From Candidatus Gastranaerophilales bacterium (lineage in GTDB: Bacteria > Cyanobacteriota > Vampirovibrionia > Gastranaerophilales > Gastranaerophilaceae), in NCBI GenBank assembly GCA_905235155.1, contig CAJOKJ010000011.1, forward strand, positions 62,001 through 126,000: a DNA stretch of 64,000 bases, in the 5' to 3' direction. Numbering within the stretch: the first letter of the stretch is position 1; each line of letters opens with the position of its first letter. The translations under genes and the position numbers were made by a program. Shown here in pieces: positions 1 to 64,000 of this stretch. The notes beneath the pieces were generated by a model. The model worked only from the letters and a program-made list of their open reading frames with translations, did no database searches and was not told the origin of the DNA.

Positions 1-897
1 GTAACCTTTCATCAATTGTTCATCAACAGCTTTCGCAATCATAGGATTTGCCCAGTTTTCCGCAGGAACATCCGAGAAGATACATTTTGGTTCAAGTGAA
101 CAATTATCCATGTTGAAGCCTTTTACAAGCATTGTTGCAAATTCTGCACGGCTTACATTTCTGTTTGGCTTGAATTGTCTGTCAGGATAGCCGACTACAA
201 CGTCATTCATAGCTAATTTGTCAATATCGCAAGATGCCCAGTGCTGTTCAGGAACATCAGGGAAGTAGTTTAGTAAATTAGCGGCTGCTCCCGTCATACC
301 TTTAAGATTAGATTGTAAATCAAAAGGTTCGTAACTTCTTTTTAGTGCATCAATAGAGTTTTCTGTGTGAATGTCAATAGGGCATCCTCCATCAATGTAT
401 TTTTCTTCTCCACTTACTGAAACACCGTTGATTGTGTTCATATCAGAATTTAAATATGGCAGTTGGCTTGCTGCACCTGTCATTGAACCTTCAGATGTGA
501 TTGTTGCACCTGCAAGGCTTGGATTTAGGTAATTTTCACTTGAGGTGATTGAATTTGCATTTTCGCCAACATAGTTGTTTGTTCCGTAAATTGCATTAGG
601 ATATCCGTAAATTTGACGCATATCTTTTCTATCTGTTGTTTGTGCAGAAGCACAGCTTGCACAAGTTGGTTGTGCTTTTTTTGCACAACGTTCATTAATT
701 TCTTCTGATTTTTGGCATTTACATTTTGGTTTTGCTTTATGGCACTTGTTACATTTTTTAGATACTTTTTCACAAGGTGCATTTACCTTAGGTTGTTCGC
801 TTTTACAAGGGCATGCTGCATTTGCTGCATTACCGATTGTGGTTGCACTTATACCTAAAGCGATTAAAGCGGCTACTGTTAATTTTTTAAATTTCAT
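1..897 (-). CDS. SLH-domain surface protein with Cys-rich N-terminus (3' end cut by window)
   Basis: This gene is absent from the ORF track because it runs off the left edge. I translated it from the ATG at 895-897, which follows a strong AAGGAGG site. It gives 299 codons in frame to base 1. Residues 1-27 form a signal peptide (MKFKKLTVAALIALG, ending near NAANA). Residues 28-85 are rich in Cys and Lys (CPCK, KKCNKCHK, KCKCQK, CASCAS). The visible C-terminal part carries two SLH-type repeats (YFPDVPEQHWA with VVGYPDRQFKPNRNVSRAE; FSDVPAENWANP). SLH domains anchor proteins to peptidoglycan-linked polymer, and in cyanobacteria they occur in outer-membrane proteins. The exact role is unknown. 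The Cys-rich stretch could bind metal or form disulfides after export; that is inference. ORF 525..782 on the same strand is a frame shadow. Confidence 0.82.
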   Translation of the reverse strand, partial: MKFKKLTVAALIALGISATTIGNAANAACPCKSEQPKVNAPCEKVSKKCNKCHKAKPKCKCQKSEEINERCAKKAQPTCASCASAQTTDRKDMRQIYGYPNAIYGTNNYVGENANSITSSENYLNPSLAGATITSEGSMTGAASQLPYLNSDMNTINGVSVSGEEKYIDGGCPIDIHTENSIDALKRSYEPFDLQSNLKGMTGAAANLLNYFPDVPEQHWASCDIDKLAMNDVVVGYPDRQFKPNRNVSRAEFATMLVKGFNMDNCSLEPKCIFSDVPAENWANPMIAKAVDEQLMKGY

Positions 898-1044
898 TTT
901 TTCTAACCTCCTTATTGGTCTGTTATTTTTTATGTTTTTTTTTGTCGACTTTCTTTAAGATTATGTCTTTTAAATTTTTTTATAACATTGTCGAAAGAGG
1001 TTATATGATTAGGCTATTTGAAAATATCGTTTTGGGTAGGGTAT

Positions 1045-1079
1045 AAAAATGCGATTTGTATTATACAAATCGCATTTTT
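1045..1079 (-). terminator. Palindromic terminator downstream of purA
   Basis: A 16-bp perfect stem (AAAAATGCGATTTGTA / TACAAATCGCATTTTT) with a 3-nt loop lies about 25 bp past the purA stop. The A/T-rich stem ends give a U-tract on either strand. It most likely ends the nfnA-etf-purA operon. Confidence 0.75.
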
Positions 1080-1102
1080 ATTTATTAATTTATTAAATTT
1101 TT

Positions 1103-2377
1103 TTAAACGAAAATAGTTTGTTCTCTGTCCGGCCCGACACTTATTATTGATATTTTAGTTTCTGTTAATTCTTCAATTCGTTTTAAATATTTTTTGCAAT
1201 TTTCCGGTAAATCTTCATAGGTTCTTATATTTGATAATTTTGTTTTCCAACCGGCATGAGTTTCATAAATCGGTTCTAAATATTTGTGCATAAATACATT
1301 TGTCGGATAATTTTCGTATATTTTACCGTTTCTTTTATCTTTGTATGCGGTACATATTTTAATTTCATCAAAATCATCAAACACATCAATTTTTGTAAGA
1401 GCAATAGATGTTAAACCGCTAACAAGTCCTGCATAGCGTCCAATTACGGCATCAAACCAACCGCATCTTCTTGGACGTCCTGTTGTTGTTCCGTATTCGT
1501 GTCCTATTTCTCTTATTTTATCTCCTGTTTTGTCTTTTAATTCCGTAACAAAAGGACCTTCTCCAACTCTTGTTATGTAGGCTTTTGAAACACCTATAAC
1601 CTCTTTTATTATAGTTGGACCATAGCCACTTCCGGTTCCGGCTCCGCCTGCTATTGCGTTTGAACTTGTTACAAAAGGATACGTGCCATAGTCTACATCA
1701 AGCATTACTCCTTGTGCACCTTCAAATAAAATAGTTTTATTTTTGTTTTCTTTCAGTAGTTCTTGCCAATTTTCACAAATATATGGTTCAAATATTTTTT
1801 TGTATTTTTTTAATAATTCAAGTAATTCTTCTTTTGAATATTCTTTTAAACCATAAACTTCTTTAAGTATTTTATTTTTTAACGGTAAAATAATATCTAT
1901 TTTTTCAGAAAGTGTTTCGTCATCATATAAATCGCCAATTTTTAATGCACATCTTGCCATTTTATCAGTATAAGTTTGTCCGATACCTTTTCTTGTTGAG
2001 CCTATTTTACCTTTTTTTACAGTATCTTCTGTCCAACCGTCAATTTCTGTGTGATAGGGCATTGTTATTGTTGCAAGAGGGCTTAATTTTAAATTTGATA
2101 AATCAACACCTCTTTCTTCTAATTCTTTTGTTTCTTGTTCAAAATTTTCAGGAAGAATTACTGTTCCTGCTCCAATAAAACAAATTTTATTTTCATATAA
2201 AATTCCTGATGGTACAAGATGAAGTTTATATGTTTCTCCATTATAAACTACGGTATGTCCTGCATTGCAGCCACCTTGATATCTGATAACAACATCTGCT
2301 TTTTGGGCAAGTAAATCGGTAATTTTGGCTTTACCTTCATCTCCCCATTGAGCACCGACAACAACTGTATTTTTCAT
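1103..2377 (-). CDS. purA: Adenylosuccinate synthetase
   Basis: PurA joins IMP and aspartate using GTP to make adenylosuccinate, the first committed step to AMP, in the cytoplasm. The 424-aa length is normal for the family. The N-terminal GTP-binding signature is GAQWGDEGKAK (residues 8-18). The usual second Gly of GKGK is Ala17 here, a mild change. The catalytic His41 lies in CNAGHT, and the IMP-contacting GSTRKGIGQTYTDK region and the C-terminal TTTGRPRRCGW motif are present. It starts 5 nt after the etfA stop, so it is the last gene of the nfnA-orf-etfB-etfA-purA operon and is followed by a terminator. The other half of this branch, purB, is at 39620. Nothing suggests inactivity. Confidence 0.96.
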   Translation of the reverse strand: MKNTVVVGAQWGDEGKAKITDLLAQKADVVIRYQGGCNAGHTVVYNGETYKLHLVPSGILYENKICFIGAGTVILPENFEQETKELEERGVDLSNLKLSPLATITMPYHTEIDGWTEDTVKKGKIGSTRKGIGQTYTDKMARCALKIGDLYDDETLSEKIDIILPLKNKILKEVYGLKEYSKEELLELLKKYKKIFEPYICENWQELLKENKNKTILFEGAQGVMLDVDYGTYPFVTSSNAIAGGAGTGSGYGPTIIKEVIGVSKAYITRVGEGPFVTELKDKTGDKIREIGHEYGTTTGRPRRCGWFDAVIGRYAGLVSGLTSIALTKIDVFDDFDEIKICTAYKDKRNGKIYENYPTNVFMHKYLEPIYETHAGWKTKLSNIRTYEDLPENCKKYLKRIEELTETKISIISVGPDREQTIFV

Positions 2378-2382
2378 TATGA

Positions 2383-3375
2383 CTATCCTTTTAATTTGTT
2401 TATTAATCCAGGTAATATTTCAAAAACGTCACCAACTATACCAACATCTGCAACTTTGAAAATGGGTGCATTTTTGTCTTTGTTTATTGCTATTATTTTA
2501 TCTGAACCGCTCATTCCTACCGTATGTTGAATAGCACCTGAAATTCCGCATGCTATATATATTTTGGGAACGACGGTTTTTCCTGTTTGACCTATCTGAA
2601 TAGAACTGTCAGCGAGTTTCATATCAACAGCCCCTCTTGATGCACCAACAGAGCCTCCTAATAATTTTGCAAGTTCTTCAAGTAATTCAAAACCTTCTTT
2701 GTTTTTCATACCTTTTCCGCCTGCAACAATTATTTCTGCTTCGTCAATGCGAACATCTAAAATTTGTTTATTCGGTATAAATTCAATAAATTCAATTTTA
2801 CTGTCTATTGAAGATACATCAAAAGAAATTTGCTCAAATTGAGTATTTTTGATAATTTCCGTTTCTGATTTTTTTAAAACTTTAGGTCTTACTGTTGCCA
2901 TTTGCGGATAATTTTTGCATAAGATTGTTGCCATTAAATTTCCGCCAAATGTCGGACGAGTTGAGGCAAGTTGACCTTTTTCATTTATATCTAATTTTGT
3001 GCAGTCCGCAGTCAGACCTGTATTTAAGGTGGTTGCAACAACAGGTGCAAGTTCTCTGCCTTGTGTTGTTGCTCCTATTAAAAATATTTCAGGGTTGATA
3101 TTTTTTATTAAATCAACTGTAATTTTTGAATAATATTCTGTTGAATATTGTCTTAATTCCGGTGAATTTGCAATATAAACCTTATTAAATCCGTTTTTGC
3201 TTAAAATATTTTTGTTTTCTTCTAAATTTGTTCCGTCAGTAAATAAAATAGCGTTAATTTCACAGTTATCAAGCTTTTGAGATAAATCTTGGGCAGTTTT
3301 TGCAAGTTCAAGAACGACATTTTGTAAAATACCGTTTCTGTCAGTTTGAGCATAAATTAAAATTCCTTTAGCCAT
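2383..3375 (-). CDS. etfA: Electron transfer flavoprotein alpha subunit
   Basis: EtfA (330 aa) pairs with EtfB to form an FAD-containing heterodimer that passes electrons between acyl-CoA dehydrogenase-type partners and other carriers. The C-terminal FAD domain is clear: GASRGAVD, GQTGKTVVPKIYIACGISGAIQH, then APIFKVADVGIVGDVFEILP. The N-terminal domain (about 1-190) has the adenine-nucleotide-hydrolase-like fold sequence of the family. No ferredoxin domain is fused. It overlaps etfB by 8 nt, indicating translational coupling, and precedes purA by 5 nt. No acyl-CoA dehydrogenase gene is in the window, so the redox partner cannot be named from context. Confidence 0.95.
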   Translation of the reverse strand: MAKGILIYAQTDRNGILQNVVLELAKTAQDLSQKLDNCEINAILFTDGTNLEENKNILSKNGFNKVYIANSPELRQYSTEYYSKITVDLIKNINPEIFLIGATTQGRELAPVVATTLNTGLTADCTKLDINEKGQLASTRPTFGGNLMATILCKNYPQMATVRPKVLKKSETEIIKNTQFEQISFDVSSIDSKIEFIEFIPNKQILDVRIDEAEIIVAGGKGMKNKEGFELLEELAKLLGGSVGASRGAVDMKLADSSIQIGQTGKTVVPKIYIACGISGAIQHTVGMSGSDKIIAINKDKNAPIFKVADVGIVGDVFEILPGLINKLKG

Positions 3376-4147
3376 TTAGTGCCTCCAAAAATTTATTTAC
3401 TGCGTCATAAGTATTATCCGGCACGAAAATTTCTCCGCCTTGTTTTTGTTCGGGTCTGAATGCTTTACTTACGTAGGTCGGAGAACCTTTTATTCCAACC
3501 TGCTCTGCTTCAAGACCGATATCATTTAATCCGTAGAATTTAATTTCTGCTTTTTGTGCATTTTTAAAACCTTTAATAAGCGGTCTTCTTGGTTCATAAT
3601 CGCATTTAAGCATGCATAGAACGGCAGGAAGTTTTACTTTTAATATTTCCGTGCCATCTTCAACTTCTTTTTTTACGGTTGCAATATTATTTTCTACCGA
3701 TAAAATTTCTTTTACATAAGTTATAACAGGGCAATTTAAATTTACTGAAATTGCAGGGCCTGTTTGAGCGGTATCACCGTCTGTTGCAAATTGTCCGCAT
3801 AAAATTAAATCAACTTCTTTAATTTTTTCTTTTATTGCGGCGGCAAGAGTTCTACCTGTGGCTGCGGTGTCTGCACCTGCAAATTTTTTATCCGACACAA
3901 CAAAACCATCATCAATGCCCAAAGAAATTGCCTTCCTGATAATTTCTTCTGCTTGCGGAGGTCCCATTGTAAGTGTTGTAATATTTACGTTTTGCTCTCT
4001 ATCTTTTAATTTTAATGCCGTTTCCAGTGCATACATATCAAAAGGATTGATAATACTTTCCAAACCTTCACGCTGAATGGTATTATTTTCAGTCCACTTA
4101 ATATCCGCAGTATCAGGGACTTGTTTAACACATACGGCTATTTTCAT
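3368..4147 (-). CDS. etfB: Electron transfer flavoprotein beta subunit, bifurcating-type motif
   Basis: This 259-aa protein starts MKIAVCVKQVPDTADIKW, typical of EtfB. Residues 121-131 read ATDGDTAQTGP. This is close to the DGDTAQ-containing loop that binds the extra FAD in electron-bifurcating EtfB proteins of anaerobes. Simple electron-transferring EtfB usually carries an AMP-binding variant there. I therefore infer a bifurcating or confurcating Etf, linking NADH oxidation to ferredoxin reduction. The gene sits between the small Cys protein (2-nt gap) and etfA (8-nt overlap). The call of an Etf beta subunit is secure. The bifurcating assignment is moderate and rests on one motif plus the nearby NfnA-like gene. 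Confidence 0.95.
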   Translation of the reverse strand: MKIAVCVKQVPDTADIKWTENNTIQREGLESIINPFDMYALETALKLKDREQNVNITTLTMGPPQAEEIIRKAISLGIDDGFVVSDKKFAGADTAATGRTLAAAIKEKIKEVDLILCGQFATDGDTAQTGPAISVNLNCPVITYVKEILSVENNIATVKKEVEDGTEILKVKLPAVLCMLKCDYEPRRPLIKGFKNAQKAEIKFYGLNDIGLEAEQVGIKGSPTYVSKAFRPEQKQGGEIFVPDNTYDAVNKFLEALNG

Positions 4148-4149
4148 CG

Positions 4150-4332
4150 TTATTGTTTCTTAGTTTGTTTGATTTGAACATCTAATGCTGCGTTGTGTGC
4201 CAGCATATAAATTGAACAAATTTTGTAACTTTTTAAATACCATGCACAAGCATCTTGTGTACATACTTTCTCAAACTGTGCACCTGCTGACATTAGCGGG
4301 CAAAATGGTATATTTTTGTCATTTCCTGCCAT
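4150..4332 (-). CDS. Small four-cysteine protein of unknown function
   Basis: This 60-aa protein lies in the operon between the NfnA-like gene (8-nt gap) and etfB (2-nt gap). The visible pattern is NIPFCPLMSAG, then VCTQDACAWY, then KICSIYM. That gives four Cys spaced C-x11-C-x4-C-x9-C, which could hold zinc or an iron-sulfur cluster. There is no signal peptide, and the C-terminus is Lys/Gln-rich (IKQTKKQ). I do not recognise a named family. I recall similar short proteins with CPLMS and CAWY motifs in anaerobes and cyanobacterial relatives, always uncharacterised. Its fixed place among flavin electron-transfer genes suggests a redox or assembly role, which is inference. Confidence 0.75.
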   Translation of the reverse strand: MAGNDKNIPFCPLMSAGAQFEKVCTQDACAWYLKSYKICSIYMLAHNAALDVQIKQTKKQ

Positions 4333-4340
4333 TTATTTGA

Positions 4341-5174
4341 TTATCCTTTCTTTAATAGGTTGCAGTTTTCATCTCTTTTACGTTCTTGATCTTTGTAAAT
4401 ACGTGTTCTGTTTATAACTTCGTCAAAATCAATTTCGTGTGCGTTAAAATCAGGACCGTCAACACAAGCAAATTTAACTTCTCCGCCAACGGTTATACGA
4501 CATGCTCCACACATACCTGTTCCGTCAACCATAATCGGATTCATACTCGCTTCTGTATAAATACCTTTATCTCTTGTTAAATTTGCAACTGCTCTCATCA
4601 TAGGCATTGGACCTACTGCAATTGCATAGTCAACTTTTTCTTGATTCATTATTCTGTCTAATACTTGTGTTACAAATCCTTTTTCACCCAATGTTCCGTC
4701 ATCGGTTGTGATAAATAGTTCCGTACAAGCGTCTTTCATTTTATCTTCCCAGAAGATTAAATCTTTGTTTCTTGCACCCATAATCATATAAACTTTGTTA
4801 CCTGCTTCTTTAAATGCTTTTGCAATCAAATAGCAAGGTGCAGCACCATATCCGCCTGCAAGACATACAACTGTTCCGTATTCTTTTATGTGAGTAGGCT
4901 GTCCTAAAGGCCCTACAAGGTCTGCCAGTTCATCACCTTCATTTAATGCTGCAAGTTGTTTTGTTGAATAGCCGACAGCCATAAATACCAATGTTAAAAT
5001 ACCTTTTTCTTTATCTACATCAGCAATAGTTAGCGGTACTCTTTCACCGTCTTTTGTTGCTCTGAAAATAATAAACTGTCCTGCTTTTGCGTTTCTTACA
5101 ACAAATGGTGCTTCAATAGTTATTTCATATTGATTAGGACAAATTTCCTTTTTTGTTAAAATTTTATATGGCAT
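4341..5174 (-). CDS. NfnA/SudB-like ferredoxin-NADP reductase subunit (FAD, [2Fe-2S])
   Basis: The protein (277 aa) belongs to the dihydroorotate dehydrogenase electron-transfer/NfnA/sulfide dehydrogenase SudB family. Residues 1-95 form the FAD-binding barrel (GQFIIFRATKDGERVPLTIAD). Residues 100-200 form the NAD(P) domain (CLAGGYGAAPCYLIAKAF; AVGPMPMMRAV). Cys222, Cys225 and Cys237 in DGTGMCGACRITVGG and KFACVDGP are expected [2Fe-2S] ligands, with a nearby Asp as in reported NfnA structures. The usual partner NfnB (a glutamate-synthase-small-subunit-like protein) is not next to it. Instead it heads an operon with etfB, etfA and purA. It may work with an unlinked NfnB or feed the Etf pair. 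The start is the ATG next to the promoter region shared divergently with the + strand sugar cluster. Confidence 0.87.
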   Translation of the reverse strand: MPYKILTKKEICPNQYEITIEAPFVVRNAKAGQFIIFRATKDGERVPLTIADVDKEKGILTLVFMAVGYSTKQLAALNEGDELADLVGPLGQPTHIKEYGTVVCLAGGYGAAPCYLIAKAFKEAGNKVYMIMGARNKDLIFWEDKMKDACTELFITTDDGTLGEKGFVTQVLDRIMNQEKVDYAIAVGPMPMMRAVANLTRDKGIYTEASMNPIMVDGTGMCGACRITVGGEVKFACVDGPDFNAHEIDFDEVINRTRIYKDQERKRDENCNLLKKG

Positions 5175-5262
5175 GTTATACTATCCTATTTAGCCCTTGA
5201 ATTATATCATATTATTATAAGTTTATTATATAATTAAAAATAAAAAATACAACAGGTGGAGT

Positions 5263-5943
5263 ATGCGAAACATTGCAATAATTTTAGCGTCAGGAAGCGG
5301 AGAACGCTTTGGTGAGAATATTCCAAAGCAATTCTTTATATTTAAGGGCAAAACTCTATTAGAACATTCACTGGACGCTTTTGAAAAAAATGAAAATATT
5401 GACGAAATATTTTTAGTAACAAATCCTAAATTTAGAGATTTAGCAGAGGAAATTTTGTCTAAAAACAATTATAAGAAAATCTCAAACGTTTTAAACGGCG
5501 GAAAAACAAGAGTTGAAAGTTCTTATATAGGTACAAAAAACGCACCTGATAATTCTAATGTTTTAATACATGACGCAGTTAGGGCTTTTGTTACACAAGA
5601 TATTATTAATCGTAATATTGAGGCTTTAAATAAGTATCAGGCAGTCGGAACTGCCATTGAATCGGTTGATACGATTATTCAGGTTGATGAAAATAATTGT
5701 ATAACCAATATCCCTGCAAGAAGCAGTTTAAAAAGGGTGCAAACACCTCAATCTTTTAGAGCCGAATTAATTAAAAAAGCACATAAAATGGCATTAGAAG
5801 AAAACAAACAAAATTTTACGGATGATTGCGGGTTGATTTTGCAGTATAAATTAGCACCGATACACATTGTTGAAGGTGATGAAATTAATTTAAAAATTAC
5901 TCAAAAAAGCGATTTGGAGATTATTGAAAAACTATGGAAATAA
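5263..5943 (+). CDS. IspD/TarI-family cytidylyltransferase
   Basis: This 226-aa CTP-dependent nucleotidyltransferase has the family signature AIILASGSGERFG followed by PKQF (residues 4-27). It also has the IHDAVRAFVT segment, and RVQTPQSF and LKITQKSDLEI near the C-terminus. Two functions fit. One is IspD (CDP-methylerythritol in isoprenoid synthesis). The other is TarI-type ribitol-5-phosphate cytidylyltransferase (CDP-ribitol for a surface polymer). The stretch DAVRAFVTQDIINRNIEA and the later PARSSLKRVQTPQSF resemble TarI more than enterobacterial IspD. The next genes are glycosyltransferases and it overlaps the first of these by 10 nt, so a cell-surface sugar role is plausible. It starts at ATG after AGGTGG, divergent from the NfnA-like gene. 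Confidence 0.82.
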   Translation: MRNIAIILASGSGERFGENIPKQFFIFKGKTLLEHSLDAFEKNENIDEIFLVTNPKFRDLAEEILSKNNYKKISNVLNGGKTRVESSYIGTKNAPDNSNVLIHDAVRAFVTQDIINRNIEALNKYQAVGTAIESVDTIIQVDENNCITNIPARSSLKRVQTPQSFRAELIKKAHKMALEENKQNFTDDCGLILQYKLAPIHIVEGDEINLKITQKSDLEIIEKLWK

Positions 5944-6899
5944 AAGTTTCTGTCGTAATTCCCATTTATAATGCCGAAAAATATTTAAAACAATGTCTTG
6001 ATAGTATAAAAAATCAAACTTTAAAAGATATTCAGGTTATTTGTGTAAATGACGGTTCAACGGATAAAAGTCTGGATATAATAAACGAATATGCTCAAAA
6101 TGATGAAAGATTTATTGTAATCAATCAAAAAAACAGCGGTTGCGGAATGGCTTATAATGCAGGCATGTCAAAGGCGGAAGGTGAATTTATCGGCTTTGTG
6201 GAACCTGATGATTATATTTCTGAAGATATGTATGAAACACTTTATAATGTGGCAAAATTAAATGATGTGGATTTTGTTAAGTCTGATTTTGTAGAATTTA
6301 ACTCTCAGGGTGCAACAAATTACAGAGCATTAACTTATTCAAAAGAATATTACAACAGGGTTATAGATCCCAAAGATGATTTAAATATATTTAATTTTGC
6401 GATGAATACTTGGACAGGGCTTTATAAAAGGGCGTTTCTTGAAAAAAACGATATAAACTACCATGAAACAGCAGGTGCAAGTTTTCAGGATAACGGATTT
6501 TGGTTTAAGACTTTTTGTTTTGCAGATAAAGTTTATTTTTTGGATAAGGCTTTTTACAATTACAGAATTGATAATCCTAATTCATCAGTAAATGACCCGA
6601 ATAAAGTTTTTTGTATGAAAATTGAATATGATTTGATATATTCATTTTTAAACAAAAATAGAAAATTAAAAGAAAAATTTAAGTACATATATCAATTACG
6701 CAAATTTAAAAATTACAAATTTTCGTATAAAAGAATTGCTCCAAAATATAAAAGGTCATTTTTAAAGGTTTTTGCAAATGACTTGAAAGAAGCGGAAAGA
6801 CGACAAGAAATTGATAAAAGCTTATTCAGAAAAGACGAATTAAGAGAAATGTTTTTAATAAAACATTTTCCGCTTTTGTATTTCATTTTTTTCAAGTGA
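5934..6899 (+). CDS. GT2 family glycosyltransferase
   Basis: This 321-aa protein begins with the classic GT-A start VSVVIPIYNAEKYLKQCLDS. It continues with VICVNDGSTDKSLDII and a metal-binding acidic motif in FVEPDDYIS. The catalytic domain covers about residues 1-220. The C-terminal 100 residues are basic and end in a hydrophobic LLYFIFFK tail that may touch the membrane. It overlaps the cytidylyltransferase by 10 nt, so the two are translationally coupled. It probably adds one sugar to a lipid-linked surface glycan. Donor and acceptor cannot be told from sequence. Confidence 0.9.
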   Translation: MEIKVSVVIPIYNAEKYLKQCLDSIKNQTLKDIQVICVNDGSTDKSLDIINEYAQNDERFIVINQKNSGCGMAYNAGMSKAEGEFIGFVEPDDYISEDMYETLYNVAKLNDVDFVKSDFVEFNSQGATNYRALTYSKEYYNRVIDPKDDLNIFNFAMNTWTGLYKRAFLEKNDINYHETAGASFQDNGFWFKTFCFADKVYFLDKAFYNYRIDNPNSSVNDPNKVFCMKIEYDLIYSFLNKNRKLKEKFKYIYQLRKFKNYKFSYKRIAPKYKRSFLKVFANDLKEAERRQEIDKSLFRKDELREMFLIKHFPLLYFIFFK

Positions 6900-6965
6900 T
6901 TTAATATATTTGACTAATCGGTTGATTTGTATGACAATAAACGTAGGGAAAGTTAAGGAGATATT

Positions 6966-7796
6966 ATGTTAAGCAAATATTTTGAAATAAAGACAAAATC
7001 CAAAAAATTTGATGATGACTTATTATGGTCAATGGGCGAAATAAAAGGTAAAAAAGTTCTTTTGTACGGTGCAGGAGAAGCATTTGTTGAATTAAACAAA
7101 AGATATAATTTCAAAGAAGTTTTGAATATTGTTGCTATTGCTGATAAAAAATTCGAGGTTGAAGAATGTGAATGCGGATGTTGCTGTTGTGGACACGAAC
7201 ATAAACACGAACATAAAGAAAAAAAAGAACAATATTTTGAAGGTATTAGAGCAATAGCACCCGAAGAAATTTTAAATGAAGATTACGAAGTGCTTTTAAT
7301 TACAAATGAAAATCCAAATCCGATTTTACGTTATGTATTTAAAGATTTAAACATAAAAGATAAAGATGTAAGAACCGTATTTAATCAAGAAATACCTGAT
7401 GAACAACCGAGTTTATTGTATTTGTATGAAAATAAATTTGAAAAAACTTTACCAAAACTGTTAAAAAAATTAGAAGGTAAGTCTGTTGTTATATATGGTG
7501 CAGGAGTATTTTTTGAAGCAATTAAAAAATATTTTGACCTGTCAGGTTTAAATATAATTGGTATTTCTGACAGAAAATTTGAAGACCACGAAGAAAATGA
7601 AGAATTTTTGGGATATAAAGTTTATGCTCCCGGTGAAATAAAATATTTAAATCCTGATTATGTGCTTGTTGCAACGAAATATTATATCAATATAATTGAA
7701 GATTTGTACTATAACACTTTACACGGAACAAAAATTAAAATAAAACCGTTGATGAAAAAATCTTTCTGGACTTTGTTCAAGGAAATATGGGGCTAA
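6966..7796 (+). CDS. Duplicated Rossmann-like protein with His/Cys-rich insert, unknown function
   Basis: A clear AAGGAG site precedes the ATG of this 276-aa protein. It has two similar halves. Each opens with a nucleotide-binding-like strand-loop-helix: KKVLLYGAGEAFVELNK near residue 28 and KSVVIYGAGVFFEAIKKYF near residue 171. Each is followed by IVAIADKKFE or IIGISDRKFE and then a (A/V)xAPxEI segment. The same module occurs in sugar-modifying proteins of polysaccharide loci. The first half carries an insert of about 30 residues, ECECGCCCCGHEHKHEHKEK, a probable metal-binding run that the second half lacks. It sits between GT2 and GT8 genes on the same strand. The role is unknown; sugar-nucleotide binding is a guess from context. 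Confidence 0.72.
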   Translation: MLSKYFEIKTKSKKFDDDLLWSMGEIKGKKVLLYGAGEAFVELNKRYNFKEVLNIVAIADKKFEVEECECGCCCCGHEHKHEHKEKKEQYFEGIRAIAPEEILNEDYEVLLITNENPNPILRYVFKDLNIKDKDVRTVFNQEIPDEQPSLLYLYENKFEKTLPKLLKKLEGKSVVIYGAGVFFEAIKKYFDLSGLNIIGISDRKFEDHEENEEFLGYKVYAPGEIKYLNPDYVLVATKYYINIIEDLYYNTLHGTKIKIKPLMKKSFWTLFKEIWG

Positions 7797-7797
7797 G

Positions 7798-9552
7798 ATG
7801 AATGAGAAAATAAATATATTCTTTGCCGTAAATGACTTGTATGTAAAGTATCTGTCAGTGACAATGGCTTCTATTTTAATGAATACAAAAAGTGAGGTTT
7901 CGTTTTTTGTTATAAGCCATGATATTACAGATAAAAGTAAAAAAAAATTAGCACAATTAAAAAATATAAAAAATTTTGATATTGAATACATTGATATAGA
8001 TAGTAAGAAATTAGATGTAATTCCTGAAAGTTCAAGAAGTGATATATCTGTTGAAACAAATTACAGATTTTTAGTTTCTACTCTTAAACCAAATATGCAA
8101 AAATGTATTTTTCTTGATGTAGATTTAGTGGTTGACAAGGATATATTTGAGTTATGGAATACAAATATTGAAGATTATTATATGGCTGCTGTTACAGACA
8201 GAATAAACTTCTCTCAAAATAAAAGTTGGATTTGTCAATTACCATTACCTAAAGGTAGTATGTATGTAAATACGGGTGTAACATTAATTAATTTGGATTT
8301 ATGGCGAAAAAATAATATTGAACAAAAAATCTTCGAATGCAGTCAAAAATATCGAGATTTATTGAGATTTCCGGATCAAGATATTTTAAATATTGTTCTT
8401 ACAAATAAAATTAAAATTCTTGAAAACAGATACAATGCTGACTGTAATCACAATTATTTTATTGAAGAAGAACGAGTAAAAGCATTTTCTAATCCAATCA
8501 TCCTTCATTGGGTAGGTAAAAATAAACCTTGGAAATATTTTTTTGTAAAATCTGCAGAAATATATTATAAATATGCAAAATTATCGCCATACTATGAAGA
8601 AATTATGAATAAGGTAGAAACTGTTATTCCGATTATTTTTGCATCAGATAATAAATATATGAAATATTTTCTTGTTGCATTGAAATCATTGATTTGTAAT
8701 ATATCAAAGAATTACAACTACGATATATACGTGCTTGATGAAGATATATCAGATAAATATAAACAAATGGCTTATTCAATGCAAACGGATAATGTCAAAA
8801 TTTCTTTTGTGGATATAAAACCAAGTCTTAAAAATATTGACAGAAATATATTTTTTACAGTAGGTCGTTTTGCACTTTCTACTTATTACAGGATGTTTAT
8901 TCCAAGACTTTTTAAAGATTTTCAAAGAGTATTGTTTATTGATTGCGATACTGTTATATTGGATGATGTTGCAAAGTTATACAAAACGGACCTTAAAGGT
9001 AAGGCTATAGGTGCAGCACTTGATTTAGGTGTTAAATATTACGTCTGTGCCAATGAACCTAAACGTATAAATTATTTTGACAATATTTTAAAGTTAAAAA
9101 ACAAAGATAATTATTTCCAAGCAGGTGTATTAATTTTAGATATTGAAAAATTACTAAATTTAAATGTAGAAGAAAATTTATTGAAAATTTTAGCGGAAGT
9201 GAAATCTCCAATGTATTTTGATCAGTGCATATTAAATAAATTTTTTGAAGGTAATGTTCAAATAATAAATCAAGAGTGGAATGTTTTATGGAGTATGTGT
9301 GACAAAATAAATTATGAAAACATTTTACCGAAAGATATATTGAACGAGTATAAAAGAGCATATAAACATCCGAAAATTATACATTTTTCAAGTGCAATAA
9401 AACCTTGGTTTAATATATTTCATAAAAAATCTATACAGTTTTGGAAATATGCTATTCAAAGTCCTTCATTAAAAGAACTTTTATTAGATTTAATATTTAA
9501 AGCAACAAGAAAAATCCGTTTGACAAAAATAATTTGTTTTAGTGAATTATGA
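7798..9552 (+). CDS. Tandem GT8-family glycosyltransferase
   Basis: This 584-aa protein contains two complete GT8-like (LgtC/glycogenin-type) domains in one chain. Domain 1 (about 1-275) has NIFFAVNDLYVKYLSVTMAS and the DxD site FLDVDLVV, plus a late ILHWVGKNKPWKY. Domain 2 (about 278-560) has IPIIFASDNKYMKYFLVALKS and FIDCDTVIL, plus IIHFSSAIKPW. Both DxD motifs look intact, so both halves may act, perhaps adding two sugars in sequence. It starts one base after the stop of the Rossmann-like gene and overlaps the DUF4422 gene by 4 nt. GT8 enzymes use UDP-hexoses with retention of configuration and often build LPS outer core or glycan side chains. Confidence 0.9.
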   Translation: MNEKINIFFAVNDLYVKYLSVTMASILMNTKSEVSFFVISHDITDKSKKKLAQLKNIKNFDIEYIDIDSKKLDVIPESSRSDISVETNYRFLVSTLKPNMQKCIFLDVDLVVDKDIFELWNTNIEDYYMAAVTDRINFSQNKSWICQLPLPKGSMYVNTGVTLINLDLWRKNNIEQKIFECSQKYRDLLRFPDQDILNIVLTNKIKILENRYNADCNHNYFIEEERVKAFSNPIILHWVGKNKPWKYFFVKSAEIYYKYAKLSPYYEEIMNKVETVIPIIFASDNKYMKYFLVALKSLICNISKNYNYDIYVLDEDISDKYKQMAYSMQTDNVKISFVDIKPSLKNIDRNIFFTVGRFALSTYYRMFIPRLFKDFQRVLFIDCDTVILDDVAKLYKTDLKGKAIGAALDLGVKYYVCANEPKRINYFDNILKLKNKDNYFQAGVLILDIEKLLNLNVEENLLKILAEVKSPMYFDQCILNKFFEGNVQIINQEWNVLWSMCDKINYENILPKDILNEYKRAYKHPKIIHFSSAIKPWFNIFHKKSIQFWKYAIQSPSLKELLLDLIFKATRKIRLTKIICFSEL

Positions 9553-10523
9553 ATAAAGAGAATAAAGTAAAAATTTTAATAGCATATCATAAACCTTCTG
9601 TATTGCTAAAAAATGAATTGTATATACCAATACATGTAGGAAGAAGTGTTGCAACACAGAAAAGTAAAGACGGTCTGCTTACCAAAAAAGATTACAAATG
9701 GTTAATGAAAAACCTTGTTGGTGATGATACTGGCGAAAATATTTCATTATTAAATCGTTATTTATGTGAATTGACTGCATTATATTGGGCTTGGAAAAAC
9801 TATGATAAAATTGGTAATCCTGATTATATAGGACTTATGCATTATCGTAGGCATTTAATTTTTAATGCAAAAGATATCAAGGATTTCAAAAAACATCGTA
9901 TTTTTGATTGTTACAAGTTTGCTGATTTTAGAGATTTATATGGCAAAAATGGTTGTGAAGAACTTGATGATATTTATAATCTAATTTCAAAGTATGATAT
10001 TATACATGCTGAAACAATAAAGCACACGCAAACTGTTAGAGAACAGTTTGCAGGACTTAAAAGAGTTCCTTTTTGCTTAAATCCTAAAATTTTTGATAAT
10101 GTAATATTTAGAATAAAACGGGATAAACCTGAATATGTGCCTGCTATGGAATTATATTTAGAACAAAAGCAGCATTACTGGTTTAATTGTTTTATTATGT
10201 CAAAAGAATTATTCTTTGAATATGCAGATTTTGTATTTGATATTCTTTTAAAAGAACATGAAGTTATAAATTATGAAAATTATTCTGTTAGTGCAAAACG
10301 TTGTCTTGGATTTATATCTGAGAGATTATTAGGAATTTTTATAACAAAAAAAGTTATATTTGATGGTAAAACCATAAAACACTTACCTTTGGCATTTATT
10401 GAAAATACTGATAAATATCAGACTTTATACTTTAAAAAATTTTTAAACAAATTAAAAATATTAATAAATAAAATAAAGCGTGTAAATTTTTTAATCAAAT
10501 ATATTTTGGTAACTTTAGACTAA
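9549..10523 (+). CDS. DUF4422 putative glycosyltransferase
   Basis: The 324-aa protein matches the DUF4422 pattern. The N-terminus is KILIAYHKPSVLLKNELYIPIHVG, followed by GENISLLNRYLCELTALYWAWKN and YIGLMHYRRH. A later segment is YWFNCFIMSKELFFEYADF. DUF4422 proteins are found in polysaccharide gene clusters and are predicted GT-A-type transferases. In some species they are linked to galactofuranose or LPS outer-core synthesis. The ATG overlaps the GT8 stop (ATGA), so they are co-translated. The next gene is glf, which makes UDP-galactofuranose, so a galactofuranosyl donor is a reasonable guess. The C-terminal 50 residues are Lys-rich and hydrophobic. Confidence 0.83.
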   Translation: MNKENKVKILIAYHKPSVLLKNELYIPIHVGRSVATQKSKDGLLTKKDYKWLMKNLVGDDTGENISLLNRYLCELTALYWAWKNYDKIGNPDYIGLMHYRRHLIFNAKDIKDFKKHRIFDCYKFADFRDLYGKNGCEELDDIYNLISKYDIIHAETIKHTQTVREQFAGLKRVPFCLNPKIFDNVIFRIKRDKPEYVPAMELYLEQKQHYWFNCFIMSKELFFEYADFVFDILLKEHEVINYENYSVSAKRCLGFISERLLGIFITKKVIFDGKTIKHLPLAFIENTDKYQTLYFKKFLNKLKILINKIKRVNFLIKYILVTLD

Positions 10524-10552
10524 TATTAAATTTAGTGTGTTATTATTATTAT

Positions 10553-11665
10553 ATGAAAAATATTGTAGTTGGTGCAGGGCTGACAGGTTCTGTTATAGCA
10601 AATTTAATAGCAAATAAATTAGGCGAAAAAGTTACCGTAATTGACAAAAACAATTTTGTCGGCGGTAATATTAATGATTATGTTGACGAACAAACTAAAA
10701 TCCACGTTCATCGCTTTGGTCCGCACATTTTTCATACTAATTCAGAAAGAGTTTGGAATTACTTATCTCATTTCACTGACTGGCATGAGTACTCTTTTGA
10801 ACCAAATGTAGTTATCGAAGGTCAAAAAGTAACTCTGCCATTTAACTTAAACACAATAAAACAATGCTTTGACGAGCAAACCGCTGAAAAATATATAAAA
10901 AAACTTGTCGAAACATACGGAATGGAGCATAAAATTCCGATTTTAGAACTTAAACAAACGAATGACGAAGATTTAAAATTTATTGCAGATTTTGTTTATA
11001 AATATGTATTTGAGGGTTATACCGTTAAACAGTGGGGCTTAAAACCGGAAGAAATCGACCCGTCTATTACGGCAAGAGTTCCTGTATTCATAAGTTATGA
11101 CAACAGATATTTTCAAGACAAGTATCAAGCCATACCCAAAAATGGCTATACTGAAATGGTTAAAAATATTCTTAATCACAAAAATATTGAAGTACGTCTG
11201 AATACAAAATATCAAGATTTAACAGAAAATTTTGACAGAATTTTCTATACCGGCTCTATTGACGAATTTTTTAATTACAAATACGGAATGTTACCGTACA
11301 GAAGTCTTACTTTTGATATTGAAACGCTTGATTGTGAATATTATCAGCCAACCGCTATGGTAAATTATCCTTGCGATAACGATTATACAAGAATAACAGA
11401 ACATAAATATTTTTTGAATGAACAATCAGAAAAAACAGTTATTTCAAAAGAGTATTCACAAGCATTTGAGCTTGGAAAAAACGAAAGATATTATCCGATA
11501 AAAAATGATGAAAATGCAAATTTATACGAAAAATATTTAAATGACACAAAGCAACTAAAAAATACCTACTTTTTAGGCAGGCTTGGTGCATATAAATATT
11601 ACAACATGGATCAAGCGGTACTTGCAGCACTAGAGTTCTTTGATAACTTCAATAACTCTATCTAA
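10553..11665 (+). CDS. glf: UDP-galactopyranose mutase
   Basis: Glf is a flavoenzyme that interconverts UDP-galactopyranose and UDP-galactofuranose. I start it at the ATG at 10553 (MKNIVVGAGLTGSVIA, 370 aa). The track's longer version begins with a run of Tyr codons outside the family. The FAD-binding GAGLTGSV and VIDKNNFVGGN motifs are at the N-terminus. RFGPHIFHTN, EGYTVKQWGLKPEEIDPSI, RYFQDKYQAIPKNGY and LGRLGAYKYYNMDQAV are diagnostic. It closes the + strand polysaccharide cluster. Its last 36 nt overlap the 3' end of the converging waaA gene. Confidence 0.95.
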   Translation: MKNIVVGAGLTGSVIANLIANKLGEKVTVIDKNNFVGGNINDYVDEQTKIHVHRFGPHIFHTNSERVWNYLSHFTDWHEYSFEPNVVIEGQKVTLPFNLNTIKQCFDEQTAEKYIKKLVETYGMEHKIPILELKQTNDEDLKFIADFVYKYVFEGYTVKQWGLKPEEIDPSITARVPVFISYDNRYFQDKYQAIPKNGYTEMVKNILNHKNIEVRLNTKYQDLTENFDRIFYTGSIDEFFNYKYGMLPYRSLTFDIETLDCEYYQPTAMVNYPCDNDYTRITEHKYFLNEQSEKTVISKEYSQAFELGKNERYYPIKNDENANLYEKYLNDTKQLKNTYFLGRLGAYKYYNMDQAVLAALEFFDNFNNSI

Positions 11666-12846
11666 CGCACCTTGATTTGCTTCAAATACGTTTTTGCAAT
11701 CTTCGCAGCACTTGTTATAAAAATCTCTATCAGAAAGCAGTTTCCGCATATATTCTTCAAGTTCTTGTGCATCTGCAACAAGTTTTGCCGCATTTGTTTG
11801 GGTTAGGAGTGCAAATATATCTTTAAAATTATGAATACATTTGCCTGAAATTACGGGCTTTTCAAATACTGTCGCTTCAAGCGGGTTATGTCCGCCTGTT
11901 TTGTTAAAACTTCCGCCCATAATCGCAAAATGGCACAATGAATAGGCTTTTCCAAGTTCTCCCATTGTATCAAGCATTATAATTTCTTTGTCGTCAAATT
12001 TATCACCTTTAGAACGCAGTCCCCATTTTAATCCTGTTTTTTCAATCAATTTTTTTACAGCTTCGTGTCTTTCCGGGTGTCTTGGTGCAACAAGAAGTTT
12101 TGCGTCAGGAAATTCTTTTTTAATATGCTCAAAAACAGGAATAATTAACTCGTCTTCTGTTGAATGTGTGCTTCCTGCAATTATTATACGACCTTGTCCT
12201 AAATCAAAATCACAATCTTTGCGGGAAATGTCAAATTTTAAATTGCCCATAACTGTTGTTGTTTCAGGGTTAGCACCTATTGAAATCAGTTTTTGATTGT
12301 CTTGTTCGGATTGGGTTAAAATTCTTGTGTAGTTGCGTAAAACAGGCTTGAAAAAGAACGACAGTTTTTTATAACTGTTATAAGTTCTGTCTGAAATTCT
12401 GCCGTTTATAATTAGTAAATTTATTCCTCTGTTTTTAACAAGTCTTGCAAAATTAGGCCATAACTCTGTTTCTGCTACAATTATTGTCTTTGGATTAACC
12501 TTGTTCAAAAAATGACCTATACAAAACGGAAAATCAAACGGAAAATAGGTTATAAAATCAGCAACATCTTCTAATTTTTTCTTGGCAATTTCTTGTCCTG
12601 TTTTGGTTCCTGTGCAAACAACAATTTTATTATTAAAAGTTTCTTTGGTTTAATAAGGTTTTCTAAAGCAATAACTTCACCAACAGAAACTCCGTAAAAT
12701 ACTATTGAATCTTTTAATTCAGGTGCATCAAAATATCCGCATTTTGTTTTAAATCCGTGTATTAATTTTGGTTTAAAAATTCCTGCAATAAGCCAAAATG
12801 GTAAGATTAAGATAAATAAAATTGTTGAAAAAAAGCCATATATCAT
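11630..12846 (-). pseudogene. waaA: Kdo transferase waaA split by a one-base frameshift
   Basis: WaaA/KdtA transfers Kdo from CMP-Kdo to lipid IVA at the inner membrane. The gene is split over two track ORFs. 12571..12846 carries the N-terminal membrane helix (IYGFFSTILFILILPFWLIAG) and YGVSVGEVIALENLIKP. 11630..12508 carries ETELWPN, GSTHSTEDELI, APRHPERHEAV and GGHNPLEA. Reading the second frame upstream of its TTG gives KETFNNKIVVCTGTKTGQEIAKKKL, exactly what should follow the first part. The break is therefore near 12645-12655 (AAACCAAAGAAAC on the - strand). Adding one base restores 405 aa, close to the usual 420. No standard slippery heptamer is seen. It is either a real lesion or an assembly error. 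Confidence 0.85.
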
Positions 12847-12872
12847 AATATAATTATCTTACCACGAACATT

Positions 12873-12878
12873 TATAAT
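12873..12878 (+). promoter_or_regulatory. Possible -10 of the small hydrophobic peptide gene
   Basis: TATAAT lies about 75 bases before the peptide ATG. Transcription would start around 12885 and give a GC-rich 5' leader (GGGGCGACCGC). No good -35 hexamer is seen 17 bases upstream. Confidence 0.35.
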
Positions 12879-12897
12879 TAAATACAAGGGGCGACCG

Positions 12898-12945
12898 CAT
12901 CTCCTACGCACGACAAACATTACTGAAAGATGGTGAAAGGAGGTG
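12898..12945 (+). promoter_or_regulatory. Leader pairing that can hide the ribosome site of the small peptide
   Basis: CATCTCCT (12898-12905) is complementary over 8 bases, with one G-U pair, to AGGAGGTG (12938-12945). The latter is the very strong Shine-Dalgarno site of the peptide at 12954. Such a leader helix would block translation of the full-length transcript. This is a common feature of type I toxin mRNAs. The pairing is read from sequence; the function is inferred. Confidence 0.5.
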
Positions 12946-12953
12946 AAAACTAC

Positions 12954-13025
12954 ATGAAAAACAAAATAAAAATTGCTATAACGGTAATTATAGCAATTTT
13001 ACAAATCATTTTGTTGAGTTTGTAG
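12954..13025 (+). CDS. 23-aa hydrophobic peptide, candidate type I toxin
   Basis: This ORF is too short for the track. The peptide has a basic N-terminus (MKNKIKI) followed by an uninterrupted hydrophobic helix (AITVIIAILQIILLSL) long enough to span a membrane. It has a textbook ribosome site (AAAGGAGGTG) 8 nt before ATG. The leader can mask that site. A strong promoter (13101-13074) and a hairpin plus T-rich tail (13000-12958) on the opposite strand define an antisense RNA covering most of the ORF. The locus is set between the start of waaA and the aminotransferase gene. This arrangement matches the architecture of type I toxin-antitoxin loci such as Fst or TxpA, but the peptide sequence is not one I recognise. 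A leader peptide or small membrane protein is the alternative. Confidence 0.55.
   Translation: MKNKIKIAITVIIAILQIILLSL
12958..13000 (-). terminator. Intrinsic terminator of the antisense RNA, inside the peptide ORF
   Basis: AAAATTGCTATAA / TTATAGCAATTTT is a perfect 13-bp inverted repeat with a 6-nt loop. On the - strand it is followed by ATTTTGTTTTT. It lies entirely within coding sequence of the + strand peptide, so the peptide codons are constrained to form it. Confidence 0.55.
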
Positions 13026-13063
13026 GGGGTCTGAAAAGGCTGTTTGACCGAACAGCCACCCTC
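13025..13063 (+). terminator. Two-tier hairpin at the end of the small peptide mRNA
   Basis: GGCTGTT (13038-13044) pairs with AACAGCC (13051-13057). GGGGGT (13025-13030) pairs with ACCCTC (13058-13063) across a 7-nt bulge. It begins at the stop codon. It has no U-run after it, so it may stabilise or process the 3' end and serve as the antisense recognition loop rather than act as a simple terminator. Confidence 0.45.
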
Positions 13064-13073
13064 TGTATATGTC

Positions 13074-13101
13074 ATTATAACATATTTTTATAAAATTTCA
13101 A
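13074..13101 (-). promoter_or_regulatory. Antisense promoter TTGAAA-N16-TATAAT
   Basis: On the - strand TTGAAA (13101-13096) and a perfect TATAAT (13079-13074) are separated by 16 bases. It points into the small peptide locus, away from the aminotransferase gene, so its only visible target is the antisense RNA, or possibly waaA by read-through. Confidence 0.6.
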
Positions 13102-13131
13102 GTGTAATGGATATAAAGAAAGGTAGGAAAA

Positions 13132-14274
13132 ATGAAAGACAAGAATTTTTTAATGATACCGGGCCCTACACCTGTTCCTGAAAGTGTATTGCTTGCAATG
13201 GCAAAACATCCGATAGGACACAGAAGCAGCGAGTTCTCAAAAGTTTTGGAAGAAGTTTATACAAATTTAAAATACGTGTTCCAAACTGAAAATGATGTAT
13301 TTATGTTTGCATCAAGCGGTACAGGTGCAATGGATGCAGCGATTTCAAACCTTGTAAACGAAGGTGATGATGTTTTATCGCTTGTTTTGGGTAATTTTGG
13401 AAAACGCTGGGCAAAAATTGCGGCAGGATACGGTGCTAATGTTGATACTATTGAGGTTAATGCGGGAGAAGTTATTAATCCTGAAGATGTTAGAAAAAAA
13501 TTACAGGAAAAAAATTATAAAGTAGTTACTTTAACACATTCTGAAACTTCAACCGGTGCTAAAAATGATGTTGAGGCAATTTGCAAAATTATAAGAGAAA
13601 CAGGTGCAATATCTGTTGTTGACGGGGTTACAAGTGTTACGGCAATGGATGTAAAACCTGATGAATGGGGAATTGATGTTTTAGTTTCAGGTTCTCAAAA
13701 AGGATTTATGATTCCTCCCGGACTTGCCTTTTTAACAGTTAATGAAAAGGCTTGGAAAGTTCACGAACAATGTAAACACCCTAGTTTTTATTTTAGTTGG
13801 GATGCACACAGAAAATCAGTAAGAGAAAACTCAACTCCATATACTGCGGCTGTAAACCTTATTTTTGCACTGCAAGAAGCGTTGAGAATGATTAAAGATG
13901 AAGGCTTGGAAAATATTTTTGCACGCCACGAAAGATTGGCACTTGGTTTAAGGCATTCTCTAAGAGCAATGGGACTTGAATTGCTTGTGAAAGAAGATAA
14001 AAACGCAAGTTATTCAATAACATCAGTTCTTCCGCCTGAAAATATTTCTGTTCCTGATATAAGAAGTCATTTGAACAAAGATTTTGATATTGTAGTTGCA
14101 AACGGTCAAAACGATTTGAAAGACAAAATTTTTAGAATGGGTACATTAGGCTTTGTATCGGATAGAGATTTGCTGACGGCAGTTTCTTCTTTAGAAACAG
14201 TATTAGCAAGACTTGGCTACAAATTTGAAGTTGGAATTGGTACAAAAACCGCTATTGAATGGTTGAATAAGTAG
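13132..14274 (+). CDS. Class V aminotransferase (serine/alanine-glyoxylate type)
   Basis: This 380-aa PLP enzyme begins FLMIPGPTPVPESVLLAM and has SSGTGAMDAAISNLV for the phosphate-binding loop. SGSQKGFMIPPGLAF carries the PLP lysine. It fits the serine-pyruvate / alanine-glyoxylate aminotransferase group. In cyanobacteria and archaea this group also covers the protein once called soluble hydrogenase 42-kDa subunit and some phosphoserine-type transaminases. The substrate is therefore uncertain; serine and glyoxylate or pyruvate are most likely. An AAAGGTAGG site precedes the ATG. It appears to be a single-gene unit, closed by a terminator at 14340. glyA, another serine/glycine enzyme, is 10 kb away. 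Confidence 0.88.
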   Translation: MKDKNFLMIPGPTPVPESVLLAMAKHPIGHRSSEFSKVLEEVYTNLKYVFQTENDVFMFASSGTGAMDAAISNLVNEGDDVLSLVLGNFGKRWAKIAAGYGANVDTIEVNAGEVINPEDVRKKLQEKNYKVVTLTHSETSTGAKNDVEAICKIIRETGAISVVDGVTSVTAMDVKPDEWGIDVLVSGSQKGFMIPPGLAFLTVNEKAWKVHEQCKHPSFYFSWDAHRKSVRENSTPYTAAVNLIFALQEALRMIKDEGLENIFARHERLALGLRHSLRAMGLELLVKEDKNASYSITSVLPPENISVPDIRSHLNKDFDIVVANGQNDLKDKIFRMGTLGFVSDRDLLTAVSSLETVLARLGYKFEVGIGTKTAIEWLNK

Positions 14275-14339
14275 ACAAATATGATGACAACGAACTCAAA
14301 AGTGCATTAATATATCTAATAATAAAAGCTAGTAAAGAT

Positions 14340-14373
14340 AAGGCGGATTTTTATTAAAAATCTGCCTTGTTTT
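14340..14373 (+). terminator. Terminator after the aminotransferase
   Basis: AAGGCGGATTT pairs with AAATCTGCCTT (one G-U pair) around a 7-nt loop and is followed by GTTTTTA. It lies between two convergent genes and serves mainly the + strand. Confidence 0.75.
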
Positions 14374-14386
14374 TATTATTATATTT

Positions 14387-14665
14387 CTAAATATTATGCA
14401 TTTTATCAAAAATTTCTTTTTTCTGAATCCAAATTTCCATTCCAAGTTCGTTTGCCTTATCCAGCAAAGCTTGTTTTAGTTCCTTAAACGTACTTGTAGA
14501 ATTTGATATATCTCCAAGTAAAAACATTACAAATTGACCTTGCATCAGAGTTTGCTTGATATCTTCAATGTTTACGTTAAATTCTGTCAAAACTGTTGTA
14601 AATTTCATTACTATTCCGACTTGGTCTTGTCCTGATATTGTAACTATGATTTTTTGTCCGTCCAT
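14387..14665 (-). CDS. ACT-domain protein (UPF0237-like)
   Basis: I start this at the ATG at 14665 (MDGQKIIVTISGQDQVGIV, 92 aa), which follows AAGGTG. The track's longer start reaches into the divergent regulator's promoter. The protein is a single pair of ACT-type units: DQVGIVMKFTTVLTEFNVNIEDIKQTLMQG, then FVMFLLGDISNS. ACT domains bind amino acids or other small ligands. The UPF0237 group of about 90 residues resembles the glycine-cleavage repressor GcvR ACT module. Without a DNA-binding part it likely acts by binding another protein. It is divergent from the HD-GYP regulator with 63 bp between starts. Confidence 0.85.
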   Translation of the reverse strand: MDGQKIIVTISGQDQVGIVMKFTTVLTEFNVNIEDIKQTLMQGQFVMFLLGDISNSTSTFKELKQALLDKANELGMEIWIQKKEIFDKMHNI

Positions 14666-14728
14666 TATTTCACCTTGTTTAAATCCATAACTTATGATAA
14701 AATGATAACACAAATATCGGGAGTTTTA

Positions 14729-15745
14729 ATGAAAATTTTAGTTGTTGATGATAATACCACTAATTTGAAAATTCTGTCTATGCTTTTGTCAAAAGACGGT
14801 TATGACGTAAAAACAGCAAATGCAAAAGACAGTGCAATAGATAAAATGTCTAATTCAATTGATTTGGTCGTTATTGATGCAACAGATACAAAAGGTTATG
14901 AAACTTGCAAGGCTATAAAAAGTATTAATGAATATAAAGATACTCCTATAATTCTTATTTCAAGAGAATCAAGAACTGATGATATTGTAAAAGCATTTGC
15001 TTCAGGTGCAAGTGATTATATTTCTGCACCATTTAAACCTGAGGATGTCAGAAATCACGTAAAAACTCAACTCGAATTGAAAAAATTACAAAATAATTCA
15101 GATGTTCAAAAAATTACGGATTCGCAAATTGAACAAATTTTTTCACTTGCTCAATCTGCTCAGTCAAAAGATGATGATTCGGGAAAGCACTTGGAACGTA
15201 TTAAGAAATATTGTGTTGTGCTTGCAAAAGAACTTGCAAAACCGGTTTATAAGCAAACCATAACTCCTGAATTTATCAAAAATATTGAGCTTGCATCTCC
15301 TTTGCACGATATCGGTAAGGTAGGTATTCCGGATGAAATAGTTTTAAAACCCGATAAACTGACAGATGAAGAATTTGAGCAAATGAAACAGCATACTATT
15401 ATCGGATACAATATGCTTAAAGATGTTTACGAGCAATTTGACGGAAACAGTTTTATCAAAATGGCAATGAATATTGCTCGTTATCATCACGAAAGATATG
15501 ACGGACTGGGTTATCCTGACGGATTAAAAAAGCAGGATATTCCGCTTGAAGCACGTATTATGGCAGTTGCAGATGTATATGATGCTCTAAGATGCCAAAA
15601 ACCATATCACGATTCACTCTCTCACGAAAAAAGTTTTGAAGTTATAAAAGGCGGCAGAGAGCTTCAATTCGATTATTTAATCGTTAAGGCACTAAAAAAA
15701 GTTCACAGAGATTTTGAAAAAATTTGGGATGAATTACCTGATTAA
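14729..15745 (+). CDS. Response regulator with HD-GYP phosphodiesterase domain
   Basis: The start is set at ATG 14729 (MKILVVDDNTTNLKIL, 338 aa), eight bases after CGGGAG. The track start adds 25 residues outside the fold. Residues 1-115 are a receiver domain: DD at 7-8, a phospho-acceptor Asp in VVIDATDTKG, and a Lys in PFKPEDV. Residues 145-325 are HD-GYP, with SPLHDIGKVGIPDEI, then ARYHHERYDGLGYPDGL and IMAVADVYDAL. All metal-binding residues look present, so c-di-GMP hydrolysis is expected. No histidine kinase is adjacent. The protein should be cytosolic. Confidence 0.92.
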   Translation: MKILVVDDNTTNLKILSMLLSKDGYDVKTANAKDSAIDKMSNSIDLVVIDATDTKGYETCKAIKSINEYKDTPIILISRESRTDDIVKAFASGASDYISAPFKPEDVRNHVKTQLELKKLQNNSDVQKITDSQIEQIFSLAQSAQSKDDDSGKHLERIKKYCVVLAKELAKPVYKQTITPEFIKNIELASPLHDIGKVGIPDEIVLKPDKLTDEEFEQMKQHTIIGYNMLKDVYEQFDGNSFIKMAMNIARYHHERYDGLGYPDGLKKQDIPLEARIMAVADVYDALRCQKPYHDSLSHEKSFEVIKGGRELQFDYLIVKALKKVHRDFEKIWDELPD

Positions 15746-15807
15746 AAATTTTGGCAAATATATACGTGTTTTCACTAAATAACACTCAAGCGGTAATGCT
15801 GAAATTT

Positions 15808-17346
15808 TTAAACTCTTTCTTTGTCCAATTTTGCAAACCATTTTTTATTAAACGCATAAGCGATATTGTGTCGTTTTGCATATTCGCATAAATCACGTTT
15901 AATTTCGGGTGCTAAAAAGTACATTGTTATAATGTTAGGCACTGACATTGAAATCATCATTGCATCCGTAATGTTAATTACAGAACGTAAGTTCATAACG
16001 GAACCGATTATAACAAATCCGCAATATGCCAGTTGGAAAATAATAGTTCTTTTATAACCTTCACCAAATAAAAAGTTCCACGCTTTTTGTCCGTAATAAG
16101 CCCAAGAAATTAATGTTGATAATCCGAATAAAACTACAACAACTGCCAAAATGTAAGGGAAGAATGAAATTACCGAAGAAAATGCTTTGGAAGTCATTTG
16201 AATACCTGTAATACTTCCTTGAACTACGTGATAATTATCAGTAATTGTTATTACAAAAGCAGTTAATAAGCACAACATACCTGTTAAAAAAGGTTCAATA
16301 AGTGATACAAAACCTTGAGAAACAGGTTCATTTGTTTTAACCGTAGCATAAGCGATAGGTGCAGAACCTGTACCTGCTTCATTACATTGAACAGAACGTC
16401 TTAAACCCATAATGATTGTACCAAATATACCGCCCGCAACAGCTTCAGGGAAAAAAGCCTGTTTTACAATGATTGCAATTGCATAAGGAATGTGAATAAT
16501 ATTTGCTAAAATTACAATTATTCCTGAAATTATATACAATGCACACATAAACGGAACAACTTTTTCGGTAACTTTTGCAATTCCTTTTATACCACCAACT
16601 ATAATCAATGCAACAATGACCGCAACAGTTAAGCCAATAATCCAATTTTGTCCGTAAAGAATACTGTTTTCCCCTCCTGTAATATTAACTATTTGCTGCG
16701 TAGCTTGATTAATTTGAATCATATTACCGCCTGTAATACCGCCAAAAATGCATAACCAAGCAAATATTACGGATAAAGGCTGACCAAGCCAGCGTAATTT
16801 TTTACGTGTTAAACCGTGTGCCATATAGTGCATAGGTCCGCCTGATATTGAACCGTCAAGGTTAAATCTTCTGTATTTTACAGCAAGAGAGGCTTCTACA
16901 AATTTTAAAGACATTCCGAAAATTGAGCCGATGAAAATCCAAAATGCCGCACCGGGTCCGCCTAAAGAAATAGCAATTGCAACCCCTGCAATACTTCCTA
17001 AACCGATAGTTCCCGATAATGCAGTTGCCAAAGCTTGAAATGATGAAACTTCTCCGTTTTTATCATCTTTTTCTGTTGGTTTTCTTAATATATCAATAGC
17101 GTGTTTAAATCCCCAAATAGCAATACCTCTGAGGTATAACGTGAAAAATATTCCTGCGAATAAAATCCAGAAAATTATTATTGGAACATCTGTTCCGCAA
17201 ATTGATACAGGAAAGAATATCCAGCCTGCAATTTTATCCGAAATCGGTGCTACATATTTATCAAGTGTTGCGTCAATATTAAAGGCATAACATTTCTGTT
17301 GTAATGATGCTAACAACACTAATATAGAAAACAAAATTTTATACAT
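15808..17346 (-). CDS. Sodium:alanine/glycine symporter (AGCS family)
   Basis: This is a multi-spanning transporter importing alanine or glycine with sodium. From the ATG at 17346 (MYKILFSILVLLASL, 512 aa, after AAGGAAG) it starts with a signal-like helix. It then has about 10 further membrane segments. Family marks include FQALATALSGTIGLGSIAGVAIAI, GGPGAAFWIF, GGPMHYM and the signature QCNEAGTGSAPIAYA. The loop after the signature reads EPFLTGMLCLLTAFV, where I would expect a more polar D-T at this point. Substrate preference may therefore differ, though this is a guess from memory. It is a single gene, convergent with the HD-GYP regulator. Confidence 0.9.
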   Translation of the reverse strand: MYKILFSILVLLASLQQKCYAFNIDATLDKYVAPISDKIAGWIFFPVSICGTDVPIIIFWILFAGIFFTLYLRGIAIWGFKHAIDILRKPTEKDDKNGEVSSFQALATALSGTIGLGSIAGVAIAISLGGPGAAFWIFIGSIFGMSLKFVEASLAVKYRRFNLDGSISGGPMHYMAHGLTRKKLRWLGQPLSVIFAWLCIFGGITGGNMIQINQATQQIVNITGGENSILYGQNWIIGLTVAVIVALIIVGGIKGIAKVTEKVVPFMCALYIISGIIVILANIIHIPYAIAIIVKQAFFPEAVAGGIFGTIIMGLRRSVQCNEAGTGSAPIAYATVKTNEPVSQGFVSLIEPFLTGMLCLLTAFVITITDNYHVVQGSITGIQMTSKAFSSVISFFPYILAVVVVLFGLSTLISWAYYGQKAWNFLFGEGYKRTIIFQLAYCGFVIIGSVMNLRSVINITDAMMISMSVPNIITMYFLAPEIKRDLCEYAKRHNIAYAFNKKWFAKLDKERV

Positions 17347-17430
17347 TAAAATCCTAACTTCCTTTGTAAAAATAAGCAAAATGCTTGCGTACTATAATTA
17401 TAGCAAAAAGATATCCTTTACTTTTATCCT

Positions 17431-18486
17431 TTATATAATCTTTAATATATTTTCCAGATATTTTTCGGCACAATGTGCGGAATTATAGCAAGTAGCAGTG
17501 TTGTAACAATTTTGTAATATATTTTTTATATGATATTCATATAAATTTGAAATCTTATCTAAAACAATTTTGATATCTTCGGTATTTGGTTTTATTAAAA
17601 AACCGTTTTCTTCGTTTTTAATAATTCCGTCAATACCCTCGTTTTCTATGCCAACAGTAACACATCCGCAAGCCATAGCCTCTAAATATACCATTCCAAA
17701 GGTTTCGTTTATGCTTGGCAAAATAAAAATATCTGCGTTTTTCATTTCTTCAATAACTTTTGACTTTTCTAAATAACCGGTAAATTTAATATTTTTACCC
17801 GCAATTTTTTGTAATTTATCAAATTCTTTTCCCCCACCGATTACGGTGAGATTATATTTTTGTTCTTCGTTAATTACACGTATTAGTTTGTCTATATTTT
17901 TACGTTTAATTAAATTAGCACAAGTCAAAATGTTTTTTCGTGGATTATTTGTCCGAAGTATAGGTTCAAAATCTGTTCCGCTTTCACATAAAAAAGTTTT
18001 TTGGGCATATTGCGGATAGAGTTTTAAAAATTTGTTTTTCAAAACTTGGCTTCTGCACGCAATTCCGTCAGCATTTTGATATGCTTTTTCCATTTGTGAT
18101 TTAAAATAGACGGAATATATCGGATTAGTTAAAACTTCTATATCCGAAACATGAACCGCACAAATCTTTTTGCCCTGCAATTTGTTTGAAAAAATTATTC
18201 CTGACGGCATGTGTGCAACTATTACATCGTAATCAAACTTTGGAAGTTTTTTTGTTACATCAAACAAAAACGGTGTATGGTAATTTACATTATAAACACT
18301 GCCATATTGACCTGTTTTGTAAAAAGGCTTTTTTCTGAAGAAAGAATTTAACAAAAAGTTAGGCTTTAGTATACTGACCGTATGACCCATATTCTCCCAT
18401 TCTTTAACAAAATTATAAAGAGTTTTTGGAGTGTATTTTTCAGTTTCTTTGACAGGGTATAAATCAGTAACAAAAAGAATTCTCAT
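17431..18486 (-). CDS. GT4 family (group 1) glycosyltransferase
   Basis: This 351-aa GT-B enzyme has an N-terminal acceptor domain (MRILFVTDLYPVKETEKYTP; YDVIVAHMPSGII). Its C-terminal donor domain has ILTCANLIKRKNIDKLIRV and FILPSINETFGMVYLEAMACG, where the ExxxxxxxE motif contacts the nucleotide sugar. It is probably a hexosyl transfer enzyme acting on a lipid or surface glycan. It stands alone on the - strand, 20 bp after the small XRE regulator in the direction of transcription, and may be co-transcribed with it. The acceptor is unknown. Confidence 0.9.
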   Translation of the reverse strand: MRILFVTDLYPVKETEKYTPKTLYNFVKEWENMGHTVSILKPNFLLNSFFRKKPFYKTGQYGSVYNVNYHTPFLFDVTKKLPKFDYDVIVAHMPSGIIFSNKLQGKKICAVHVSDIEVLTNPIYSVYFKSQMEKAYQNADGIACRSQVLKNKFLKLYPQYAQKTFLCESGTDFEPILRTNNPRKNILTCANLIKRKNIDKLIRVINEEQKYNLTVIGGGKEFDKLQKIAGKNIKFTGYLEKSKVIEEMKNADIFILPSINETFGMVYLEAMACGCVTVGIENEGIDGIIKNEENGFLIKPNTEDIKIVLDKISNLYEYHIKNILQNCYNTATCYNSAHCAEKYLENILKII

Positions 18487-18506
18487 AGAAAAATTCTATC
18501 ACAAAC

Positions 18507-18713
18507 TTAATTATCAGGTGTAAATTCTAAAATATCGTTAGGTGTACATTCCAAATAATTGCAAAGTTTATCAAGCTTTTCAAATTCAATACTTTTTATT
18601 TGATTATGATAAATTCTTTGGATAGTTGCATATCCAATATTAGTCATTCTGGCGATTTCTGACATTTTAATTCTTTTTCTACCCATTATTTCAGATAATT
18701 TATTTTTAATCAT
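18507..18713 (-). CDS. Small XRE-family HTH transcriptional regulator
   Basis: The 68-aa protein is a single helix-turn-helix domain of the HTH_26/Cro type: NKLSEIMGRKRIKMSEIARMTN, recognition helix GYATIQRIYHNQI, then FEKLDKLCNYLECTPNDILEF. There is no sensor domain. It is divergent from the 84-aa gene at 18823. Between the two starts lies a consensus promoter overlapped by a palindrome (18771-18791), the natural operator candidate. It may control itself, the facing gene, and the GT4 gene downstream. Confidence 0.88.
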   Translation of the reverse strand: MIKNKLSEIMGRKRIKMSEIARMTNIGYATIQRIYHNQIKSIEFEKLDKLCNYLECTPNDILEFTPDN

Positions 18714-18744
18714 AAAGATTATTTTATTATATTTATCTGTAAGG

Positions 18745-18773
18745 TTGTATTTTATTCGCTAATCGTATATAAT
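18745..18773 (+). promoter_or_regulatory. Promoter TTGTAT-N17-TATAAT for the 84-aa gene
   Basis: The -35 (18745-18750) and -10 (18768-18773) boxes are separated by exactly 17 bases. They stand 50 bp upstream of the ATG at 18823. The -10 overlaps the AATATTC arm of the palindrome. Confidence 0.65.
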
Positions 18774-18791
18774 ATTCGCATAGAGAATATT
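18771..18791. promoter_or_regulatory. Palindromic operator candidate AATATTC-N7-GAATATT
   Basis: A perfect 7-bp inverted repeat with a 7-base spacer overlaps the -10 and the expected start site of the + strand promoter. A half-related ATTCGC word is repeated just upstream (near 18754 and 18774). The location between the XRE gene and its divergent neighbour makes it a likely repressor site. Confidence 0.5.
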
Positions 18792-18822
18792 ATTAGAAAT
18801 AAAACTTAAAGGAGTGGTAAAA

Positions 18823-19077
18823 ATGGCACAATTAGAAATGGTAAAAGATAAAGCAATTGAAGCATTATTTAGTGAAATGCTCGGGGATTATAAAGAATAT
18901 TTGAGCAGTTTAAAGGTTATTGCAAATTCGGCGGAAAATGATTATACCGGTTTGGAACAAGAGGTTTTTGCAAATTCTATAAATATAATTGTAAGAAAAA
19001 TGGAAAAAACTAACAGAATGTTAGATAAATGTTTTGAACTTACAATGTCAAAATGTGCTTTTAATTCAGACAAATAA
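18823..19077 (+). CDS. 84-aa helical protein of unknown function
   Basis: The start is ATG 18823 (MAQLEMVKDKAIEALFSEML). The GTG chosen by the track touches the TAAAGGAG ribosome site and is too close to use. The protein is soluble, charged and almost wholly helical by composition (GDYKEYLSSLKVIANSAEND; SINIIVRKMEKTNRMLDK). It has two Cys near the C-terminus. I recognise no family. Because it has its own strong promoter overlapping an XRE operator, it is probably the main target of that regulator, perhaps a small partner or effector protein. Confidence 0.7.
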   Translation: MAQLEMVKDKAIEALFSEMLGDYKEYLSSLKVIANSAENDYTGLEQEVFANSINIIVRKMEKTNRMLDKCFELTMSKCAFNSDK

Positions 19078-19159
19078 TTAAAGGATATGCTTAAAAATAT
19101 TATGACAAAATAGTAAAACTTTCTTGCCAAGAGGATGTTTTTAAAGTACGATTTAGTTA

Positions 19160-21418
19160 ATGGTCAACGAACAAAAAAAATTATCAATAGCATTCTATTG
19201 GCACATGCATCAGCCGTCTTACAAATTAAATCAAGACAGTGATTATTTGTTGCCTTGGGTTAGAATGCATGCGGTAAAAGATTATTTAGACATGGTGCTT
19301 TTAATGAATGAGTTTCCAAAACTCAAATTAAATTTTAACCTTGTGCCAATGCTTTTACAATCACTTATTGATTATGGTGAAAATAATTATCAGGATGTCC
19401 ATTCTCGTTTGACTACAACTCCTGTTGAAGATTTGACTGATGATGATAAAAGATTTATTTTAACAAACTTTTTTGATGCTAATTTTAATTCAATGATTTT
19501 GCATCACGAAGAATATCGACAACTTTACGAAAAAAGGGTTTACAAGAATATTTATGATATAGAGGAATATTCAAATCAAGAGTATTCTGATATTATGGCT
19601 TGGTTTAATTTGGCATGGTTTGATCCAATATATGCTAATATTTATCCGGAATTAAAGGAACTGGCAGAAAAGGGTTCAGGCTTTACTCTTGAAGATAGAA
19701 AGACCATTTTAAAATATCAATATGAAATTATAAGACAAATAATTCCGACATATAAAAACTACATGGACGCAGGTAAAATTGAAATTACCACAAGTCCGAT
19801 GTATCATCCGATTTTGCCTATTTTGCTGGATATAAAATGTGCTTACAGAAATATTGCAAATCCGGAAGTTTTACCGTCTAACTTAAAAATGGCAAAAGAT
19901 GCTATTGCTCAGACAAAAATGGCATTAGATACAATGGAAGAAATTTTTGGAAAACGTCCTAAAGGAATTTGGCCTCCTGAGCATTGTGTAAGTTCAAAAA
20001 CAATGGAAATGCTGTCAGATTTAGGTGTTGAATGGACTATTGCGGATGAAGGTATTTTGGCAAATTCGATTAACTTTGAGTTTGTAAGAGATTTTAAAGG
20101 GCATTTGGCTGATCCTTATCATTTGTTAAAGCCCTATGAATATACGGCAAGGAATAATTCAAAAATCAATATGATTTTCCGAGATTCGATGATACCAAAT
20201 CTTATAAGTTTTGAATATCCGAATGTTGATGCTCAAAAAGCGGCAAATGATTTATATGACAGAATAAAAGTTATTCAAAGTAAAATTTTTGCATCTCCCG
20301 ATGATTCACACTTACTTACTATTGCATTGGACGGTGAAAATTCTTGGGAAAATTACGTTGATGACGGTTCTAACTTTTTACGTGCCATATATCAACTTAT
20401 TGAAAATGATGATACGCTTGAAACGGTTTTAATAAGTGATTATCTTGAAAAAGATAAAAATATAAAAAAACTTTCAAAATTATACTCAGGCTCTTGGATA
20501 AACAGAAACTTTCAGCTTTGGATAGGCGAACCAACTAAAAATCAGGCTTGGAATACTTTGAAAAAAGTAAGGGATGACTTTATGCAATTTGTTGCAAAAA
20601 ATCCTGCTCATCCAAATATTGATAAAGCACGTCATGAAATATATATTGCGGAAGGCAGTGATTGGTTTTGGTGGTATGGTGAGCCTAATAATTCCGGTCA
20701 AGACCATGTGTTTGATTATTTATTCAGAGAACATTTGAAAAATGTATATAAATTATTAGAAATAGAAGCACCGCAATATTTAAATGTTCCGATTTCAATG
20801 CCAAACAGCCCTTCAAGTTTACCGACTGCTGCCATAACTCCGGCGATGGACGGTCAGGATAAAATTGATGATGAGTGGTTAAATGCGGGTATTATTTCGC
20901 TTTCCGAAAATACTTATTCTGATGAGATAAATCTTTTTGATAAAATTAAATTTGGGTTTGACAAGGATAATATATATTTAAGATTTTATATTGATAACGA
21001 AATAAAGGAAAACAATACTCAGGCTGTCAGACAAATGTTTATTTATCTTAGAAATCGCTCTAAATTGCAAAATCTTTCTCATATAAGATTAATAAGTAAA
21101 ACTGAAGATATTTATCAACTTTTGAGAGAAAAATTTGGTACTGAAATTAAAATTTCATTTGTAAATGGCATGCTAAGACCTTTGCAAATTTCAAAATCTA
21201 TGGCGAATGGCTTGTGGTGTATTCAAAATAACGAACAAATTAAAGTTGCTTATGATAGCGTAATAGATATAAGTATTCCGTTTGACGTTATTGATGTTGC
21301 GGAAGGTGAAATGGTGGAATTTTTCTTTGCACCCGCAGATTCAGGCATTATAGAAAGTGCAATTCCGCAAGAATTGCTTTTAACAATGCAAAGACCTAAA
21401 CAACTTGTTTATCAATAA
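19160..21418 (+). CDS. GH57 family glycoside hydrolase (alpha-amylase/4-alpha-glucanotransferase type)
   Basis: This 752-aa protein opens with the GH57 motif IAFYWHMHQPSYK and continues with LNFNLVPMLLQSL. The nucleophile is Glu274 in GIWPPEHC and the acid/base Asp is Asp391 in ALDGENSWENY. Domain A ends near residue 400, followed by helical parts. Residues about 590-750 form a beta-rich tail (FDKIKFGFDKDNIYLRFYID) resembling CBM9/DOMON-like modules in GH57 enzymes of cyanobacterial relatives. No signal peptide is seen, so it should act on cytosolic alpha-glucan such as glycogen. The ribosome site is weak. Its last 7 nt overlap yjbQ on the other strand. Confidence 0.9.
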   Translation: MVNEQKKLSIAFYWHMHQPSYKLNQDSDYLLPWVRMHAVKDYLDMVLLMNEFPKLKLNFNLVPMLLQSLIDYGENNYQDVHSRLTTTPVEDLTDDDKRFILTNFFDANFNSMILHHEEYRQLYEKRVYKNIYDIEEYSNQEYSDIMAWFNLAWFDPIYANIYPELKELAEKGSGFTLEDRKTILKYQYEIIRQIIPTYKNYMDAGKIEITTSPMYHPILPILLDIKCAYRNIANPEVLPSNLKMAKDAIAQTKMALDTMEEIFGKRPKGIWPPEHCVSSKTMEMLSDLGVEWTIADEGILANSINFEFVRDFKGHLADPYHLLKPYEYTARNNSKINMIFRDSMIPNLISFEYPNVDAQKAANDLYDRIKVIQSKIFASPDDSHLLTIALDGENSWENYVDDGSNFLRAIYQLIENDDTLETVLISDYLEKDKNIKKLSKLYSGSWINRNFQLWIGEPTKNQAWNTLKKVRDDFMQFVAKNPAHPNIDKARHEIYIAEGSDWFWWYGEPNNSGQDHVFDYLFREHLKNVYKLLEIEAPQYLNVPISMPNSPSSLPTAAITPAMDGQDKIDDEWLNAGIISLSENTYSDEINLFDKIKFGFDKDNIYLRFYIDNEIKENNTQAVRQMFIYLRNRSKLQNLSHIRLISKTEDIYQLLREKFGTEIKISFVNGMLRPLQISKSMANGLWCIQNNEQIKVAYDSVIDISIPFDVIDVAEGEMVEFFFAPADSGIIESAIPQELLLTMQRPKQLVYQ

Positions 21419-21828
21419 ATAATCTGAATGTAGACTGTTCTTGTCCTTGCTTTGTTGTCAAAGTCTATTAATACAACCTGTTGCCATGTTCCAAGTTGTA
21501 ATGCTCCGTCAATTAAAGGTATAGACAGAGAGTTCCCCATAATTGACGCTCTTACGTGTGCAAAACCATTTCCGTCATGCCAAGTTTCGTCATGATGATA
21601 TTCAATATTTTGCGGGGCAATACGCTCTAAGGCTTCGGGTAAATCGACAAGTAATCCCGGTTCAAATTCTATTGTGGTTAAAGATGCTGTACTTCCCGAA
21701 ACATAACAAATAATTGACGCATCTTTTAAAGAGTGCATGTATACAGCATTTTGAATATTCTTTGTTACATCTATGATATCAGTAAATCCGTTTGTGTGAA
21801 TTTGAAATTTCTCGTTTATTACAGGCAT
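21412..21828 (-). CDS. yjbQ: YjbQ/UPF0047 family protein
   Basis: This 138-aa protein has the full UPF0047 pattern: CYVSGSTASLTTIEFEPGLLVDLPEAL, then YHHDETWHDGNGFAHVRASIMGNSLSIPL and LGTWQQVVLIDFD. The family is known for a secondary thiamine-phosphate synthase activity. It has clustered His and Glu residues at a likely metal site, and its true role is still debated. AAGGAGATTTTC sits just before the ATG. It is a single gene, converging on GH57 with a 7-nt overlap. Confidence 0.9.
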   Translation of the reverse strand: MPVINEKFQIHTNGFTDIIDVTKNIQNAVYMHSLKDASIICYVSGSTASLTTIEFEPGLLVDLPEALERIAPQNIEYHHDETWHDGNGFAHVRASIMGNSLSIPLIDGALQLGTWQQVVLIDFDNKARTRTVYIQIIY

Positions 21829-21925
21829 GAAAATCTCCTTGTTATATATTAATTAAAAAAAATTGTGAGAATTAAAATCACAATTTTTAATTTTTATCAC
21901 ATATTTTTACAATTACATGTGTAAT

Positions 21926-21952
21926 AAAAAAAAGGGCAACCGAAGGTTGCCC
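21926..21952 (-). terminator. Strong terminator of the TPR gene
   Basis: GGGCAACC / GGTTGCCC around a 3-nt loop is followed on the - strand by eight T. It stands just past the stop of the TPR gene at 21961. Confidence 0.88.
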
Positions 21953-21960
21953 GAGAATTT

Positions 21961-23619
21961 TTATAATTCAAATAGCGAGTGTAATCTTTCTGTAATTTCA
22001 GAGTCTTGCAAATCCTCTGTTAATTTATTCATATCAAGTGCCATTTGGTAGTATTCGGCTGCTTGTGTTTTTTTGTCCAGCATTTCATTTGCTCTGCCTG
22101 CATTGAAATAAGCCATTGTATATGAAGGATTAATTTCAAGTGCTCTTTCAAAGTATGGAAGGGCATCGGATGCACATCCTAAACTATCAAGGTATATAAC
22201 ACCCAAGTTGTTTTGTGCTATATCAAAATTAGGATTTAAATCAATTGATTTATGTAATGAAACCATTGCTTCTTCAATCATGTCGTTTTCCCATAATGCA
22301 ATACCTGCTTTTGAATAAGCACGATAATTTTCAGGATTACTGCTTATTGCTCCACAGTATGCTCTTATAGCATTTTCTACATCACCTTTTGCCATTAAAG
22401 CATCACCAAGTGAAATTTTTAAATCGTAATTTTTATCATCTAAATCAATACCAATTTGATATTTTTCAATTGCAAGTTCAAGATTTCCAAAAATTTCTCC
22501 GTAAACTGAGCCTAATGCGTGGCAAACCATTGCTGTCCATTCATTATCCGGATTTATGCTTATTGCCATATTATAGTGGTTAATTGCGTCTTCATACAAT
22601 TCTGCTTTTAAGTATGCAAAGGCAAGTGAATTATGATAAAAAGGATTAGTCTTTTCTTGTTCAAGTGCTAATTTAAAAGCACTTACAGCGTTGATTTTAT
22701 CTTCTTTTTTTAGGTATAAATGACCTAATTCATAATAAGTAAATGCACTTTGTTCAGGGTTAAGAGTTAATAATTCCGTGTAATAATCTATTGCTTCATC
22801 AACCATTTCAGGAAAATAAGTCTGAGTTAATGTTGCTAATTTCATTACATTTACAGTATTTTTAGGATTAGCATCATAAGATTTTTTATATGCTTCGTAT
22901 GCTTTGATGTGTTCTTTTTCTTTAACTGAAATATCACCCATTAGTGAATAAAAAATTTCTTTATGACCTGTTTTAGTCGCTGCAACATTGTATAAATTGT
23001 ATGCTGCTTTTGTCATTCTAATTTTTTCTAAAAATGCTCCGGCTTTTTTATATGCAAAAACTGACAAATCATCTTTCATTGAATGAGTTAGTATTTTTAA
23101 TGAAGGAATGTCATAAGATAACATTACTGAGCCGGAAATAAAGTAGTATAAGAAGTTTAAAACATCTTTGAAAGATGCTTTTTGTTTATTTGCACGTCTT
23201 AAAATTGATAATGCAAGCATTAAACGGGGTCTTGCAGATTTTATACCTGTTAGGCTGATTGCTTTTTTAAATTCGCTTTCTGCTTCTTCATAGTTATCCG
23301 CTAATTTTTCAAAGAAGCCTTTGTAAATTCTTGCATTTGCACTTTTTGGAGAAAAAGTTAAAGCCATTTTACATTGTTCTATTGCTGCATCAACATCAAT
23401 TTCGCCTTTTTCCCACATTAAAAATGCAAGTCTGTAATATGCTTCAGGTAATTCAGGATTATGTTTTGCTGCATTAACGTAATTTTCGATAGCTAAATTC
23501 CAATCTTCTTCCTGTTGTTTGATTAAATATCTTTGGTGTGCTGCTCTCGCATTTTCTAATTCTTCCAGTGCTAAATTAATTTCAATTTCGTTTTGTGATG
23601 CAGATAGTTGTTCTGACAT
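21961..23619 (-). CDS. TPR-repeat protein
   Basis: I start at the ATG at 23619 (MSEQLSASQNEIEINLALEE, 552 aa) because ACAAGGAGAGATATCAAA precedes it. The track's start is 17 codons earlier. After a short helical lead it is built of about a dozen tetratricopeptide units, for example AYYRLAFLMWEKGEIDVDAA, AFTYYELGHLYLKKEDKINA and NNLGVIYLDSLGCASDALPY. There is no signal peptide and no enzymatic domain, so it is likely a cytosolic scaffold for protein complexes. The partner is unknown. It is transcribed alone, divergent from the LysM gene. Confidence 0.88.
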   Translation of the reverse strand: MSEQLSASQNEIEINLALEELENARAAHQRYLIKQQEEDWNLAIENYVNAAKHNPELPEAYYRLAFLMWEKGEIDVDAAIEQCKMALTFSPKSANARIYKGFFEKLADNYEEAESEFKKAISLTGIKSARPRLMLALSILRRANKQKASFKDVLNFLYYFISGSVMLSYDIPSLKILTHSMKDDLSVFAYKKAGAFLEKIRMTKAAYNLYNVAATKTGHKEIFYSLMGDISVKEKEHIKAYEAYKKSYDANPKNTVNVMKLATLTQTYFPEMVDEAIDYYTELLTLNPEQSAFTYYELGHLYLKKEDKINAVSAFKLALEQEKTNPFYHNSLAFAYLKAELYEDAINHYNMAISINPDNEWTAMVCHALGSVYGEIFGNLELAIEKYQIGIDLDDKNYDLKISLGDALMAKGDVENAIRAYCGAISSNPENYRAYSKAGIALWENDMIEEAMVSLHKSIDLNPNFDIAQNNLGVIYLDSLGCASDALPYFERALEINPSYTMAYFNAGRANEMLDKKTQAAEYYQMALDMNKLTEDLQDSEITERLHSLFEL

Positions 23620-23726
23620 TTTGATATCTCTCCTTGTGTTCGTACCAAGTTTTTCGGCAGTCAAAAACAAAAATTTAGCAAAAATTTAAAAAACTCATCT
23701 GTATAGACTAATTTCAAAAAATAAAC

Positions 23727-23755
23727 TTGTTAGAAAATATATATCATGATAATAT
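23727..23755 (+). promoter_or_regulatory. Promoter TTGTTA-N17-TAATAT for the LysM gene
   Basis: The -35 is at 23727-23732 and the -10 at 23750-23755, with an exact 17-base spacer, 31 bp before the ATG at 23786. Confidence 0.45.
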
Positions 23756-23785
23756 TACATAGAAGACTTGACTAGCGAGGACAAT

Positions 23786-24364
23786 ATGAAAAGTTCAACA
23801 TTAAGAAGAGCAAATCTATCACGAGAAAAATTAGAAGTTTTAGAAACACTTGCGAAATATAGACGACAAAATTCAACATCGAATGCTCAAAATGCAAAAC
23901 CAAGTGTTCCTGCAAAACAAATGCAAGAACGTGAACTTGATATGCTTTGGAATAGCTATAAACAACATAGCAAACAAGATAAATCACCTACTGTATATTT
24001 GATAGCAGGGTTTGTTGCAGGTGTTATTGTTACAGTGATTGTGACAATTTTAATTCAAATGTCTATGACAAGTATTAATCAAACTGCAAATGATATTACA
24101 GCAAAAGTTTCTGATACAAAAATGGAAGATTCTGCTATAACATTTATTCCTGCGGATAAGGAAACAGTTTCTGTTGGTGCTGTGGCAACAAAAAATAATC
24201 AGGAAACATATACTGTTCAGCACGGTGATACTTTAGAAAGTATAATTATCAGATTTTACGGTTCTTATAGCAAAGAACACGAAAGGGCTATTAAAGAAGC
24301 AAATAATTTGAGTAATCCGAACGCATTGTCTATCGGACAAAAATTAACTATACCGCTTCATTAA
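23786..24364 (+). CDS. Membrane-anchored LysM protein
   Basis: The start is ATG 23786 (MKSSTLRRANLSREKLEVLE, 192 aa), preceded by GCGAGGA. The track's TTG start overlaps that ribosome site. The N-terminal 70 residues are polar and cytosolic. One membrane helix follows (VYLIAGFVAGVIVTVIVTILI), then a linker. A C-terminal LysM domain follows (ETYTVQHGDTLESIIIRFYG, then ANNLSNPNALSIGQKLTIPL), which binds the sugar chain of peptidoglycan. The topology suggests a link between a cytosolic partner and the cell wall. It is followed by a terminator. Confidence 0.88.
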   Translation: MKSSTLRRANLSREKLEVLETLAKYRRQNSTSNAQNAKPSVPAKQMQERELDMLWNSYKQHSKQDKSPTVYLIAGFVAGVIVTVIVTILIQMSMTSINQTANDITAKVSDTKMEDSAITFIPADKETVSVGAVATKNNQETYTVQHGDTLESIIIRFYGSYSKEHERAIKEANNLSNPNALSIGQKLTIPLH

Positions 24365-24382
24365 TACTTTTATGTAATTTTT

Positions 24383-24419
24383 AAAAGCGTGATTTACAAA
24401 TCGTTTATCACGCTTTTTT
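24383..24419 (+). terminator. Terminator after the LysM gene
   Basis: AAAAGCGTGAT / ATCACGCTTTT stem with a 13-nt loop and a T-run after it. Confidence 0.75.
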
Positions 24420-24432
24420 GCATGTAAATAAT

Positions 24433-24461
24433 TTGCAAGTTAAGTATTTTTGGCATATAAT
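24433..24461 (+). promoter_or_regulatory. Promoter TTGCAA-N17-TATAAT for glyA
   Basis: A -35 at 24433-24438 and a perfect -10 at 24456-24461 with 17-base spacing lie 24 bp upstream of the glyA ATG. Confidence 0.7.
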
Positions 24462-24485
24462 CAAACAAAGATTAAGGAGTATATA

Positions 24486-25724
24486 ATGGAAACAGATATA
24501 ATAAGACAAACGGATTCAGAAATTGCTGATTTAATTGAAAAAGAATTAAAGCGTCAACAAGAAACGATAGAATTGATTGCAAGTGAAAACTTTACTTCAA
24601 AAGCGGTAATGGCAGCTTGCGGTACGGTTTTAACAAATAAATATGCAGAAGGTAAACCTCATAAAAGATTTTATAACGGTTGCGAAAACATTGACTTAAT
24701 AGAAGAACTTGCTCAAAAAAGAGCCTGCGAACTGTTTAAGGCAGACCACGCTAATGTGCAGCCTCACAGTGGAGCACAGGCTAATATGGCAGTATTTATG
24801 TATGCTTTGAAAACAGGTGATACCGTTTTGGGCATGGATTTATCAAACGGAGGACATCTTTCTCACGGTTCTCCTGTAAATTTTTCCGGAATTAATTATA
24901 ACATTGTGAGTTACGGAGTTGATGACAATGGTGTTATTGATTACGAAAATGTCGAAAAACTTGCAAAAGAACATAAGCCCAAAATGATTATTGCAGGTGC
25001 AAGTAATTATTCGAAGATAATTGATTTTAAACGATTTAGAGAAATTGCAGATGCGGTCGGTGCTTACTTAATGGTTGATATTGCCCATATTGCAGGACTT
25101 ATTGCGGGTGGTGTTCATCCGTCACCTGTGCCTTACGCTGATTTTGTTACAACTACAACACATAAAACCTTAAGAGGTCCAAGAGGCGGTATTATCATGT
25201 GCAAAGAAGAACATGCACTTGGTATTGATAAAGCTGTTTTTCCGGGTATTCAGGGCGGACCTTTGGAACATATTATTGCAGGTAAGGCAATTGCTTTACT
25301 TGAAGCATCAAAACCGGAATTTAAGGCTTATGCCGAACAAGTTGTTAAAAATGCAAAGGCTTTGGCAAACGGTTTGATTAATGAAGGTCTTGATATAGTT
25401 GGCGGAATGACTGAAAATCATCTTATGACGCTTGATTTAAGACGTCAAGGTAAAACAGGCAAGGATATTGCAAATGTTCTTGAGGTTGTTGGTATTACAG
25501 CAAATAAAAATACCGTTCCTAATGACCCTCAAAGTCCTTTTGTAACGAGCGGTATAAGGCTGGGTACTCCTGCTGTTACAACCAGAGGCTTTAAAGAAGA
25601 TGATTTGGACGAAGTTGCAAAAATTATTGCCGGTGCTGTTTTTGCGTCAGATAATGAAGTTGCTTTAAAAAATCTTCGAGAACGTTCTTTAAAATTGTGT
25701 CAAAAATATCCGTTGTATAATTAA
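24486..25724 (+). CDS. glyA: Serine hydroxymethyltransferase
   Basis: GlyA interconverts serine and glycine with tetrahydrofolate, supplying one-carbon units. The start is ATG 24486 ([20 protein letters not shown], 412 aa) after AAGGAG. The track's ATG lies within the promoter. Family marks include [49 protein letters not shown] and the PLP-lysine segment [14 protein letters not shown]. The length is normal. It may be co-transcribed with the wecA-type gene 25 bp downstream. Confidence 0.96.
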
Positions 25725-25748
25725 TAGTAAAATATAGGAGATAGAATA

Positions 25749-26792
25749 ATTCTTACACTGGGTCAAGTACAAGTACATATTATAGGTGCGATAATATCGC
25801 TTATTTTAGGTGTTTTTATAGTTCCTTTAGTTATTGCATATTCAAAAAAGGAAGGTTTGGTTGATTTACCGAACGAACGAAAAATTCATAAAATACCTGT
25901 ATCGAGGTTAGGTGGTGTTGCTATATGGTCAAGCACCATGCTTACATTCTTTTTGTTGGTATTGCTGAGTTATTATCCTTATGGCAGTTTACTTTCAGGA
26001 ATTTTACTTGGCGGTTCGTTAATGTTCTTATTAGGACTTGTTGATGATGTTTATAACTTAGGTGCAAAATTCAAATTGTTTATTCAAATTGCAATTGTTA
26101 CTATTGTTTATTTGCTTGGTGTAAAAATAGATACAATAATAAATCCTTTTGGAGGTGTTTTTCATTTAGGTTTATTATCATATCCGATAACTTTGTTATG
26201 GATTGTAGGCATTTGCAACGCTGTTAATTTTATTGACGGGGTTGACGGGCTTGCCGGTTCAGTTATTACTGTTAATTCTATTACACTTGCAATTGTTGCG
26301 GTTTCAATGACACCGTCAAATTCTATTAGTGCGTTGATTGCATTTATTTTAGCAGGTTCGATGCTAGCATTTTTAGCTTACAATTTTAATCCTGCAAAAA
26401 TATTTATGGGCGATTCGGGAGCATTATTTGCCGGATTTTTACTTGCGTCACTTTCCATTACAGGTGTAATGAAAACTGCTACTTTGGCAATTTTTTTGCC
26501 ATTTGTTGTGCTTGCTGTGCCGATTATGGATATTACTTTTTCAAGTTTAAGACGTATTTTAAAGGGTACATCTCCTTTTGTTGCTGATGCAGAGCATATT
26601 CACCATAAGTTATTAAAAGCAGGTTTTTCACAAAATAATACTGTTGCAATACTTACTCTCGTTGCAATAGTAGGTGGTGCTATTGCAACTGCTCTTGTAG
26701 GCTCTATCGGACACTATATTTTATACATGTTTGTTCTTTTGTCAATAATGTTTTCGTTAAGTTTGATAAGTATTACAAGAAAAAAGCACTAA
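25749..26792 (+). CDS. wecA: WecA/TagO-type polyprenyl-phosphate N-acetylhexosamine-1-phosphate transferase, apparent ATT start
   Basis: This membrane enzyme moves GlcNAc-1-phosphate (or a related sugar phosphate) from UDP onto undecaprenyl phosphate, the first step of many surface glycans. Motifs include LGLVDDVYNLGAKFKL, NAVNFIDGVDGLAGSV, AKIFMGDSGALFAGFLL and AEHIHHKLLKAGFSQ. The track's TTG at 25857 would remove the first helix. The frame is open upstream and encodes ILTLGQVQVHIIGAIISLIL, the expected first membrane segment. The only start at correct distance (8 nt) from TAGGAG is ATT at 25749, giving 347 aa. No ATG, GTG or TTG exists in frame between the ribosome site and 25857. It has about 10 membrane helices. 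Confidence 0.88.
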   Translation: MLTLGQVQVHIIGAIISLILGVFIVPLVIAYSKKEGLVDLPNERKIHKIPVSRLGGVAIWSSTMLTFFLLVLLSYYPYGSLLSGILLGGSLMFLLGLVDDVYNLGAKFKLFIQIAIVTIVYLLGVKIDTIINPFGGVFHLGLLSYPITLLWIVGICNAVNFIDGVDGLAGSVITVNSITLAIVAVSMTPSNSISALIAFILAGSMLAFLAYNFNPAKIFMGDSGALFAGFLLASLSITGVMKTATLAIFLPFVVLAVPIMDITFSSLRRILKGTSPFVADAEHIHHKLLKAGFSQNNTVAILTLVAIVGGAIATALVGSIGHYILYMFVLLSIMFSLSLISITRKKH

Positions 26793-26800
26793 AAAAGACT

Positions 26801-26829
26801 ATTCAATCAACGATTGAATAAATTTTTTA
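26801..26829. terminator. Hairpin between convergent genes
   Basis: ATTCAATC / GATTGAAT with a 3-nt loop is flanked by A-runs on the left and TTTTTT on the right. It can stop transcription from wecA (+) and from the 26837 gene (-). Confidence 0.65.
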
Positions 26830-26836
26830 GTTTATT

Positions 26837-27868
26837 TTAAATAAATTCCATAACATTTGATGATGGAGCAAAGCTGTTCTCAACAATGCCTTGCATACGT
26901 TTTTTACGATATAGCATGTCTACAAATGCTTCAAGGCGGGTAATAAATCCTGCTTCTCCTGTGTGTTCGTCAATTGTAAGATTTAATAACGGCTTGTTAA
27001 ATTGTTTAGCACGTCTTGTAATTCTTTCTATCATAAGAGAATCAGGACCGCAGCCAAACGCAGTTATTGTAATAAGTCCGTCAATTTTGTTATCTTTAAG
27101 ATAATGACCTGCACATCCAATCATTTCGGCTTCATTAGCCCAATATACAGGTTGACCCAATGTAGATACACCTTCTTCAAGTTGTTCATCGGTTAATTGG
27201 TATGCTGTATATACTTTTACACCCATTTTATTAAGTTTATCAATAACTTTCATAGATGCACGTTCATCGTAGATGTTATATGCGTGGGATACAAGTCCTA
27301 TTGAAATAGGATATTCAGTTTCGTCTTTTTCTATTAATAATTTCCCCGAAGTTGCATATTTAAGTGCCTTTTCATATTTCATACCGGATTTAAGCATGAC
27401 TTGAAAATTGTTATAAACTTTCCAACCTGCTTTTGAGGCTTTTTTAATTTGCTCCATGTCTATCAAACCGAATGGTTTTACACATTCTAACAAGAAATCA
27501 TAAAGCCCGTGATGTTTAGCAGATTTATCTAAAGTCGGTTCTATAATTGTAAAGTCTTTTTTTATAACATTTCTGATTAAATCAGGAAGTCCTCTTATTT
27601 TTGAGCAATTATATATTTTTGGTGCGATAGATTGAATTGAAGGAATAAAAATTTTATTTACACCTTTTTCCAATAAGTTTAGCACTTGTCCTACAAAAAT
27701 TTTAACAGGCAGACAAGTTTCTGTTACAACCAATGCTGAGCCACAGGAAAGGGTTTTTTTTGTGGTTTTATCCGACAAAATCATTTCTATACCCATTGCT
27801 TTAAAAAAGCCAAACATAAACGGATATATGCTATAAAACGATAAACCTCTCGGTATTCCAATCTTCAT
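26837..27868 (-). CDS. Acyl-CoA dehydratase activase-related protein (DUF2229-like)
   Basis: The 343-aa protein starts MKIGIPRGLSFYSIYPFMFGFF, typical of the DUF2229 part of CoA-substrate-specific enzyme activases. Cys residues that may bind an Fe-S cluster lie in VVTETCLPVKIFVGQV, PKIYNCSKIRGLPD and TAFGCGPDSLMIER. The later PLLNLTIDEHTGEAGFITRLEAF is also typical. The ATPase activase (BadF/BcrA type) that is usually fused or adjacent is not in the window. The real substrate is unknown. Related proteins are common in anaerobes and are often annotated as 2-hydroxyglutaryl-CoA dehydratase-like. Confidence 0.83.
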   Translation of the reverse strand: MKIGIPRGLSFYSIYPFMFGFFKAMGIEMILSDKTTKKTLSCGSALVVTETCLPVKIFVGQVLNLLEKGVNKIFIPSIQSIAPKIYNCSKIRGLPDLIRNVIKKDFTIIEPTLDKSAKHHGLYDFLLECVKPFGLIDMEQIKKASKAGWKVYNNFQVMLKSGMKYEKALKYATSGKLLIEKDETEYPISIGLVSHAYNIYDERASMKVIDKLNKMGVKVYTAYQLTDEQLEEGVSTLGQPVYWANEAEMIGCAGHYLKDNKIDGLITITAFGCGPDSLMIERITRRAKQFNKPLLNLTIDEHTGEAGFITRLEAFVDMLYRKKRMQGIVENSFAPSSNVMEFI

Positions 27869-27956
27869 TTTAAAACCTTTTTATACTAATTCCTAATTCA
27901 TGATATCTTAAAAAGAAAAAACTATAAATTATAAATATGTATTGGTTAATATTTAT

Positions 27957-29870
27957 TTACGCTTTTGCTTTTCTTAATTCTAACTCTATCAATTTTACAA
28001 ATTCGTTTACCAGTGTTGAATTCCATTTTTTATTTGCATCTTCTTTAATAATATCAAGTGCTTCATAAGGTGTTTTTGCTTTTCTGTAAATTCTTGGTTC
28101 TGTTAAAGCAAAATAAGCATCAATAATAAGAATAATTTGAGATGACAGCGGAATATCGTTTCCTGCAAGTTTATTAGGGTATCCTGAGCCATCCCAGTTT
28201 TCGTGGTGCTTTTCTATTATTGGTATAATATCTTTCACAGTTGAAATAGGTTCTAATATGTCATGTGCAGCTATAATAGGGTGATTTTCAATGTAATTTC
28301 TTTCTTCGTCAGTTAGCGGCCCGTCTTTTTGTAATATTTCTTGCGGTAACATTAAATTTCCAACGTCATACAATAACATTGCTACACGAAGTTTGTCAGC
28401 GTCATCCTTTTCAAGTTCAAATCTTCTTGCAAGTGTTGTTGCCATAACAACTTTTGATTTTGATGAGCCAAGAGTATGTTGTGGGTTATATGTTGTTACA
28501 AGTGCATCTGCAACACTGTAAAGAGTATCTTTAGGGTTTGAATTTTGTTCAATTGCCATTTGTAATTTGTGTCGTAAATTTTGTTTAAGTTCTTCAGATA
28601 TGTTTACTCTGCCTGTGGAAAGGATATCGTTAAAGGCATTAAGTGCTACTTCTTGCCATGAAATTTCTGAGATTGGTGTTGCAAGTGTAACTTGATTTCT
28701 TCCGTTACGTTTTGAGTTATACATTGCTTGGTCTGTAAGTTCCAATAATTCTTCAATATTATTTGCGTGTTCTAAGAATGTAGCAACACCTAAACTTGCA
28801 GTAATTGTTCCTACGGTTTCAATAGGAGTTGCTTCAATAGCCTTTCTTATTCTTTCTGCTGCTATCATTGCACCTTTTGAATCAATACCGGGTAAAAGAA
28901 CATTAAATTCTTCACCGCCAATACGTGCCGGTACATCAATAGAACGTGCATTTTGTTTTAGTACGCTTGAAATTTGTTTAATTGCTAAGTCACCGTATAC
29001 GTGTCCGTATTTATCATTTATTTGTTTTAAGTGGTCTAAGTCTATACCAATTACAGAGAATGGTTGTTTTTGACGATTTGCACGTGTAAATTCTTTTTCT
29101 ATTGATTCTTCAAAATATCTTCTGTTGTATAGTGTTGTTAGGGCGTCAGTTACGGCTTGTTCTCTAACCATTTGGAATAAATCTGCAATTGTTATTGCTA
29201 GTTCTATTTGTTGTGAGAATAATTTTAAAAAATCTATTTCGGCTTCTGTTGCTTCAATTCTGGATGACATTACTATTAATATACCGGTGTGTGTCATTTT
29301 TGATAGAGGAACTATCATAAATGAGCGACAGTGTGTTTCGCTCAAAAGTTCTTCAAGGTCTTCTTCTTTTAAATTTGGAGCAAGTGACAATAAACCTGCT
29401 CTTAAATCTGTACTTTGTAATATTTCTTTGCTTCTCAGAACCGCCCTTATGACATCTGATTGCTGAAAATTTAATCTTTGAGTATTTAACGGAGTATCCA
29501 ATTTTGAATTAACTATTTCAAAAAGGTTATCGCTTGAGGATGCCATAACACTGTAATACTCACCATTTTCATCACTTCTTTTTTGTAAGATACAACTATG
29601 CATGTAACCAAGTTCTTCTTGTAAGTTTGTTACCGTTGTATCTAAAATGCTGGAAAGAGGTTTTGAAGAATTCATCATCTCCCAAATATGCTGTAATGTT
29701 AGCATACGACGATTTGCTTCATTTAATTCATTTGTTCTTTCTTCAATTTCCAATTCAAGTTGGGCATTACGTTCATATATTTCAAGGAAATCTTTTTTAC
29801 CGCTGTATAAGTGATTTTCTACTGCATTAACCTGTTTTGTAAGGTCTTTAAATTTATCAAATAAGCCCAT
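27957..29870 (-). CDS. GAF-GGDEF-HD signalling protein with degenerate HD-GYP
   Basis: This 637-aa protein has an N-terminal coiled coil (NAQLELEIEERTNELNEANRRM) and a GAF-like sensor (about 70-235). A GGDEF domain (about 245-405) has RIGGEEFNVLLPG with an intact GGEEF active site, so it can probably make c-di-GMP. The C-terminal HD-GYP-like domain (about 450-630) has HHENWDGSGYPNKL. The metal-binding HD motif is changed to MLLYDVGNLMLP, with Tyr for His and Asn for the usual Lys, so hydrolase activity is doubtful. No membrane helix is seen. It is a single gene after a divergent intergenic region of 217 bp. Its input signal is unknown. Confidence 0.9.
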   Translation of the reverse strand: MGLFDKFKDLTKQVNAVENHLYSGKKDFLEIYERNAQLELEIEERTNELNEANRRMLTLQHIWEMMNSSKPLSSILDTTVTNLQEELGYMHSCILQKRSDENGEYYSVMASSSDNLFEIVNSKLDTPLNTQRLNFQQSDVIRAVLRSKEILQSTDLRAGLLSLAPNLKEEDLEELLSETHCRSFMIVPLSKMTHTGILIVMSSRIEATEAEIDFLKLFSQQIELAITIADLFQMVREQAVTDALTTLYNRRYFEESIEKEFTRANRQKQPFSVIGIDLDHLKQINDKYGHVYGDLAIKQISSVLKQNARSIDVPARIGGEEFNVLLPGIDSKGAMIAAERIRKAIEATPIETVGTITASLGVATFLEHANNIEELLELTDQAMYNSKRNGRNQVTLATPISEISWQEVALNAFNDILSTGRVNISEELKQNLRHKLQMAIEQNSNPKDTLYSVADALVTTYNPQHTLGSSKSKVVMATTLARRFELEKDDADKLRVAMLLYDVGNLMLPQEILQKDGPLTDEERNYIENHPIIAAHDILEPISTVKDIIPIIEKHHENWDGSGYPNKLAGNDIPLSSQIILIIDAYFALTEPRIYRKAKTPYEALDIIKEDANKKWNSTLVNEFVKLIELELRKAKA

Positions 29871-30087
29871 ATTTTATCCTCAAACGCAATATTATATTTT
29901 GTATAACCGATTATACTACATAACTGTTGTTTCGTAAATTTTTTGTTTAGGTTTATTAAAAAAAATTATGACTTTTTAAATTTTGTCATTAAAAAATACA
30001 TGTCGTATAAAAGTATGAAATTTATTCAAAGATATTCAAAAACGGCATAAACATAATGTATCATGGAATAAGAGCGAGGATAAGAAA

Positions 30088-31617
30088 TTGTTTGATTCAA
30101 TGAGAGTGACGCCAAGGATTACTCCTCAAAATAAGCAATCCGTTAAGCGTAATGAAGATGAAGAAAAGAATAAGCAAACCGAACAAACCGAAGCCGAAAG
30201 CGGTGGTACTAACCTTGCACAAAGTCGAGGTTTGCAATATGTTCAAGATTTACAAGACGGTAAAAAACCACGTCGTCCTGTTGCTTCCGCTCAAACTTAT
30301 GCTGCGTATAATGCACCTGTAAATACAAATATTCATCGTTCAAACGTAAGGCCTGCAAATTTAAATACTCAAACACAGGCTGTTGAAAATAGCCAAGTAT
30401 CAAGTGTGGATACAACTACTTCAACGCAGTCAACACAAACTTCAAAAAAGTTGATTAGTCCAAGAATTAACATTGCTCAGGTTATTGGCGATTTTAAAAA
30501 TACGGCTCATGCTATCGGAACACCTGAAGATATTTTTGAAGAAGTTGACATGTATCTTGCTATTGTTGAAAAACAAACTAAAAAAGATAATGCAAACGTT
30601 AAAACTGTTCAATCAAATTTACGTAATGCGGCAGGTCTTTTAGATAAGTATATATCAGATACTTTAAATAAAGATTCAAAAGTTGTTGAAAATTGGGTTG
30701 AAGCAATTTTCTTACAACAAGTTGATTACAAGTATAATACCGAAGATATAAACGAAGCATTTTTGGTTCAAATGCCTGATGATAATAAAAAGAAATCAGA
30801 AGAAGCTTCACAGGCGGTTGAAACAGTTGAACCTCAACAATCTGCTCAACCTGAAAAACCAAAAATGGACGCAGTGTTGAAAAATCTTTTTGCTCAAGCA
30901 AGAAATATTCATAAAAAAGGTAATGACGATTTGGCTATTTCTACATATAAGCAAGCAAAAGAACGTTCAATAGCCGTTAATGATGTTGACAGTCAATCAA
31001 AAATTTCTTTTGAAATAGGCAAAATATACGATAAAAAAGATGATTTAGCATTAGCGTTGGAAAATTATAATGATGCTGCAAGTGTTGCAACTGATGATAA
31101 TGTTAAAGTGAAAGCACATTATGCAATGGCTCAAATTTATGATGATGTTAACCAATTTAAGCCGGCAATAGAACATTATATGGCTGCAATTTCTTTTGCA
31201 GGTGAAACGGATAATTTTAAAGCACAAATAAAATCTTTAACAAAAATAGGAGATATTTATGCTGATAAATACGATAAAGAAGCATTTAATGTTTATGAAG
31301 ATGCAAAAGTTATTGCTGATGAATCCAAAGATTTGAAAAGCAAAGGCTACGTTTCAAGCACAATTGCGACAGCTTATGACAAATTTAACAAACCTACCGA
31401 AGCATTGAAATACTACTCTGATGCGGTTAAAAACTATACGGAAGCCGGTGTTGACGATAAAGTTGCCCTAAATTACAAAAAAGCAGGTCAATTAATGATT
31501 GATTATAATAAGTTTGATAAAGGTAAAAATTTAATTCAAAAGGCTATTGCCTATGCAAAGCGTGCAAATAATGAAAAGCTTGTTAAAGAATTAAATCAAG
31601 AATTGAAAGCAGCATAA
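30088..31617 (+). CDS. TPR protein with long disordered N-terminus
   Basis: I keep the TTG start at 30088 because AGCGAGGA lies 7 nt before it; the ATG at 30100 is too far from that site. Residues 1-130 are polar and low in order (NKQTEQTEAESGGTNLA; QTQAVENSQVSSVD). Residues about 135-240 are a helical domain. Residues about 265-505 hold TPR units such as KISFEIGKIYDKKDDLALAL and KAHYAMAQIYDDVNQFKPAI. There is no signal peptide. It is probably a cytosolic scaffold, followed closely by a small membrane protein. I do not know its partners. Confidence 0.82.
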   Translation: MFDSMRVTPRITPQNKQSVKRNEDEEKNKQTEQTEAESGGTNLAQSRGLQYVQDLQDGKKPRRPVASAQTYAAYNAPVNTNIHRSNVRPANLNTQTQAVENSQVSSVDTTTSTQSTQTSKKLISPRINIAQVIGDFKNTAHAIGTPEDIFEEVDMYLAIVEKQTKKDNANVKTVQSNLRNAAGLLDKYISDTLNKDSKVVENWVEAIFLQQVDYKYNTEDINEAFLVQMPDDNKKKSEEASQAVETVEPQQSAQPEKPKMDAVLKNLFAQARNIHKKGNDDLAISTYKQAKERSIAVNDVDSQSKISFEIGKIYDKKDDLALALENYNDAASVATDDNVKVKAHYAMAQIYDDVNQFKPAIEHYMAAISFAGETDNFKAQIKSLTKIGDIYADKYDKEAFNVYEDAKVIADESKDLKSKGYVSSTIATAYDKFNKPTEALKYYSDAVKNYTEAGVDDKVALNYKKAGQLMIDYNKFDKGKNLIQKAIAYAKRANNEKLVKELNQELKAA

Positions 31618-31626
31618 GGAGACTTT

Positions 31627-31827
31627 GTGGATACTCGTATTTCGGTTTATTTGAGTATATTTGCAATATTTGTAATATCTGAAATAATTTTCAGTTTGTT
31701 TTTTGTATTATTTGTAAATAAATTTATTCAAGACTCCAAAAAACGTAAAAACACTATTATAAGGTATGTTTTTTTTACTGTTTTTATAATATTAGGATTG
31801 TTAGCGGGTTTATTTAGCCATTCTTAG
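31627..31827 (+). CDS. Small two-helix membrane protein, unknown
   Basis: A GTG start at 31627 follows AAGGAG, 9 nt after the TPR stop, so it is translated with that gene. The 66-aa product has two membrane helices (ISVYLSIFAIFVISEIIFSLFF and YVFFTVFIILGLLAGLF) with a positive loop (DSKKRKN) between. No family is recognised. Its 3' end overlaps the converging TPR gene at 31814 by 14 nt. Confidence 0.65.
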   Translation: MDTRISVYLSIFAIFVISEIIFSLFFVLFVNKFIQDSKKRKNTIIRYVFFTVFIILGLLAGLFSHS

Positions 31828-33412
31828 ATTTTCTGACAATACTTGCAAGATTTGCGTATAGTTCTTTGTTTTTAGCCGATTCATCTATACTTGCAGCCTC
31901 GCCAATATATGCAAGTGCATCTTCATTTCTGCCAAGTTTTTGATAAAATTCACCCATTTGTACATAGTACATTGCGTTATTTACATCAAGAGAAATAGCT
32001 TTTTTCATTGATTCAATTGCAAAATTTGTATCACCAAGTTCAAACAAGGATATTGCATTATAAAAATATCCTTCAGCATTGTTTTGGTCAAGTTCTATTA
32101 TTTGTTGTGCTGAATCAAAAGCAGACTCAAAATCTTTTATTGACATATAAATTTTTGATTGAAGAATGTATGCTTCAACATATTTTGGGTTATTTTTAAT
32201 TATGTCTTCAATAATTTCTTGAGCTTCTCCGTAAGATTTGTTATTAATTAAAATATTTGCGTATTCAGTTTTATTTACAAGTGTTGGTGCAAGTTCTACA
32301 ACGGTATTCATTAAAGAGCAAGCCGTTTGAGTTTGTTCTAATTCTACATATACTTGTGAAAGTGATGTAAGGGCAAAAATATTTTGCGGATTTTCTTTAA
32401 TAATTTTATCTAAGTCAACTTTTGCACTTACCGGATCACCTGTTTTGCTCTTTATTAGTGCATTAAGTACATTTGCATTTACATATTTTGGATTTATTTG
32501 CAAAATATTTTTAATTTCACTTAATGCTTTTTCATATTGATTGTTTATATAATATGAATATGCTTGAGTGTAGCGATATTCACAATTTTCAGGCTCAAGA
32601 CATATTGCTATGTTCATATATTTTGTTGCTTCATCATTCCAACCATTTACAACATAAGCGTTAGAAAGATTATACGCATATTTTGAATTTTGTGGTTCTA
32701 ATTTTGTTGCTGTCAAAAAATATTCAATTGCTTCTTCAACTTTATTTTCATCAAGTTTAAATAAGCCTAAATAATTCATTACAAGAGCGTTTTCCGTATT
32801 ATTTTTGTATTTTGAAAACAATTCTTTTGATTTTTCAAAGTTATTACTTATATAATAAATTTCTGCAAGCAAAGTTTCTGTTTTTTCATCATTTGGTCTT
32901 ATAGCGGATGCTTTTTCAAGGTAAAAAATTGCCTTTGCATAGTCTTCCTTTTGGTAATGAGCAATTGCAAATTGATAATAAGTTTCTGCATCAAAATTAA
33001 AATCATAATTTGAATGTTCAAGATTTTCTATTGTGTCAAAATCTTTTATTTTGTTTAAAATTCTTATTTTTTCAGTAAAATTTTCAACAGTTTTGTCAAG
33101 TTCAAAAATTTTTACTGCTGCTTTTTGTGCTTCTATATAATTTTCTTCATCAAGATATATTGTTTTCATAAGCTTCAAACATCCTGTATGGGTTGGGTTT
33201 AGCTCAAGTGTTTTTTCAATGTAGTTTATTGCTCGCTGGTTATTTTCTAACAGATAGTATAATTCTGCAAGTTGAGATAATATTTCTACGTTATTATTTT
33301 CAATAGTAAGTGCTTTATAAAGCATTTCTATTGCAGGTTTATAAAATCCTTGTCGTTTAAGGTCAAATGATTGCGTTATATATTTTAAAACTTCATTATT
33401 ATCTGTTGACAT
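31814..33412 (-). CDS. TPR-repeat protein
   Basis: This 532-aa protein is made of about 14 TPR units over its full length, for example AILSQLAELYYLLENNQRAI-like repeats, YQFAIAHYQKEDYAKAIFYL and YVQMGEFYQKLGRNEDALAY. It has no signal peptide, membrane segment or catalytic domain. Its start overlaps the FtsB-like gene by 14 nt, so the pair is translationally coupled. A link to cell division is possible but unproven. It differs from the TPR protein at 21961 in having no long N-terminal lead. Confidence 0.85.
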   Translation of the reverse strand: MSTDNNEVLKYITQSFDLKRQGFYKPAIEMLYKALTIENNNVEILSQLAELYYLLENNQRAINYIEKTLELNPTHTGCLKLMKTIYLDEENYIEAQKAAVKIFELDKTVENFTEKIRILNKIKDFDTIENLEHSNYDFNFDAETYYQFAIAHYQKEDYAKAIFYLEKASAIRPNDEKTETLLAEIYYISNNFEKSKELFSKYKNNTENALVMNYLGLFKLDENKVEEAIEYFLTATKLEPQNSKYAYNLSNAYVVNGWNDEATKYMNIAICLEPENCEYRYTQAYSYYINNQYEKALSEIKNILQINPKYVNANVLNALIKSKTGDPVSAKVDLDKIIKENPQNIFALTSLSQVYVELEQTQTACSLMNTVVELAPTLVNKTEYANILINNKSYGEAQEIIEDIIKNNPKYVEAYILQSKIYMSIKDFESAFDSAQQIIELDQNNAEGYFYNAISLFELGDTNFAIESMKKAISLDVNNAMYYVQMGEFYQKLGRNEDALAYIGEAASIDESAKNKELYANLASIVRKSKNG

Positions 33413-33854
33413 TATTAAATATTCCTTTTTTCTTTTTATTATTTATATTTTCTTCTTCTTCTTTATTATCATTAATAAGAATTAAAACCTCGTCTTCTCC
33501 GGCCATTTTAAGATTGTTTCTTGCTATGGCTTCTAAACTTTTTACTGATGAAAAATCTTTTATTTCTTGTTTTAGTCTTCTATTTTTCTTTTCTGCTTCA
33601 TCTCTAATTTGTTTTATTTGAACAACTTTTCTCTGATATGAAATTGTTTTAGATATGTTTAAAAGAGCACTAAAACCTATTTGAGCAAGGCAAATTAATA
33701 GTACAATAGTCAAAAATGAATAATAAAAATTAGACTTTTTATTGTGTTGTTCACTTTTAGCTTTTGCCTTTTGCCTTACTGATTCAATATTTGTAACCTT
33801 GCTTGAAGGTTTTTTTCTTTTTGATTTATATTTTTTTATCTTATCGTTATCCAT
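33399..33854 (-). CDS. FtsB/DivIC-family septum formation protein
   Basis: The 151-aa protein has a basic cytosolic N-terminus (KKYKSKRKKPSSK), one membrane helix (YYSFLTIVLLICLAQIGFSAL) and a periplasmic coiled coil (QIKQIRDEAEKKNRRLKQEI). The family motif LEAIARNNLKMAGEDEVLIL follows. FtsB/DivIC proteins bind FtsL and FtsQ and help activate septal wall synthesis. The tail is acidic then basic and unlike E. coli FtsB. It overlaps the TPR gene by 14 nt. Confidence 0.82.
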   Translation of the reverse strand: MDNDKIKKYKSKRKKPSSKVTNIESVRQKAKAKSEQHNKKSNFYYSFLTIVLLICLAQIGFSALLNISKTISYQRKVVQIKQIRDEAEKKNRRLKQEIKDFSSVKSLEAIARNNLKMAGEDEVLILINDNKEEEENINNKKKKGIFNNVNR

Positions 33855-33877
33855 TGTTATTTCATTATATTATAAAA

Positions 33878-34635
33878 TTATAATTTAAATTTTGTTGAAA
33901 CTGAAAATTGGTAATATTGCTCACCGGATGTGTAATAAGAAGTCTGACTGACTCCGGCCTCCAGTGAAAGATTTTCTCTTGTATTTTTGATTTTTGGGCT
34001 GTATTGAAGTATAACTTCATTTCTAAATCTATTTTCTTCAGGATTTGCTTTGAATGCATCAACAAGTGTGTAAAGCCTTTGCCAAGCTTTATCTCCGGTA
34101 CAATGTATACGCTGTTCAGTTGATTTCCTGATGTGGTATATGCATCTTTTCCGATTGCTGTCATTATGCCAAATCTTTTTGTATCATACCTTGTAAAAAG
34201 TTTAGTTCTGTATTCCAGTTGGGCTGTGTCCAATTCCGTTCCGAACGTTGTTCCATATGAAAATTTGCCAGACTGATATGTTAATTCCCCAAATGTTGGG
34301 TTAATTAAGTATTCGTCAATTTTTGGGGTTTCATATCTTCTTTGCTCCTCAATGGTTGAAAAAATTTCTTTATCAGATAGAACAGATTTTTTAGGATATT
34401 TTCGAGGCAGATTTATTTTTAATTCCATGTGGTTTACGTCTTCCGAATCCAGCAGTAAAACACCTTCTTCATCATATTCTACACGACCTTTAAATTTATA
34501 ATCCTTATCATTAAGTAATGCTTTTTGTTCATTTTGAGGTGTTGTTTCGTTTGACATTTCAAGAGGCTTAAATTCGACTGCTTGAGCAGAATTTAGGTAG
34601 AATGTCATCAAAAATATTAAAAGAAATTTCCTCAT
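33878..34635 (-). pseudogene. Exported beta-rich protein of unknown function, frameshifted near the 3' end
   Basis: The track ORF (33865..34635) begins with a signal peptide (MRKFLLIFLMTFYLNSAQAVE). It has beta-strand-like segments such as GRVEYDEEGVLLLDSEDVNH and GELTYQSGKFSYGTTFG. After GKGFTH its reading turns into Lys/Ile-rich noise. The -1 frame there continues the pattern: LVDAFKANPEENRFRNEVIL, then SLEAGVSQTSYYTSGEQYYQ, ending FSVSTKFKL at 33878. Adding one base near 34085 gives a 252-aa protein that ends in a strand with terminal aromatic/hydrophobic pattern, suggesting an outer-membrane barrel. It is either a true lesion or an assembly error. The family is not recognised. Confidence 0.7.
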
Positions 34636-34732
34636 AACTCTATTATTTTAAATCATTTTTTTGTCAGTTTCAACATTTTAAAGATTTATTTCTTTTTGTT
34701 TATGATATACTCTATTTTAGAAAAGAGGAAAT

Positions 34733-35563
34733 ATGTTTAGTACTGAAACTATATACGAGGTGGTTACTTTTTCTGTTGGTGATACAAAAGCAGGAACTAA
34801 AATGGGTAAATTACAATTGAAAGATCCAACAGATGAGTCTTTGTTAAATTGTATTTTGTGGGAAGAAACTCTTAATCGTCTTGACTCAAAATTATTTAGA
34901 AGCGGTAACAAGTTGAGAATTGTATCGGGCAGTTTTAACGAAAAATATAATAATTGTCTTGTTTCAGCGTTGGAACTTGTTGAAGAAGCAATGATTGGTT
35001 TAAGTGAAGATCAAACAAAAAAGTATTATGAAGGAATTTTATCTTATATTGAAAAAATAAAAAACGAAAAGTTAAAAGAATTTTTAAATAAATATTTTAA
35101 AGAGCATGAACAAGAAATTAAAATTGCACCTGCTGCAAAATTAATGCACCATAATTTTATGGGCGGATTATTGGTTCATACTTTTGAATGCTGTCAGATA
35201 GCTGAAAATATTGCAGATACGGTTTTCCAAAAAATAAAAAGAGATGAATTATATGCTGCTTGTATTCTGCATGATATTGGTAAAATTTTTGAATATAATG
35301 TTAATACTGAAAGCGGATTAATTGATTATAATGAGGATTTCAAAAAAGATTGGATAACTCACTCTCAGTATGGTTATTCATTGTGTATGAATAATGGTTT
35401 TAAGACTGTTGCAAGAATGATAGCCGCACATCACGGAAGAACCGAGTGGGGTGCAATTATAGATTTGGATGAAAAAGATCTTGAACCATACGTTTATATC
35501 GTTCATCACGTAGACGATTTATCTGCAAAATTTGGTAGAAATAATGTAGCAATGTTAAAATAG
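34733..35563 (+). CDS. YhaM-like 3'-5' exoribonuclease (OB fold plus HD domain)
   Basis: The 276-aa protein has an N-terminal OB-fold (KMGKLQLKDPTDESLLNCILW). Its C-terminal HD domain has MGGLLVHTFECCQIAENIA, then YAACILHDIGKIFEYN and AAHHGRTEWGA, and ends VHHVDDLSAKFG. This order and spacing matches YhaM/CBF1 of Gram-positive bacteria, a metal-dependent nuclease for RNA and single-stranded DNA. It starts at ATG after AAGAGGAA. It is followed 6 nt later by thrB, forming a two-gene unit. Confidence 0.87.
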   Translation: MFSTETIYEVVTFSVGDTKAGTKMGKLQLKDPTDESLLNCILWEETLNRLDSKLFRSGNKLRIVSGSFNEKYNNCLVSALELVEEAMIGLSEDQTKKYYEGILSYIEKIKNEKLKEFLNKYFKEHEQEIKIAPAAKLMHHNFMGGLLVHTFECCQIAENIADTVFQKIKRDELYAACILHDIGKIFEYNVNTESGLIDYNEDFKKDWITHSQYGYSLCMNNGFKTVARMIAAHHGRTEWGAIIDLDEKDLEPYVYIVHHVDDLSAKFGRNNVAMLK

Positions 35564-35569
35564 GTAAGT

Positions 35570-36508
35570 ATGAAAGTAAGTTATAAAGTACCAGCAACAA
35601 CTGCAAATTTAGGACCCGGATTTGATTGTCTGGGTATGGCTTTGCCTATATATAACATTATAACTATTGAAGAAACAGTTATGCCAAGTACAGGCATTGA
35701 AGTTAATGTGATGAAAGACGATGAAAATGCTGAGTTGTTGGAATTAAATGATTTACCGGAAGATAAAGATAATATTGTTTTAAAAGCGGTAAAAATGCTT
35801 TACAGTCTTGTCGGACAAGAAGCTAACGAATTGAAAATTAATATAAATACTAATATTCCTATTGCAAGAGGTTTAGGAAGTTCTGCCTCTGTTATAGTCG
35901 GAGGACTTCTTGCTGCAAATGAACTTTTGGGTTTTCCTGCTGATGAAGCGGCATTGTTATCTATTGCAACCGAAGCGGAAGGTCATCCTGATAATGTTGT
36001 ACCTGCTCTTTTGGGCGGACTTGTTATGTCTTCAATGGAAGATGATGGTTCAATTATATACAGAAAAATAAATTGGCCTCAGGAGTGGCGTATAACCGCT
36101 TGTATTCCTGATTTTGAACTTGCCACAAATGTTTCTCGTTCAGTTTTACCGGAAAATGTTTCTTTAAAAGATGCTTCTTTTAATTCAAGACGTTTGGCAA
36201 TGCTTATTCATGCTATAAATACAAAAGATGTTAAATTAATGAGAGTTGCTCTTGAAGATAGACTTCATCAACCGTATAGAGAAAAATTAATACCCGGATT
36301 CAAAGAGATAAAAGAAGCTTTTAAACACGAAGAAGATGTTTTAGGTACTGTTATAAGCGGTGCAGGGCCTGCGATAATTGTTATTTCGCAAAATAATATT
36401 TTAGATAAAATTCAAGATACGGTAGAAGAAATTTGGGATAATTTTAATATTCACTCTGAAATTAAAAATTTAAATGTTGAACTTGAAGGTGCTTCTAAAG
36501 TTGAATAG
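35570..36508 (+). CDS. thrB: Homoserine kinase
   Basis: ThrB phosphorylates homoserine, the penultimate step in threonine synthesis. The 312-aa GHMP kinase has VPATTANLGPGFDCLGMAL at the N-terminus. Its ATP-binding motif is PIARGLGSSASVIVGG, followed by EGHPDNVVPALLGG and the C-terminal GTVISGAGPAIIVI. Length and motifs are normal. It follows the YhaM-like gene by 6 nt and overlaps the converging dgkA by 14 nt. ThrC and the dehydrogenase are not in the window. Confidence 0.95.
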   Translation: MKVSYKVPATTANLGPGFDCLGMALPIYNIITIEETVMPSTGIEVNVMKDDENAELLELNDLPEDKDNIVLKAVKMLYSLVGQEANELKININTNIPIARGLGSSASVIVGGLLAANELLGFPADEAALLSIATEAEGHPDNVVPALLGGLVMSSMEDDGSIIYRKINWPQEWRITACIPDFELATNVSRSVLPENVSLKDASFNSRRLAMLIHAINTKDVKLMRVALEDRLHQPYREKLIPGFKEIKEAFKHEEDVLGTVISGAGPAIIVISQNNILDKIQDTVEEIWDNFNIHSEIKNLNVELEGASKVE

Positions 36509-36881
36509 GTATTTTTTTTATAATTTCACTGCCGAAAAGTAAAATTCCTATGATTGCACTAAACAGGCTTGCAACTATAACAGCTCCCGCAGAAATATCT
36601 TTTGCTATGCCTACAAGACGTGAATATCTGTTATGAAAAACTGCATCAAGTCCGAATTCTAAACTTGTATTGACTATTTCAGCGACCATTACATTTGATA
36701 TTGCAAGTACAAGTATACAAATTTTAGTTACAGACATTTGTAGTATAATTGCAAATAATATAACCATAAGTGCTGCTATAATATGTATTCTTACGTTTCT
36801 CTCGGCTTTTACGGATAATCTGACACCTCTGCCGGCATTTTTAAATGTATTTAGCATGCCTTTTTTCTTAAACTTAGACAT
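36495..36881 (-). CDS. dgkA: Undecaprenol/diacylglycerol kinase (DgkA family)
   Basis: This 128-aa integral membrane kinase has three helices. The conserved catalytic region is MVAEIVNTSLEFGLDAV, then AKDISAGAVIVASL. In the context of pgpH and ybeY it matches the Gram-positive-type DgkA, which mainly phosphorylates undecaprenol for wall-precursor lipid supply. It overlaps ybeY by 8 nt, so pgpH-ybeY-dgkA are translated together. It converges on thrB. Confidence 0.92.
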   Translation of the reverse strand: MSKFKKKGMLNTFKNAGRGVRLSVKAERNVRIHIIAALMVILFAIILQMSVTKICILVLAISNVMVAEIVNTSLEFGLDAVFHNRYSRLVGIAKDISAGAVIVASLFSAIIGILLFGSEIIKKIPIQL

Positions 36882-37392
36882 TTTTATCCTCTATTCTTTT
36901 TAGAGCATCATTTTGAGCGGATACCATAAATTTATAATCTTCTTCTGTTTGGTGGTCAAAACCAAGAAGGTGCATTATGCCGTGTGATAATAGAAAACAT
37001 AATTCTTCTTCTTTGGTTTTTCCTTTTTCTTTTGCACTTTTAATTATTTTATCAAGTCCGAGTATAATTTCTCCCAAGTTAATTTCTTCATCAAAAATAA
37101 ATCTAAATTCAGGTTCTTCATCTGCAAATATTGCAAATGTGATTATATCTGCCACATAATCTTTGTTTCTGTATTCCTTGTTTATATTGTGAGTTTTTTC
37201 CCCGTCACAATAAAGTATATCAAACGATATAGTATTGTAATCCTGTTCAAATAAGCAGGACTTATTATATATTTCGGGAGTGTCAATATAATAATTTAAG
37301 ATTTGACGGGCAATATCTATAAGTTTTGCTTCGTCAACTTGCCAATCAGTATAAATATTCTCGCTAAATATATTTATTACAGGCTTATTCAT
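36874..37392 (-). CDS. ybeY: Endoribonuclease / rRNA maturation factor YbeY
   Basis: This 172-aa protein has the zinc-binding signature HGIMHLLGFDHQTEEDYKFM, where three His bind zinc. The upstream family segment NKEYRNKDYVADIITFAI is also present. YbeY takes part in 16S rRNA 3' maturation and ribosome quality control. It overlaps pgpH by 8 nt at its start and dgkA by 8 nt at its end. The pgpH-ybeY-dgkA order is conserved in many bacteria. Confidence 0.94.
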   Translation of the reverse strand: MNKPVINIFSENIYTDWQVDEAKLIDIARQILNYYIDTPEIYNKSCLFEQDYNTISFDILYCDGEKTHNINKEYRNKDYVADIITFAIFADEEPEFRFIFDEEINLGEIILGLDKIIKSAKEKGKTKEEELCFLLSHGIMHLLGFDHQTEEDYKFMVSAQNDALKRIEDKNV

Positions 37393-39571
37393 TATTACCT
37401 TGTTCTAACTTTTTGACTTTTTCTTCCATTTCCTTGTCCATCAAGTGCATTTGATTTGGAAGAATTACATTTGAATTATCAAGTTCTTCAACTATGTTTT
37501 GGTGATATTTAATTCTATCGTGTTGAGTTCCTCTTAAAATTCTGCTGAATGTTGTAGCAATTGTTTTTAAATCAGCAAGAGTAAGCGGACAATCCGAAAG
37601 TTGATTATCTTTAATTCTTTCATCAATAATATTTTTTATTATCGGATCAATTTCTTCAGGTGTGCTTGCTTTCATTGCTCTTACCGCTGCTTCAACAGCG
37701 TCTGCAATCATTAATATTGCGGTTTCTTTTGTTTTGGGTTTTGGACCTGAGTATCTGAATTGTTCTTCTTTTACGTTTTCAATACCTTCTTCTTTTATTG
37801 CTTGATTGTAGAAGTAACTGGCAAGACCTTCTCCGTGATGTTGAAGAATAAAATCGTTTATTATCGGTGGAAGATTATATTCTTTAGCCAATTCAATGCC
37901 ATCTTTGGTATGGGCTGTTACAACCATTTTACTTAATCTTGAATTTAATTTGTTATGAGGATTTTCAATACCGAATGAGGATTGATTTTCTACAAAGAAA
38001 AATGGTCGTTTTAATTTGCCTATATCGTGATAGTATGCACCAACTTTTGCTAAAATAGGATTGGCACCTATTGCTTCTGCTGCTGCTTCACATAAGTTTG
38101 CAACCATTAAGCAATGGTGATAGGTTCCAGGAGCATCCATTTGTAAACGTTTTAAGATAGGTTGATTGTGGTCAGCCAGTTCTGCTAATGCATAAGGTGT
38201 TACAATTTTAAATGCACTTTCAAGTAAAGGAAGTACTCCTAATACTATCATACTGCTTAAAACTCCGTTTATGAAAATAAATACGGCATCTCTTGTTATC
38301 AATATGTTTTCTATATCAATTAAGAATTTTTCCAACATATAGATACTTACAACAAATAATGCACCGGCTAATGCTATGTACAATCCTGCTTTAATTAAAT
38401 CAAAACGTCTTGTATAATTAACTCTTGCCATAAATACTGAAGAAACAACATTTACAAGGGTTAAGGATGTCATAAATTGAATATCGTATTGCATACCTAA
38501 TGTGATTATTCCAAGTAATAAGCTTGCACTAACCAGTGCTATTCTTGGATTGGTAACTATTGAAATAATCATAATATATGCAGGGAACGGTATTATATAT
38601 GGTGAAAAACCTGTTGGTAGTGTAACGGATATTAATGCCAATATAAGTGATAAAATTGCTATGATTTGCATGTGGTTATTTGTTACGTTGTTTCTTTCAA
38701 ATGTATTTTTATACATTAAAAATGCTAAAATCGAAAATGATATGACAAAGAATACTCCTGCAAGACCGTTGAAATTAAGTTCTACAAGGTTATAACCTGC
38801 TTGTCTTAGGGCATCTCTTTTTAATTTAGTTACAGGTTCTCCTTCAAATAATATTTTATCGCCTTTTTCAAATGTTACTTCGTAAGGTTTTACCGCATTT
38901 TGTGCATTTTTTCTTGCTATATCTGTTGCAAATTCATCTACAATTAAGTTTGGCACAAGTATTTGTTCCAGAATAGCCGTGATGACAGATACTTGATTTT
39001 TGGATGTTTCTGCGGCTACGTGTTTTTTTATAATAGAATCGAGAATGTGTTTTTCAAAATCTTTTTCACTTATACCAACATTTAAAATATTTATTAAGGT
39101 AAGTTTTGATTTATCAAATATTATTTTTAAATCATTTTCAGAAGCTTTAAGAAGATAATTTATAACAAAATATTGTTTTGTATCGTCAGCGTTAAACAAG
39201 AGGCTTAATTCTTCTTTTTTCGTTTCTTCAGAGGTATCTTTTTCTCGTATTTTCAAAATTGAACTTTGCAATGAAGATAAGTTATTTTTTATAAACTCAT
39301 CTTCTGTTATTGTCATAATAGGTTCAATTTTTTGTGCAACTTCTTTTCTGTGTTGCTCTGTTCGTTTTGTATCTTCTACCGTAATGGTTTTTTCTGCAAT
39401 AATATCACGTTTGCTGATACCATTTTCTACTATTCTTTGAAATAAAAAATTTTGTGATGCAATGATTAATGTCATTGCAAGAGCAAACAGTACAAAATAC
39501 AGGTTATTTAGGAATTTAGAAGATGTTAAAAATTCTTTTACCTGTCTTGGCATTTCTATTTTATTCATCAT
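37385..39571 (-). CDS. PgpH-type 7TM HD-domain c-di-AMP phosphodiesterase
   Basis: The start is placed at 39571 (MMNKIEMPRQVKEF, 728 aa). The next ATG, at 39568, is equally good; AAGGTATGT precedes both. The protein has an N-terminal helix and an extracytoplasmic domain (about 40-270) with motif KIEPIMTITEDEF. Seven membrane helices follow (about 275-470). The cytosolic HD domain has GTYHHCLMVANLCEAAA, YYHDIGKLKRPFFF and LQHHGEGLASYFY. PgpH homologues degrade c-di-AMP. It lies 48 bp downstream of purB and leads the ybeY-dgkA unit. Confidence 0.91.
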   Translation of the reverse strand: MMNKIEMPRQVKEFLTSSKFLNNLYFVLFALAMTLIIASQNFLFQRIVENGISKRDIIAEKTITVEDTKRTEQHRKEVAQKIEPIMTITEDEFIKNNLSSLQSSILKIREKDTSEETKKEELSLLFNADDTKQYFVINYLLKASENDLKIIFDKSKLTLINILNVGISEKDFEKHILDSIIKKHVAAETSKNQVSVITAILEQILVPNLIVDEFATDIARKNAQNAVKPYEVTFEKGDKILFEGEPVTKLKRDALRQAGYNLVELNFNGLAGVFFVISFSILAFLMYKNTFERNNVTNNHMQIIAILSLILALISVTLPTGFSPYIIPFPAYIMIISIVTNPRIALVSASLLLGIITLGMQYDIQFMTSLTLVNVVSSVFMARVNYTRRFDLIKAGLYIALAGALFVVSIYMLEKFLIDIENILITRDAVFIFINGVLSSMIVLGVLPLLESAFKIVTPYALAELADHNQPILKRLQMDAPGTYHHCLMVANLCEAAAEAIGANPILAKVGAYYHDIGKLKRPFFFVENQSSFGIENPHNKLNSRLSKMVVTAHTKDGIELAKEYNLPPIINDFILQHHGEGLASYFYNQAIKEEGIENVKEEQFRYSGPKPKTKETAILMIADAVEAAVRAMKASTPEEIDPIIKNIIDERIKDNQLSDCPLTLADLKTIATTFSRILRGTQHDRIKYHQNIVEELDNSNVILPNQMHLMDKEMEEKVKKLEQGNNE

Positions 39572-39619
39572 ACATACCTTATTTTTATTAATATTTAATA
39601 ACATAATTTTAGTACATAT

Positions 39620-40906
39620 TTAAAATTTTGCAAATATAGCGTCAATATTTTTAAGATAATCTTCAGATTTAAAACATTCTTCAATTTCTTTTTGAGTTAA
39701 AATTTTAGTTATTTCACAATCATTAAAAAGGTTTTGATTAAAGCTTCCGTTATTATCAATCGCTAAAAGGGCATTTTTTTGTACAATATTATATGCTTCT
39801 TCTCGAGATAAACCTTTTTGGACAAGTTTTAGCAAAACTTTTTGAGAATATATAACTCCACCGTATAATTCGGTATTTTTTTTCATATTATTTTCGTAAA
39901 CGATGAGATTTTGAAGAACATAATTAAATCTGTTCAACATAAAATCTATTAAAATTGTACTATCGGGATAAATAATCCTTTCTGCTGAACTGTGAGATAT
40001 ATCTCTTTCGTGCCAAAGAACCATATTTTGCATTTCAACAGAGGCATTTCCTCTAACAACTCTTGCAAGTCCGCACAGATTTTCGCACAAAACAGGATTT
40101 CGTTTATGAGGCATAGCTGAAGAACCTTTTTGTCCCTTAGAAAATCCTTCTTGAACTTCAAAAATTTCTGTTCTTTGAAGATTTCTTATTTCAGTTGCAT
40201 ATTGCTCAATAATGGTTGCTATTATTGCAAGTTCATTCATATATCTTGCATATACATCTCTTGAAATTATTTGTGTTGAAATTTTTGCAGGTTTTAAATC
40301 TAAGTATTTACATACAAGTTGTTCAACTTCCATCGGAACATTGCTGTAAGTCCCAACAGGGCCGGATATTTGTCCGATTGCAATATCTTCTGCTGCAATA
40401 AGAAAATTTTTGTATGCTCGTTCAAAAGAATCCAGCCAATTTAATAATTTTATTCCAAATGTTGTAATTTCAGCATGAATACCGTGTGAACGACCAATAC
40501 AAACCATATATTTATATTGTTTGGCTTTTTGTTTAATTGTAACAATCAGGTTTGCTAAATCGTCAGCAATTATCGCAGAGGCTTCTCTTATTTGAAGTGC
40601 ATAAGCCGTATCAATTACATCTGAACTTGTTAGACCCATGTGAATATATTTTGCATTTTCTCCGACGTTTTCGTTTAAGCAGGTTAAAAAAGCAATAACG
40701 TCATGATGAACTTCTTTTTCAATTTCTTCAATTCTTTCAATATCAAATTTTGCATTTTTAACAATATCTTGATATGCATTATCAGGTATTTGTCCAAGTT
40801 CACAATATGCCTTGCATACAGCAAGTTCAACTTTCAAGTAATAGTTAAATTTGGAATCTGTTTCCCAAATTTTTTTCATTTTTTCTAAGCAATATCTGTT
40901 AATCAT
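39620..40906 (-). CDS. purB: Adenylosuccinate lyase
   Basis: PurB makes AMP from adenylosuccinate and also acts earlier in IMP synthesis. The start is ATG 40906 (MINRYCLEKMKKIWETDSKF, 428 aa); the track uses a TTG two codons upstream. No good ribosome site is seen. Key segments are VHHDVIAFLTCLNENVGENA, YIHMGLTSSDVIDTAYAL, SHGIHAEITTFGIK and the signature GSSAMPHKRNPVLCENLCG. It may lead the purB-pgpH-ybeY-dgkA transcription unit. Confidence 0.95.
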   Translation of the reverse strand: MINRYCLEKMKKIWETDSKFNYYLKVELAVCKAYCELGQIPDNAYQDIVKNAKFDIERIEEIEKEVHHDVIAFLTCLNENVGENAKYIHMGLTSSDVIDTAYALQIREASAIIADDLANLIVTIKQKAKQYKYMVCIGRSHGIHAEITTFGIKLLNWLDSFERAYKNFLIAAEDIAIGQISGPVGTYSNVPMEVEQLVCKYLDLKPAKISTQIISRDVYARYMNELAIIATIIEQYATEIRNLQRTEIFEVQEGFSKGQKGSSAMPHKRNPVLCENLCGLARVVRGNASVEMQNMVLWHERDISHSSAERIIYPDSTILIDFMLNRFNYVLQNLIVYENNMKKNTELYGGVIYSQKVLLKLVQKGLSREEAYNIVQKNALLAIDNNGSFNQNLFNDCEITKILTQKEIEECFKSEDYLKNIDAIFAKF

Positions 40907-41005
40907 AAACAAATGTTAACATAAACAAGACTTTTATTAAAAAATCATGGCAATTTTTTTTGACAAAAATACTTTATATATGTACGAGGAGTATTAAAGT
41001 TTAAA

Positions 41006-41383
41006 ATGTCTATTCAATTTCAATTTTCAACTAATCCGCAAACAACTTCAACTCATTCAGAAGAAAGAATTGCTCAGTTAAAAGAACAACAAGAAGGAAG
41101 ACGTGCTGAACTTTTTGGCTTCGTTCAAGAATATAGAGAAGCTTATCAAGCATCTCAAAAGGCATGTGCTAAAGCACAATCAATTTTCTTGATGCAACAA
41201 CGTGAACTTGCAAAACACGATGAAAACGATAAAGATTATGCTAAATACGAAAAAGAATATAAACAAGCTAAAAAAGCATTTCGCTCTGCTTCTTCAGAAC
41301 AAGATTTAAGACTTCAATTATTACAATATCGTACTGATAACTACACAAAAGCTTGCAGAATTAACTTAATTGATTTAGCCTAG
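41006..41383 (+). CDS. 125-aa coiled-coil protein, unknown
   Basis: The ATG follows GAGGAG. The protein is hydrophilic and predicted to be almost all helix: SEERIAQLKEQQEGRRAELF, KAQSIFLMQQRELAKHD, KYEKEYKQAKKAFRSASSEQ. There is no signal peptide. Gln, Ala, Lys and Glu dominate. I recognise no family. It stands alone between purB (divergent) and rpsO (97 bp downstream). It could be a small structural or chaperone-like protein, but this cannot be shown. Confidence 0.68.
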   Translation: MSIQFQFSTNPQTTSTHSEERIAQLKEQQEGRRAELFGFVQEYREAYQASQKACAKAQSIFLMQQRELAKHDENDKDYAKYEKEYKQAKKAFRSASSEQDLRLQLLQYRTDNYTKACRINLIDLA

Positions 41384-41418
41384 TTTTTATTTTTTTGTTA
41401 CAACTGTTAAATTTGTAG

Positions 41419-41446
41419 TTGATTTTTTTTCTTGACATACTATTAT
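41419..41446 (+). promoter_or_regulatory. Possible rpsO promoter TTGATT-N16-TATTAT
   Basis: The boxes lie 35 bp upstream of the rpsO ATG. A TTGACA within the spacer is less well placed. The leader would be about 30 nt. Confidence 0.35.
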
Positions 41447-41480
41447 TGTCTTACAGACAGATAATAGAGGAATTAAATTT

Positions 41481-41750
41481 ATGTCAATTAATTTGAAAAA
41501 CAAAAGTACAATTGTTAAAAAATTCGGTGCTAATGAAAAAGATACAGGTTCAGCAGAAGTTCAAATCGCTATGTTGAGCCAAAAAATCAGCGAATTAACA
41601 GAACACATGAAATCTAATAAAAAAGATTTCTCTGCAAAACGTGGTTTGTTAATGATGGTTGGTAAAAGAAAAAGATTATTAGCATACTTGAAGGATATCA
41701 ACTTAGACGGATACAGAGCTTTAGTTAAAAAGTTAAAACTAAGAGGCTAG
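41481..41750 (+). CDS. rpsO: 30S ribosomal protein S15
   Basis: S15 binds the central domain of 16S rRNA early in small-subunit assembly. The 89-aa protein shows the family pattern GSAEVQIAMLSQKISELTEHM, then DFSAKRGLLMMVGKRKRLLAYL. It has its own promoter candidate and a strong terminator, so it is a single-gene unit. AGAGGAA precedes the ATG. Confidence 0.97.
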   Translation: MSINLKNKSTIVKKFGANEKDTGSAEVQIAMLSQKISELTEHMKSNKKDFSAKRGLLMMVGKRKRLLAYLKDINLDGYRALVKKLKLRG

Positions 41751-41771
41751 TTATCTAAGAAAGATTTTTTT

Positions 41772-41805
41772 AAATCATGCTCTGTTATATGAGCATGATT
41801 TTTCC
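41772..41805 (+). terminator. rpsO terminator
   Basis: AAATCATGCTC / GAGCATGATTT with an 8-nt loop and a T-run, 21 bp after the rpsO stop. Confidence 0.85.
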
Positions 41806-41832
41806 GTGTTTATAATTTATTTTATTTGAACT

Positions 41833-42186
41833 TTATCCAATCTGCCAATAAAAAGGTTTGTATATTATTATGTACATAACCGTTATAAATAGGAAAAATA
41901 ATATACCTATTCCTATTAGTTTGAGTTCATCTATAATTTGTTCGGGTTTGTTTTTCCAAGTATCACTAATTTCTTTATAGTGAGATGCAATAATAAAAGC
42001 ACCTAAAAAAGCAATAATAGCAATCAATGGTGCTATTATTATTATAATATAAAGCATTGAATCTTCACTTATATATTTGTTCAATCCGAATTTTGTATTC
42101 ATAAAGAAAAATTCGTAAATAATAAGTAGCAGCCATAAAATTAGGAATATTTTTATAAATTTTGCAGTTTGAGGTTTAAGTTTCAT
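41833..42186 (-). CDS. 117-aa membrane protein, unknown
   Basis: Three membrane helices are visible: IFLILWLLLIIYEFFF, MLYIIIIIAPLIAIIAFLGAFII and IGIGILFFLFITVMYIII. The N-terminus is basic and cytosolic (MKLKPQTAKFIK). Its start overlaps the stop of the next upstream gene by one base (TAATG-like), so the pair forms one unit with ricT above them. I recognise no domain. Confidence 0.65.
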   Translation of the reverse strand: MKLKPQTAKFIKIFLILWLLLIIYEFFFMNTKFGLNKYISEDSMLYIIIIIAPLIAIIAFLGAFIIASHYKEISDTWKNKPEQIIDELKLIGIGILFFLFITVMYIIIYKPFYWQIG

Positions 42187-42545
42187 TATCTGTTCATTAT
42201 ACCAAAAATCATTATTGCAAACAATATAATTGTAAAAATAAACGAAAATAGTATTATTTTTCCGATTTTTATTAATGTTTGTTTTAATTTTTGTGGGTTA
42301 TATCGGTATTCTCGTATACAGGAAAGAATAAAACCTGTGATAAGTATAATAAAAAGACTTGACAGACCTGTCCAAAATACAATGGGATGTTCATAAGGAA
42401 AATTCTCATTATGTGCGACAACAATTCCGAGAGTTCCGTCTAATATGCCTACTATGCCTGCAAGTGAATATAAAATAGTTTCAAATTTTTTATCTTGTTG
42501 ACGTCGCAGGCTATTTTTAAATTGAATTCGATTTTTATTTGTCAT
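42186..42545 (-). CDS. 119-aa membrane protein, unknown
   Basis: The track start (TTG at 42590) lies inside ricT. I prefer the ATG at 42545 (MTNKNRIQFKNSLRRQQDKK), although AGGAA is rather far from it. The product has a charged lead and three helices: ILYSLAGIVGILDGTLGIVV, IVFWTGLSSLFIILITGFIL and IILFSFIFTIILFAIMIFGI. Size and topology are similar to the next gene, and the two may be partners. The function is unknown. Confidence 0.58.
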   Translation of the reverse strand: MTNKNRIQFKNSLRRQQDKKFETILYSLAGIVGILDGTLGIVVAHNENFPYEHPIVFWTGLSSLFIILITGFILSCIREYRYNPQKLKQTLIKIGKIILFSFIFTIILFAIMIFGIMNR

Positions 42546-42552
42546 ACATATA

Positions 42553-43485
42553 TTAAATATTTCCTGTTGAGCTGTTTCTGTCATCTTCAAGAGATTTTAA
42601 GTCAATATCTTTTGAATCATCGTCATACGCAAGATTTTGTTGAAGATTGTTGTCAATTTCAACATTAACTTCTGCTTCAACCATTTCAATATCGTTCTTT
42701 TGATAATCTTTAATTTTTCCGTCTTCAAGTTTGACTTGAATAGAACTATTTAAGAAATGCAATGCACAAACTTTACCTAATCCGTCAGGTGTCATAACAG
42801 GAGAACCAACCGGCGGCATGCCTTTTGCGGCTTCTATGTAATTTGAATATTCGTAATTTAAGCAGCATAAAAGCCTTCCGCAAGTACCGGAAATTTTACC
42901 CGGTGTAATCGGCATTCCTTGATCTTTTGCAAGTTTTACATTTATTGAACCAAATTTCTTTAAGAATGAACAGCAGCAAAATTCTTTACCGCATATTCCG
43001 CATCCTTCCATTATTGAGGTTTCATCACGAACTCCTATATGGCGAAGGTCTATTCTTACACGTTTAAATGTTTGAGTTAAATCTTTTAAAAGTTCACGGA
43101 AGTCAACTCTTTCCGGTGCTGTATAGTAAAACGTGATTTTTTTTCTGTCAAAAGTTATTCTTGATTGTACTAAGTTCATTACAAGTTTATGTTTTTCGAC
43201 AAGAGCTTTGCATTTAAAATAGGCTTCAACTTCTTCTTTTTTGATTTCTTGAAGTGTTTGTTTATCTCTTTCGCCTAAAACTCTTATAACAGGAAACGCA
43301 TCAGGTTTTTGTTTGCTGTTTTCCCAAAGCTGTGCAATTTCGTCTGTTACATAAACAACTTTTAATGCTTCTTCACCTTTTTCCGTGCGTACAAGAACCA
43401 TATCATCCGCTTCTATTTCAACCGTTGAAGGTACATCAAGCGGAAAGTACATATTTTTTAAGTATCTTACTGCATATTTACTCAT
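42553..43485 (-). CDS. ricT: PSP1-domain protein RicT/YaaT
   Basis: The 310-aa protein has the PSP1 core: FDRKKITFYYTAPERVDFRE, then a Cys cluster in GCGICGKEFCCCSFLKKFG and SGTCGRLLCCLNYE. In B. subtilis, RicT (YaaT) with RicA and RicF forms an Fe-S complex that supports RNase Y processing. The same Cys residues are present here. It overlaps the gpsA stop by one base and is followed by two small membrane proteins. The acidic tail after residue 260 is not part of the core. Confidence 0.9.
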   Translation of the reverse strand: MSKYAVRYLKNMYFPLDVPSTVEIEADDMVLVRTEKGEEALKVVYVTDEIAQLWENSKQKPDAFPVIRVLGERDKQTLQEIKKEEVEAYFKCKALVEKHKLVMNLVQSRITFDRKKITFYYTAPERVDFRELLKDLTQTFKRVRIDLRHIGVRDETSIMEGCGICGKEFCCCSFLKKFGSINVKLAKDQGMPITPGKISGTCGRLLCCLNYEYSNYIEAAKGMPPVGSPVMTPDGLGKVCALHFLNSSIQVKLEDGKIKDYQKNDIEMVEAEVNVEIDNNLQQNLAYDDDSKDIDLKSLEDDRNSSTGNI

Positions 43486-44483
43486 TAGTATTTTTCTTCT
43501 TCTTTCAATTTTCTGTTCATTAATTTTTGCATTACTTCAACAGGTGTAATATCTGTGTAGAGTGCTTCATATATTGCCTCTGATAAAGGTACTTCAACTC
43601 CAAGTTTTTTTGCAAGTTCGCAAAGAGCTTTTGATGTTTGTACACCTTCTGCAACAGAACCAAGTTCTTTTAGTATATCATCAATTTTCTTGCCTTGTGC
43701 CAATAATGCACCAACTGTATGATTTCTTGATAATGGACTGGAACAGGTTGCAATTAAATCGCCCATTCCTGATAATCCATATAACGTTGAAGGATTTGCA
43801 CCTAATCTTACACTGATACGTACAATTTCTGCCATTCCTCTTGTTAATAATGCACCGTTTGTATTATCACCAAGTTTCATTTGTGCTGCAAAACCTGCAG
43901 CTATTGCTATAACATTTTTTAAACTTCCACCAAGCTCTACACCTACTACATCTGAATTTGTGTATAATCTGAATTTATTTTTTACGTTTAAATACTTTTG
44001 TACAAATTCTGCAACTTCCATATTTTCTGATGCCACACACGCAGCAGTAGGGCAACCCATTAATACTTCTTTTGCAAGTGTCGGACCGGAAAGAATAGCA
44101 AGTTTTTGTTCGGGTAATACATCTTTAATAACATCAGACATTGTCATTAATGATGGTAATTCAATACCTTTTGAAGCATTTACAAGTATTTGATTTTGTT
44201 TTATACCTGCTTGTTTTAATTGTTCACAAACACTTCTTGTGCCTGCTGTTGCAACAACTGATAAAATAATATCAGCGTTATCAATTGCTAATTTCATATC
44301 CGATGTAACTTCAACTTTGTTTTGCAATTGTATTTCTAATGGCTTTGAACAATGTTTATTTTTAACCAAATCTTCTTGTAAATCTTGTTCTCGTGACCAA
44401 AGACAAACTTGTTCAAAATTATCTGTTAATAACCAAGCCAGTGTTGCTCCCCAGCATCCTGCACCAAGTATAGTCAATTTCAT
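43485..44483 (-). CDS. gpsA: Glycerol-3-phosphate dehydrogenase [NAD(P)+]
   Basis: GpsA reduces dihydroxyacetone phosphate to glycerol-3-phosphate for phospholipids. The start is ATG 44483 (MKLTILGAGCWGATLAWLL, 332 aa); the track extends it 41 codons into murQ. The NAD motif GAGCWG, SGPTLAKEVLMGCPTAACVA, ELGGSLKNVIAIAAG and SRNHTVGALLAQGK are diagnostic. ATG overlaps the murQ stop by one base (TAATG), and ricT begins at its stop. This is therefore a tight murQ-gpsA-ricT unit. Confidence 0.95.
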   Translation of the reverse strand: MKLTILGAGCWGATLAWLLTDNFEQVCLWSREQDLQEDLVKNKHCSKPLEIQLQNKVEVTSDMKLAIDNADIILSVVATAGTRSVCEQLKQAGIKQNQILVNASKGIELPSLMTMSDVIKDVLPEQKLAILSGPTLAKEVLMGCPTAACVASENMEVAEFVQKYLNVKNKFRLYTNSDVVGVELGGSLKNVIAIAAGFAAQMKLGDNTNGALLTRGMAEIVRISVRLGANPSTLYGLSGMGDLIATCSSPLSRNHTVGALLAQGKKIDDILKELGSVAEGVQTSKALCELAKKLGVEVPLSEAIYEALYTDITPVEVMQKLMNRKLKEEEKY

Positions 44484-45376
44484 TATACTGTTTCCTTTTC
44501 GTTTAATACTTTTCTTAATACTCCATTGTATTTTTTTAATTGAACTCTTGCAGTTTCTATATCGGTATTTTGAGTGATTGCGACAACTGCAGTTTTTACT
44601 TCCCAATTACATTTTTCAAGTGTTTCAAATGCTTTTGAGTGTGTTGTATTGGCAATTTGTGCAACAATTCTAATAGCACGATCTTTAAGTTTTTCATTTG
44701 TAGGTTTTAAATCTATCATAAAATTTTGGTAAGTTTTGCCAATTTTTATCATAGAGCCTGTTGTAAGCATATTTAAAACCATTTTTTGTGCTGTTCCAGC
44801 CTTCATTCTGCTTGAGCCGGCTATAACTTCAGGACCTACTTCAACGCAAATTGTAAGAGATGCTTCTTCTGCTATTCGTGCTTTTGTATTACAGGTTATA
44901 GCGATTGTCTTTGCATTAATGCTGTTTGCTTGTTCTGCAACACCAAGTAAATATTTTGGATTGCCGCTTGCGGATATTAGTACGGCAACATCATTTTCTG
45001 TCAATATTCTTGCGTCATACTTTCCTGCTTCACAATTGTCTTCAGCACCCTCTATTGGAATTTTGAAAGCAGTATCACCACCGGCAATAATTCCTTGAAC
45101 CATATCATTGTCAACGCTAAATGTCGGCGGACATTCGGAAGCATCCAATATTCCTAATCGACCTGATGTTCCTGCACCAAAATAAACTAATTTTCCACCT
45201 TTCAAAAATTGTTTAGATATAATATCAATTGCTTTTGCGATATATTCTAATTCATTTTCAACTGCAATGGCTACAAGTTTATCTTCTTCATTTATCTTTT
45301 GTACAATTTCCAAACTACTTAACAAATCAATATTTTTTGTATTTTCGTTGCGGAATTCCGTTATAATTTCGCTCAT
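44483..45376 (-). CDS. murQ: N-acetylmuramic acid 6-phosphate etherase
   Basis: MurQ cleaves the lactyl ether of MurNAc-6-phosphate to GlcNAc-6-phosphate and lactate during peptidoglycan recycling. The 297-aa protein has the SIS-domain signature LVYFGAGTSGRLGILDASEC, then PPTFSVDNDMVQGIIAGGD and AGSSRMKAGTAQKMVLNML. It lies between ribH (8-nt gap) and gpsA (1-nt overlap). No MurNAc transporter or AnmK is seen in the window, so the source of the substrate is not shown. Confidence 0.94.
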   Translation of the reverse strand: MSEIITEFRNENTKNIDLLSSLEIVQKINEEDKLVAIAVENELEYIAKAIDIISKQFLKGGKLVYFGAGTSGRLGILDASECPPTFSVDNDMVQGIIAGGDTAFKIPIEGAEDNCEAGKYDARILTENDVAVLISASGNPKYLLGVAEQANSINAKTIAITCNTKARIAEEASLTICVEVGPEVIAGSSRMKAGTAQKMVLNMLTTGSMIKIGKTYQNFMIDLKPTNEKLKDRAIRIVAQIANTTHSKAFETLEKCNWEVKTAVVAITQNTDIETARVQLKKYNGVLRKVLNEKETV

Positions 45377-45384
45377 TTGTGTAC

Positions 45385-45846
45385 CTAAATTTGTTTTACC
45401 AGATTTGCCATTTCAATAGCAGATTTTGCAGCATCAGCCCCTTTATTTCCTGCTTTTGTACCTGCTCTTTCAATTGCCTGTTCAATATTATCTGTTGTTA
45501 ATACTCCAAATATTACAGGAACTCCTGTTTCAAGGCTCACGGATGCAACACCTTTTGAAACTTCCGCACATACATAATCGTAATGTCCTGTTGAACCTTT
45601 TATCACTGCTCCAAGTGAGATTATTGCAGAGTATTTACCTGTCAAGGCTGCTTTTTTTGCAACTAGAGGTATTTCAAATGCACCCGGCACCCATATTACG
45701 TCAATACTATCATCTGAAACGCCATGTCTTTTTAATTCATCTGCGGCACCTGATAATAATTTTGAGCCAATAAATTCGTTAAATCTTGATATTACAATAC
45801 AAAATTTTTCGTTTTGTACGACAAATTTTCCTTCAATAGTTTTCAT
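45385..45846 (-). CDS. ribH: 6,7-dimethyl-8-ribityllumazine synthase
   Basis: RibH makes the riboflavin precursor lumazine from a pyrimidine and dihydroxybutanone phosphate. The 153-aa length is typical. Motifs: [56 protein letters not shown] and [23 protein letters not shown] precedes the ATG. The other rib genes are not adjacent. Riboflavin supply suits a lineage rich in flavoproteins such as EtfAB. Confidence 0.96.
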
Positions 45847-45889
45847 TTGCTATCTCCTTATATATTAATTGTAAATCAAATGGCTGATT

Positions 45890-46600
45890 TTACAATAGCG
45901 GAGAGAAAATCTTATAAAAAATATACAACCCTGATAATACAAGTAACGCACCGCTAAGTTTTAATAAAAGTTCCGAAACTTTAACAAATGATTGCATATT
46001 TTTGATTGATGAAGTGAAAACTCCTGCTATAATTAGAATTAAACCTTGTCCCAATGCAAATAAAAATAACATTAGAACTGCGAATAAAATGTTTTCCGAC
46101 ACAGAAGCAAATGCCATTATTCCTGCTAAAATTGGTGTAGAACAAGGTGTTCCTGCAAGTGCAAAAACCATACCTATTAAAAATGGGTATAAAAATGCAT
46201 ATCCACCGTCATTTTTAGGGATTGATTTTACTATTACCGGAAATTCAAAGTCAAGTATATCTAATAATTTTAGCCCCATGACTATTAAAAATGAGCCTAT
46301 TATAAGACCAAAATAACTTCCAAAGAAGGATATAAATACTTTCCCTGTTACTGCACAAATTATTCCTATTGCCGTAAATACTACTGCTGTTCCAAGTACA
46401 AAAAATAACATTTGCAGCAAGGTTTTGAGTGGTTTTTCTTTAGAATAGCCTCCAATATAACCTATTATTATTGGTAACATTGCAAGTGAACAAGGACTTA
46501 CCGAAGCAATTACACCACCTAAAAATGATGCAATAAGCATTGTTGCTTTAAATTGTTCGCCTTGTATATTTGTCGTTATTGTATTTAAGAATTCTATCAT
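45890..46600 (-). CDS. ccdA: Cytochrome c biogenesis protein CcdA
   Basis: This 236-aa membrane protein with six helices moves electrons from cytosolic thioredoxin to the outer face. Two conserved Cys lie in GVIASVSPCSLAMLPIIIGY and ALAGTPCSTPILAGI. The neighbour upstream (gap of 1 nt) is an exported thioredoxin-like protein, its likely redox partner. No cytochrome c genes are seen, so the pair may serve disulfide control outside the cytosol. Confidence 0.92.
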   Translation of the reverse strand: MIEFLNTITTNIQGEQFKATMLIASFLGGVIASVSPCSLAMLPIIIGYIGGYSKEKPLKTLLQMLFFVLGTAVVFTAIGIICAVTGKVFISFFGSYFGLIIGSFLIVMGLKLLDILDFEFPVIVKSIPKNDGGYAFLYPFLIGMVFALAGTPCSTPILAGIMAFASVSENILFAVLMLFLFALGQGLILIIAGVFTSSIKNMQSFVKVSELLLKLSGALLVLSGLYIFYKIFSPLL

Positions 46601-46601
46601 T

Positions 46602-46991
46602 TTATTTGAGTAAGTCTTTAAAATATGAGTCTAATTTTTCTTTTTTTACAAATCCTTCTGTTTTGTGTTTTTGATTTCCGTTTTTATCAATAAATATAAC
46701 AGTCGGAACTAGCGTAATATTATATTTATCAATTGCTTCGTTTACATTTTTGTCATTATTTTCAATATCGTATTCTATGATACTGATACGGTCTTGATAG
46801 TTTGGTTTTAGTTCATCAAAACAAACCTTTAATTTTTGGCAGTCGCTGCATAATTTTGAAGAAAATTTTATTACTTGCGGTTGACCTTCAACTATTTTTG
46901 CTGCTTCAACAGTGTGTCCTTTTGACATAATTGCATAAGCGATAACAGGTAAAATGAAAACTAATGCGATTATGATAATATTTTTTTTCAT
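46602..46991 (-). CDS. Exported thioredoxin-family protein
   Basis: The start is ATG 46991 (MKKNIIIIALVFILPVIAYA, 129 aa) after AGGAGAACACT; the track adds 13 residues. A signal anchor is followed by a thioredoxin fold with active site FSSKLCSDCQKLKVCF (CxxC with Ser-Asp between) and cis-Pro in ITLVPTVIFIDKNG. It is probably reduced by CcdA, encoded next in the operon, and reduces extracytoplasmic disulfides. Confidence 0.88.
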   Translation of the reverse strand: MKKNIIIIALVFILPVIAYAIMSKGHTVEAAKIVEGQPQVIKFSSKLCSDCQKLKVCFDELKPNYQDRISIIEYDIENNDKNVNEAIDKYNITLVPTVIFIDKNGNQKHKTEGFVKKEKLDSYFKDLLK

Positions 46992-47065
46992 AGTGTTCTC
47001 CTTTTTATATTTAAAGAATACAACAAACAAAAAATAAATCTAACCACAATCGGATAATATTACAA

Positions 47066-47092
47066 GGACACTGTGGTATAACCACAGTGTCC
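47066..47092 (-). terminator. Strong hairpin after the 438-aa gene
   Basis: A perfect 12-bp stem GGACACTGTGGT / ACCACAGTGTCC with a 3-nt loop. The U-tract on the - strand is weak (TTGTAAT), so it may act as a 3' stabiliser as well as a terminator. Confidence 0.6.
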
Positions 47093-47136
47093 GTTTCTTC
47101 GTATTAAAATTCTTGTGTACCGAAGAAGTTTTAAGA

Positions 47137-48453
47137 TTATTGGAATGTCTTGAATACAGTTTCGATATTTTTTTGGATAACGCTCTTTACAGATTCCATT
47201 TCTGTTGTAAGTGCTTTTTGTTCCGTATCTAACTGTCTTAAGCGTAATTCAAGAGTTCTGTCTTCTACTTGTATTCTAGATGTTTTAGCGTTGATTTCCG
47301 CAAGTCGTTTTTCATATTTTACAATATTGTAGTTATACTGTTGCATTGCGTCTTCGTATGCTTTATCATCTGCTTTTTCTTGTGAATTTAATGCAAGTTT
47401 TGTATCCATGCTTTCAAGTTTTATGTTTTGGTAACGGTTTGTTCCTGATTTATCATCAAGTCTTGCATATTCTGTGGTTGTAACTTTTTCCTGAACATTG
47501 TTTGCATAGTATTGATTTAGTGGTTTTTGAAAATCAATTGGTGAAGAAATTTGGTATTTGTTATTCACGTCAACTTTATTACTGTTTCCACTGTTTAGGC
47601 ATGTTTGTAAATCTTTTTCGATAGAGAAATACATTTTTCCGTTACGTTCGAATACCCAGATATCACTGTCTGCAACTGTTGCTAATTCCGGATAATCATG
47701 TCTTATTTGGTCAAGTGCTTGTTTTTGGATTTTATCAGTAGAATCATATTTTTCTGCTGTTGCATTACCTAATTTGTATTGATAATCTCCTGCAATAGAT
47801 GTTGCGTATTTTAATTCACCGGCTTTACCGCTTTGTGCAATCTTTTCCAAATCTTCATTTTTGCAGAAGAAATGAACCTTTTGACCTTGTTCATTTTCTG
47901 CTTCGCATTTGCTGATCTGGTTTACATTATCAAAAGTTATCAAACCTTTTTGTGCAAGTGCTTTAAGCTCATCCAAATCTTTTTCTGTACAAGTTTTGAA
48001 TTGTGCTGTTGTGCCTGTACTGTCGGTTACATTGTATGTATCGCCTTGTTTTGCAACGGAAATGTTATTTTCTGTTGTTGAATTTGTTGTGTATGTTGTA
48101 ACTTTTTGTACTTGAGGATTTGAATTTCTTTCTTGAATACCTTTATATACATCTTGGTTGTAGTGGTATGTAACTTGATAGTTATATTTTTCACCATTTA
48201 TTTCTTTGTCTACGCTTTGTAATTTATCTATTTCATATTCGTTTGAACCGTCTGTAAATGCATATTGCTGTTCAACGTAATCTGTTTTGTTTGGTGCAAT
48301 AGGTACAGACATATTTAACATTTTATTCCATAGCTCTGCCGACTGATTTGCGAGTGCAGTACGTGCTTGGTTTATCTGTTGACCTTCATATTCTACGTTT
48401 GTTTTTCTTGCTGTTAAGCCCAAGTATCGAGCCTGTGATGCTGCCATTCCCAT
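47137..48453 (-). CDS. 438-aa conserved hypothetical with AASQARYLGLTARKTN N-terminus
   Basis: The start is ATG 48453 (MGMAASQARYLGLTARKTNV); GGGAGATACGCTT precedes it, and the track's TTG lies upstream of that site. The N-terminal 60 residues (NVEYEGQQINQARTALANQS) look like a self-contained motif. I recall this motif in several proteins of gut Vampirovibrionia, sometimes likened to flagellar-hook or secreted proteins. The middle is rich in Tyr, Asn, Thr and Gln. The end is a coiled coil (RLRQLDTEQKALTTEMESVK). No signal peptide or enzyme domain is seen. Surface appendage or secretion is a guess only. Confidence 0.72.
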   Translation of the reverse strand: MGMAASQARYLGLTARKTNVEYEGQQINQARTALANQSAELWNKMLNMSVPIAPNKTDYVEQQYAFTDGSNEYEIDKLQSVDKEINGEKYNYQVTYHYNQDVYKGIQERNSNPQVQKVTTYTTNSTTENNISVAKQGDTYNVTDSTGTTAQFKTCTEKDLDELKALAQKGLITFDNVNQISKCEAENEQGQKVHFFCKNEDLEKIAQSGKAGELKYATSIAGDYQYKLGNATAEKYDSTDKIQKQALDQIRHDYPELATVADSDIWVFERNGKMYFSIEKDLQTCLNSGNSNKVDVNNKYQISSPIDFQKPLNQYYANNVQEKVTTTEYARLDDKSGTNRYQNIKLESMDTKLALNSQEKADDKAYEDAMQQYNYNIVKYEKRLAEINAKTSRIQVEDRTLELRLRQLDTEQKALTTEMESVKSVIQKNIETVFKTFQ

Positions 48454-48556
48454 AAGCGTATCTCCCAATTGTCCATAATGTGTCTATGCTTTGATTATAA
48501 TGATATTATTTTAAATATCAATATTTTTGCATGAATTTGGGCTAAATGGTTGAGAT

Positions 48557-48730
48557 TTATATATCTTCGGGAATGAAAATTATGCAGTCTTCAAGTTGAT
48601 TTCTTATTTCATCGTAAGAACTTCGGTATTTTACATGCTTTTGGTATTCTCTGACAACATTTATTACATCATCAGATGTCATACGTATAATTCGTCTTTT
48701 TCCTTCTTCATTTTCAATAATTCTTGCCAT
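48557..48730 (-). CDS. 57-aa hypothetical protein
   Basis: The start is ATG 48730 (MARIIENEEGKRRIIRMTSD) directly after AAAAGGAGAAAAA; the track's version adds 20 residues. It is a short charged protein ending DCIIFIPEDI. The segment RRIIRMTSDDVINVVREYQK looks like a small alpha/beta unit, but I name no family. It lies between the 438-aa gene and the RRWYD protein, all on the - strand. Confidence 0.65.
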   Translation of the reverse strand: MARIIENEEGKRRIIRMTSDDVINVVREYQKHVKYRSSYDEIRNQLEDCIIFIPEDI

Positions 48731-48820
48731 TTTTTCTCCTTTTGTTAATAAGGATAACGGCAAATAATGGTTAAGCTTTAATAAAATCAACTGTTTTGGT
48801 TAGAAATGTTTTTTCAAATT

Positions 48821-49153
48821 TTAATTGTCTAATGAAACGGACAATCCTTCCATGATATTTAAAAAATCTTCTGTTGGAAGGGTTGACATTGTTTTTAGGG
48901 CATATTTTAACTCATCATTTTTATCATACCAGCGTCTTTCATTTACGCTTTGTTGATATAGACCTAAAACTCTTTCTATACCAAGACTTAATTCCGGTTC
49001 TTCTTCTTCTCTGTGAAGTTCTTTGATTTGTCTTATAATTTCAATCAAATCTTTAGACAATCTTTTTTTTGATTCATTATCAAGTTTTTGTAATATTTCA
49101 AAAGCTTGTGTTGCTTTTTCGTGGTTATCATACCATCTGCGTTTCAAGTTCAT
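48821..49153 (-). CDS. RRWYD-repeat protein, unknown
   Basis: This 110-aa protein contains two copies of a module. RRWYDNHEKATQAFEILQKL starts at residue 5, and RRWYDKNDELKYALKTMSTL is near residue 73. Each is followed by a short helical stretch. I recall RRWYD modules in other Vampirovibrionia small proteins, uncharacterised. There is no membrane segment. The ATG follows AAGGAAAAA. The function is unknown. Confidence 0.7.
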   Translation of the reverse strand: MNLKRRWYDNHEKATQAFEILQKLDNESKKRLSKDLIEIIRQIKELHREEEEPELSLGIERVLGLYQQSVNERRWYDKNDELKYALKTMSTLPTEDFLNIMEGLSVSLDN

Positions 49154-49253
49154 AAGTATTTTTCCTTTAATAAAAGAATATTATTTTTTTTAAGAAAGGT
49201 CAACTTTTTTTCAATCTGTAAAAAAAGTGATATAATATCCAAACGGAGAAGGT

Positions 49254-51200
49254 ATGATTAAAAAATTATTAATATATGCATTATTAATATTTTCATTAAG
49301 TTTACAGTCTGTATCGGCTGATGAGCGAATTACGTCAGTTAATTATGATACTTCTGCTAATATGTTATTTCTCACTTCTTCCGCAAATTTTAAACAAGAA
49401 GATAAAATTAAATTTGTACCATTATCAAATCCAAATAGAATATATTTTGATATTCCCGGAAGTGTATTAGTTGGAGGAAAGCAAGACTATCAGATATCTT
49501 CAGGAGGAGATTTAAAACAAATTGTTGTTTCTCAGTTTTCTACAAATCCTAATGTAGTAAGAGTTGTTATTTATTTTGCCGAAAACTATAAAACATCTAA
49601 TTTAAAATTATACAGGTTGAATAATAATATAATTGTAACTTTTAATAATCAGATATGTTATGATGCAAATTATATGCATACAACATATCGTGATGAAAAA
49701 TTTGAAAGTACTGATTATTATTCTTTTATCTCAATGGTATCTCAAAATATTACCGCAGAGGAAAAACCTTTTGTGGCACTGGCTGATGCGTCAGAAAAAG
49801 TTTTAAATCAAATTCAGCAGGCTTTTAACAATTCTACAATTCCGGTAAACATAACAACATCTTATCAAAATGCAAATGTTCAACTGACAAAAAAAGATTT
49901 TAATCTAAAGACAAAGTATTATTTAAAGAGTGTTCAGGCGAAAAATAACGGAATTTTGCTAAGCGGTGTCGGTTCTTTTTCAATTGAGCGTCCTATGGTA
50001 TTAAATTCCCCAAATCGTTTGGTTTTAGATTTGCCAAACACTTATACAGATAGAAATATTCGTTCAAAAACTTTTCAATACGGTTCTGATACTGTCCGTA
50101 TAGGACAATTTGAAGCAAATAAGGCTCGTGTTGTTATTACAACAGAAAAGCATGATAAATATATTCCTATTTTTTCGGCAGATAATCAGTCGATTTTGAT
50201 TGCAAATAAGGAAACTCTAAGTCATGACACATTGACAAATGTAATGACAAATCTTACTTCTGCAAAAGTTACAAAAACAAATGATCAAAATTACGGATTA
50301 AATTTTTATTTTAATAAACCTGTTGTTTATGCAATAAAGCGTGATGCTGCAAGCTTAACGATATATTTCTTTAATGCCGTTCAGTACAACGACCAAGATT
50401 TTAAATCAACTATAAGCGGAACGGAAATGTCTGCTTCAAAAATGAGTTTAATGCCAAGAGTTGGTTTAAGATATAATATTCCATTGGAAAAAGATGATGT
50501 TGTAAAAATATATACAGGTGCTGACGCAAGAACAGTAAAACTTGCTGTAAAAGTGCCGCCAAAGAAAGAAACATTAACCAAACGTACGCCTGAAGTAATT
50601 ACAAAATTGCCTACAACAAACCCTGAACAGATAGTAAAACCTCGCAAGTCAGGTGAAAAAGTTGTTGTTATTGATCCGGGACATGGTGGTATAGATTATG
50701 GTGCAATTCGTTCCGGTATAAACGAAAAAGATATTACAACGGATGTTTCTGCCAGAGTTGCAAAAATGTTGCGTTCTGACGGTTATACGGTTTATATGAC
50801 AAGAGATGAAGATAAAACAGTTTCCTTACAAGAACGAGTTGATTTTTCAGAGGAACGTAATCCTGATATTTTTGTAAGTATTCACGTAAATTCAAGTGAA
50901 GGTACTACGGCAACCGGTATTGAAACTCACTACTATCACGATTATAGTATTGGGCTTGCAAAAGTTGTGCATGCTGCAATGGCAAAACATATAAATTCAA
51001 AAGACAGGGGTTTGTTTAAATCTAAATTTTATGTTATAAATCATACGACGGTACCTGCAATTTTGGTTGAAATCGGATTTATTTCTAACGAAGAAGAACG
51101 TGAAGATTTGATTTCTGACAAACGTAAACAAGCAACGGCAAAAGCAATCGTAGAGGGGATAAAAAATTATTATAAGCAACAACAAAAAGAACAAAAATAA
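49254..51200 (+). CDS. N-acetylmuramoyl-L-alanine amidase with AMIN domains
   Basis: The 648-aa exported protein has a signal peptide (MIKKLLIYALLIFSLSLQSV) and two AMIN-like regions (about 30-135 and 220-320, for example GVGSFSIERPMVLNSPNRLV). A linker follows, then a C-terminal Amidase_3 domain from about residue 470. Zinc ligands lie in VVVIDPGHGGIDYGA and FVSIHVNSSEG, and the catalytic Glu is in PAILVEIGFISNEEERE. It cleaves the stem peptide from glycan during daughter-cell separation. Its 3' end overlaps murI. Confidence 0.93.
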   Translation: MIKKLLIYALLIFSLSLQSVSADERITSVNYDTSANMLFLTSSANFKQEDKIKFVPLSNPNRIYFDIPGSVLVGGKQDYQISSGGDLKQIVVSQFSTNPNVVRVVIYFAENYKTSNLKLYRLNNNIIVTFNNQICYDANYMHTTYRDEKFESTDYYSFISMVSQNITAEEKPFVALADASEKVLNQIQQAFNNSTIPVNITTSYQNANVQLTKKDFNLKTKYYLKSVQAKNNGILLSGVGSFSIERPMVLNSPNRLVLDLPNTYTDRNIRSKTFQYGSDTVRIGQFEANKARVVITTEKHDKYIPIFSADNQSILIANKETLSHDTLTNVMTNLTSAKVTKTNDQNYGLNFYFNKPVVYAIKRDAASLTIYFFNAVQYNDQDFKSTISGTEMSASKMSLMPRVGLRYNIPLEKDDVVKIYTGADARTVKLAVKVPPKKETLTKRTPEVITKLPTTNPEQIVKPRKSGEKVVVIDPGHGGIDYGAIRSGINEKDITTDVSARVAKMLRSDGYTVYMTRDEDKTVSLQERVDFSEERNPDIFVSIHVNSSEGTTATGIETHYYHDYSIGLAKVVHAAMAKHINSKDRGLFKSKFYVINHTTVPAILVEIGFISNEEEREDLISDKRKQATAKAIVEGIKNYYKQQQKEQK

Positions 51201-51972
51201 ACCAATAGCAGTTTTTGATTCCGGTGTTGGCGGACTTACAGTATATGAAAAATTAAAAAAAATTCTGCCTGACGAAGACTATATTTATTTTGGTGATTTG
51301 AAAAATTCGCCATACGGTCAAAAATCGAAAACGCAACTTTTAGATATAACGTCTAATATTTTTGATTATTTTAAAAACAGAGATGTTAAGGCTGTTGTAA
51401 TGGCTTGTAATACCACTTCAGCGAATGTTTACGAAGAATATAAAAATTCTTTTAATTATAAAATTTATCCTATTATACAAACCTGTGCAAAAGTTCTTTC
51501 GGATTTACCTATTAAAAATTTGGGCGTTTTTGCTACTTCTGCAACTATATCATCAGGTGCATATAAACGAGAAATAAATAAGCATAACAGTAATATTGAA
51601 GTTTTTGAAATGTCTTGTCCGGGTTGGGTTCAAATTGTTGAAGAAAACAAACAGGACGATGAAACAAGCATTGCAAAAGTTAAAGGAAATTTGGATAAGA
51701 TGCTTGAAAATAATCCTGAAAAAATTATTCTCGGTTGCACGCATTATCCGTTTCTGTTAGATGTTTTGTCAAAATTTGCACCAAAAGAAATGTTTATTGA
51801 CCCGTCAGAATATTTTGCAAACTATATTAAATCAGATTTAGAAAAACAAAATTTATTAAATGATATCGGTGGTAACGAAGAAATTTTAGTCAGTGCTAAC
51901 CCTAATGAATTTAAAATCGCTGCTCAAATGTTTTATAAATTACAGGATATGCCATCAGTTATTGAATTTTAA
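51166..51972 (+). CDS. murI: Glutamate racemase, apparent ATT start
   Basis: MurI makes D-glutamate for peptidoglycan. The track ORF begins at an internal TTG (51298) and lacks the conserved N-terminus. Reading upstream in frame gives NKPIAVFDSGVGGLTVYEKL, then ILPDEDYIYFGDLKNSPYG, which is essential because this region forms the active site. Catalytic Cys are in VVMACNTTSANVY and ILGCTHYPFL. The frame is closed by TAA at 51160, and no ATG, GTG or TTG lies between it and 51298. The best start is ATT 51166, 7 nt after GAGGGG, giving 268 aa and overlapping the amidase by 35 nt. ATT 51169 or ATA 51172 are alternatives. Confidence 0.88.
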   Translation: MIISNNKKNKNKPIAVFDSGVGGLTVYEKLKKILPDEDYIYFGDLKNSPYGQKSKTQLLDITSNIFDYFKNRDVKAVVMACNTTSANVYEEYKNSFNYKIYPIIQTCAKVLSDLPIKNLGVFATSATISSGAYKREINKHNSNIEVFEMSCPGWVQIVEENKQDDETSIAKVKGNLDKMLENNPEKIILGCTHYPFLLDVLSKFAPKEMFIDPSEYFANYIKSDLEKQNLLNDIGGNEEILVSANPNEFKIAAQMFYKLQDMPSVIEF

Positions 51973-51978
51973 ACACAA

Positions 51979-52008
51979 AAAATGAAGTTCAAGTGAACTT
52001 CATTTTTT
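51979..52008 (+). terminator. murI terminator
   Basis: AAAATGAAGTTC / GAACTTCATTTT with a 4-nt loop and TTTTTT end, 7 bp after the murI stop. It can also serve the converging pseudopilin. Confidence 0.82.
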
Positions 52009-52035
52009 ATGTTATATTATGTAGTCTTTATATAA

Positions 52036-52773
52036 TTAGTCGCAAGCAGTTTTATCCTTAGCCCAACTTAATGTTATATTAGAGTTATTGTTACATACGT
52101 GAGCATCAGTTGCTTTTCTGTAATCTAAATTGCCATTATAAATAACCCATGCTGTACATCCTGCACCACCAGCAGCTTTACAGTTGGTAAAAGTTGCTTT
52201 ATTATCTGCTTCTGTACCGGCAGGATAAATACCTGTTGTTGTTATCCAAAAGTTAAATTCATCAATACCTTGAGTATTTTTACCATTATAACTGTCAACA
52301 TCTATAACTACTGAACCGCAAGTTTTTGCTAACGCAGGAGTATTTCCAACTGCTTTTGCACAGTTTGAGTCAAAAATATTTACACCTATTGCGGTTCCAT
52401 CTGCCAAAATTGCAGAATATCCGGGAGTACCACTGGCAGCACCTTCATTAGTTAAAGTATTTGCAGTTCCTGAACATGTTGCTGCACCGTTACACTCTTT
52501 TGATAATTTCATATTAGCTGCTAAACGGTGTCCTAAAGTATTTGATGCAATATTGGTTGTTGACCAATCAGTTAATTCGCCATGTTGAGCAACCATTCTG
52601 CCAAATGCGTCATCAAGGTTTGCATGTGTCTTTCTAACTTTAGCAACAATATCTTTACTATTTGTGCTGTTTGTTAATGAAGGAATTGTCAGTGCTGCCA
52701 CAACACCTATAATACCCATTACGATTAGTGTTTCTGCTAATGTAAACGCAGTAAATTTTCTAATTTTTGTCAT
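52036..52773 (-). CDS. Type IV pilin/type II secretion pseudopilin-like protein
   Basis: The 245-aa protein has a prepilin-type N-terminus: MTKIRKFTA, then FTLAETLIVMGIIGVVAALT with Glu at +5 after the likely cut. The residue before the cut is Ala rather than the usual Gly. After the helix come KVRKTHANLDDAFGRMVAQH and a Cys-rich C-terminal domain of about nine Cys (for example CNGAATCSGT; NCKAAGGAGCTAW). It should be processed by a prepilin peptidase and assembled into a pilus or pseudopilus. It has its own AAGGAGAGT site. Confidence 0.85.
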   Translation of the reverse strand: MTKIRKFTAFTLAETLIVMGIIGVVAALTIPSLTNSTNSKDIVAKVRKTHANLDDAFGRMVAQHGELTDWSTTNIASNTLGHRLAANMKLSKECNGAATCSGTANTLTNEGAASGTPGYSAILADGTAIGVNIFDSNCAKAVGNTPALAKTCGSVVIDVDSYNGKNTQGIDEFNFWITTTGIYPAGTEADNKATFTNCKAAGGAGCTAWVIYNGNLDYRKATDAHVCNNNSNITLSWAKDKTACD

Positions 52774-52874
52774 ATAAAGACTCTCCTTTTATGCCAGTCA
52801 TGCTACTTACTTGTATAATAGCATATATTAATATATTTTTCAATATATAATACTAAAGTATTAACACTTTTTAA

Positions 52875-53606
52875 TTATTTTTCTTTTTCAAACAATGCAC
52901 CTTTACCGTATAAAACTCTTGCCGTGCAGCCGAATACATTTGTTTTTACGCTTTTAACGCAATCACCTTCTTTATACGGGAATGTTTTATCTCCGTCAGT
53001 ACCTGTCGGTATTATACCGTCACGAGTGATGTAGAATAAGAATAAATCTTGTCCGTATAAATTTTTATTTTTACCTTTTTGCGTGTTAAAAATATCAGTA
53101 TATGCAGTACCGCAAACCTGCTTTAAGTACAATGGTGCAACAGTTGAACCTTCTGTTACGTCAATTTTGCAGTCAGGGTCTTCTATTTGAAAAGCATAAG
53201 AAAATCCGTCAAATGCTATAAATTTATATACATTATTGCTTGTACAAGCATTAACAGCAGTTTTGTCTTTTGCCTTGTATAAACTTGGACATCCGGGAAT
53301 ACAGTCATTTACGGCTGTTAAATTATTTCTCGTCTGGCAATTCACACCTAAACTTACATTGTTTACAACTCTGTCACCATATATTTGTGTGTTTACTTCA
53401 TTCCAGTCTATCATAGAACCGTGTTTTGCAACTGCCCGTTCATAAGCATTTGACATAATGGAATATGCTTTTTTAACTTTTAATATGGTTTCTCGTCCAT
53501 AAGAATCTTGCATTACAATAGGTATTGTGAATGCTGCAATGACACCGATTACTACTAATGCAAACAGTGCTTCGCCTAAAGTAAACGCTTTATTCTTTTT
53601 TAACAT
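52875..53606 (-). CDS. Type IV pilin/type II secretion pseudopilin-like protein
   Basis: The 243-aa protein begins MLKKNKAFTLGEALFALVVI, a prepilin motif with Ala before the cut and Glu at +5, followed by GVIAAFTIPIVMQDSYGRET. The shared segment KVKKAYSIMSNAYERAVAKH matches the neighbour at 52036, so the two are paralogues. Several Cys lie in NCQTRNNLTAVNDCIPGCPS and KQVCGTAY. The late GTDGDKTFPY may bind calcium. The two genes are 100 bp apart and probably have separate promoters. Confidence 0.85.
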   Translation of the reverse strand: MLKKNKAFTLGEALFALVVIGVIAAFTIPIVMQDSYGRETILKVKKAYSIMSNAYERAVAKHGSMIDWNEVNTQIYGDRVVNNVSLGVNCQTRNNLTAVNDCIPGCPSLYKAKDKTAVNACTSNNVYKFIAFDGFSYAFQIEDPDCKIDVTEGSTVAPLYLKQVCGTAYTDIFNTQKGKNKNLYGQDLFLFYITRDGIIPTGTDGDKTFPYKEGDCVKSVKTNVFGCTARVLYGKGALFEKEK

Positions 53607-53675
53607 TTATTCTCCTTAATATAAAACTTTTCTTAAAGTTTATCATTTTTTATTTAAAAGGTCAATTATTACAGC

Positions 53676-53702
53676 ATAGGCGACTTTTTTTAAGCCGCCT
53701 AT
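53676..53702 (-). terminator. Hairpin after the 50-aa gene
   Basis: On the - strand ATAGGCGGCTT / AAGTCGCCTAT (one G-U pair) with an A5 loop, 20 bp past the stop of the 50-aa gene. No clear U-run follows. Confidence 0.5.
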
Positions 53703-53721
53703 ATTAAAAAACTATTAAATT

Positions 53722-53874
53722 TTATTGTATTCCAATCATTTTTTTGTACCAACTGAAAGATTCAATTTCAATACCATTGAAGGTTGTTTTCATACATTGG
53801 TTTCTCAAATACATTTCAAATTCATCTTCATTTGAGTTTTTATTTGAGTCTTTTTTTGCTTTAGATGAGGTCAT
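53722..53874 (-). CDS. 50-aa hypothetical protein (not in ORF track)
   Basis: I found this by reading the 353-base gap between the pseudopilin and BioY genes. The ATG at 53872-53874 follows a perfect AAGGAGAAAAC. The product starts MTSSKAKKDSNKNSNEDEFE and ends GIEIESFSWYKKMIGIQ. It is soluble, with a polar disordered first half and a more hydrophobic second half with one Cys. A hairpin follows the stop. The strong ribosome site and terminator support a real gene. The function is unknown. Confidence 0.62.
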   Translation of the reverse strand: MTSSKAKKDSNKNSNEDEFEMYLRNQCMKTTFNGIEIESFSWYKKMIGIQ

Positions 53875-53961
53875 GTTTTCTCCTTATTTTAAACACTATC
53901 CGTTTATATAAGGAATATCAAAAATATTTTTGCTGTTTTATATTTATAATATTTACACTTT

Positions 53962-54651
53962 TTAACACATTGTTATCCACAAAAATTTCTTAATCCAATT
54001 TGCCAAAATTATAGATATTACACTAAACATGTAATCATAGAAGATTTTAACTCCGCTTTGAGCAATAATCCAACCTATCAATAATGTATTTGAAGTTTGA
54101 CTGATTGCACCAATTAAAAACGTGTATAAAATCCCGATTATATGGATTGTCAAAACGCCAACAAGTGCTGATTGTAGTATATTTTTTATGGTAAATCCGT
54201 TTTTTAGAATAGACGCAGACAAATAGACAGCGGGTATATATGCAAAAATGTAACCGAAATTGTAATCAAATACGTATTTTGGGCCTCCACCAAGAGCAAA
54301 AACAGGATATACAAAAAGTCCTATTGCTATGTATACAAATACTGCTATTACTCCAAAAATTTTGCCTAATAGTGCGGCAATGAAAACAATTACAGGTATT
54401 TGAGGTATATATCTGTAATATTTAAAAAAGTGTTGTTTTGCATCTGTATCGAAACCACCGGTATTTATATAATGAAGAAAATCGCCGGGTATTATAAAAT
54501 GGGTAAATGAAAATTGTGTAAATGTTGCTATTATTATTAAAAATACGCAAAGACAAGTTAATATGACAGTGCCAAGAGTCATTTTAACAGGTTCACCATT
54601 ATATCTAAAAACGTGTTCTTTTTTTACAACTTCAGGTTTATCAAGTTTCAT
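53962..54651 (-). CDS. BioY-like biotin transporter component
   Basis: This 229-aa membrane protein has about six helices. The segment IPQIPVIVFIAALLGKIFGV, then YIAIGLFVYPVFALGGGPKY and YIFAYIPAVYLSASIL, follows the BioY pattern. BioY is the substrate-binding subunit of the biotin ECF transporter, active alone or with EcfAT. A polar N-terminal extension of about 25 residues (VVKKEHVFRYNGEPVK) is unusual for the family. It overlaps rimI by 4 nt. No ECF ATPase genes are adjacent. Confidence 0.75.
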   Translation of the reverse strand: MKLDKPEVVKKEHVFRYNGEPVKMTLGTVILTCLCVFLIIIATFTQFSFTHFIIPGDFLHYINTGGFDTDAKQHFFKYYRYIPQIPVIVFIAALLGKIFGVIAVFVYIAIGLFVYPVFALGGGPKYVFDYNFGYIFAYIPAVYLSASILKNGFTIKNILQSALVGVLTIHIIGILYTFLIGAISQTSNTLLIGWIIAQSGVKIFYDYMFSVISIILANWIKKFLWITMC

Positions 54652-55175
54652 AAAATTGTTATTTGTTCTTTCAGGTTAGATAAATTTTCTGCATATTTTT
54701 CTTTAAATTTATCCCAAAAAATATTTTCTGTCCACATTATCAAGGCATCTTCGTTATTGTTTTGATAGTAGCCCTTTCTTGTGCCAAGTGATTTAAAATT
54801 ATATTTTTCATACAATTTTATTGCAGGTGTATTGCTTACTCTTACTTCAAGAGTTAAATATTTTACCATTTCCTTAATGCAGGTATCAAAAATTTTTGCC
54901 AGCAGTGCTTCGCCAATTTTTTTTTCTCTAAATTCAGGTTTTACTGCTAAATTAGTGATATGTGCTTCATCTATTACTATCCAGCTTCCAACATAACCAA
55001 GCAAATTATCTTGTTCATCAAATGCACAAAAATATCTGGCAAGGTTATTAGATAATTCGGAATAAAATGAATCTTTAGACCAGTGATGCTCACCATAAGT
55101 TGATTCTTCTATGGCAATAATACCGTCTATATCTTCTTTTTTCATTGGTAATATTTTTACGGAAAACTGTTTCAT
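54648..55175 (-). CDS. rimI: GNAT acetyltransferase, RimI-type
   Basis: The 175-aa protein is a GNAT enzyme: IIAIEESTYGEHHWSKDSFY at the N-terminus and ITNLAVKPEFREKKIGEALL for acetyl-CoA binding. LEVRVSNTPAIKLYEKYNFK and RKGYYQNNNEDALIMW complete the pattern. This is the RimI group, which acetylates the N-terminal Ala of ribosomal protein S18, though other N-termini are possible. It is translationally coupled to the BioY-like gene through a 4-nt overlap. Confidence 0.87.
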   Translation of the reverse strand: MKQFSVKILPMKKEDIDGIIAIEESTYGEHHWSKDSFYSELSNNLARYFCAFDEQDNLLGYVGSWIVIDEAHITNLAVKPEFREKKIGEALLAKIFDTCIKEMVKYLTLEVRVSNTPAIKLYEKYNFKSLGTRKGYYQNNNEDALIMWTENIFWDKFKEKYAENLSNLKEQITIL

Positions 55176-55237
55176 AACTTAATTTTATCTTAAAAAGATT
55201 ATATGTAAAATCTTTGATTTTAGATTATAATGGCATT

Positions 55238-56311
55238 ATGATAAACTATTCAAAATGGTTTTATATTTTAAGAGATTTATATTCAATGCCTGCTTATCAC
55301 TCAAAATATGGCAGGGCAAAGTTAATGCCGTTAAGATATTTTTTTGAATTAACTTATCGCTGTAATTTGCAGTGTCCATATTGTTATGTAGGCGAAGACC
55401 GAAATAAGAAAGAATTATCTACTGAAGATTGGTTTGATATTATTAATCAAATTCCTTTTTATTCAATAATTACGCTTGTTGGCGGTGAACCTTTTATAAG
55501 AAAAGATTTTATTCAAATACTTGAAAAGGCATGCAAAAAAACTTTTGGTAAAGTACATATTGTTTCTAACGGAGTTTTACTTGATGATGAAATATCAAAG
55601 GCTCTAATTAAATATAAACCTGCATTGCTATCAATTTCGTTGGATGGTTATGGCAAAACACATGATTTAAACAGAGGTAAAGAAGGTATTTTTGATAAAA
55701 TTTATACAAATATTGAAAAATTAAATTCATATAAAAAACGTCCTATGATAGACATAAAAACGATTGTTTTGCAGAATAACATTGATGATTTACCAAAGTT
55801 ATTCAAAATGTGCTCGGATATGAATTTTGAATTTCTTTCGATTTCATTTTTACGCAACAACAATTTGAAACAAAATTCTGTATTGTTTGACGATTTTGTT
55901 TCGGAATTTAATGATAACTATCCAATTAAAAAATATTTTGATTTAGAGCATTTTAAAGAAGTTTATAAGGAGTTGGAAAGTCTACAAAAAAAATCAAATA
56001 CAATTATAAGGTTTTCACCAAGATTTGAAGCTTCTAAGAATACTTTACAAAAAATAGAAGAATTTTTTAATTATGATGAAAATAAGCCAGTAAACGAAAT
56101 TTATAAACCTTGTAAATTTCCGTTTTCTAATACATTTATAACCCCTCAGGGTGATGTTTATCCATGTTTATCTCAAAAAATAGGTAATATTAAAGAAAAT
56201 TCAATAAAAGAAATTTTTAATAAACCAAATTATTGCTGCTTTAGGAAGAATATCAAAGTTGCAAAAGTTTTTGGTGCTTGTCAAATGTGTTGCGAATTAG
56301 AGGTTAAGTAA
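55238..56311 (+). CDS. Radical SAM/SPASM-domain protein
   Basis: The start is ATG 55238 (MINYSKWFYILRDLYSM, 357 aa); the track's TTG adds 8 residues. The [4Fe-4S]-SAM motif is ELTYRCNLQCPYCYVGED (CxxxCxxC). TLVGGEPFIRKDF, VHIVSNGVLL and LSISLDGYGKTHD follow. The C-terminal half carries a SPASM-like Cys set (KPCKFPFSNTF; VYPCLSQKIGN; CCFRKNIKVAKVFGACQMCC), expected to bind extra Fe-S clusters. Such enzymes usually modify peptides or activate sulfatase-type proteins. No precursor peptide is obvious nearby. Its stop is directly abutted by the converging membrane gene. Confidence 0.88.
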   Translation: MINYSKWFYILRDLYSMPAYHSKYGRAKLMPLRYFFELTYRCNLQCPYCYVGEDRNKKELSTEDWFDIINQIPFYSIITLVGGEPFIRKDFIQILEKACKKTFGKVHIVSNGVLLDDEISKALIKYKPALLSISLDGYGKTHDLNRGKEGIFDKIYTNIEKLNSYKKRPMIDIKTIVLQNNIDDLPKLFKMCSDMNFEFLSISFLRNNNLKQNSVLFDDFVSEFNDNYPIKKYFDLEHFKEVYKELESLQKKSNTIIRFSPRFEASKNTLQKIEEFFNYDENKPVNEIYKPCKFPFSNTFITPQGDVYPCLSQKIGNIKENSIKEIFNKPNYCCFRKNIKVAKVFGACQMCCELEVK

Positions 56312-57508
56312 TTACCAAACAAATGGTATAAATTTGTACTTAACTTTCTTTGTATATGCCCTGTAATCAGGATCTAACAATAAATGACGTTCTTCTGTTA
56401 TTGCACGCATATAGTAGATAAATGTCCATGTTATTGCACCAAGTATATAAAAGGCTGTTTCTACGTATTTTCCGTTTAATAATAAATTTTTAAGAATGAT
56501 AATTGATGCCAGCCACCACAGAGAAATTTTTGTTGCGTATGCAGGATGTCTTATTATATTATAAGGAAATATTGATACCGTGCCACGATTTGTTAAATTA
56601 CTTGCTTTGGTAAATAATGCTACGGATGCAGCTACGTATATAAAAATTAAAAAAGCCGCTATAAAATAACAAATCCAATTAATTATTGATGTCGGATTAT
56701 TTATAATATTAAATACATTATCATTATGTTCCCAATTTATTATTGACGCTGTTGCACTGCTAAATGGCGGATAGCATGCCAGACAAAATAACAACCCGAT
56801 TGCAGAGGATTCAACTGTACGTATTCTGTTTCTAAATATTGTTAATTCTGTGCAATATCCTATTGTGTAGGTAAAACAATCAATAAAATACATAATTTGT
56901 ACAAATAAAATGAAAATTATTTGTCGATAATTTATTAACGAAAATATATCTAATCGGTGTCCTTTCAGAATTTGGTTCGCATAAATAAGTTTGTTCCATT
57001 GACCTATTATTTGCTGATAATGCTGGAATGACCATAACAAAAGTTGTGGGCCAAAGAAAAATTTTATAAAATATAAAATTAGGGATTGTTTTTGTTTATA
57101 TGTAGGTGTAAGCCATTGTATAAATTCGGCAGAATTTGCATTTTTTTTTAAGCCTTGTCTTTTGATTAACTTTAAAATATAGTTTATTATTTCTATACTG
57201 TGTGAAGCGTATACTGTTTTTGATTTAAATGTAAAAAGAAAAATAGGTGCTATAAGTAAATATCCTAAGTATAAAGTTAATACAATTTCGGTTATATCAT
57301 AATTCGCAAATTTATTTACATAAAAAGGATTAAACAAAATAAAAAGCATTGCAACGGCATAAATAATAGCCGATAAAATATAGTGCATAAATAAAAGTTC
57401 ATTAGATGGAGTCGGTAAATTTTCATCATAATATGATATATTATAATTTTTATTGAAATAATCTTTGGCTTCTTGGTCAGATAACTTTTCGTAATTGATT
57501 TCATTCAT
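56312..57508 (-). CDS. Membrane protein with isoprenylcysteine methyltransferase-like C-terminus
   Basis: The start is ATG 57508 (MNEINYEKLSDQEAKDYFNK, 398 aa) after GGAG; the track adds 13 residues. It has about nine membrane helices. The C-terminal part shows the ICMT/PEMT fold pattern FPYNIIRHPAYATKISLWWL, then MRAITEERHLLLDPDYRAYT and KVKYKFIPF. This fold binds SAM and methylates lipids or prenylated groups. The N-terminal 250 residues are not in that family and are unrecognised. It ends exactly where the radical SAM gene ends, on the other strand, without a terminator. Confidence 0.75.
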   Translation of the reverse strand: MNEINYEKLSDQEAKDYFNKNYNISYYDENLPTPSNELLFMHYILSAIIYAVAMLFILFNPFYVNKFANYDITEIVLTLYLGYLLIAPIFLFTFKSKTVYASHSIEIINYILKLIKRQGLKKNANSAEFIQWLTPTYKQKQSLILYFIKFFFGPQLLLWSFQHYQQIIGQWNKLIYANQILKGHRLDIFSLINYRQIIFILFVQIMYFIDCFTYTIGYCTELTIFRNRIRTVESSAIGLLFCLACYPPFSSATASIINWEHNDNVFNIINNPTSIINWICYFIAAFLIFIYVAASVALFTKASNLTNRGTVSIFPYNIIRHPAYATKISLWWLASIIILKNLLLNGKYVETAFYILGAITWTFIYYMRAITEERHLLLDPDYRAYTKKVKYKFIPFVW

Positions 57509-57558
57509 AATTAATATACTCCATACTATATTTTTACATTTTAACATAAATAAAACAT

Positions 57559-57604
57559 GTCCGTAATTTTACGGACGTATTTTTACGTACGAAAAAATAC
57601 GGAC
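57559..57604. repeat. Tandem palindrome cluster at the prophage edge
   Basis: GTCCGTAATTTTACGGAC (57559-57576) is a perfect 18-bp palindrome. It is directly joined to CGTATTTTT-N8-AAAAATACG (57576-57601). The word TACGGAC occurs again at 57598-57604. The block lies between the chromosomal methyltransferase-like gene and the first phage gene. It could be an operator array, a recombination site or a terminator. Confidence 0.6.
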
Positions 57605-57723
57605 TTATTACAAAAATAAAAATTGTATAATTATTTCGTAAATTTGAATAAGGCTCACGCCCACGCAGGCAAAGTTGTTTTTCAAATTATTACGGGAGAT
57701 ATTGTGTTCAAAAGGAGATTTTT

Positions 57724-58092
57724 ATGGGATTTATTCACTGTTGCAGCGGATTTAGATGTTGTAAAACTTATGAATTAAAATCCGATGAAAAATACAAATA
57801 TAAAGAATTAGATTATCTGGAATGTTGTCCTGTTTGTGAGCATACCATATTGCAGCTTACGAGAATTGACTACAATAATAAAATTTCTGTATATCGATTG
57901 ATAAATAAAAAAGCAAAAAAATTTTTTGAAAAATATCAAAAGGATATAGTAAGCGAAATAAAAGATTATGACAGTTCATACTTGTTAAATTATGGTAAAT
58001 TTTACTTAAATTATAATGAATACGGAAAAAAGAAAAAATGTTTTTCAAATTTAAGTTCAATGAAACTGGGATTATTTGAAAACGGATATTAA
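57724..58092 (+). CDS. Cys-rich zinc-ribbon-like protein (phage-linked)
   Basis: The ATG follows AAAAGGAG. The 122-aa protein starts GFIHCCSGFRCCKTYEL and continues LDYLECCPVCEHTILQLTRI. The paired Cys could form a zinc ribbon, with CCPVC as the second knuckle. The C-terminal half is Lys/Tyr-rich (KKAKKFFEKYQKDIVSEIKD). I recognise no family. It is the first gene of the putative prophage and shares its strand. It may bind DNA or phage proteins. Confidence 0.65.
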   Translation: MGFIHCCSGFRCCKTYELKSDEKYKYKELDYLECCPVCEHTILQLTRIDYNNKISVYRLINKKAKKFFEKYQKDIVSEIKDYDSSYLLNYGKFYLNYNEYGKKKKCFSNLSSMKLGLFENGY

Positions 58093-58167
58093 AAACGTGA
58101 ATATATAAAAAATCTGCTAAATTTACCGTGTAGCATAGAAGTATTAGTTGGAATTAAGGAAATATAA

Positions 58168-58365
58168 ATGGTGTTAAGCAAGCAAGAGAATGCAGTTATA
58201 ACACTGCTTTGTCAAGGTTTTTGTTGTAAAGAAATTTCGGATAAATTACAAATATCGCCAAGAACCGTAGAAACATACATAGAAAGATTAATGTATAAAC
58301 TTAGAGCCAGAAATCGTTTGGAATTAGTAGCGATTTATGTCAGACAATATGAAAGGTTAAAGTAA
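58168..58365 (+). CDS. LuxR-type (GerE) HTH protein
   Basis: The 65-aa protein is a bare LuxR/GerE DNA-binding domain: LSKQENAVITLLCQGFCCKE, ISDKLQISPRTVETYIERLM, then YKLRARNRLELVAIYV. There is no receiver or ligand domain. AAGGAAATATAA precedes the ATG. It lies immediately (1 nt) before the endolysin gene, so it is part of the phage operon and probably acts as its regulator. The same fold also occurs in sigma-70 region 4. Confidence 0.88.
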   Translation: MVLSKQENAVITLLCQGFCCKEISDKLQISPRTVETYIERLMYKLRARNRLELVAIYVRQYERLK

Positions 58366-58366
58366 T

Positions 58367-58858
58367 ATGAAGCGTATTATTATACATTGGACAGCCGGAG
58401 GTGCTGTCCCTAATGTTCATGAAAAAAATTGTTATCATTATTTGATAGATAGTTTAGGAAAAATTTATGAAGGAACATTTAAACCTCAAGCAAACGAGCA
58501 TTGTTTAAAAGGACAATATGCGGCTCATACGGGAGGAGGTAATACAGGTTCAATCGGAGTTTCACTTTGCGGAATGCAAGGATTTAAAAATAAAAACAAT
58601 ATTGGTATTTATCCGATAACCAAAGTTCAATTTGAAGCAGCAATGCAATTATGTGCAAAACTCTGCAAAGAGTTTAATATACAAATTACTAAAAATACTG
58701 TATTAACTCATTATGAATTTGGTTTAACTCATCCTTCAACAACCAGTGCAGGAAAGATAGATATAATTTATCTCCCGCCTTATTCTTGGGTTGAAAAAGA
58801 GTCAATAGGCGATTTTATTCGAACAAAAATCAGATGGTATTTTCAAAAATTAAATTAG
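58367..58858 (+). CDS. Phage endolysin, Amidase_2/PGRP-type N-acetylmuramoyl-L-alanine amidase
   Basis: This 163-aa amidase has the first zinc His in RIIIHWTAGG. GSIGVSLCGMQGFKN and the second His in VLTHYEFGLTHPST follow. The third ligand is probably the Asp in SAGKIDIIYLPPY. A Tyr-containing NCYHYLIDSLGKIYEGT segment matches the family. There is no signal peptide, so release would need a holin. It ends 9 nt before the next phage gene. It hydrolyses the bond between MurNAc and L-Ala. Confidence 0.9.
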   Translation: MKRIIIHWTAGGAVPNVHEKNCYHYLIDSLGKIYEGTFKPQANEHCLKGQYAAHTGGGNTGSIGVSLCGMQGFKNKNNIGIYPITKVQFEAAMQLCAKLCKEFNIQITKNTVLTHYEFGLTHPSTTSAGKIDIIYLPPYSWVEKESIGDFIRTKIRWYFQKLN

Positions 58859-58867
58859 GAGAAAACA

Positions 58868-60379
58868 ATGGAAAATTTTTATTACAGTCTTTCCGGAGGT
58901 ATAAATCAAGCCTCAACAAAGACAGAGCTTGGGCTGCGTACAAAAAATTTGTTTTGGGCAGATTCAAAAAATGTAGAAATATATAGAAATAGAGGTGTTA
59001 TAAGACAAAAAGGAAATACTATATTTACGCATTTGCCACAAGAAGAAGGCATAACGGTAATTCATGAAATGAAAGCAGGTAATGAATATAAATTAATAAT
59101 TGCAACGGAAAATGGTAATTTGTATGTCTATAATGAAGATTTAGAATATCCTGTTTTACTGAATAAAACTATAAATTCCTTAAAGCCTGTATTTACGAAT
59201 TTTTTAAACGGAACAATCGTATCAAGTGATTCTGATGAAATGTTTTATATAAAAAATAATTCATCTTATGACATAGTTGAATGTAATTTACATAAATCAG
59301 ACAACACTCCAATTTATGCAAATGTTGTAGCAATTTATAAAGGCAGAGTTTGGGCAGCAGAAGGTGCTTCGATTTATTTTTCTGCATTAGGTAAATTTGA
59401 TGATTTTTCAACAGCAAATGATGCAGGATATATAAGTAATTTTTATACTGATACCGATGAAATTACAGCATTATGTTCATATAAAGATTATCTTGCCATA
59501 TACAAAGATAAAAAAGTATACCTTTTATCAGGTTCATCACCAAGTGATTTCAGTGTAATTCCATTTGCAGATAAAGGTGCTTATTCAGCAAAAAGTGTTG
59601 TAAACGTAAATAACAGACAATATTTTTATTCATCAGGTATATATTCACTTGAGGTTGGGGCATTAAATCAAATTTTACTTGGCAGTGAAATTACCGAAAA
59701 TATAAAAGAAGAATTCAAATATTTTGATTTTTTACGTAAAAGGGAAGTTTTTGCTTTAAACTATGATACAAAAAATCAAGTTTGGTATTTTATTCCTTAT
59801 GTCAATGATGAGTATTTTCACACAATATGGATAAATGATATTATAAATAATGCTTGGTATAAAAGAGTTTTGCCTCAGAATATTACATCTGCTTGTAATT
59901 ATAAAAATTTTATTCTTACAGCAGATAAAAAAGGTTTTATATACAGAGAAGACGTAAATAATACTTTTGCGGGTGAACCAATAGAGTTTATGTGGAAGTC
60001 CCCATTCTTAGGACTTGGTAATCCTACAATCAGAAAAACGATAGATGAATTTTATTTTGTTCTGGATGAAGCACACGAAAATAATTTTAATTTTTCCGTG
60101 TATAAAAATTTTGATGCGGAAAATAGAGATGATATGGAAAAAATATATTCAAATAATTTAGAAAATCTTGTCTGGTATAAAGATGACAGCGAAATTCTGA
60201 TGAATTCCAATTGGTCTGACGAGCAAGAAGCTATATGGGCTTTGGATACGGAAGGTATTTATAAGGCAGAAATTTCGGAAGCAAATTATTCAATACAAAT
60301 TTGTGTTGAAGGCGACAGTATAGAGCATAATACTGCAATTATAGGTATACAGTTTAAAGAAATTTTTAACGAAGATTAG
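58868..60379 (+). CDS. Phage tail/head-completion protein, P22 gp10-like
   Basis: The 503-aa protein begins MENFYYSLSGGINQASTKTE and has repeating beta-propeller-like units such as LIIATENGNLYVYNEDLEY and LAIYKDKKVYLLSGSSPSDF. VWYFIPYVNDEYFHTIWIND follows. The pattern resembles packaged-DNA stabilisation (gp10-type) tail accessory proteins of podoviruses. Similarity is by fold pattern and position next to the coat gene, so confidence is moderate. AGGAGAAAACA precedes the ATG. An adhesin or other tail protein is possible. Confidence 0.6.
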   Translation: MENFYYSLSGGINQASTKTELGLRTKNLFWADSKNVEIYRNRGVIRQKGNTIFTHLPQEEGITVIHEMKAGNEYKLIIATENGNLYVYNEDLEYPVLLNKTINSLKPVFTNFLNGTIVSSDSDEMFYIKNNSSYDIVECNLHKSDNTPIYANVVAIYKGRVWAAEGASIYFSALGKFDDFSTANDAGYISNFYTDTDEITALCSYKDYLAIYKDKKVYLLSGSSPSDFSVIPFADKGAYSAKSVVNVNNRQYFYSSGIYSLEVGALNQILLGSEITENIKEEFKYFDFLRKREVFALNYDTKNQVWYFIPYVNDEYFHTIWINDIINNAWYKRVLPQNITSACNYKNFILTADKKGFIYREDVNNTFAGEPIEFMWKSPFLGLGNPTIRKTIDEFYFVLDEAHENNFNFSVYKNFDAENRDDMEKIYSNNLENLVWYKDDSEILMNSNWSDEQEAIWALDTEGIYKAEISEANYSIQICVEGDSIEHNTAIIGIQFKEIFNED

Positions 60380-60423
60380 TAAAATCTTCTGAAATAGTAC
60401 AAAAAAAGAAAGGAAACAAGAAA

Positions 60424-61398
60424 ATGACAGAAAATCAATCAGCAGCAACACCGGTACAAACAGCAGAACAAAAAAATTCTTATTCTGCTTTTATTCCAGA
60501 AATATGGAGTAAAAAATTAAACGCAATTTTGGAAAAAAATTGCGTGATGATGCAATGTGTAAACCGAAACTATGAAGGTGATATTCAAAATCAAGGTGAC
60601 AAAGTAAGAATTATTACTCCGGCAGATGTAACAATTTCAACAGTAAGTAATGAAAACTTATCTTATAGCGAATTAGAGCCTACATCAATGGATTTGACAA
60701 TTGACCAAAAGAAATATTTTGCATTCAAAATAAATGATGTAGCACAAGCACAAGCAAATCAAGATATTATGCTGGCACATCTCGAAAACGCAAGACGTGC
60801 AATTGAGGAAGTACAAGATTCATTCTTATTGGGAATGCATACAGACGTTGAAGAAGCAAATACTGTTGGTAGTGAAGAAGAAGCAATTGTTTTGAATAAA
60901 TCAACTATATATGCACAATTTGTAGAGTTAGCAATGAAATTAAAAAATGCAAATGCACTAACTGGTAACAAAAAACCTTGGGTAATTATTAATCCCACAA
61001 TTGAATCGTACTTATTGCAAAGTACCGAATTCATTGGTGCACATAACGTTGCTGATGAAACAATAAGAGAAGGGGCAATTGGAAGAATTGCCGGCATGGA
61101 TGTTCTTGTAAGTACAAATTTAACATCTACTTCGGGTCTGTTTTATGTTCTTGCCGGTACAAATGATGCAATTACTTTTGCTTCTCAATTGGCAAAAATT
61201 GAAAGTTTAAGAGATAAAGATTCTTTTGCAGATTTAGTAAGAGGTTTATATTTATACGGAGCAAAAACAGTTCAGCCGAAAGCATTGGCAAAAATGGTTG
61301 TTGCTGATCCTTCATCAGTTGAAGATTCAACTTCATCAGAAACAACAGAACCTTTAGGCGAAGACGAAAATGATACCATAAATGGTGGTGAAGGCTAA
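60424..61398 (+). CDS. Major capsid (coat) protein, P22 type
   Basis: The 324-aa protein shows features of the P22 coat protein family (HK97 fold). These include SAFIPEIWSKKLNAILEKNC, CVNRNYEGDIQNQGDKVRII, LTIDQKKYFAFKINDVAQAQ and WVIINPTIESYLLQS. FASQLAKIESLRDKDSFADL follows, and the C-terminal tail is acidic (EPLGEDENDTINGGEG). The strong AAAGGAAACAAG ribosome site and a downstream terminator fit a highly expressed structural gene. Confidence 0.85.
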   Translation: MTENQSAATPVQTAEQKNSYSAFIPEIWSKKLNAILEKNCVMMQCVNRNYEGDIQNQGDKVRIITPADVTISTVSNENLSYSELEPTSMDLTIDQKKYFAFKINDVAQAQANQDIMLAHLENARRAIEEVQDSFLLGMHTDVEEANTVGSEEEAIVLNKSTIYAQFVELAMKLKNANALTGNKKPWVIINPTIESYLLQSTEFIGAHNVADETIREGAIGRIAGMDVLVSTNLTSTSGLFYVLAGTNDAITFASQLAKIESLRDKDSFADLVRGLYLYGAKTVQPKALAKMVVADPSSVEDSTSSETTEPLGEDENDTINGGEG

Positions 61399-61432
61399 AA
61401 TTTTAACTACCCGTTATTATACATATTACCCC

Positions 61433-61462
61433 CGACGCAGATTTAATCTGCGTCGATTTTTT
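61433..61462 (+). terminator. Terminator or attenuator after the coat gene
   Basis: CGACGCAGAT / ATCTGCGTCG, a perfect 10-bp stem with a 3-nt loop, is followed by ATTTTTT. It lies inside the phage operon. Partial read-through would lower expression of the later genes relative to the coat protein. Confidence 0.82.
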
Positions 61463-61472
61463 AGGAGAAATA

Positions 61473-61682
61473 ATGTTTAAAAATTTAAAAAATACAATAA
61501 AAGACTTAGCATATTTAGCGGTTAATTATGCCGAAAATAAATTATCAGAAAGTTCAGGACAAGAAAAAAAACAATTAGCAATAAATTATATTGTAAATAA
61601 ACTGGCTATTTCACCTGTTTTTAAACCTTTTTTGATAATTATTTTTAGCAATTTTATTGATAAATCAATAGAAAAAGTATGA
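61473..61682 (+). CDS. 69-aa phage protein with C-terminal hydrophobic segment
   Basis: ATG 61473 follows AGGAG, 10 nt after the terminator T-run. The protein has an amphipathic helical N-terminus (LKNTIKDLAYLAVNYAENKL). A hydrophobic stretch (ISPVFKPFLIIIFSNFI) follows that could enter a membrane. One such helix could suit a holin or a small head protein, but no family is recognised. Confidence 0.58.
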   Translation: MFKNLKNTIKDLAYLAVNYAENKLSESSGQEKKQLAINYIVNKLAISPVFKPFLIIIFSNFIDKSIEKV

Positions 61683-61708
61683 AACAATTAAATAATGAGG
61701 ATTAACAA

Positions 61709-62395
61709 ATGTCAGAAGAAATAAACGAAGCAACATCTTTAACCGAATCAAAAGAAGCGGATTTGGAAAAAAAAGACTTAGATATAAAAGCACAAATTGA
61801 AGAAAAACTCGACACTAAAGTTGAAGAAAAAGAAAATAATCACAAAGTGAGAAATGATTTTAAAGAAAATTTGAATGCTCTTCAAAATCTTTTAAATTCA
61901 GGTTTAGTAACCCAACAGCAAGGACAAAATTTATTGAACCATATAATCAGGACGGCACTTGATAGTAATACACAAAATTCTACGTTGGATGAAAAATCTA
62001 AAACAGTTTGTGATAAAACAGCGGCTTTTGAAGAATTTGAAAAGGAAAAACCGGCTTTTTTCTCGGCAGAAGGTCGTTCTGATTTGTTAAAATATCTAAA
62101 ATCCGATGAGATAAATTTTGATAAGGATGAACTTTCTAAAATTGCAAAAATTGTTGAACAAGTAGAAAAATCAGCAATTGACAGGTATTTAAAGAAAGCA
62201 GCACACGATGAAAGTTTGGTAAAATTTAATTCCGAAGCTAAGCAGCGTCTAAAAGCAAATGCTCAAAAATCACAAAACAGCGGAAATCAAGCCTTGTCTT
62301 TTACTCGTGAGCAAATCGGTAAAATGACTACTGATGAGTTTTTAAAAAATGAAAAAGCAATTATGGACCAATTAAAAAAAGGTCTAATCAAGTAG
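61709..62395 (+). CDS. Phage scaffold-like protein
   Basis: The 228-aa protein is acidic, Lys/Glu-rich and helical, without Trp, as scaffolding proteins are. The N-terminus is disordered (EATSLTESKEADLEKKDLDI). A middle part reads NLLNSGLVTQQQGQNLLNHI. The C-terminus ends SFTREQIGKMTTDEFLKNEK, then QLKKGLIK, a tail I associate with phage scaffold or portal-adjacent proteins. It lies after the coat gene, while scaffold genes usually precede the coat. Confidence is moderate. Confidence 0.6.
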   Translation: MSEEINEATSLTESKEADLEKKDLDIKAQIEEKLDTKVEEKENNHKVRNDFKENLNALQNLLNSGLVTQQQGQNLLNHIIRTALDSNTQNSTLDEKSKTVCDKTAAFEEFEKEKPAFFSAEGRSDLLKYLKSDEINFDKDELSKIAKIVEQVEKSAIDRYLKKAAHDESLVKFNSEAKQRLKANAQKSQNSGNQALSFTREQIGKMTTDEFLKNEKAIMDQLKKGLIK

Positions 62396-62452
62396 CAGTA
62401 ATTTAATGGCAGCAAGACTAATGTTTTGCTGCCTGTATCAATAGGAGTAAAA

Positions 62453-63094
62453 ATGAATTATCTTGAAATAATAAATAAGTGTTTAGTAGAACTAAATTAT
62501 AAAAAAGTAACTAAATTTGAAGAATTGGTTAAAAACGACCACCAAAAAATTAAAAATATATTGAATATTATAAATGCAGAAATTTGCACATTTGATAACT
62601 GGAATTTTTTATTACGAAAGCAGACACTGCTTTTACCTGCAAATTCCGCAGAAATAATTAATACAGTAAACGGAAAAATTCATACGCTAAGTATAGACGG
62701 TAAAAAATTAAATTATACCCCTGATTTTGAAGGTCTTTTATTATCAAGCGGTAATTCATCTTCGGTATATGGCGTGTTAAATGATGTATTAATTTTACCA
62801 AAATATGATAAACAAAAGAATGTAGAAGTTATATATTATACAAATAACTTTGTAAAAGATGAGGACGGTAATGAAAAAGCAAGGCTGGAAGTTGCAACTG
62901 ATGAACCTTTAATACCTCAACCTTTTGTTGAACCCCTTTTGATTTACGGTACTTGCATGAAAATAAAGGCAAATCCGCAATATAGTAAATTTTCTTATTG
63001 GATGAGTATGTACAAAGAAAATCTTGCTACAATGCGTTCAAAGCTTTGCACTGATGTCCAACAAAGTCCTTGTATCGTACTTAAAAGAATTTAA
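62453..63094 (+). CDS. Head-tail connector, P22 gp4-like
   Basis: The start is ATG 62453 (MNYLEIINKCLVELNYKKVT, 213 aa) after AGGAGTAAAA; the track adds 9 residues. The pattern of an N-terminal helix bundle followed by NWNFLLRKQTLLLPANSAEI and a beta part (VEVIYYTNNFVKDEDGNEKA) is consistent. The C-terminal helix is EPLLIYGTCMKIKANPQYSK. Together these resemble gp4-type adaptor proteins that join portal and tail in podoviruses. This is by remembered resemblance and context only. Confidence 0.55.
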   Translation: MNYLEIINKCLVELNYKKVTKFEELVKNDHQKIKNILNIINAEICTFDNWNFLLRKQTLLLPANSAEIINTVNGKIHTLSIDGKKLNYTPDFEGLLLSSGNSSSVYGVLNDVLILPKYDKQKNVEVIYYTNNFVKDEDGNEKARLEVATDEPLIPQPFVEPLLIYGTCMKIKANPQYSKFSYWMSMYKENLATMRSKLCTDVQQSPCIVLKRI

Positions 63095-63230
63095 TAAAAT
63101 AAAACAAAAAAATAGGCCAAACAAAAGTTCTGCCTACTAATAAGATTTTACACTAGCCGAAATATAAATAGCATATTAATAATATTAAATTGAAATTTTA
63201 AAGGCAAATATATTAAGAGTTCTTAACATT

Positions 63231-63659
63231 ATGAAAAAATTAACATTACAGCAAAAAAAATTTGTAACTGAATATTTAAAAAATCTTGATGGAGAAATTG
63301 CAGCCAAAAATGCGGGTTATAAAAGTAACAATTTAAAATCCGTTTCTGAGGATTTACTGTCAAGAGATTATATAATTCGTGAATTAAACAGACAATTAAA
63401 TAATCAAATAAAAACATTGCATGTTCAAAGAGGTTATGTAGTAAAAAAACTTCTTCAGATAGCTGAATTTTCACTTGCAGAAGAAGATGTTTTGGATAAA
63501 GAAGGTAATCCGACAGGCAAAAAGAAATTACGAGATACTTCTGCTGCTCTCAAGGCACTGGATAGCTTGTGTAAATATCTTTTCCAAAAGGATGATTTAA
63601 ATACAGATTTAGAAGCAAAAATAATAACAATAAGCAATTTAAACGATAAAAAAATATAA
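63231..63659 (+). CDS. Phage terminase small subunit
   Basis: The 142-aa protein starts MKKLTLQQKKFVTEYLKNLD, then GEIAAKNAGYKSNNLKSVSE and LLSRDYIIRELNRQ. This is the Terminase_2 family helix-turn-helix that recognises packaging sites on phage DNA. The C-terminal part ALKALDSLCKYLFQKDD is typical. The large subunit should follow soon, beyond or at the window edge. It is preceded by a 136-base gap with no gene, in which I see only an AT-rich region and a weak 5-bp hairpin. Confidence 0.86.
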   Translation: MKKLTLQQKKFVTEYLKNLDGEIAAKNAGYKSNNLKSVSEDLLSRDYIIRELNRQLNNQIKTLHVQRGYVVKKLLQIAEFSLAEEDVLDKEGNPTGKKKLRDTSAALKALDSLCKYLFQKDDLNTDLEAKIITISNLNDKKI

Positions 63660-63670
63660 AGGAGATAATT

Positions 63671-64000
63671 ATGAAGAACAAAAAACAATTTGTAGAAGAT
63701 GCATTACTTTCAGGAAAACGTATTGATGAATTAATAAAAATTAAAATGCAAGAAGAAATAAAACAGGCATTTAAAAAAGTTTCAACAAAATTTATAAAGA
63801 AAAAAGTACATAGTATAAAGGAAGTACCAACAAAATACATTTTTAGCAAAAATGCCGTATTCAAAAAATACAACAAAAACAACAATACGGTTAGTTTTAT
63901 TAACGGAATGCAAGCAGAGGCAATGCTTGGTTTAGATAATATTTCCAGAGAAAAACTGTTAAAAGGTGAAATTGATGTTTTTTCAACAGAAAATTCATTT
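63671..64000 (+). CDS. Phage protein, cut by window end
   Basis: Not in the track because it has no stop in the window. ATG 63671 follows AAAGGAGATAATT, 11 nt after the terminase stop. The visible 110 residues are Lys-rich: QFVEDALLSGKRIDELIKI, FKKVSTKFIKKKVHSIKEVP and SFINGMQAEAMLGLDNISRE. I recognise no family. No Walker A motif is seen yet, so it is not obviously the large terminase subunit. Confidence 0.7.
   Translation, partial: MKNKKQFVEDALLSGKRIDELIKIKMQEEIKQAFKKVSTKFIKKKVHSIKEVPTKYIFSKNAVFKKYNKNNNTVSFINGMQAEAMLGLDNISREKLLKGEIDVFSTENSF

What the first reader, a model, noticed from the sequence alone, without database searches (positions are those of the whole stretch)
58367..63659. 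Podovirus-like structural genes in an unusual order
Reading along the + strand: endolysin, gp10-like, coat, small protein, scaffold-like, gp4-like, small terminase. In P22-type phages the order is terminase, portal, scaffold, coat, gp4, gp10, and lysis genes elsewhere. Here coat precedes scaffold and packaging follows structure, on one strand. This may mark a new lineage of phages of Vampirovibrionia.
Basis: partly seen in the sequence, partly recalled or inferred. Interest (0 to 1): 0.54.

Follow-up and report, generated by a model that had tools for sequence, protein, structure and literature searches.

The report
Domesticated phage-particle module with tagged effectors
The odd run of phage head and tail genes is not a new phage but an ~11-kb particle-making module that a large group of gut bacteria (Gastranaerophilales) has inherited like its own genes, and its scaffold's tail end recurs as a tag on many toxin-like proteins scattered over the same chromosomes, which suggests the bacteria load these proteins into the particles.

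Summary
In detail: coordinates, strand and order hold. Fold searches place the gp10-like protein with podovirus nozzles (incl. P22 gp10) and the gp4-like one with T7 gp11-type adaptors; the 'small protein' is a holin.

The interpretation changes. The order is not a permuted phage. Extending the contig and comparing about 60 loci gives a fixed module between host genes: LuxR regulator, amidase, nozzle, coat, holin, scaffold, adaptor, TerS, X122, acetyltransferase, portal, TerL, p76. It has no integrase, replication or repressor genes. Its TerL occurs in 113 of 286 genomes of the order, almost always once. Every genus sampled more than once is monophyletic in its tree, it is under purifying selection, and several genera share flanking host genes. 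Some species lost it, leaving the host neighbours. It is best read as a domesticated, GTA-like podovirus module.

The scaffold's ~35-residue C-terminal domain recurs as a tag, often twice, on muramidases, lipases, PBECR nucleases and DUF6973 proteins, many unlinked. All 113 module genomes match the tag (90 more than once), against 4 of 173 others with more than one. I infer scaffold-tag loading of effectors into the particle.

Host-DNA packaging and cargo loading are untested. In this genome TerL and the acetyltransferase are frameshifted.

The parts
57724..58092 (+). u122, conserved small protein at the left end of the module
   Evidence: same position in many module loci, absent or diverged in some; no family
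58168..58365 (+). LuxR-type HTH protein (65 aa), likely regulator
   Evidence: PF00196 E=5e-17; first or second gene of the module in nearly all loci
58367..58858 (+). N-acetylmuramoyl-L-alanine amidase (endolysin)
   Evidence: PF01510 1e-15, phrog_5867 endolysin 3e-36
58868..60379 (+). Tail nozzle / beta-propeller hub (P22 gp10 role)
   Evidence: AlphaFold2 model pLDDT 77; Foldseek to Pa223, VP1 and P22 gp10 nozzles
60424..61398 (+). Major capsid protein
   Evidence: phrog_267 9e-56; PDB 8e16 major capsid 1e-29 with profile A4; no PF11651 (P22 coat) match in this genome
61473..61682 (+).
   Evidence: phrog_6918 7e-5; PF09682 7e-5, just under its cut-off
61709..62395 (+). Scaffolding protein
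   Evidence: Position, plus a C-terminal domain shared with ORFs directly upstream of coat in related phages; alignment A5
62294..62392 (+). Scaffold C-terminal domain (~35 aa), recurring as a tag on effector proteins
   Evidence: HMM hits in cargo and unlinked ORFs, E 1e-17 to 1e-5
62426..63094 (+). Head-tail adaptor (T7 gp11 type; 'gp4-like')
   Evidence: Model pLDDT 87; Foldseek to podovirus adaptors
63105..63178 (-). Candidate host small RNA gene embedded in the module (core 63150-63173)
   Evidence: 24-nt core single-copy in 176/286 genomes (two copies in a few), 0 reversed-control hits; terminator-like 3' hairpin; ends are estimates
63231..63659 (+). Small terminase
   Evidence: PF03592 9e-13, phrog_51 1e-14; N-terminal HTH-type region conserved in 24 genomes
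63671..64000 (+). X122, conserved module protein (continues to 64039 past the window)
   Evidence: conserved position in nearly all module loci

Best explanation
This is a phage-derived particle module that Gastranaerophilales have domesticated and pass on vertically, of the gene-transfer-agent kind with podovirus-like architecture. Proposed working: a LuxR-type regulator switches the operon on; coat and scaffold build a procapsid on the portal; TerS/TerL pump in DNA (host DNA by inference, as the module carries no genome-propagation genes); adaptor and nozzle close the head; holin and amidase lyse the producer. During assembly, proteins bearing the scaffold's C-terminal domain (muramidases, lipases, PBECR nucleases, DUF6973 proteins) are drawn into the procapsid and carried to recipient cells. 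Shown here by sequence: gene content, fixed order, host flanks, near-single-copy distribution, purifying selection, genus-level host congruence, intact TerL in nearly all genomes, the tag's identity with the scaffold C-terminus and its co-occurrence with the module. Inferred: particle production, DNA content, cargo loading, delivery, regulation.
For: Fixed order in ~60 loci. Module TerL in 113 of 286 genomes of the order, almost always one copy and without internal stops in the listed hits (tally). No unassigned ORF over 110 aa in the module of e.g. G024 between ZIP/rSAM and MGLAA-SecA; ZIP or rSAM on the left and MGLAA-SecA on the right in g2, g6, g8, g11, g12. Module-less G063, G118 and G197 keep ZIP-f31-MGLAA-SecA without the module. 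Every genus sampled more than once is monophyletic in the module tree; Mantel r=0.69, p=0.0005 against RpoB, 24 genomes. dN/dS mostly 0.02-0.14 for coat, portal, TerL, nozzle. Tag: HMM of scaffold tails hits effector families at E down to 1e-17; the same signature ends the ORF upstream of coat in 33/52 relatives; 113/113 module genomes match the tag and 90 more than once, against 20/173 and 4/173 of the rest. 0/49 tagged proteins have a hydrophobic N-terminus, against 30/38 of neighbouring f4 proteins. Effector domains GH108, Lipase_3, PBECR1, LPD3, DUF6973; PBECR1 and LPD3 are known from polyvalent proteins thought to be packaged in virions (PMC5512222). Experimental precedent for a podovirus-like gut GTA with a 10.5-kb operon: FpGTA of Faecalibacterium (PMC12946183).
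Against: No particle, packaged DNA or expression data. TerS keeps a Terminase_2 N-terminal HTH-type region, whereas FpGTA TerS is described as lacking an obvious DNA-binding domain. No receptor-binding protein or needle was found in the module; I did not search for a second locus. Right-hand host neighbours differ between genera (SecA, rpsP, f8), so the locus has been rearranged or moved at times. In the window's own genome TerL and GNAT are frameshifted, which may be decay or assembly error. About 20% of module genomes show only the scaffold's tag, so tagged cargo is not obligatory. The Fisher p-value ignores shared ancestry.
Confidence: 0.62

Rival explanations
1. An ordinary but very compact temperate podovirus (new phage lineage) that happens to be common in these hosts.
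For: All core virion and lysis genes are present; IMG/VR lists such loci as viral contigs; other TerL variants and extra copies in the order look like real prophages (L228, L229).
Against: No integrase, replication or repressor genes in ~11 kb; conserved host flanks across genera; near-single copy; genus-level congruence; clean absence in relatives.
Confidence: 0.1
2. A domesticated capsid used mainly to carry effectors (a killing or signalling particle), where DNA packaging is incidental.
For: Tagged effector families, toxin-like fragments and putative immunity genes around the portal and TerL; unlinked tagged genes only in capsid-bearing genomes.
Against: TerL, TerS and portal are conserved under strong constraint; 23 of 113 genomes have no tag beyond the scaffold.
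Confidence: 0.2
3. A defective prophage remnant drifting to loss.
For: Frameshifts in TerL and GNAT of this genome; loss in some species; genus g12 lacks a recognisable nozzle.
Against: Intact ORFs and low dN/dS across genera with near-saturated dS.
Confidence: 0.05
4. The shared ~35-aa domain is a general protein-protein module unrelated to encapsidation; its co-occurrence with capsids only reflects shared ancestry of the hosts.
For: Association counts are not corrected for phylogeny; some tags are N-terminal or internal.
Against: Same signature at the scaffold C-terminus in related phages; g6 genomes with the module have tags and g6 genomes without it have none at E<=1e-5, and the same holds for G005 against G000, G003 and G004 in g1.
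Confidence: 0.2

Closest known systems
FpGTA of Faecalibacterium prausnitzii (PMC12946183)
   Same: 10.5-kb operon, podovirus-like head genes, TerS/TerL/portal/scaffold/coat, no replication genes, gut host, present in all examined strains of the genus
   Different: Different phylum; FpGTA TerS lacks an obvious DNA-binding domain; lysis and tail genes lie in a second operon there, while here lysis genes head the main module; sequence homology could not be compared here
RcGTA-type gene transfer agents (Alphaproteobacteria)
   Same: Vertically inherited, single cluster, purifying selection, host-controlled
   Different: RcGTA is siphovirus-like (own knowledge); here podovirus-type nozzle and adaptor, scaffold and cargo tags
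P22-like podoviruses
   Same: Nozzle fold of gp10, scaffold, adaptor and portal roles
   Different: Gene order, coat family (phrog_267, no PF11651), SU10-type portal, T7 gp11-type adaptor; no integration or replication genes
MuF polymorphic toxins (PMC5576092)
   Same: Toxin domains tied to phage head genes, common in the gut
   Different: No MuF domain in the tagged proteins scanned; link is through the scaffold C-terminal domain; many tagged genes unlinked
Polyvalent proteins (PMC5512222)
   Same: LPD3 and PBECR1 domains; proteins thought to be packaged in phage heads
   Different: Here a defined scaffold-derived tag, with tagged genes scattered in a genome with a domesticated capsid
Engineered P22 scaffold-fusion cargo loading (own knowledge)
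   Same: Scaffold C-terminal segment as cargo-loading signal
   Different: Engineered there; here apparently natural, inferred from sequence

Membership tests
Gene transfer agent | Structural and packaging cluster without replication or integration genes | tested here: met
   All genes between host flanks accounted for
Gene transfer agent | Vertical inheritance and purifying selection | tested here: met
   Genus monophyly, Mantel r=0.69; dN/dS; host flanks
Gene transfer agent | Particles package mostly host DNA and transfer it | not testable with these tools
   Needs VLP DNA sequencing or transfer assay
Gene transfer agent | TerS lacks the DNA-binding domain (feature of RcGTA/FpGTA types; not shown to define all GTAs) | tested here: not met
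   PF03592 match and conserved N-terminal HTH-type region
P22-like podovirus | Gene order terminase-portal-scaffold-coat-gp4-gp10 | tested here: not met
   Order fixed differently in ~60 loci
P22-like podovirus | P22 coat family PF11651 | tested here: not met
   No match in the window's genome; coat is phrog_267
P22-like podovirus | gp10-fold nozzle | tested here: met
Capsid-forming phage satellite (cf-PICI) | Integrase and replication genes with att site | tested here: not met
   None between host flanks; nearly always single copy
MuF toxin | MuF domain (PF04233/PF06152) | tested here: not met
   Pfam scans of tagged proteins

The most novel reading that the evidence does not exclude
A natural cargo-loading system: bacteria that keep a domesticated podovirus-type capsid load effector proteins encoded anywhere on the chromosome into it by fusing them to one or two copies of the scaffold's C-terminal coat-binding domain, so that particles deliver protein effectors (and probably host DNA) to other cells.
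Probability: 0.5. Interest if true: 0.92.

Novelty: new variant of a known kind. Interest (0 to 1): 0.8.

Why it matters
It would extend gene-transfer-agent-like particles to non-photosynthetic gut relatives of Cyanobacteria (papers searched named none) and offer a second podovirus-type family after FpGTA. The scaffold-derived tag would be a readable signal for which proteins travel in the particles, turning 'which effectors do domesticated capsids carry' into a sequence search and a simple co-expression test. It also shows that viral-contig collections hold pieces of a host-inherited module.

Tried and rejected
P22 coat family PF11651 in the genome: no match. PDB sequence search for nozzle, adaptor and TerL profiles: nothing, so folds were compared instead for nozzle and adaptor. 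MGLAA, the large protein at the right edge, first looked like a module part; it stays beside SecA in module-less genomes, so I treat it as a host flank. Rfam on the region: only chance-level hits. Consensus folding of the small-RNA alignment gave no covariation support. Close phage relatives of scaffold and DUF6973 cargo: none in the phage collection. Literature for Gastranaerophilales GTA or prophage: nothing relevant.

Full report
OBSERVATION. Family scans support amidase, major capsid and small terminase, and identify the 69-aa ORF as a holin, just under the Pfam cut-off. AlphaFold2 models from 20-row alignments and Foldseek place the gp10-like protein among podovirus nozzles, P22 gp10 included, and the gp4-like protein among adaptors of the T7 gp11 kind. 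The scaffold call rests on position and on its C-terminal domain (below).

EXTENSION. The window is G000:C11:62001-126000; the contig ends at 134801. Downstream lie X122, an 8xMP protein on the other strand, a GNAT split by a frameshift, DUF6973 genes, the portal (SU10_portal 8e-21) and toxin-like and membrane-protein cassettes. TerL of this genome is on contig C23 (L327), split in two ORFs by a one-base frameshift near L327:1001, followed by a tagged protein, tm199 and p76. Whether these frameshifts are decay or assembly error cannot be told here.

THE MODULE. In about 30 contigs of the viral collection and about 60 loci of genome contigs the order is u122 - LuxR - amidase - nozzle - coat - holin - scaffold - adaptor - TerS - X122 - GNAT - [cargo] - portal - [cargo] - TerL - [cargo] - p76, all on one strand, about 11 kb without cargo. 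Host genes follow on both sides: ZIP transporter and/or a radical SAM protein on the left, MGLAA and SecA (or rpsP, f8 and others) on the right. In G024 every ORF over 110 aa between ZIP and SecA is accounted for, and none is an integrase, replication or repressor gene. The order is therefore not a circular permutation of an ordinary phage. In related coat loci the scaffold-like ORF is directly upstream of coat (33 of 52), so coat-before-scaffold is the derived state.

INHERITANCE. The TerL profile A1 matches 173 of 286 genomes of the order; 113 carry the variant of this module, nearly always once and without internal stops in the listed hits. Genera g5, g14, g17 and g18 showed no match in the genomes listed. 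In a tree of eight concatenated module proteins every genus sampled more than once is monophyletic, and distances correlate with RpoB (r=0.69, p=0.0005, 24 genomes; 10 of 22 bipartitions shared). The deeper branching does not fully agree. dN/dS is mostly 0.02-0.14 for coat, portal, TerL and nozzle while dS is near saturation. Module-less g6 genomes G063, G118 and G197 show ZIP - f31 - MGLAA - SecA with no module in between. This is inheritance with occasional loss and rearrangement.

THE TAG. The scaffold ends in a nearly invariant ~35-aa domain (FTREQIGKM..xEF.KNE..IM.QL.KGLIK). An HMM from 79 distinct scaffold tails, run on 4194 ORFs, hit at E<1e-4 only scaffolds, cargo proteins of the module (DUF6973, lipase-like f3, P2_327, GH108) and the ORF upstream of coat in other phages. 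A whole-genome search found further tagged ORFs on unlinked contigs: G000 has four besides those of the window's contig, one of them beside its TerL on C23. Across the 286 genomes, 113 of 113 module genomes match the tag and 90 match more than once; of the other 173, 20 match at all and four more than once, three of which (g26, g27) carry a related TerL and, in the two loci read, a related coat. The Fisher p of 3e-59 ignores ancestry, but module-less members of g6 and g1 also lack tags at E<=1e-5. Tagged proteins include GH108 muramidases, Lipase_3 hydrolases, PBECR1 nuclease and LPD3 proteins; none of 49 has a hydrophobic N-terminus while 30 of 38 neighbouring f4 proteins do, as expected if the former are loaded in the cytoplasm and the latter are exported immunity proteins. 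That last step is inference. One of the 49 is a phage scaffold rather than an effector.

COMPARISON. The nearest known system is FpGTA of Faecalibacterium: a 10.5-kb podovirus-like operon with ~40-nm particles and 8.4-8.9-kb host DNA (PMC12946183). The module here shares architecture, size and lack of replication genes; it differs in host phylum, in having lysis genes at its head and in a TerS with an HTH-type region. I therefore call it GTA-like and not a proven GTA. MuF toxins and polyvalent proteins are the nearest ideas for the cargo; no MuF domain was found here.

SMALL RNA. Between adaptor and TerS an ultra-conserved core (ACACTAGCCGAAATATAAATAGCA, window 63150-63173) marks a probable ~65-nt RNA on the minus strand with a -10 box and a terminator-like hairpin that differs between clades. 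It is single-copy in 176 of 286 genomes apart from a few with two hits, including genomes without the module, and remains beside MGLAA when the module is gone. It looks like a host gene embedded in the module, which is one more sign that the module is a fixture of the chromosome. No Rfam family matches and the consensus fold shows no covariation.

LIMITS. No expression, particle or transfer data exist here. Most genomes are MAGs. The association test is not corrected for phylogeny. I could not compare with FpGTA sequences, and I did not search for tail-fibre or receptor-binding genes elsewhere.

Noticed in passing
window 63095-63230; core 63150-63173: Ultra-conserved 24-nt core of a probable ~65-nt small RNA on the minus strand, single-copy in 176/286 genomes of the order (a few have two hits), also where the module is absent; no Rfam family.
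   Followed up: partly
L327:264-1572 (G000 contig C23): TerL of this genome is split by a one-base frameshift; the module's GNAT (L001:8544-9054) is also split. Decay or assembly error.
   Followed up: partly
L218, L237-L239 (g19): Related module with another order: nozzle and adaptor first, then coat-scaffold, TerS, portal, TerL, p76.
   Followed up: no
L220-L222, L232-L236 (g15); L217, L243 (g26): More distant TerL variants with other gene orders; the g26 genomes also carry many tagged ORFs (8 and 16 tag matches).
   Followed up: no
L259-L261 and other g12 loci: In g12 no nozzle is recognised between amidase and coat, and GNAT (in some also holin and p76) is missing or diverged.
   Followed up: no
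L228, L229: Extra TerL copies in G152 and G098 lie in what look like ordinary prophages (TerL-portal-coat order).
   Followed up: no
L001:12544-16495: Array after the portal: tagged P2_327, membrane proteins tm199/tm206, f4 pair and an orphan fragment of the P2_327 C-terminus, resembling toxin-immunity cassettes.
   Followed up: partly
MW495066.1:212675-213478: Best coat relative among phage records is 46% identical, in Microcystis phage MaAM05 (274 kb).
   Followed up: no
window 52036-53606: Two prepilin-like genes (FTLAETL/FTLGEAL N-termini) on the minus strand near the module.
   Followed up: no
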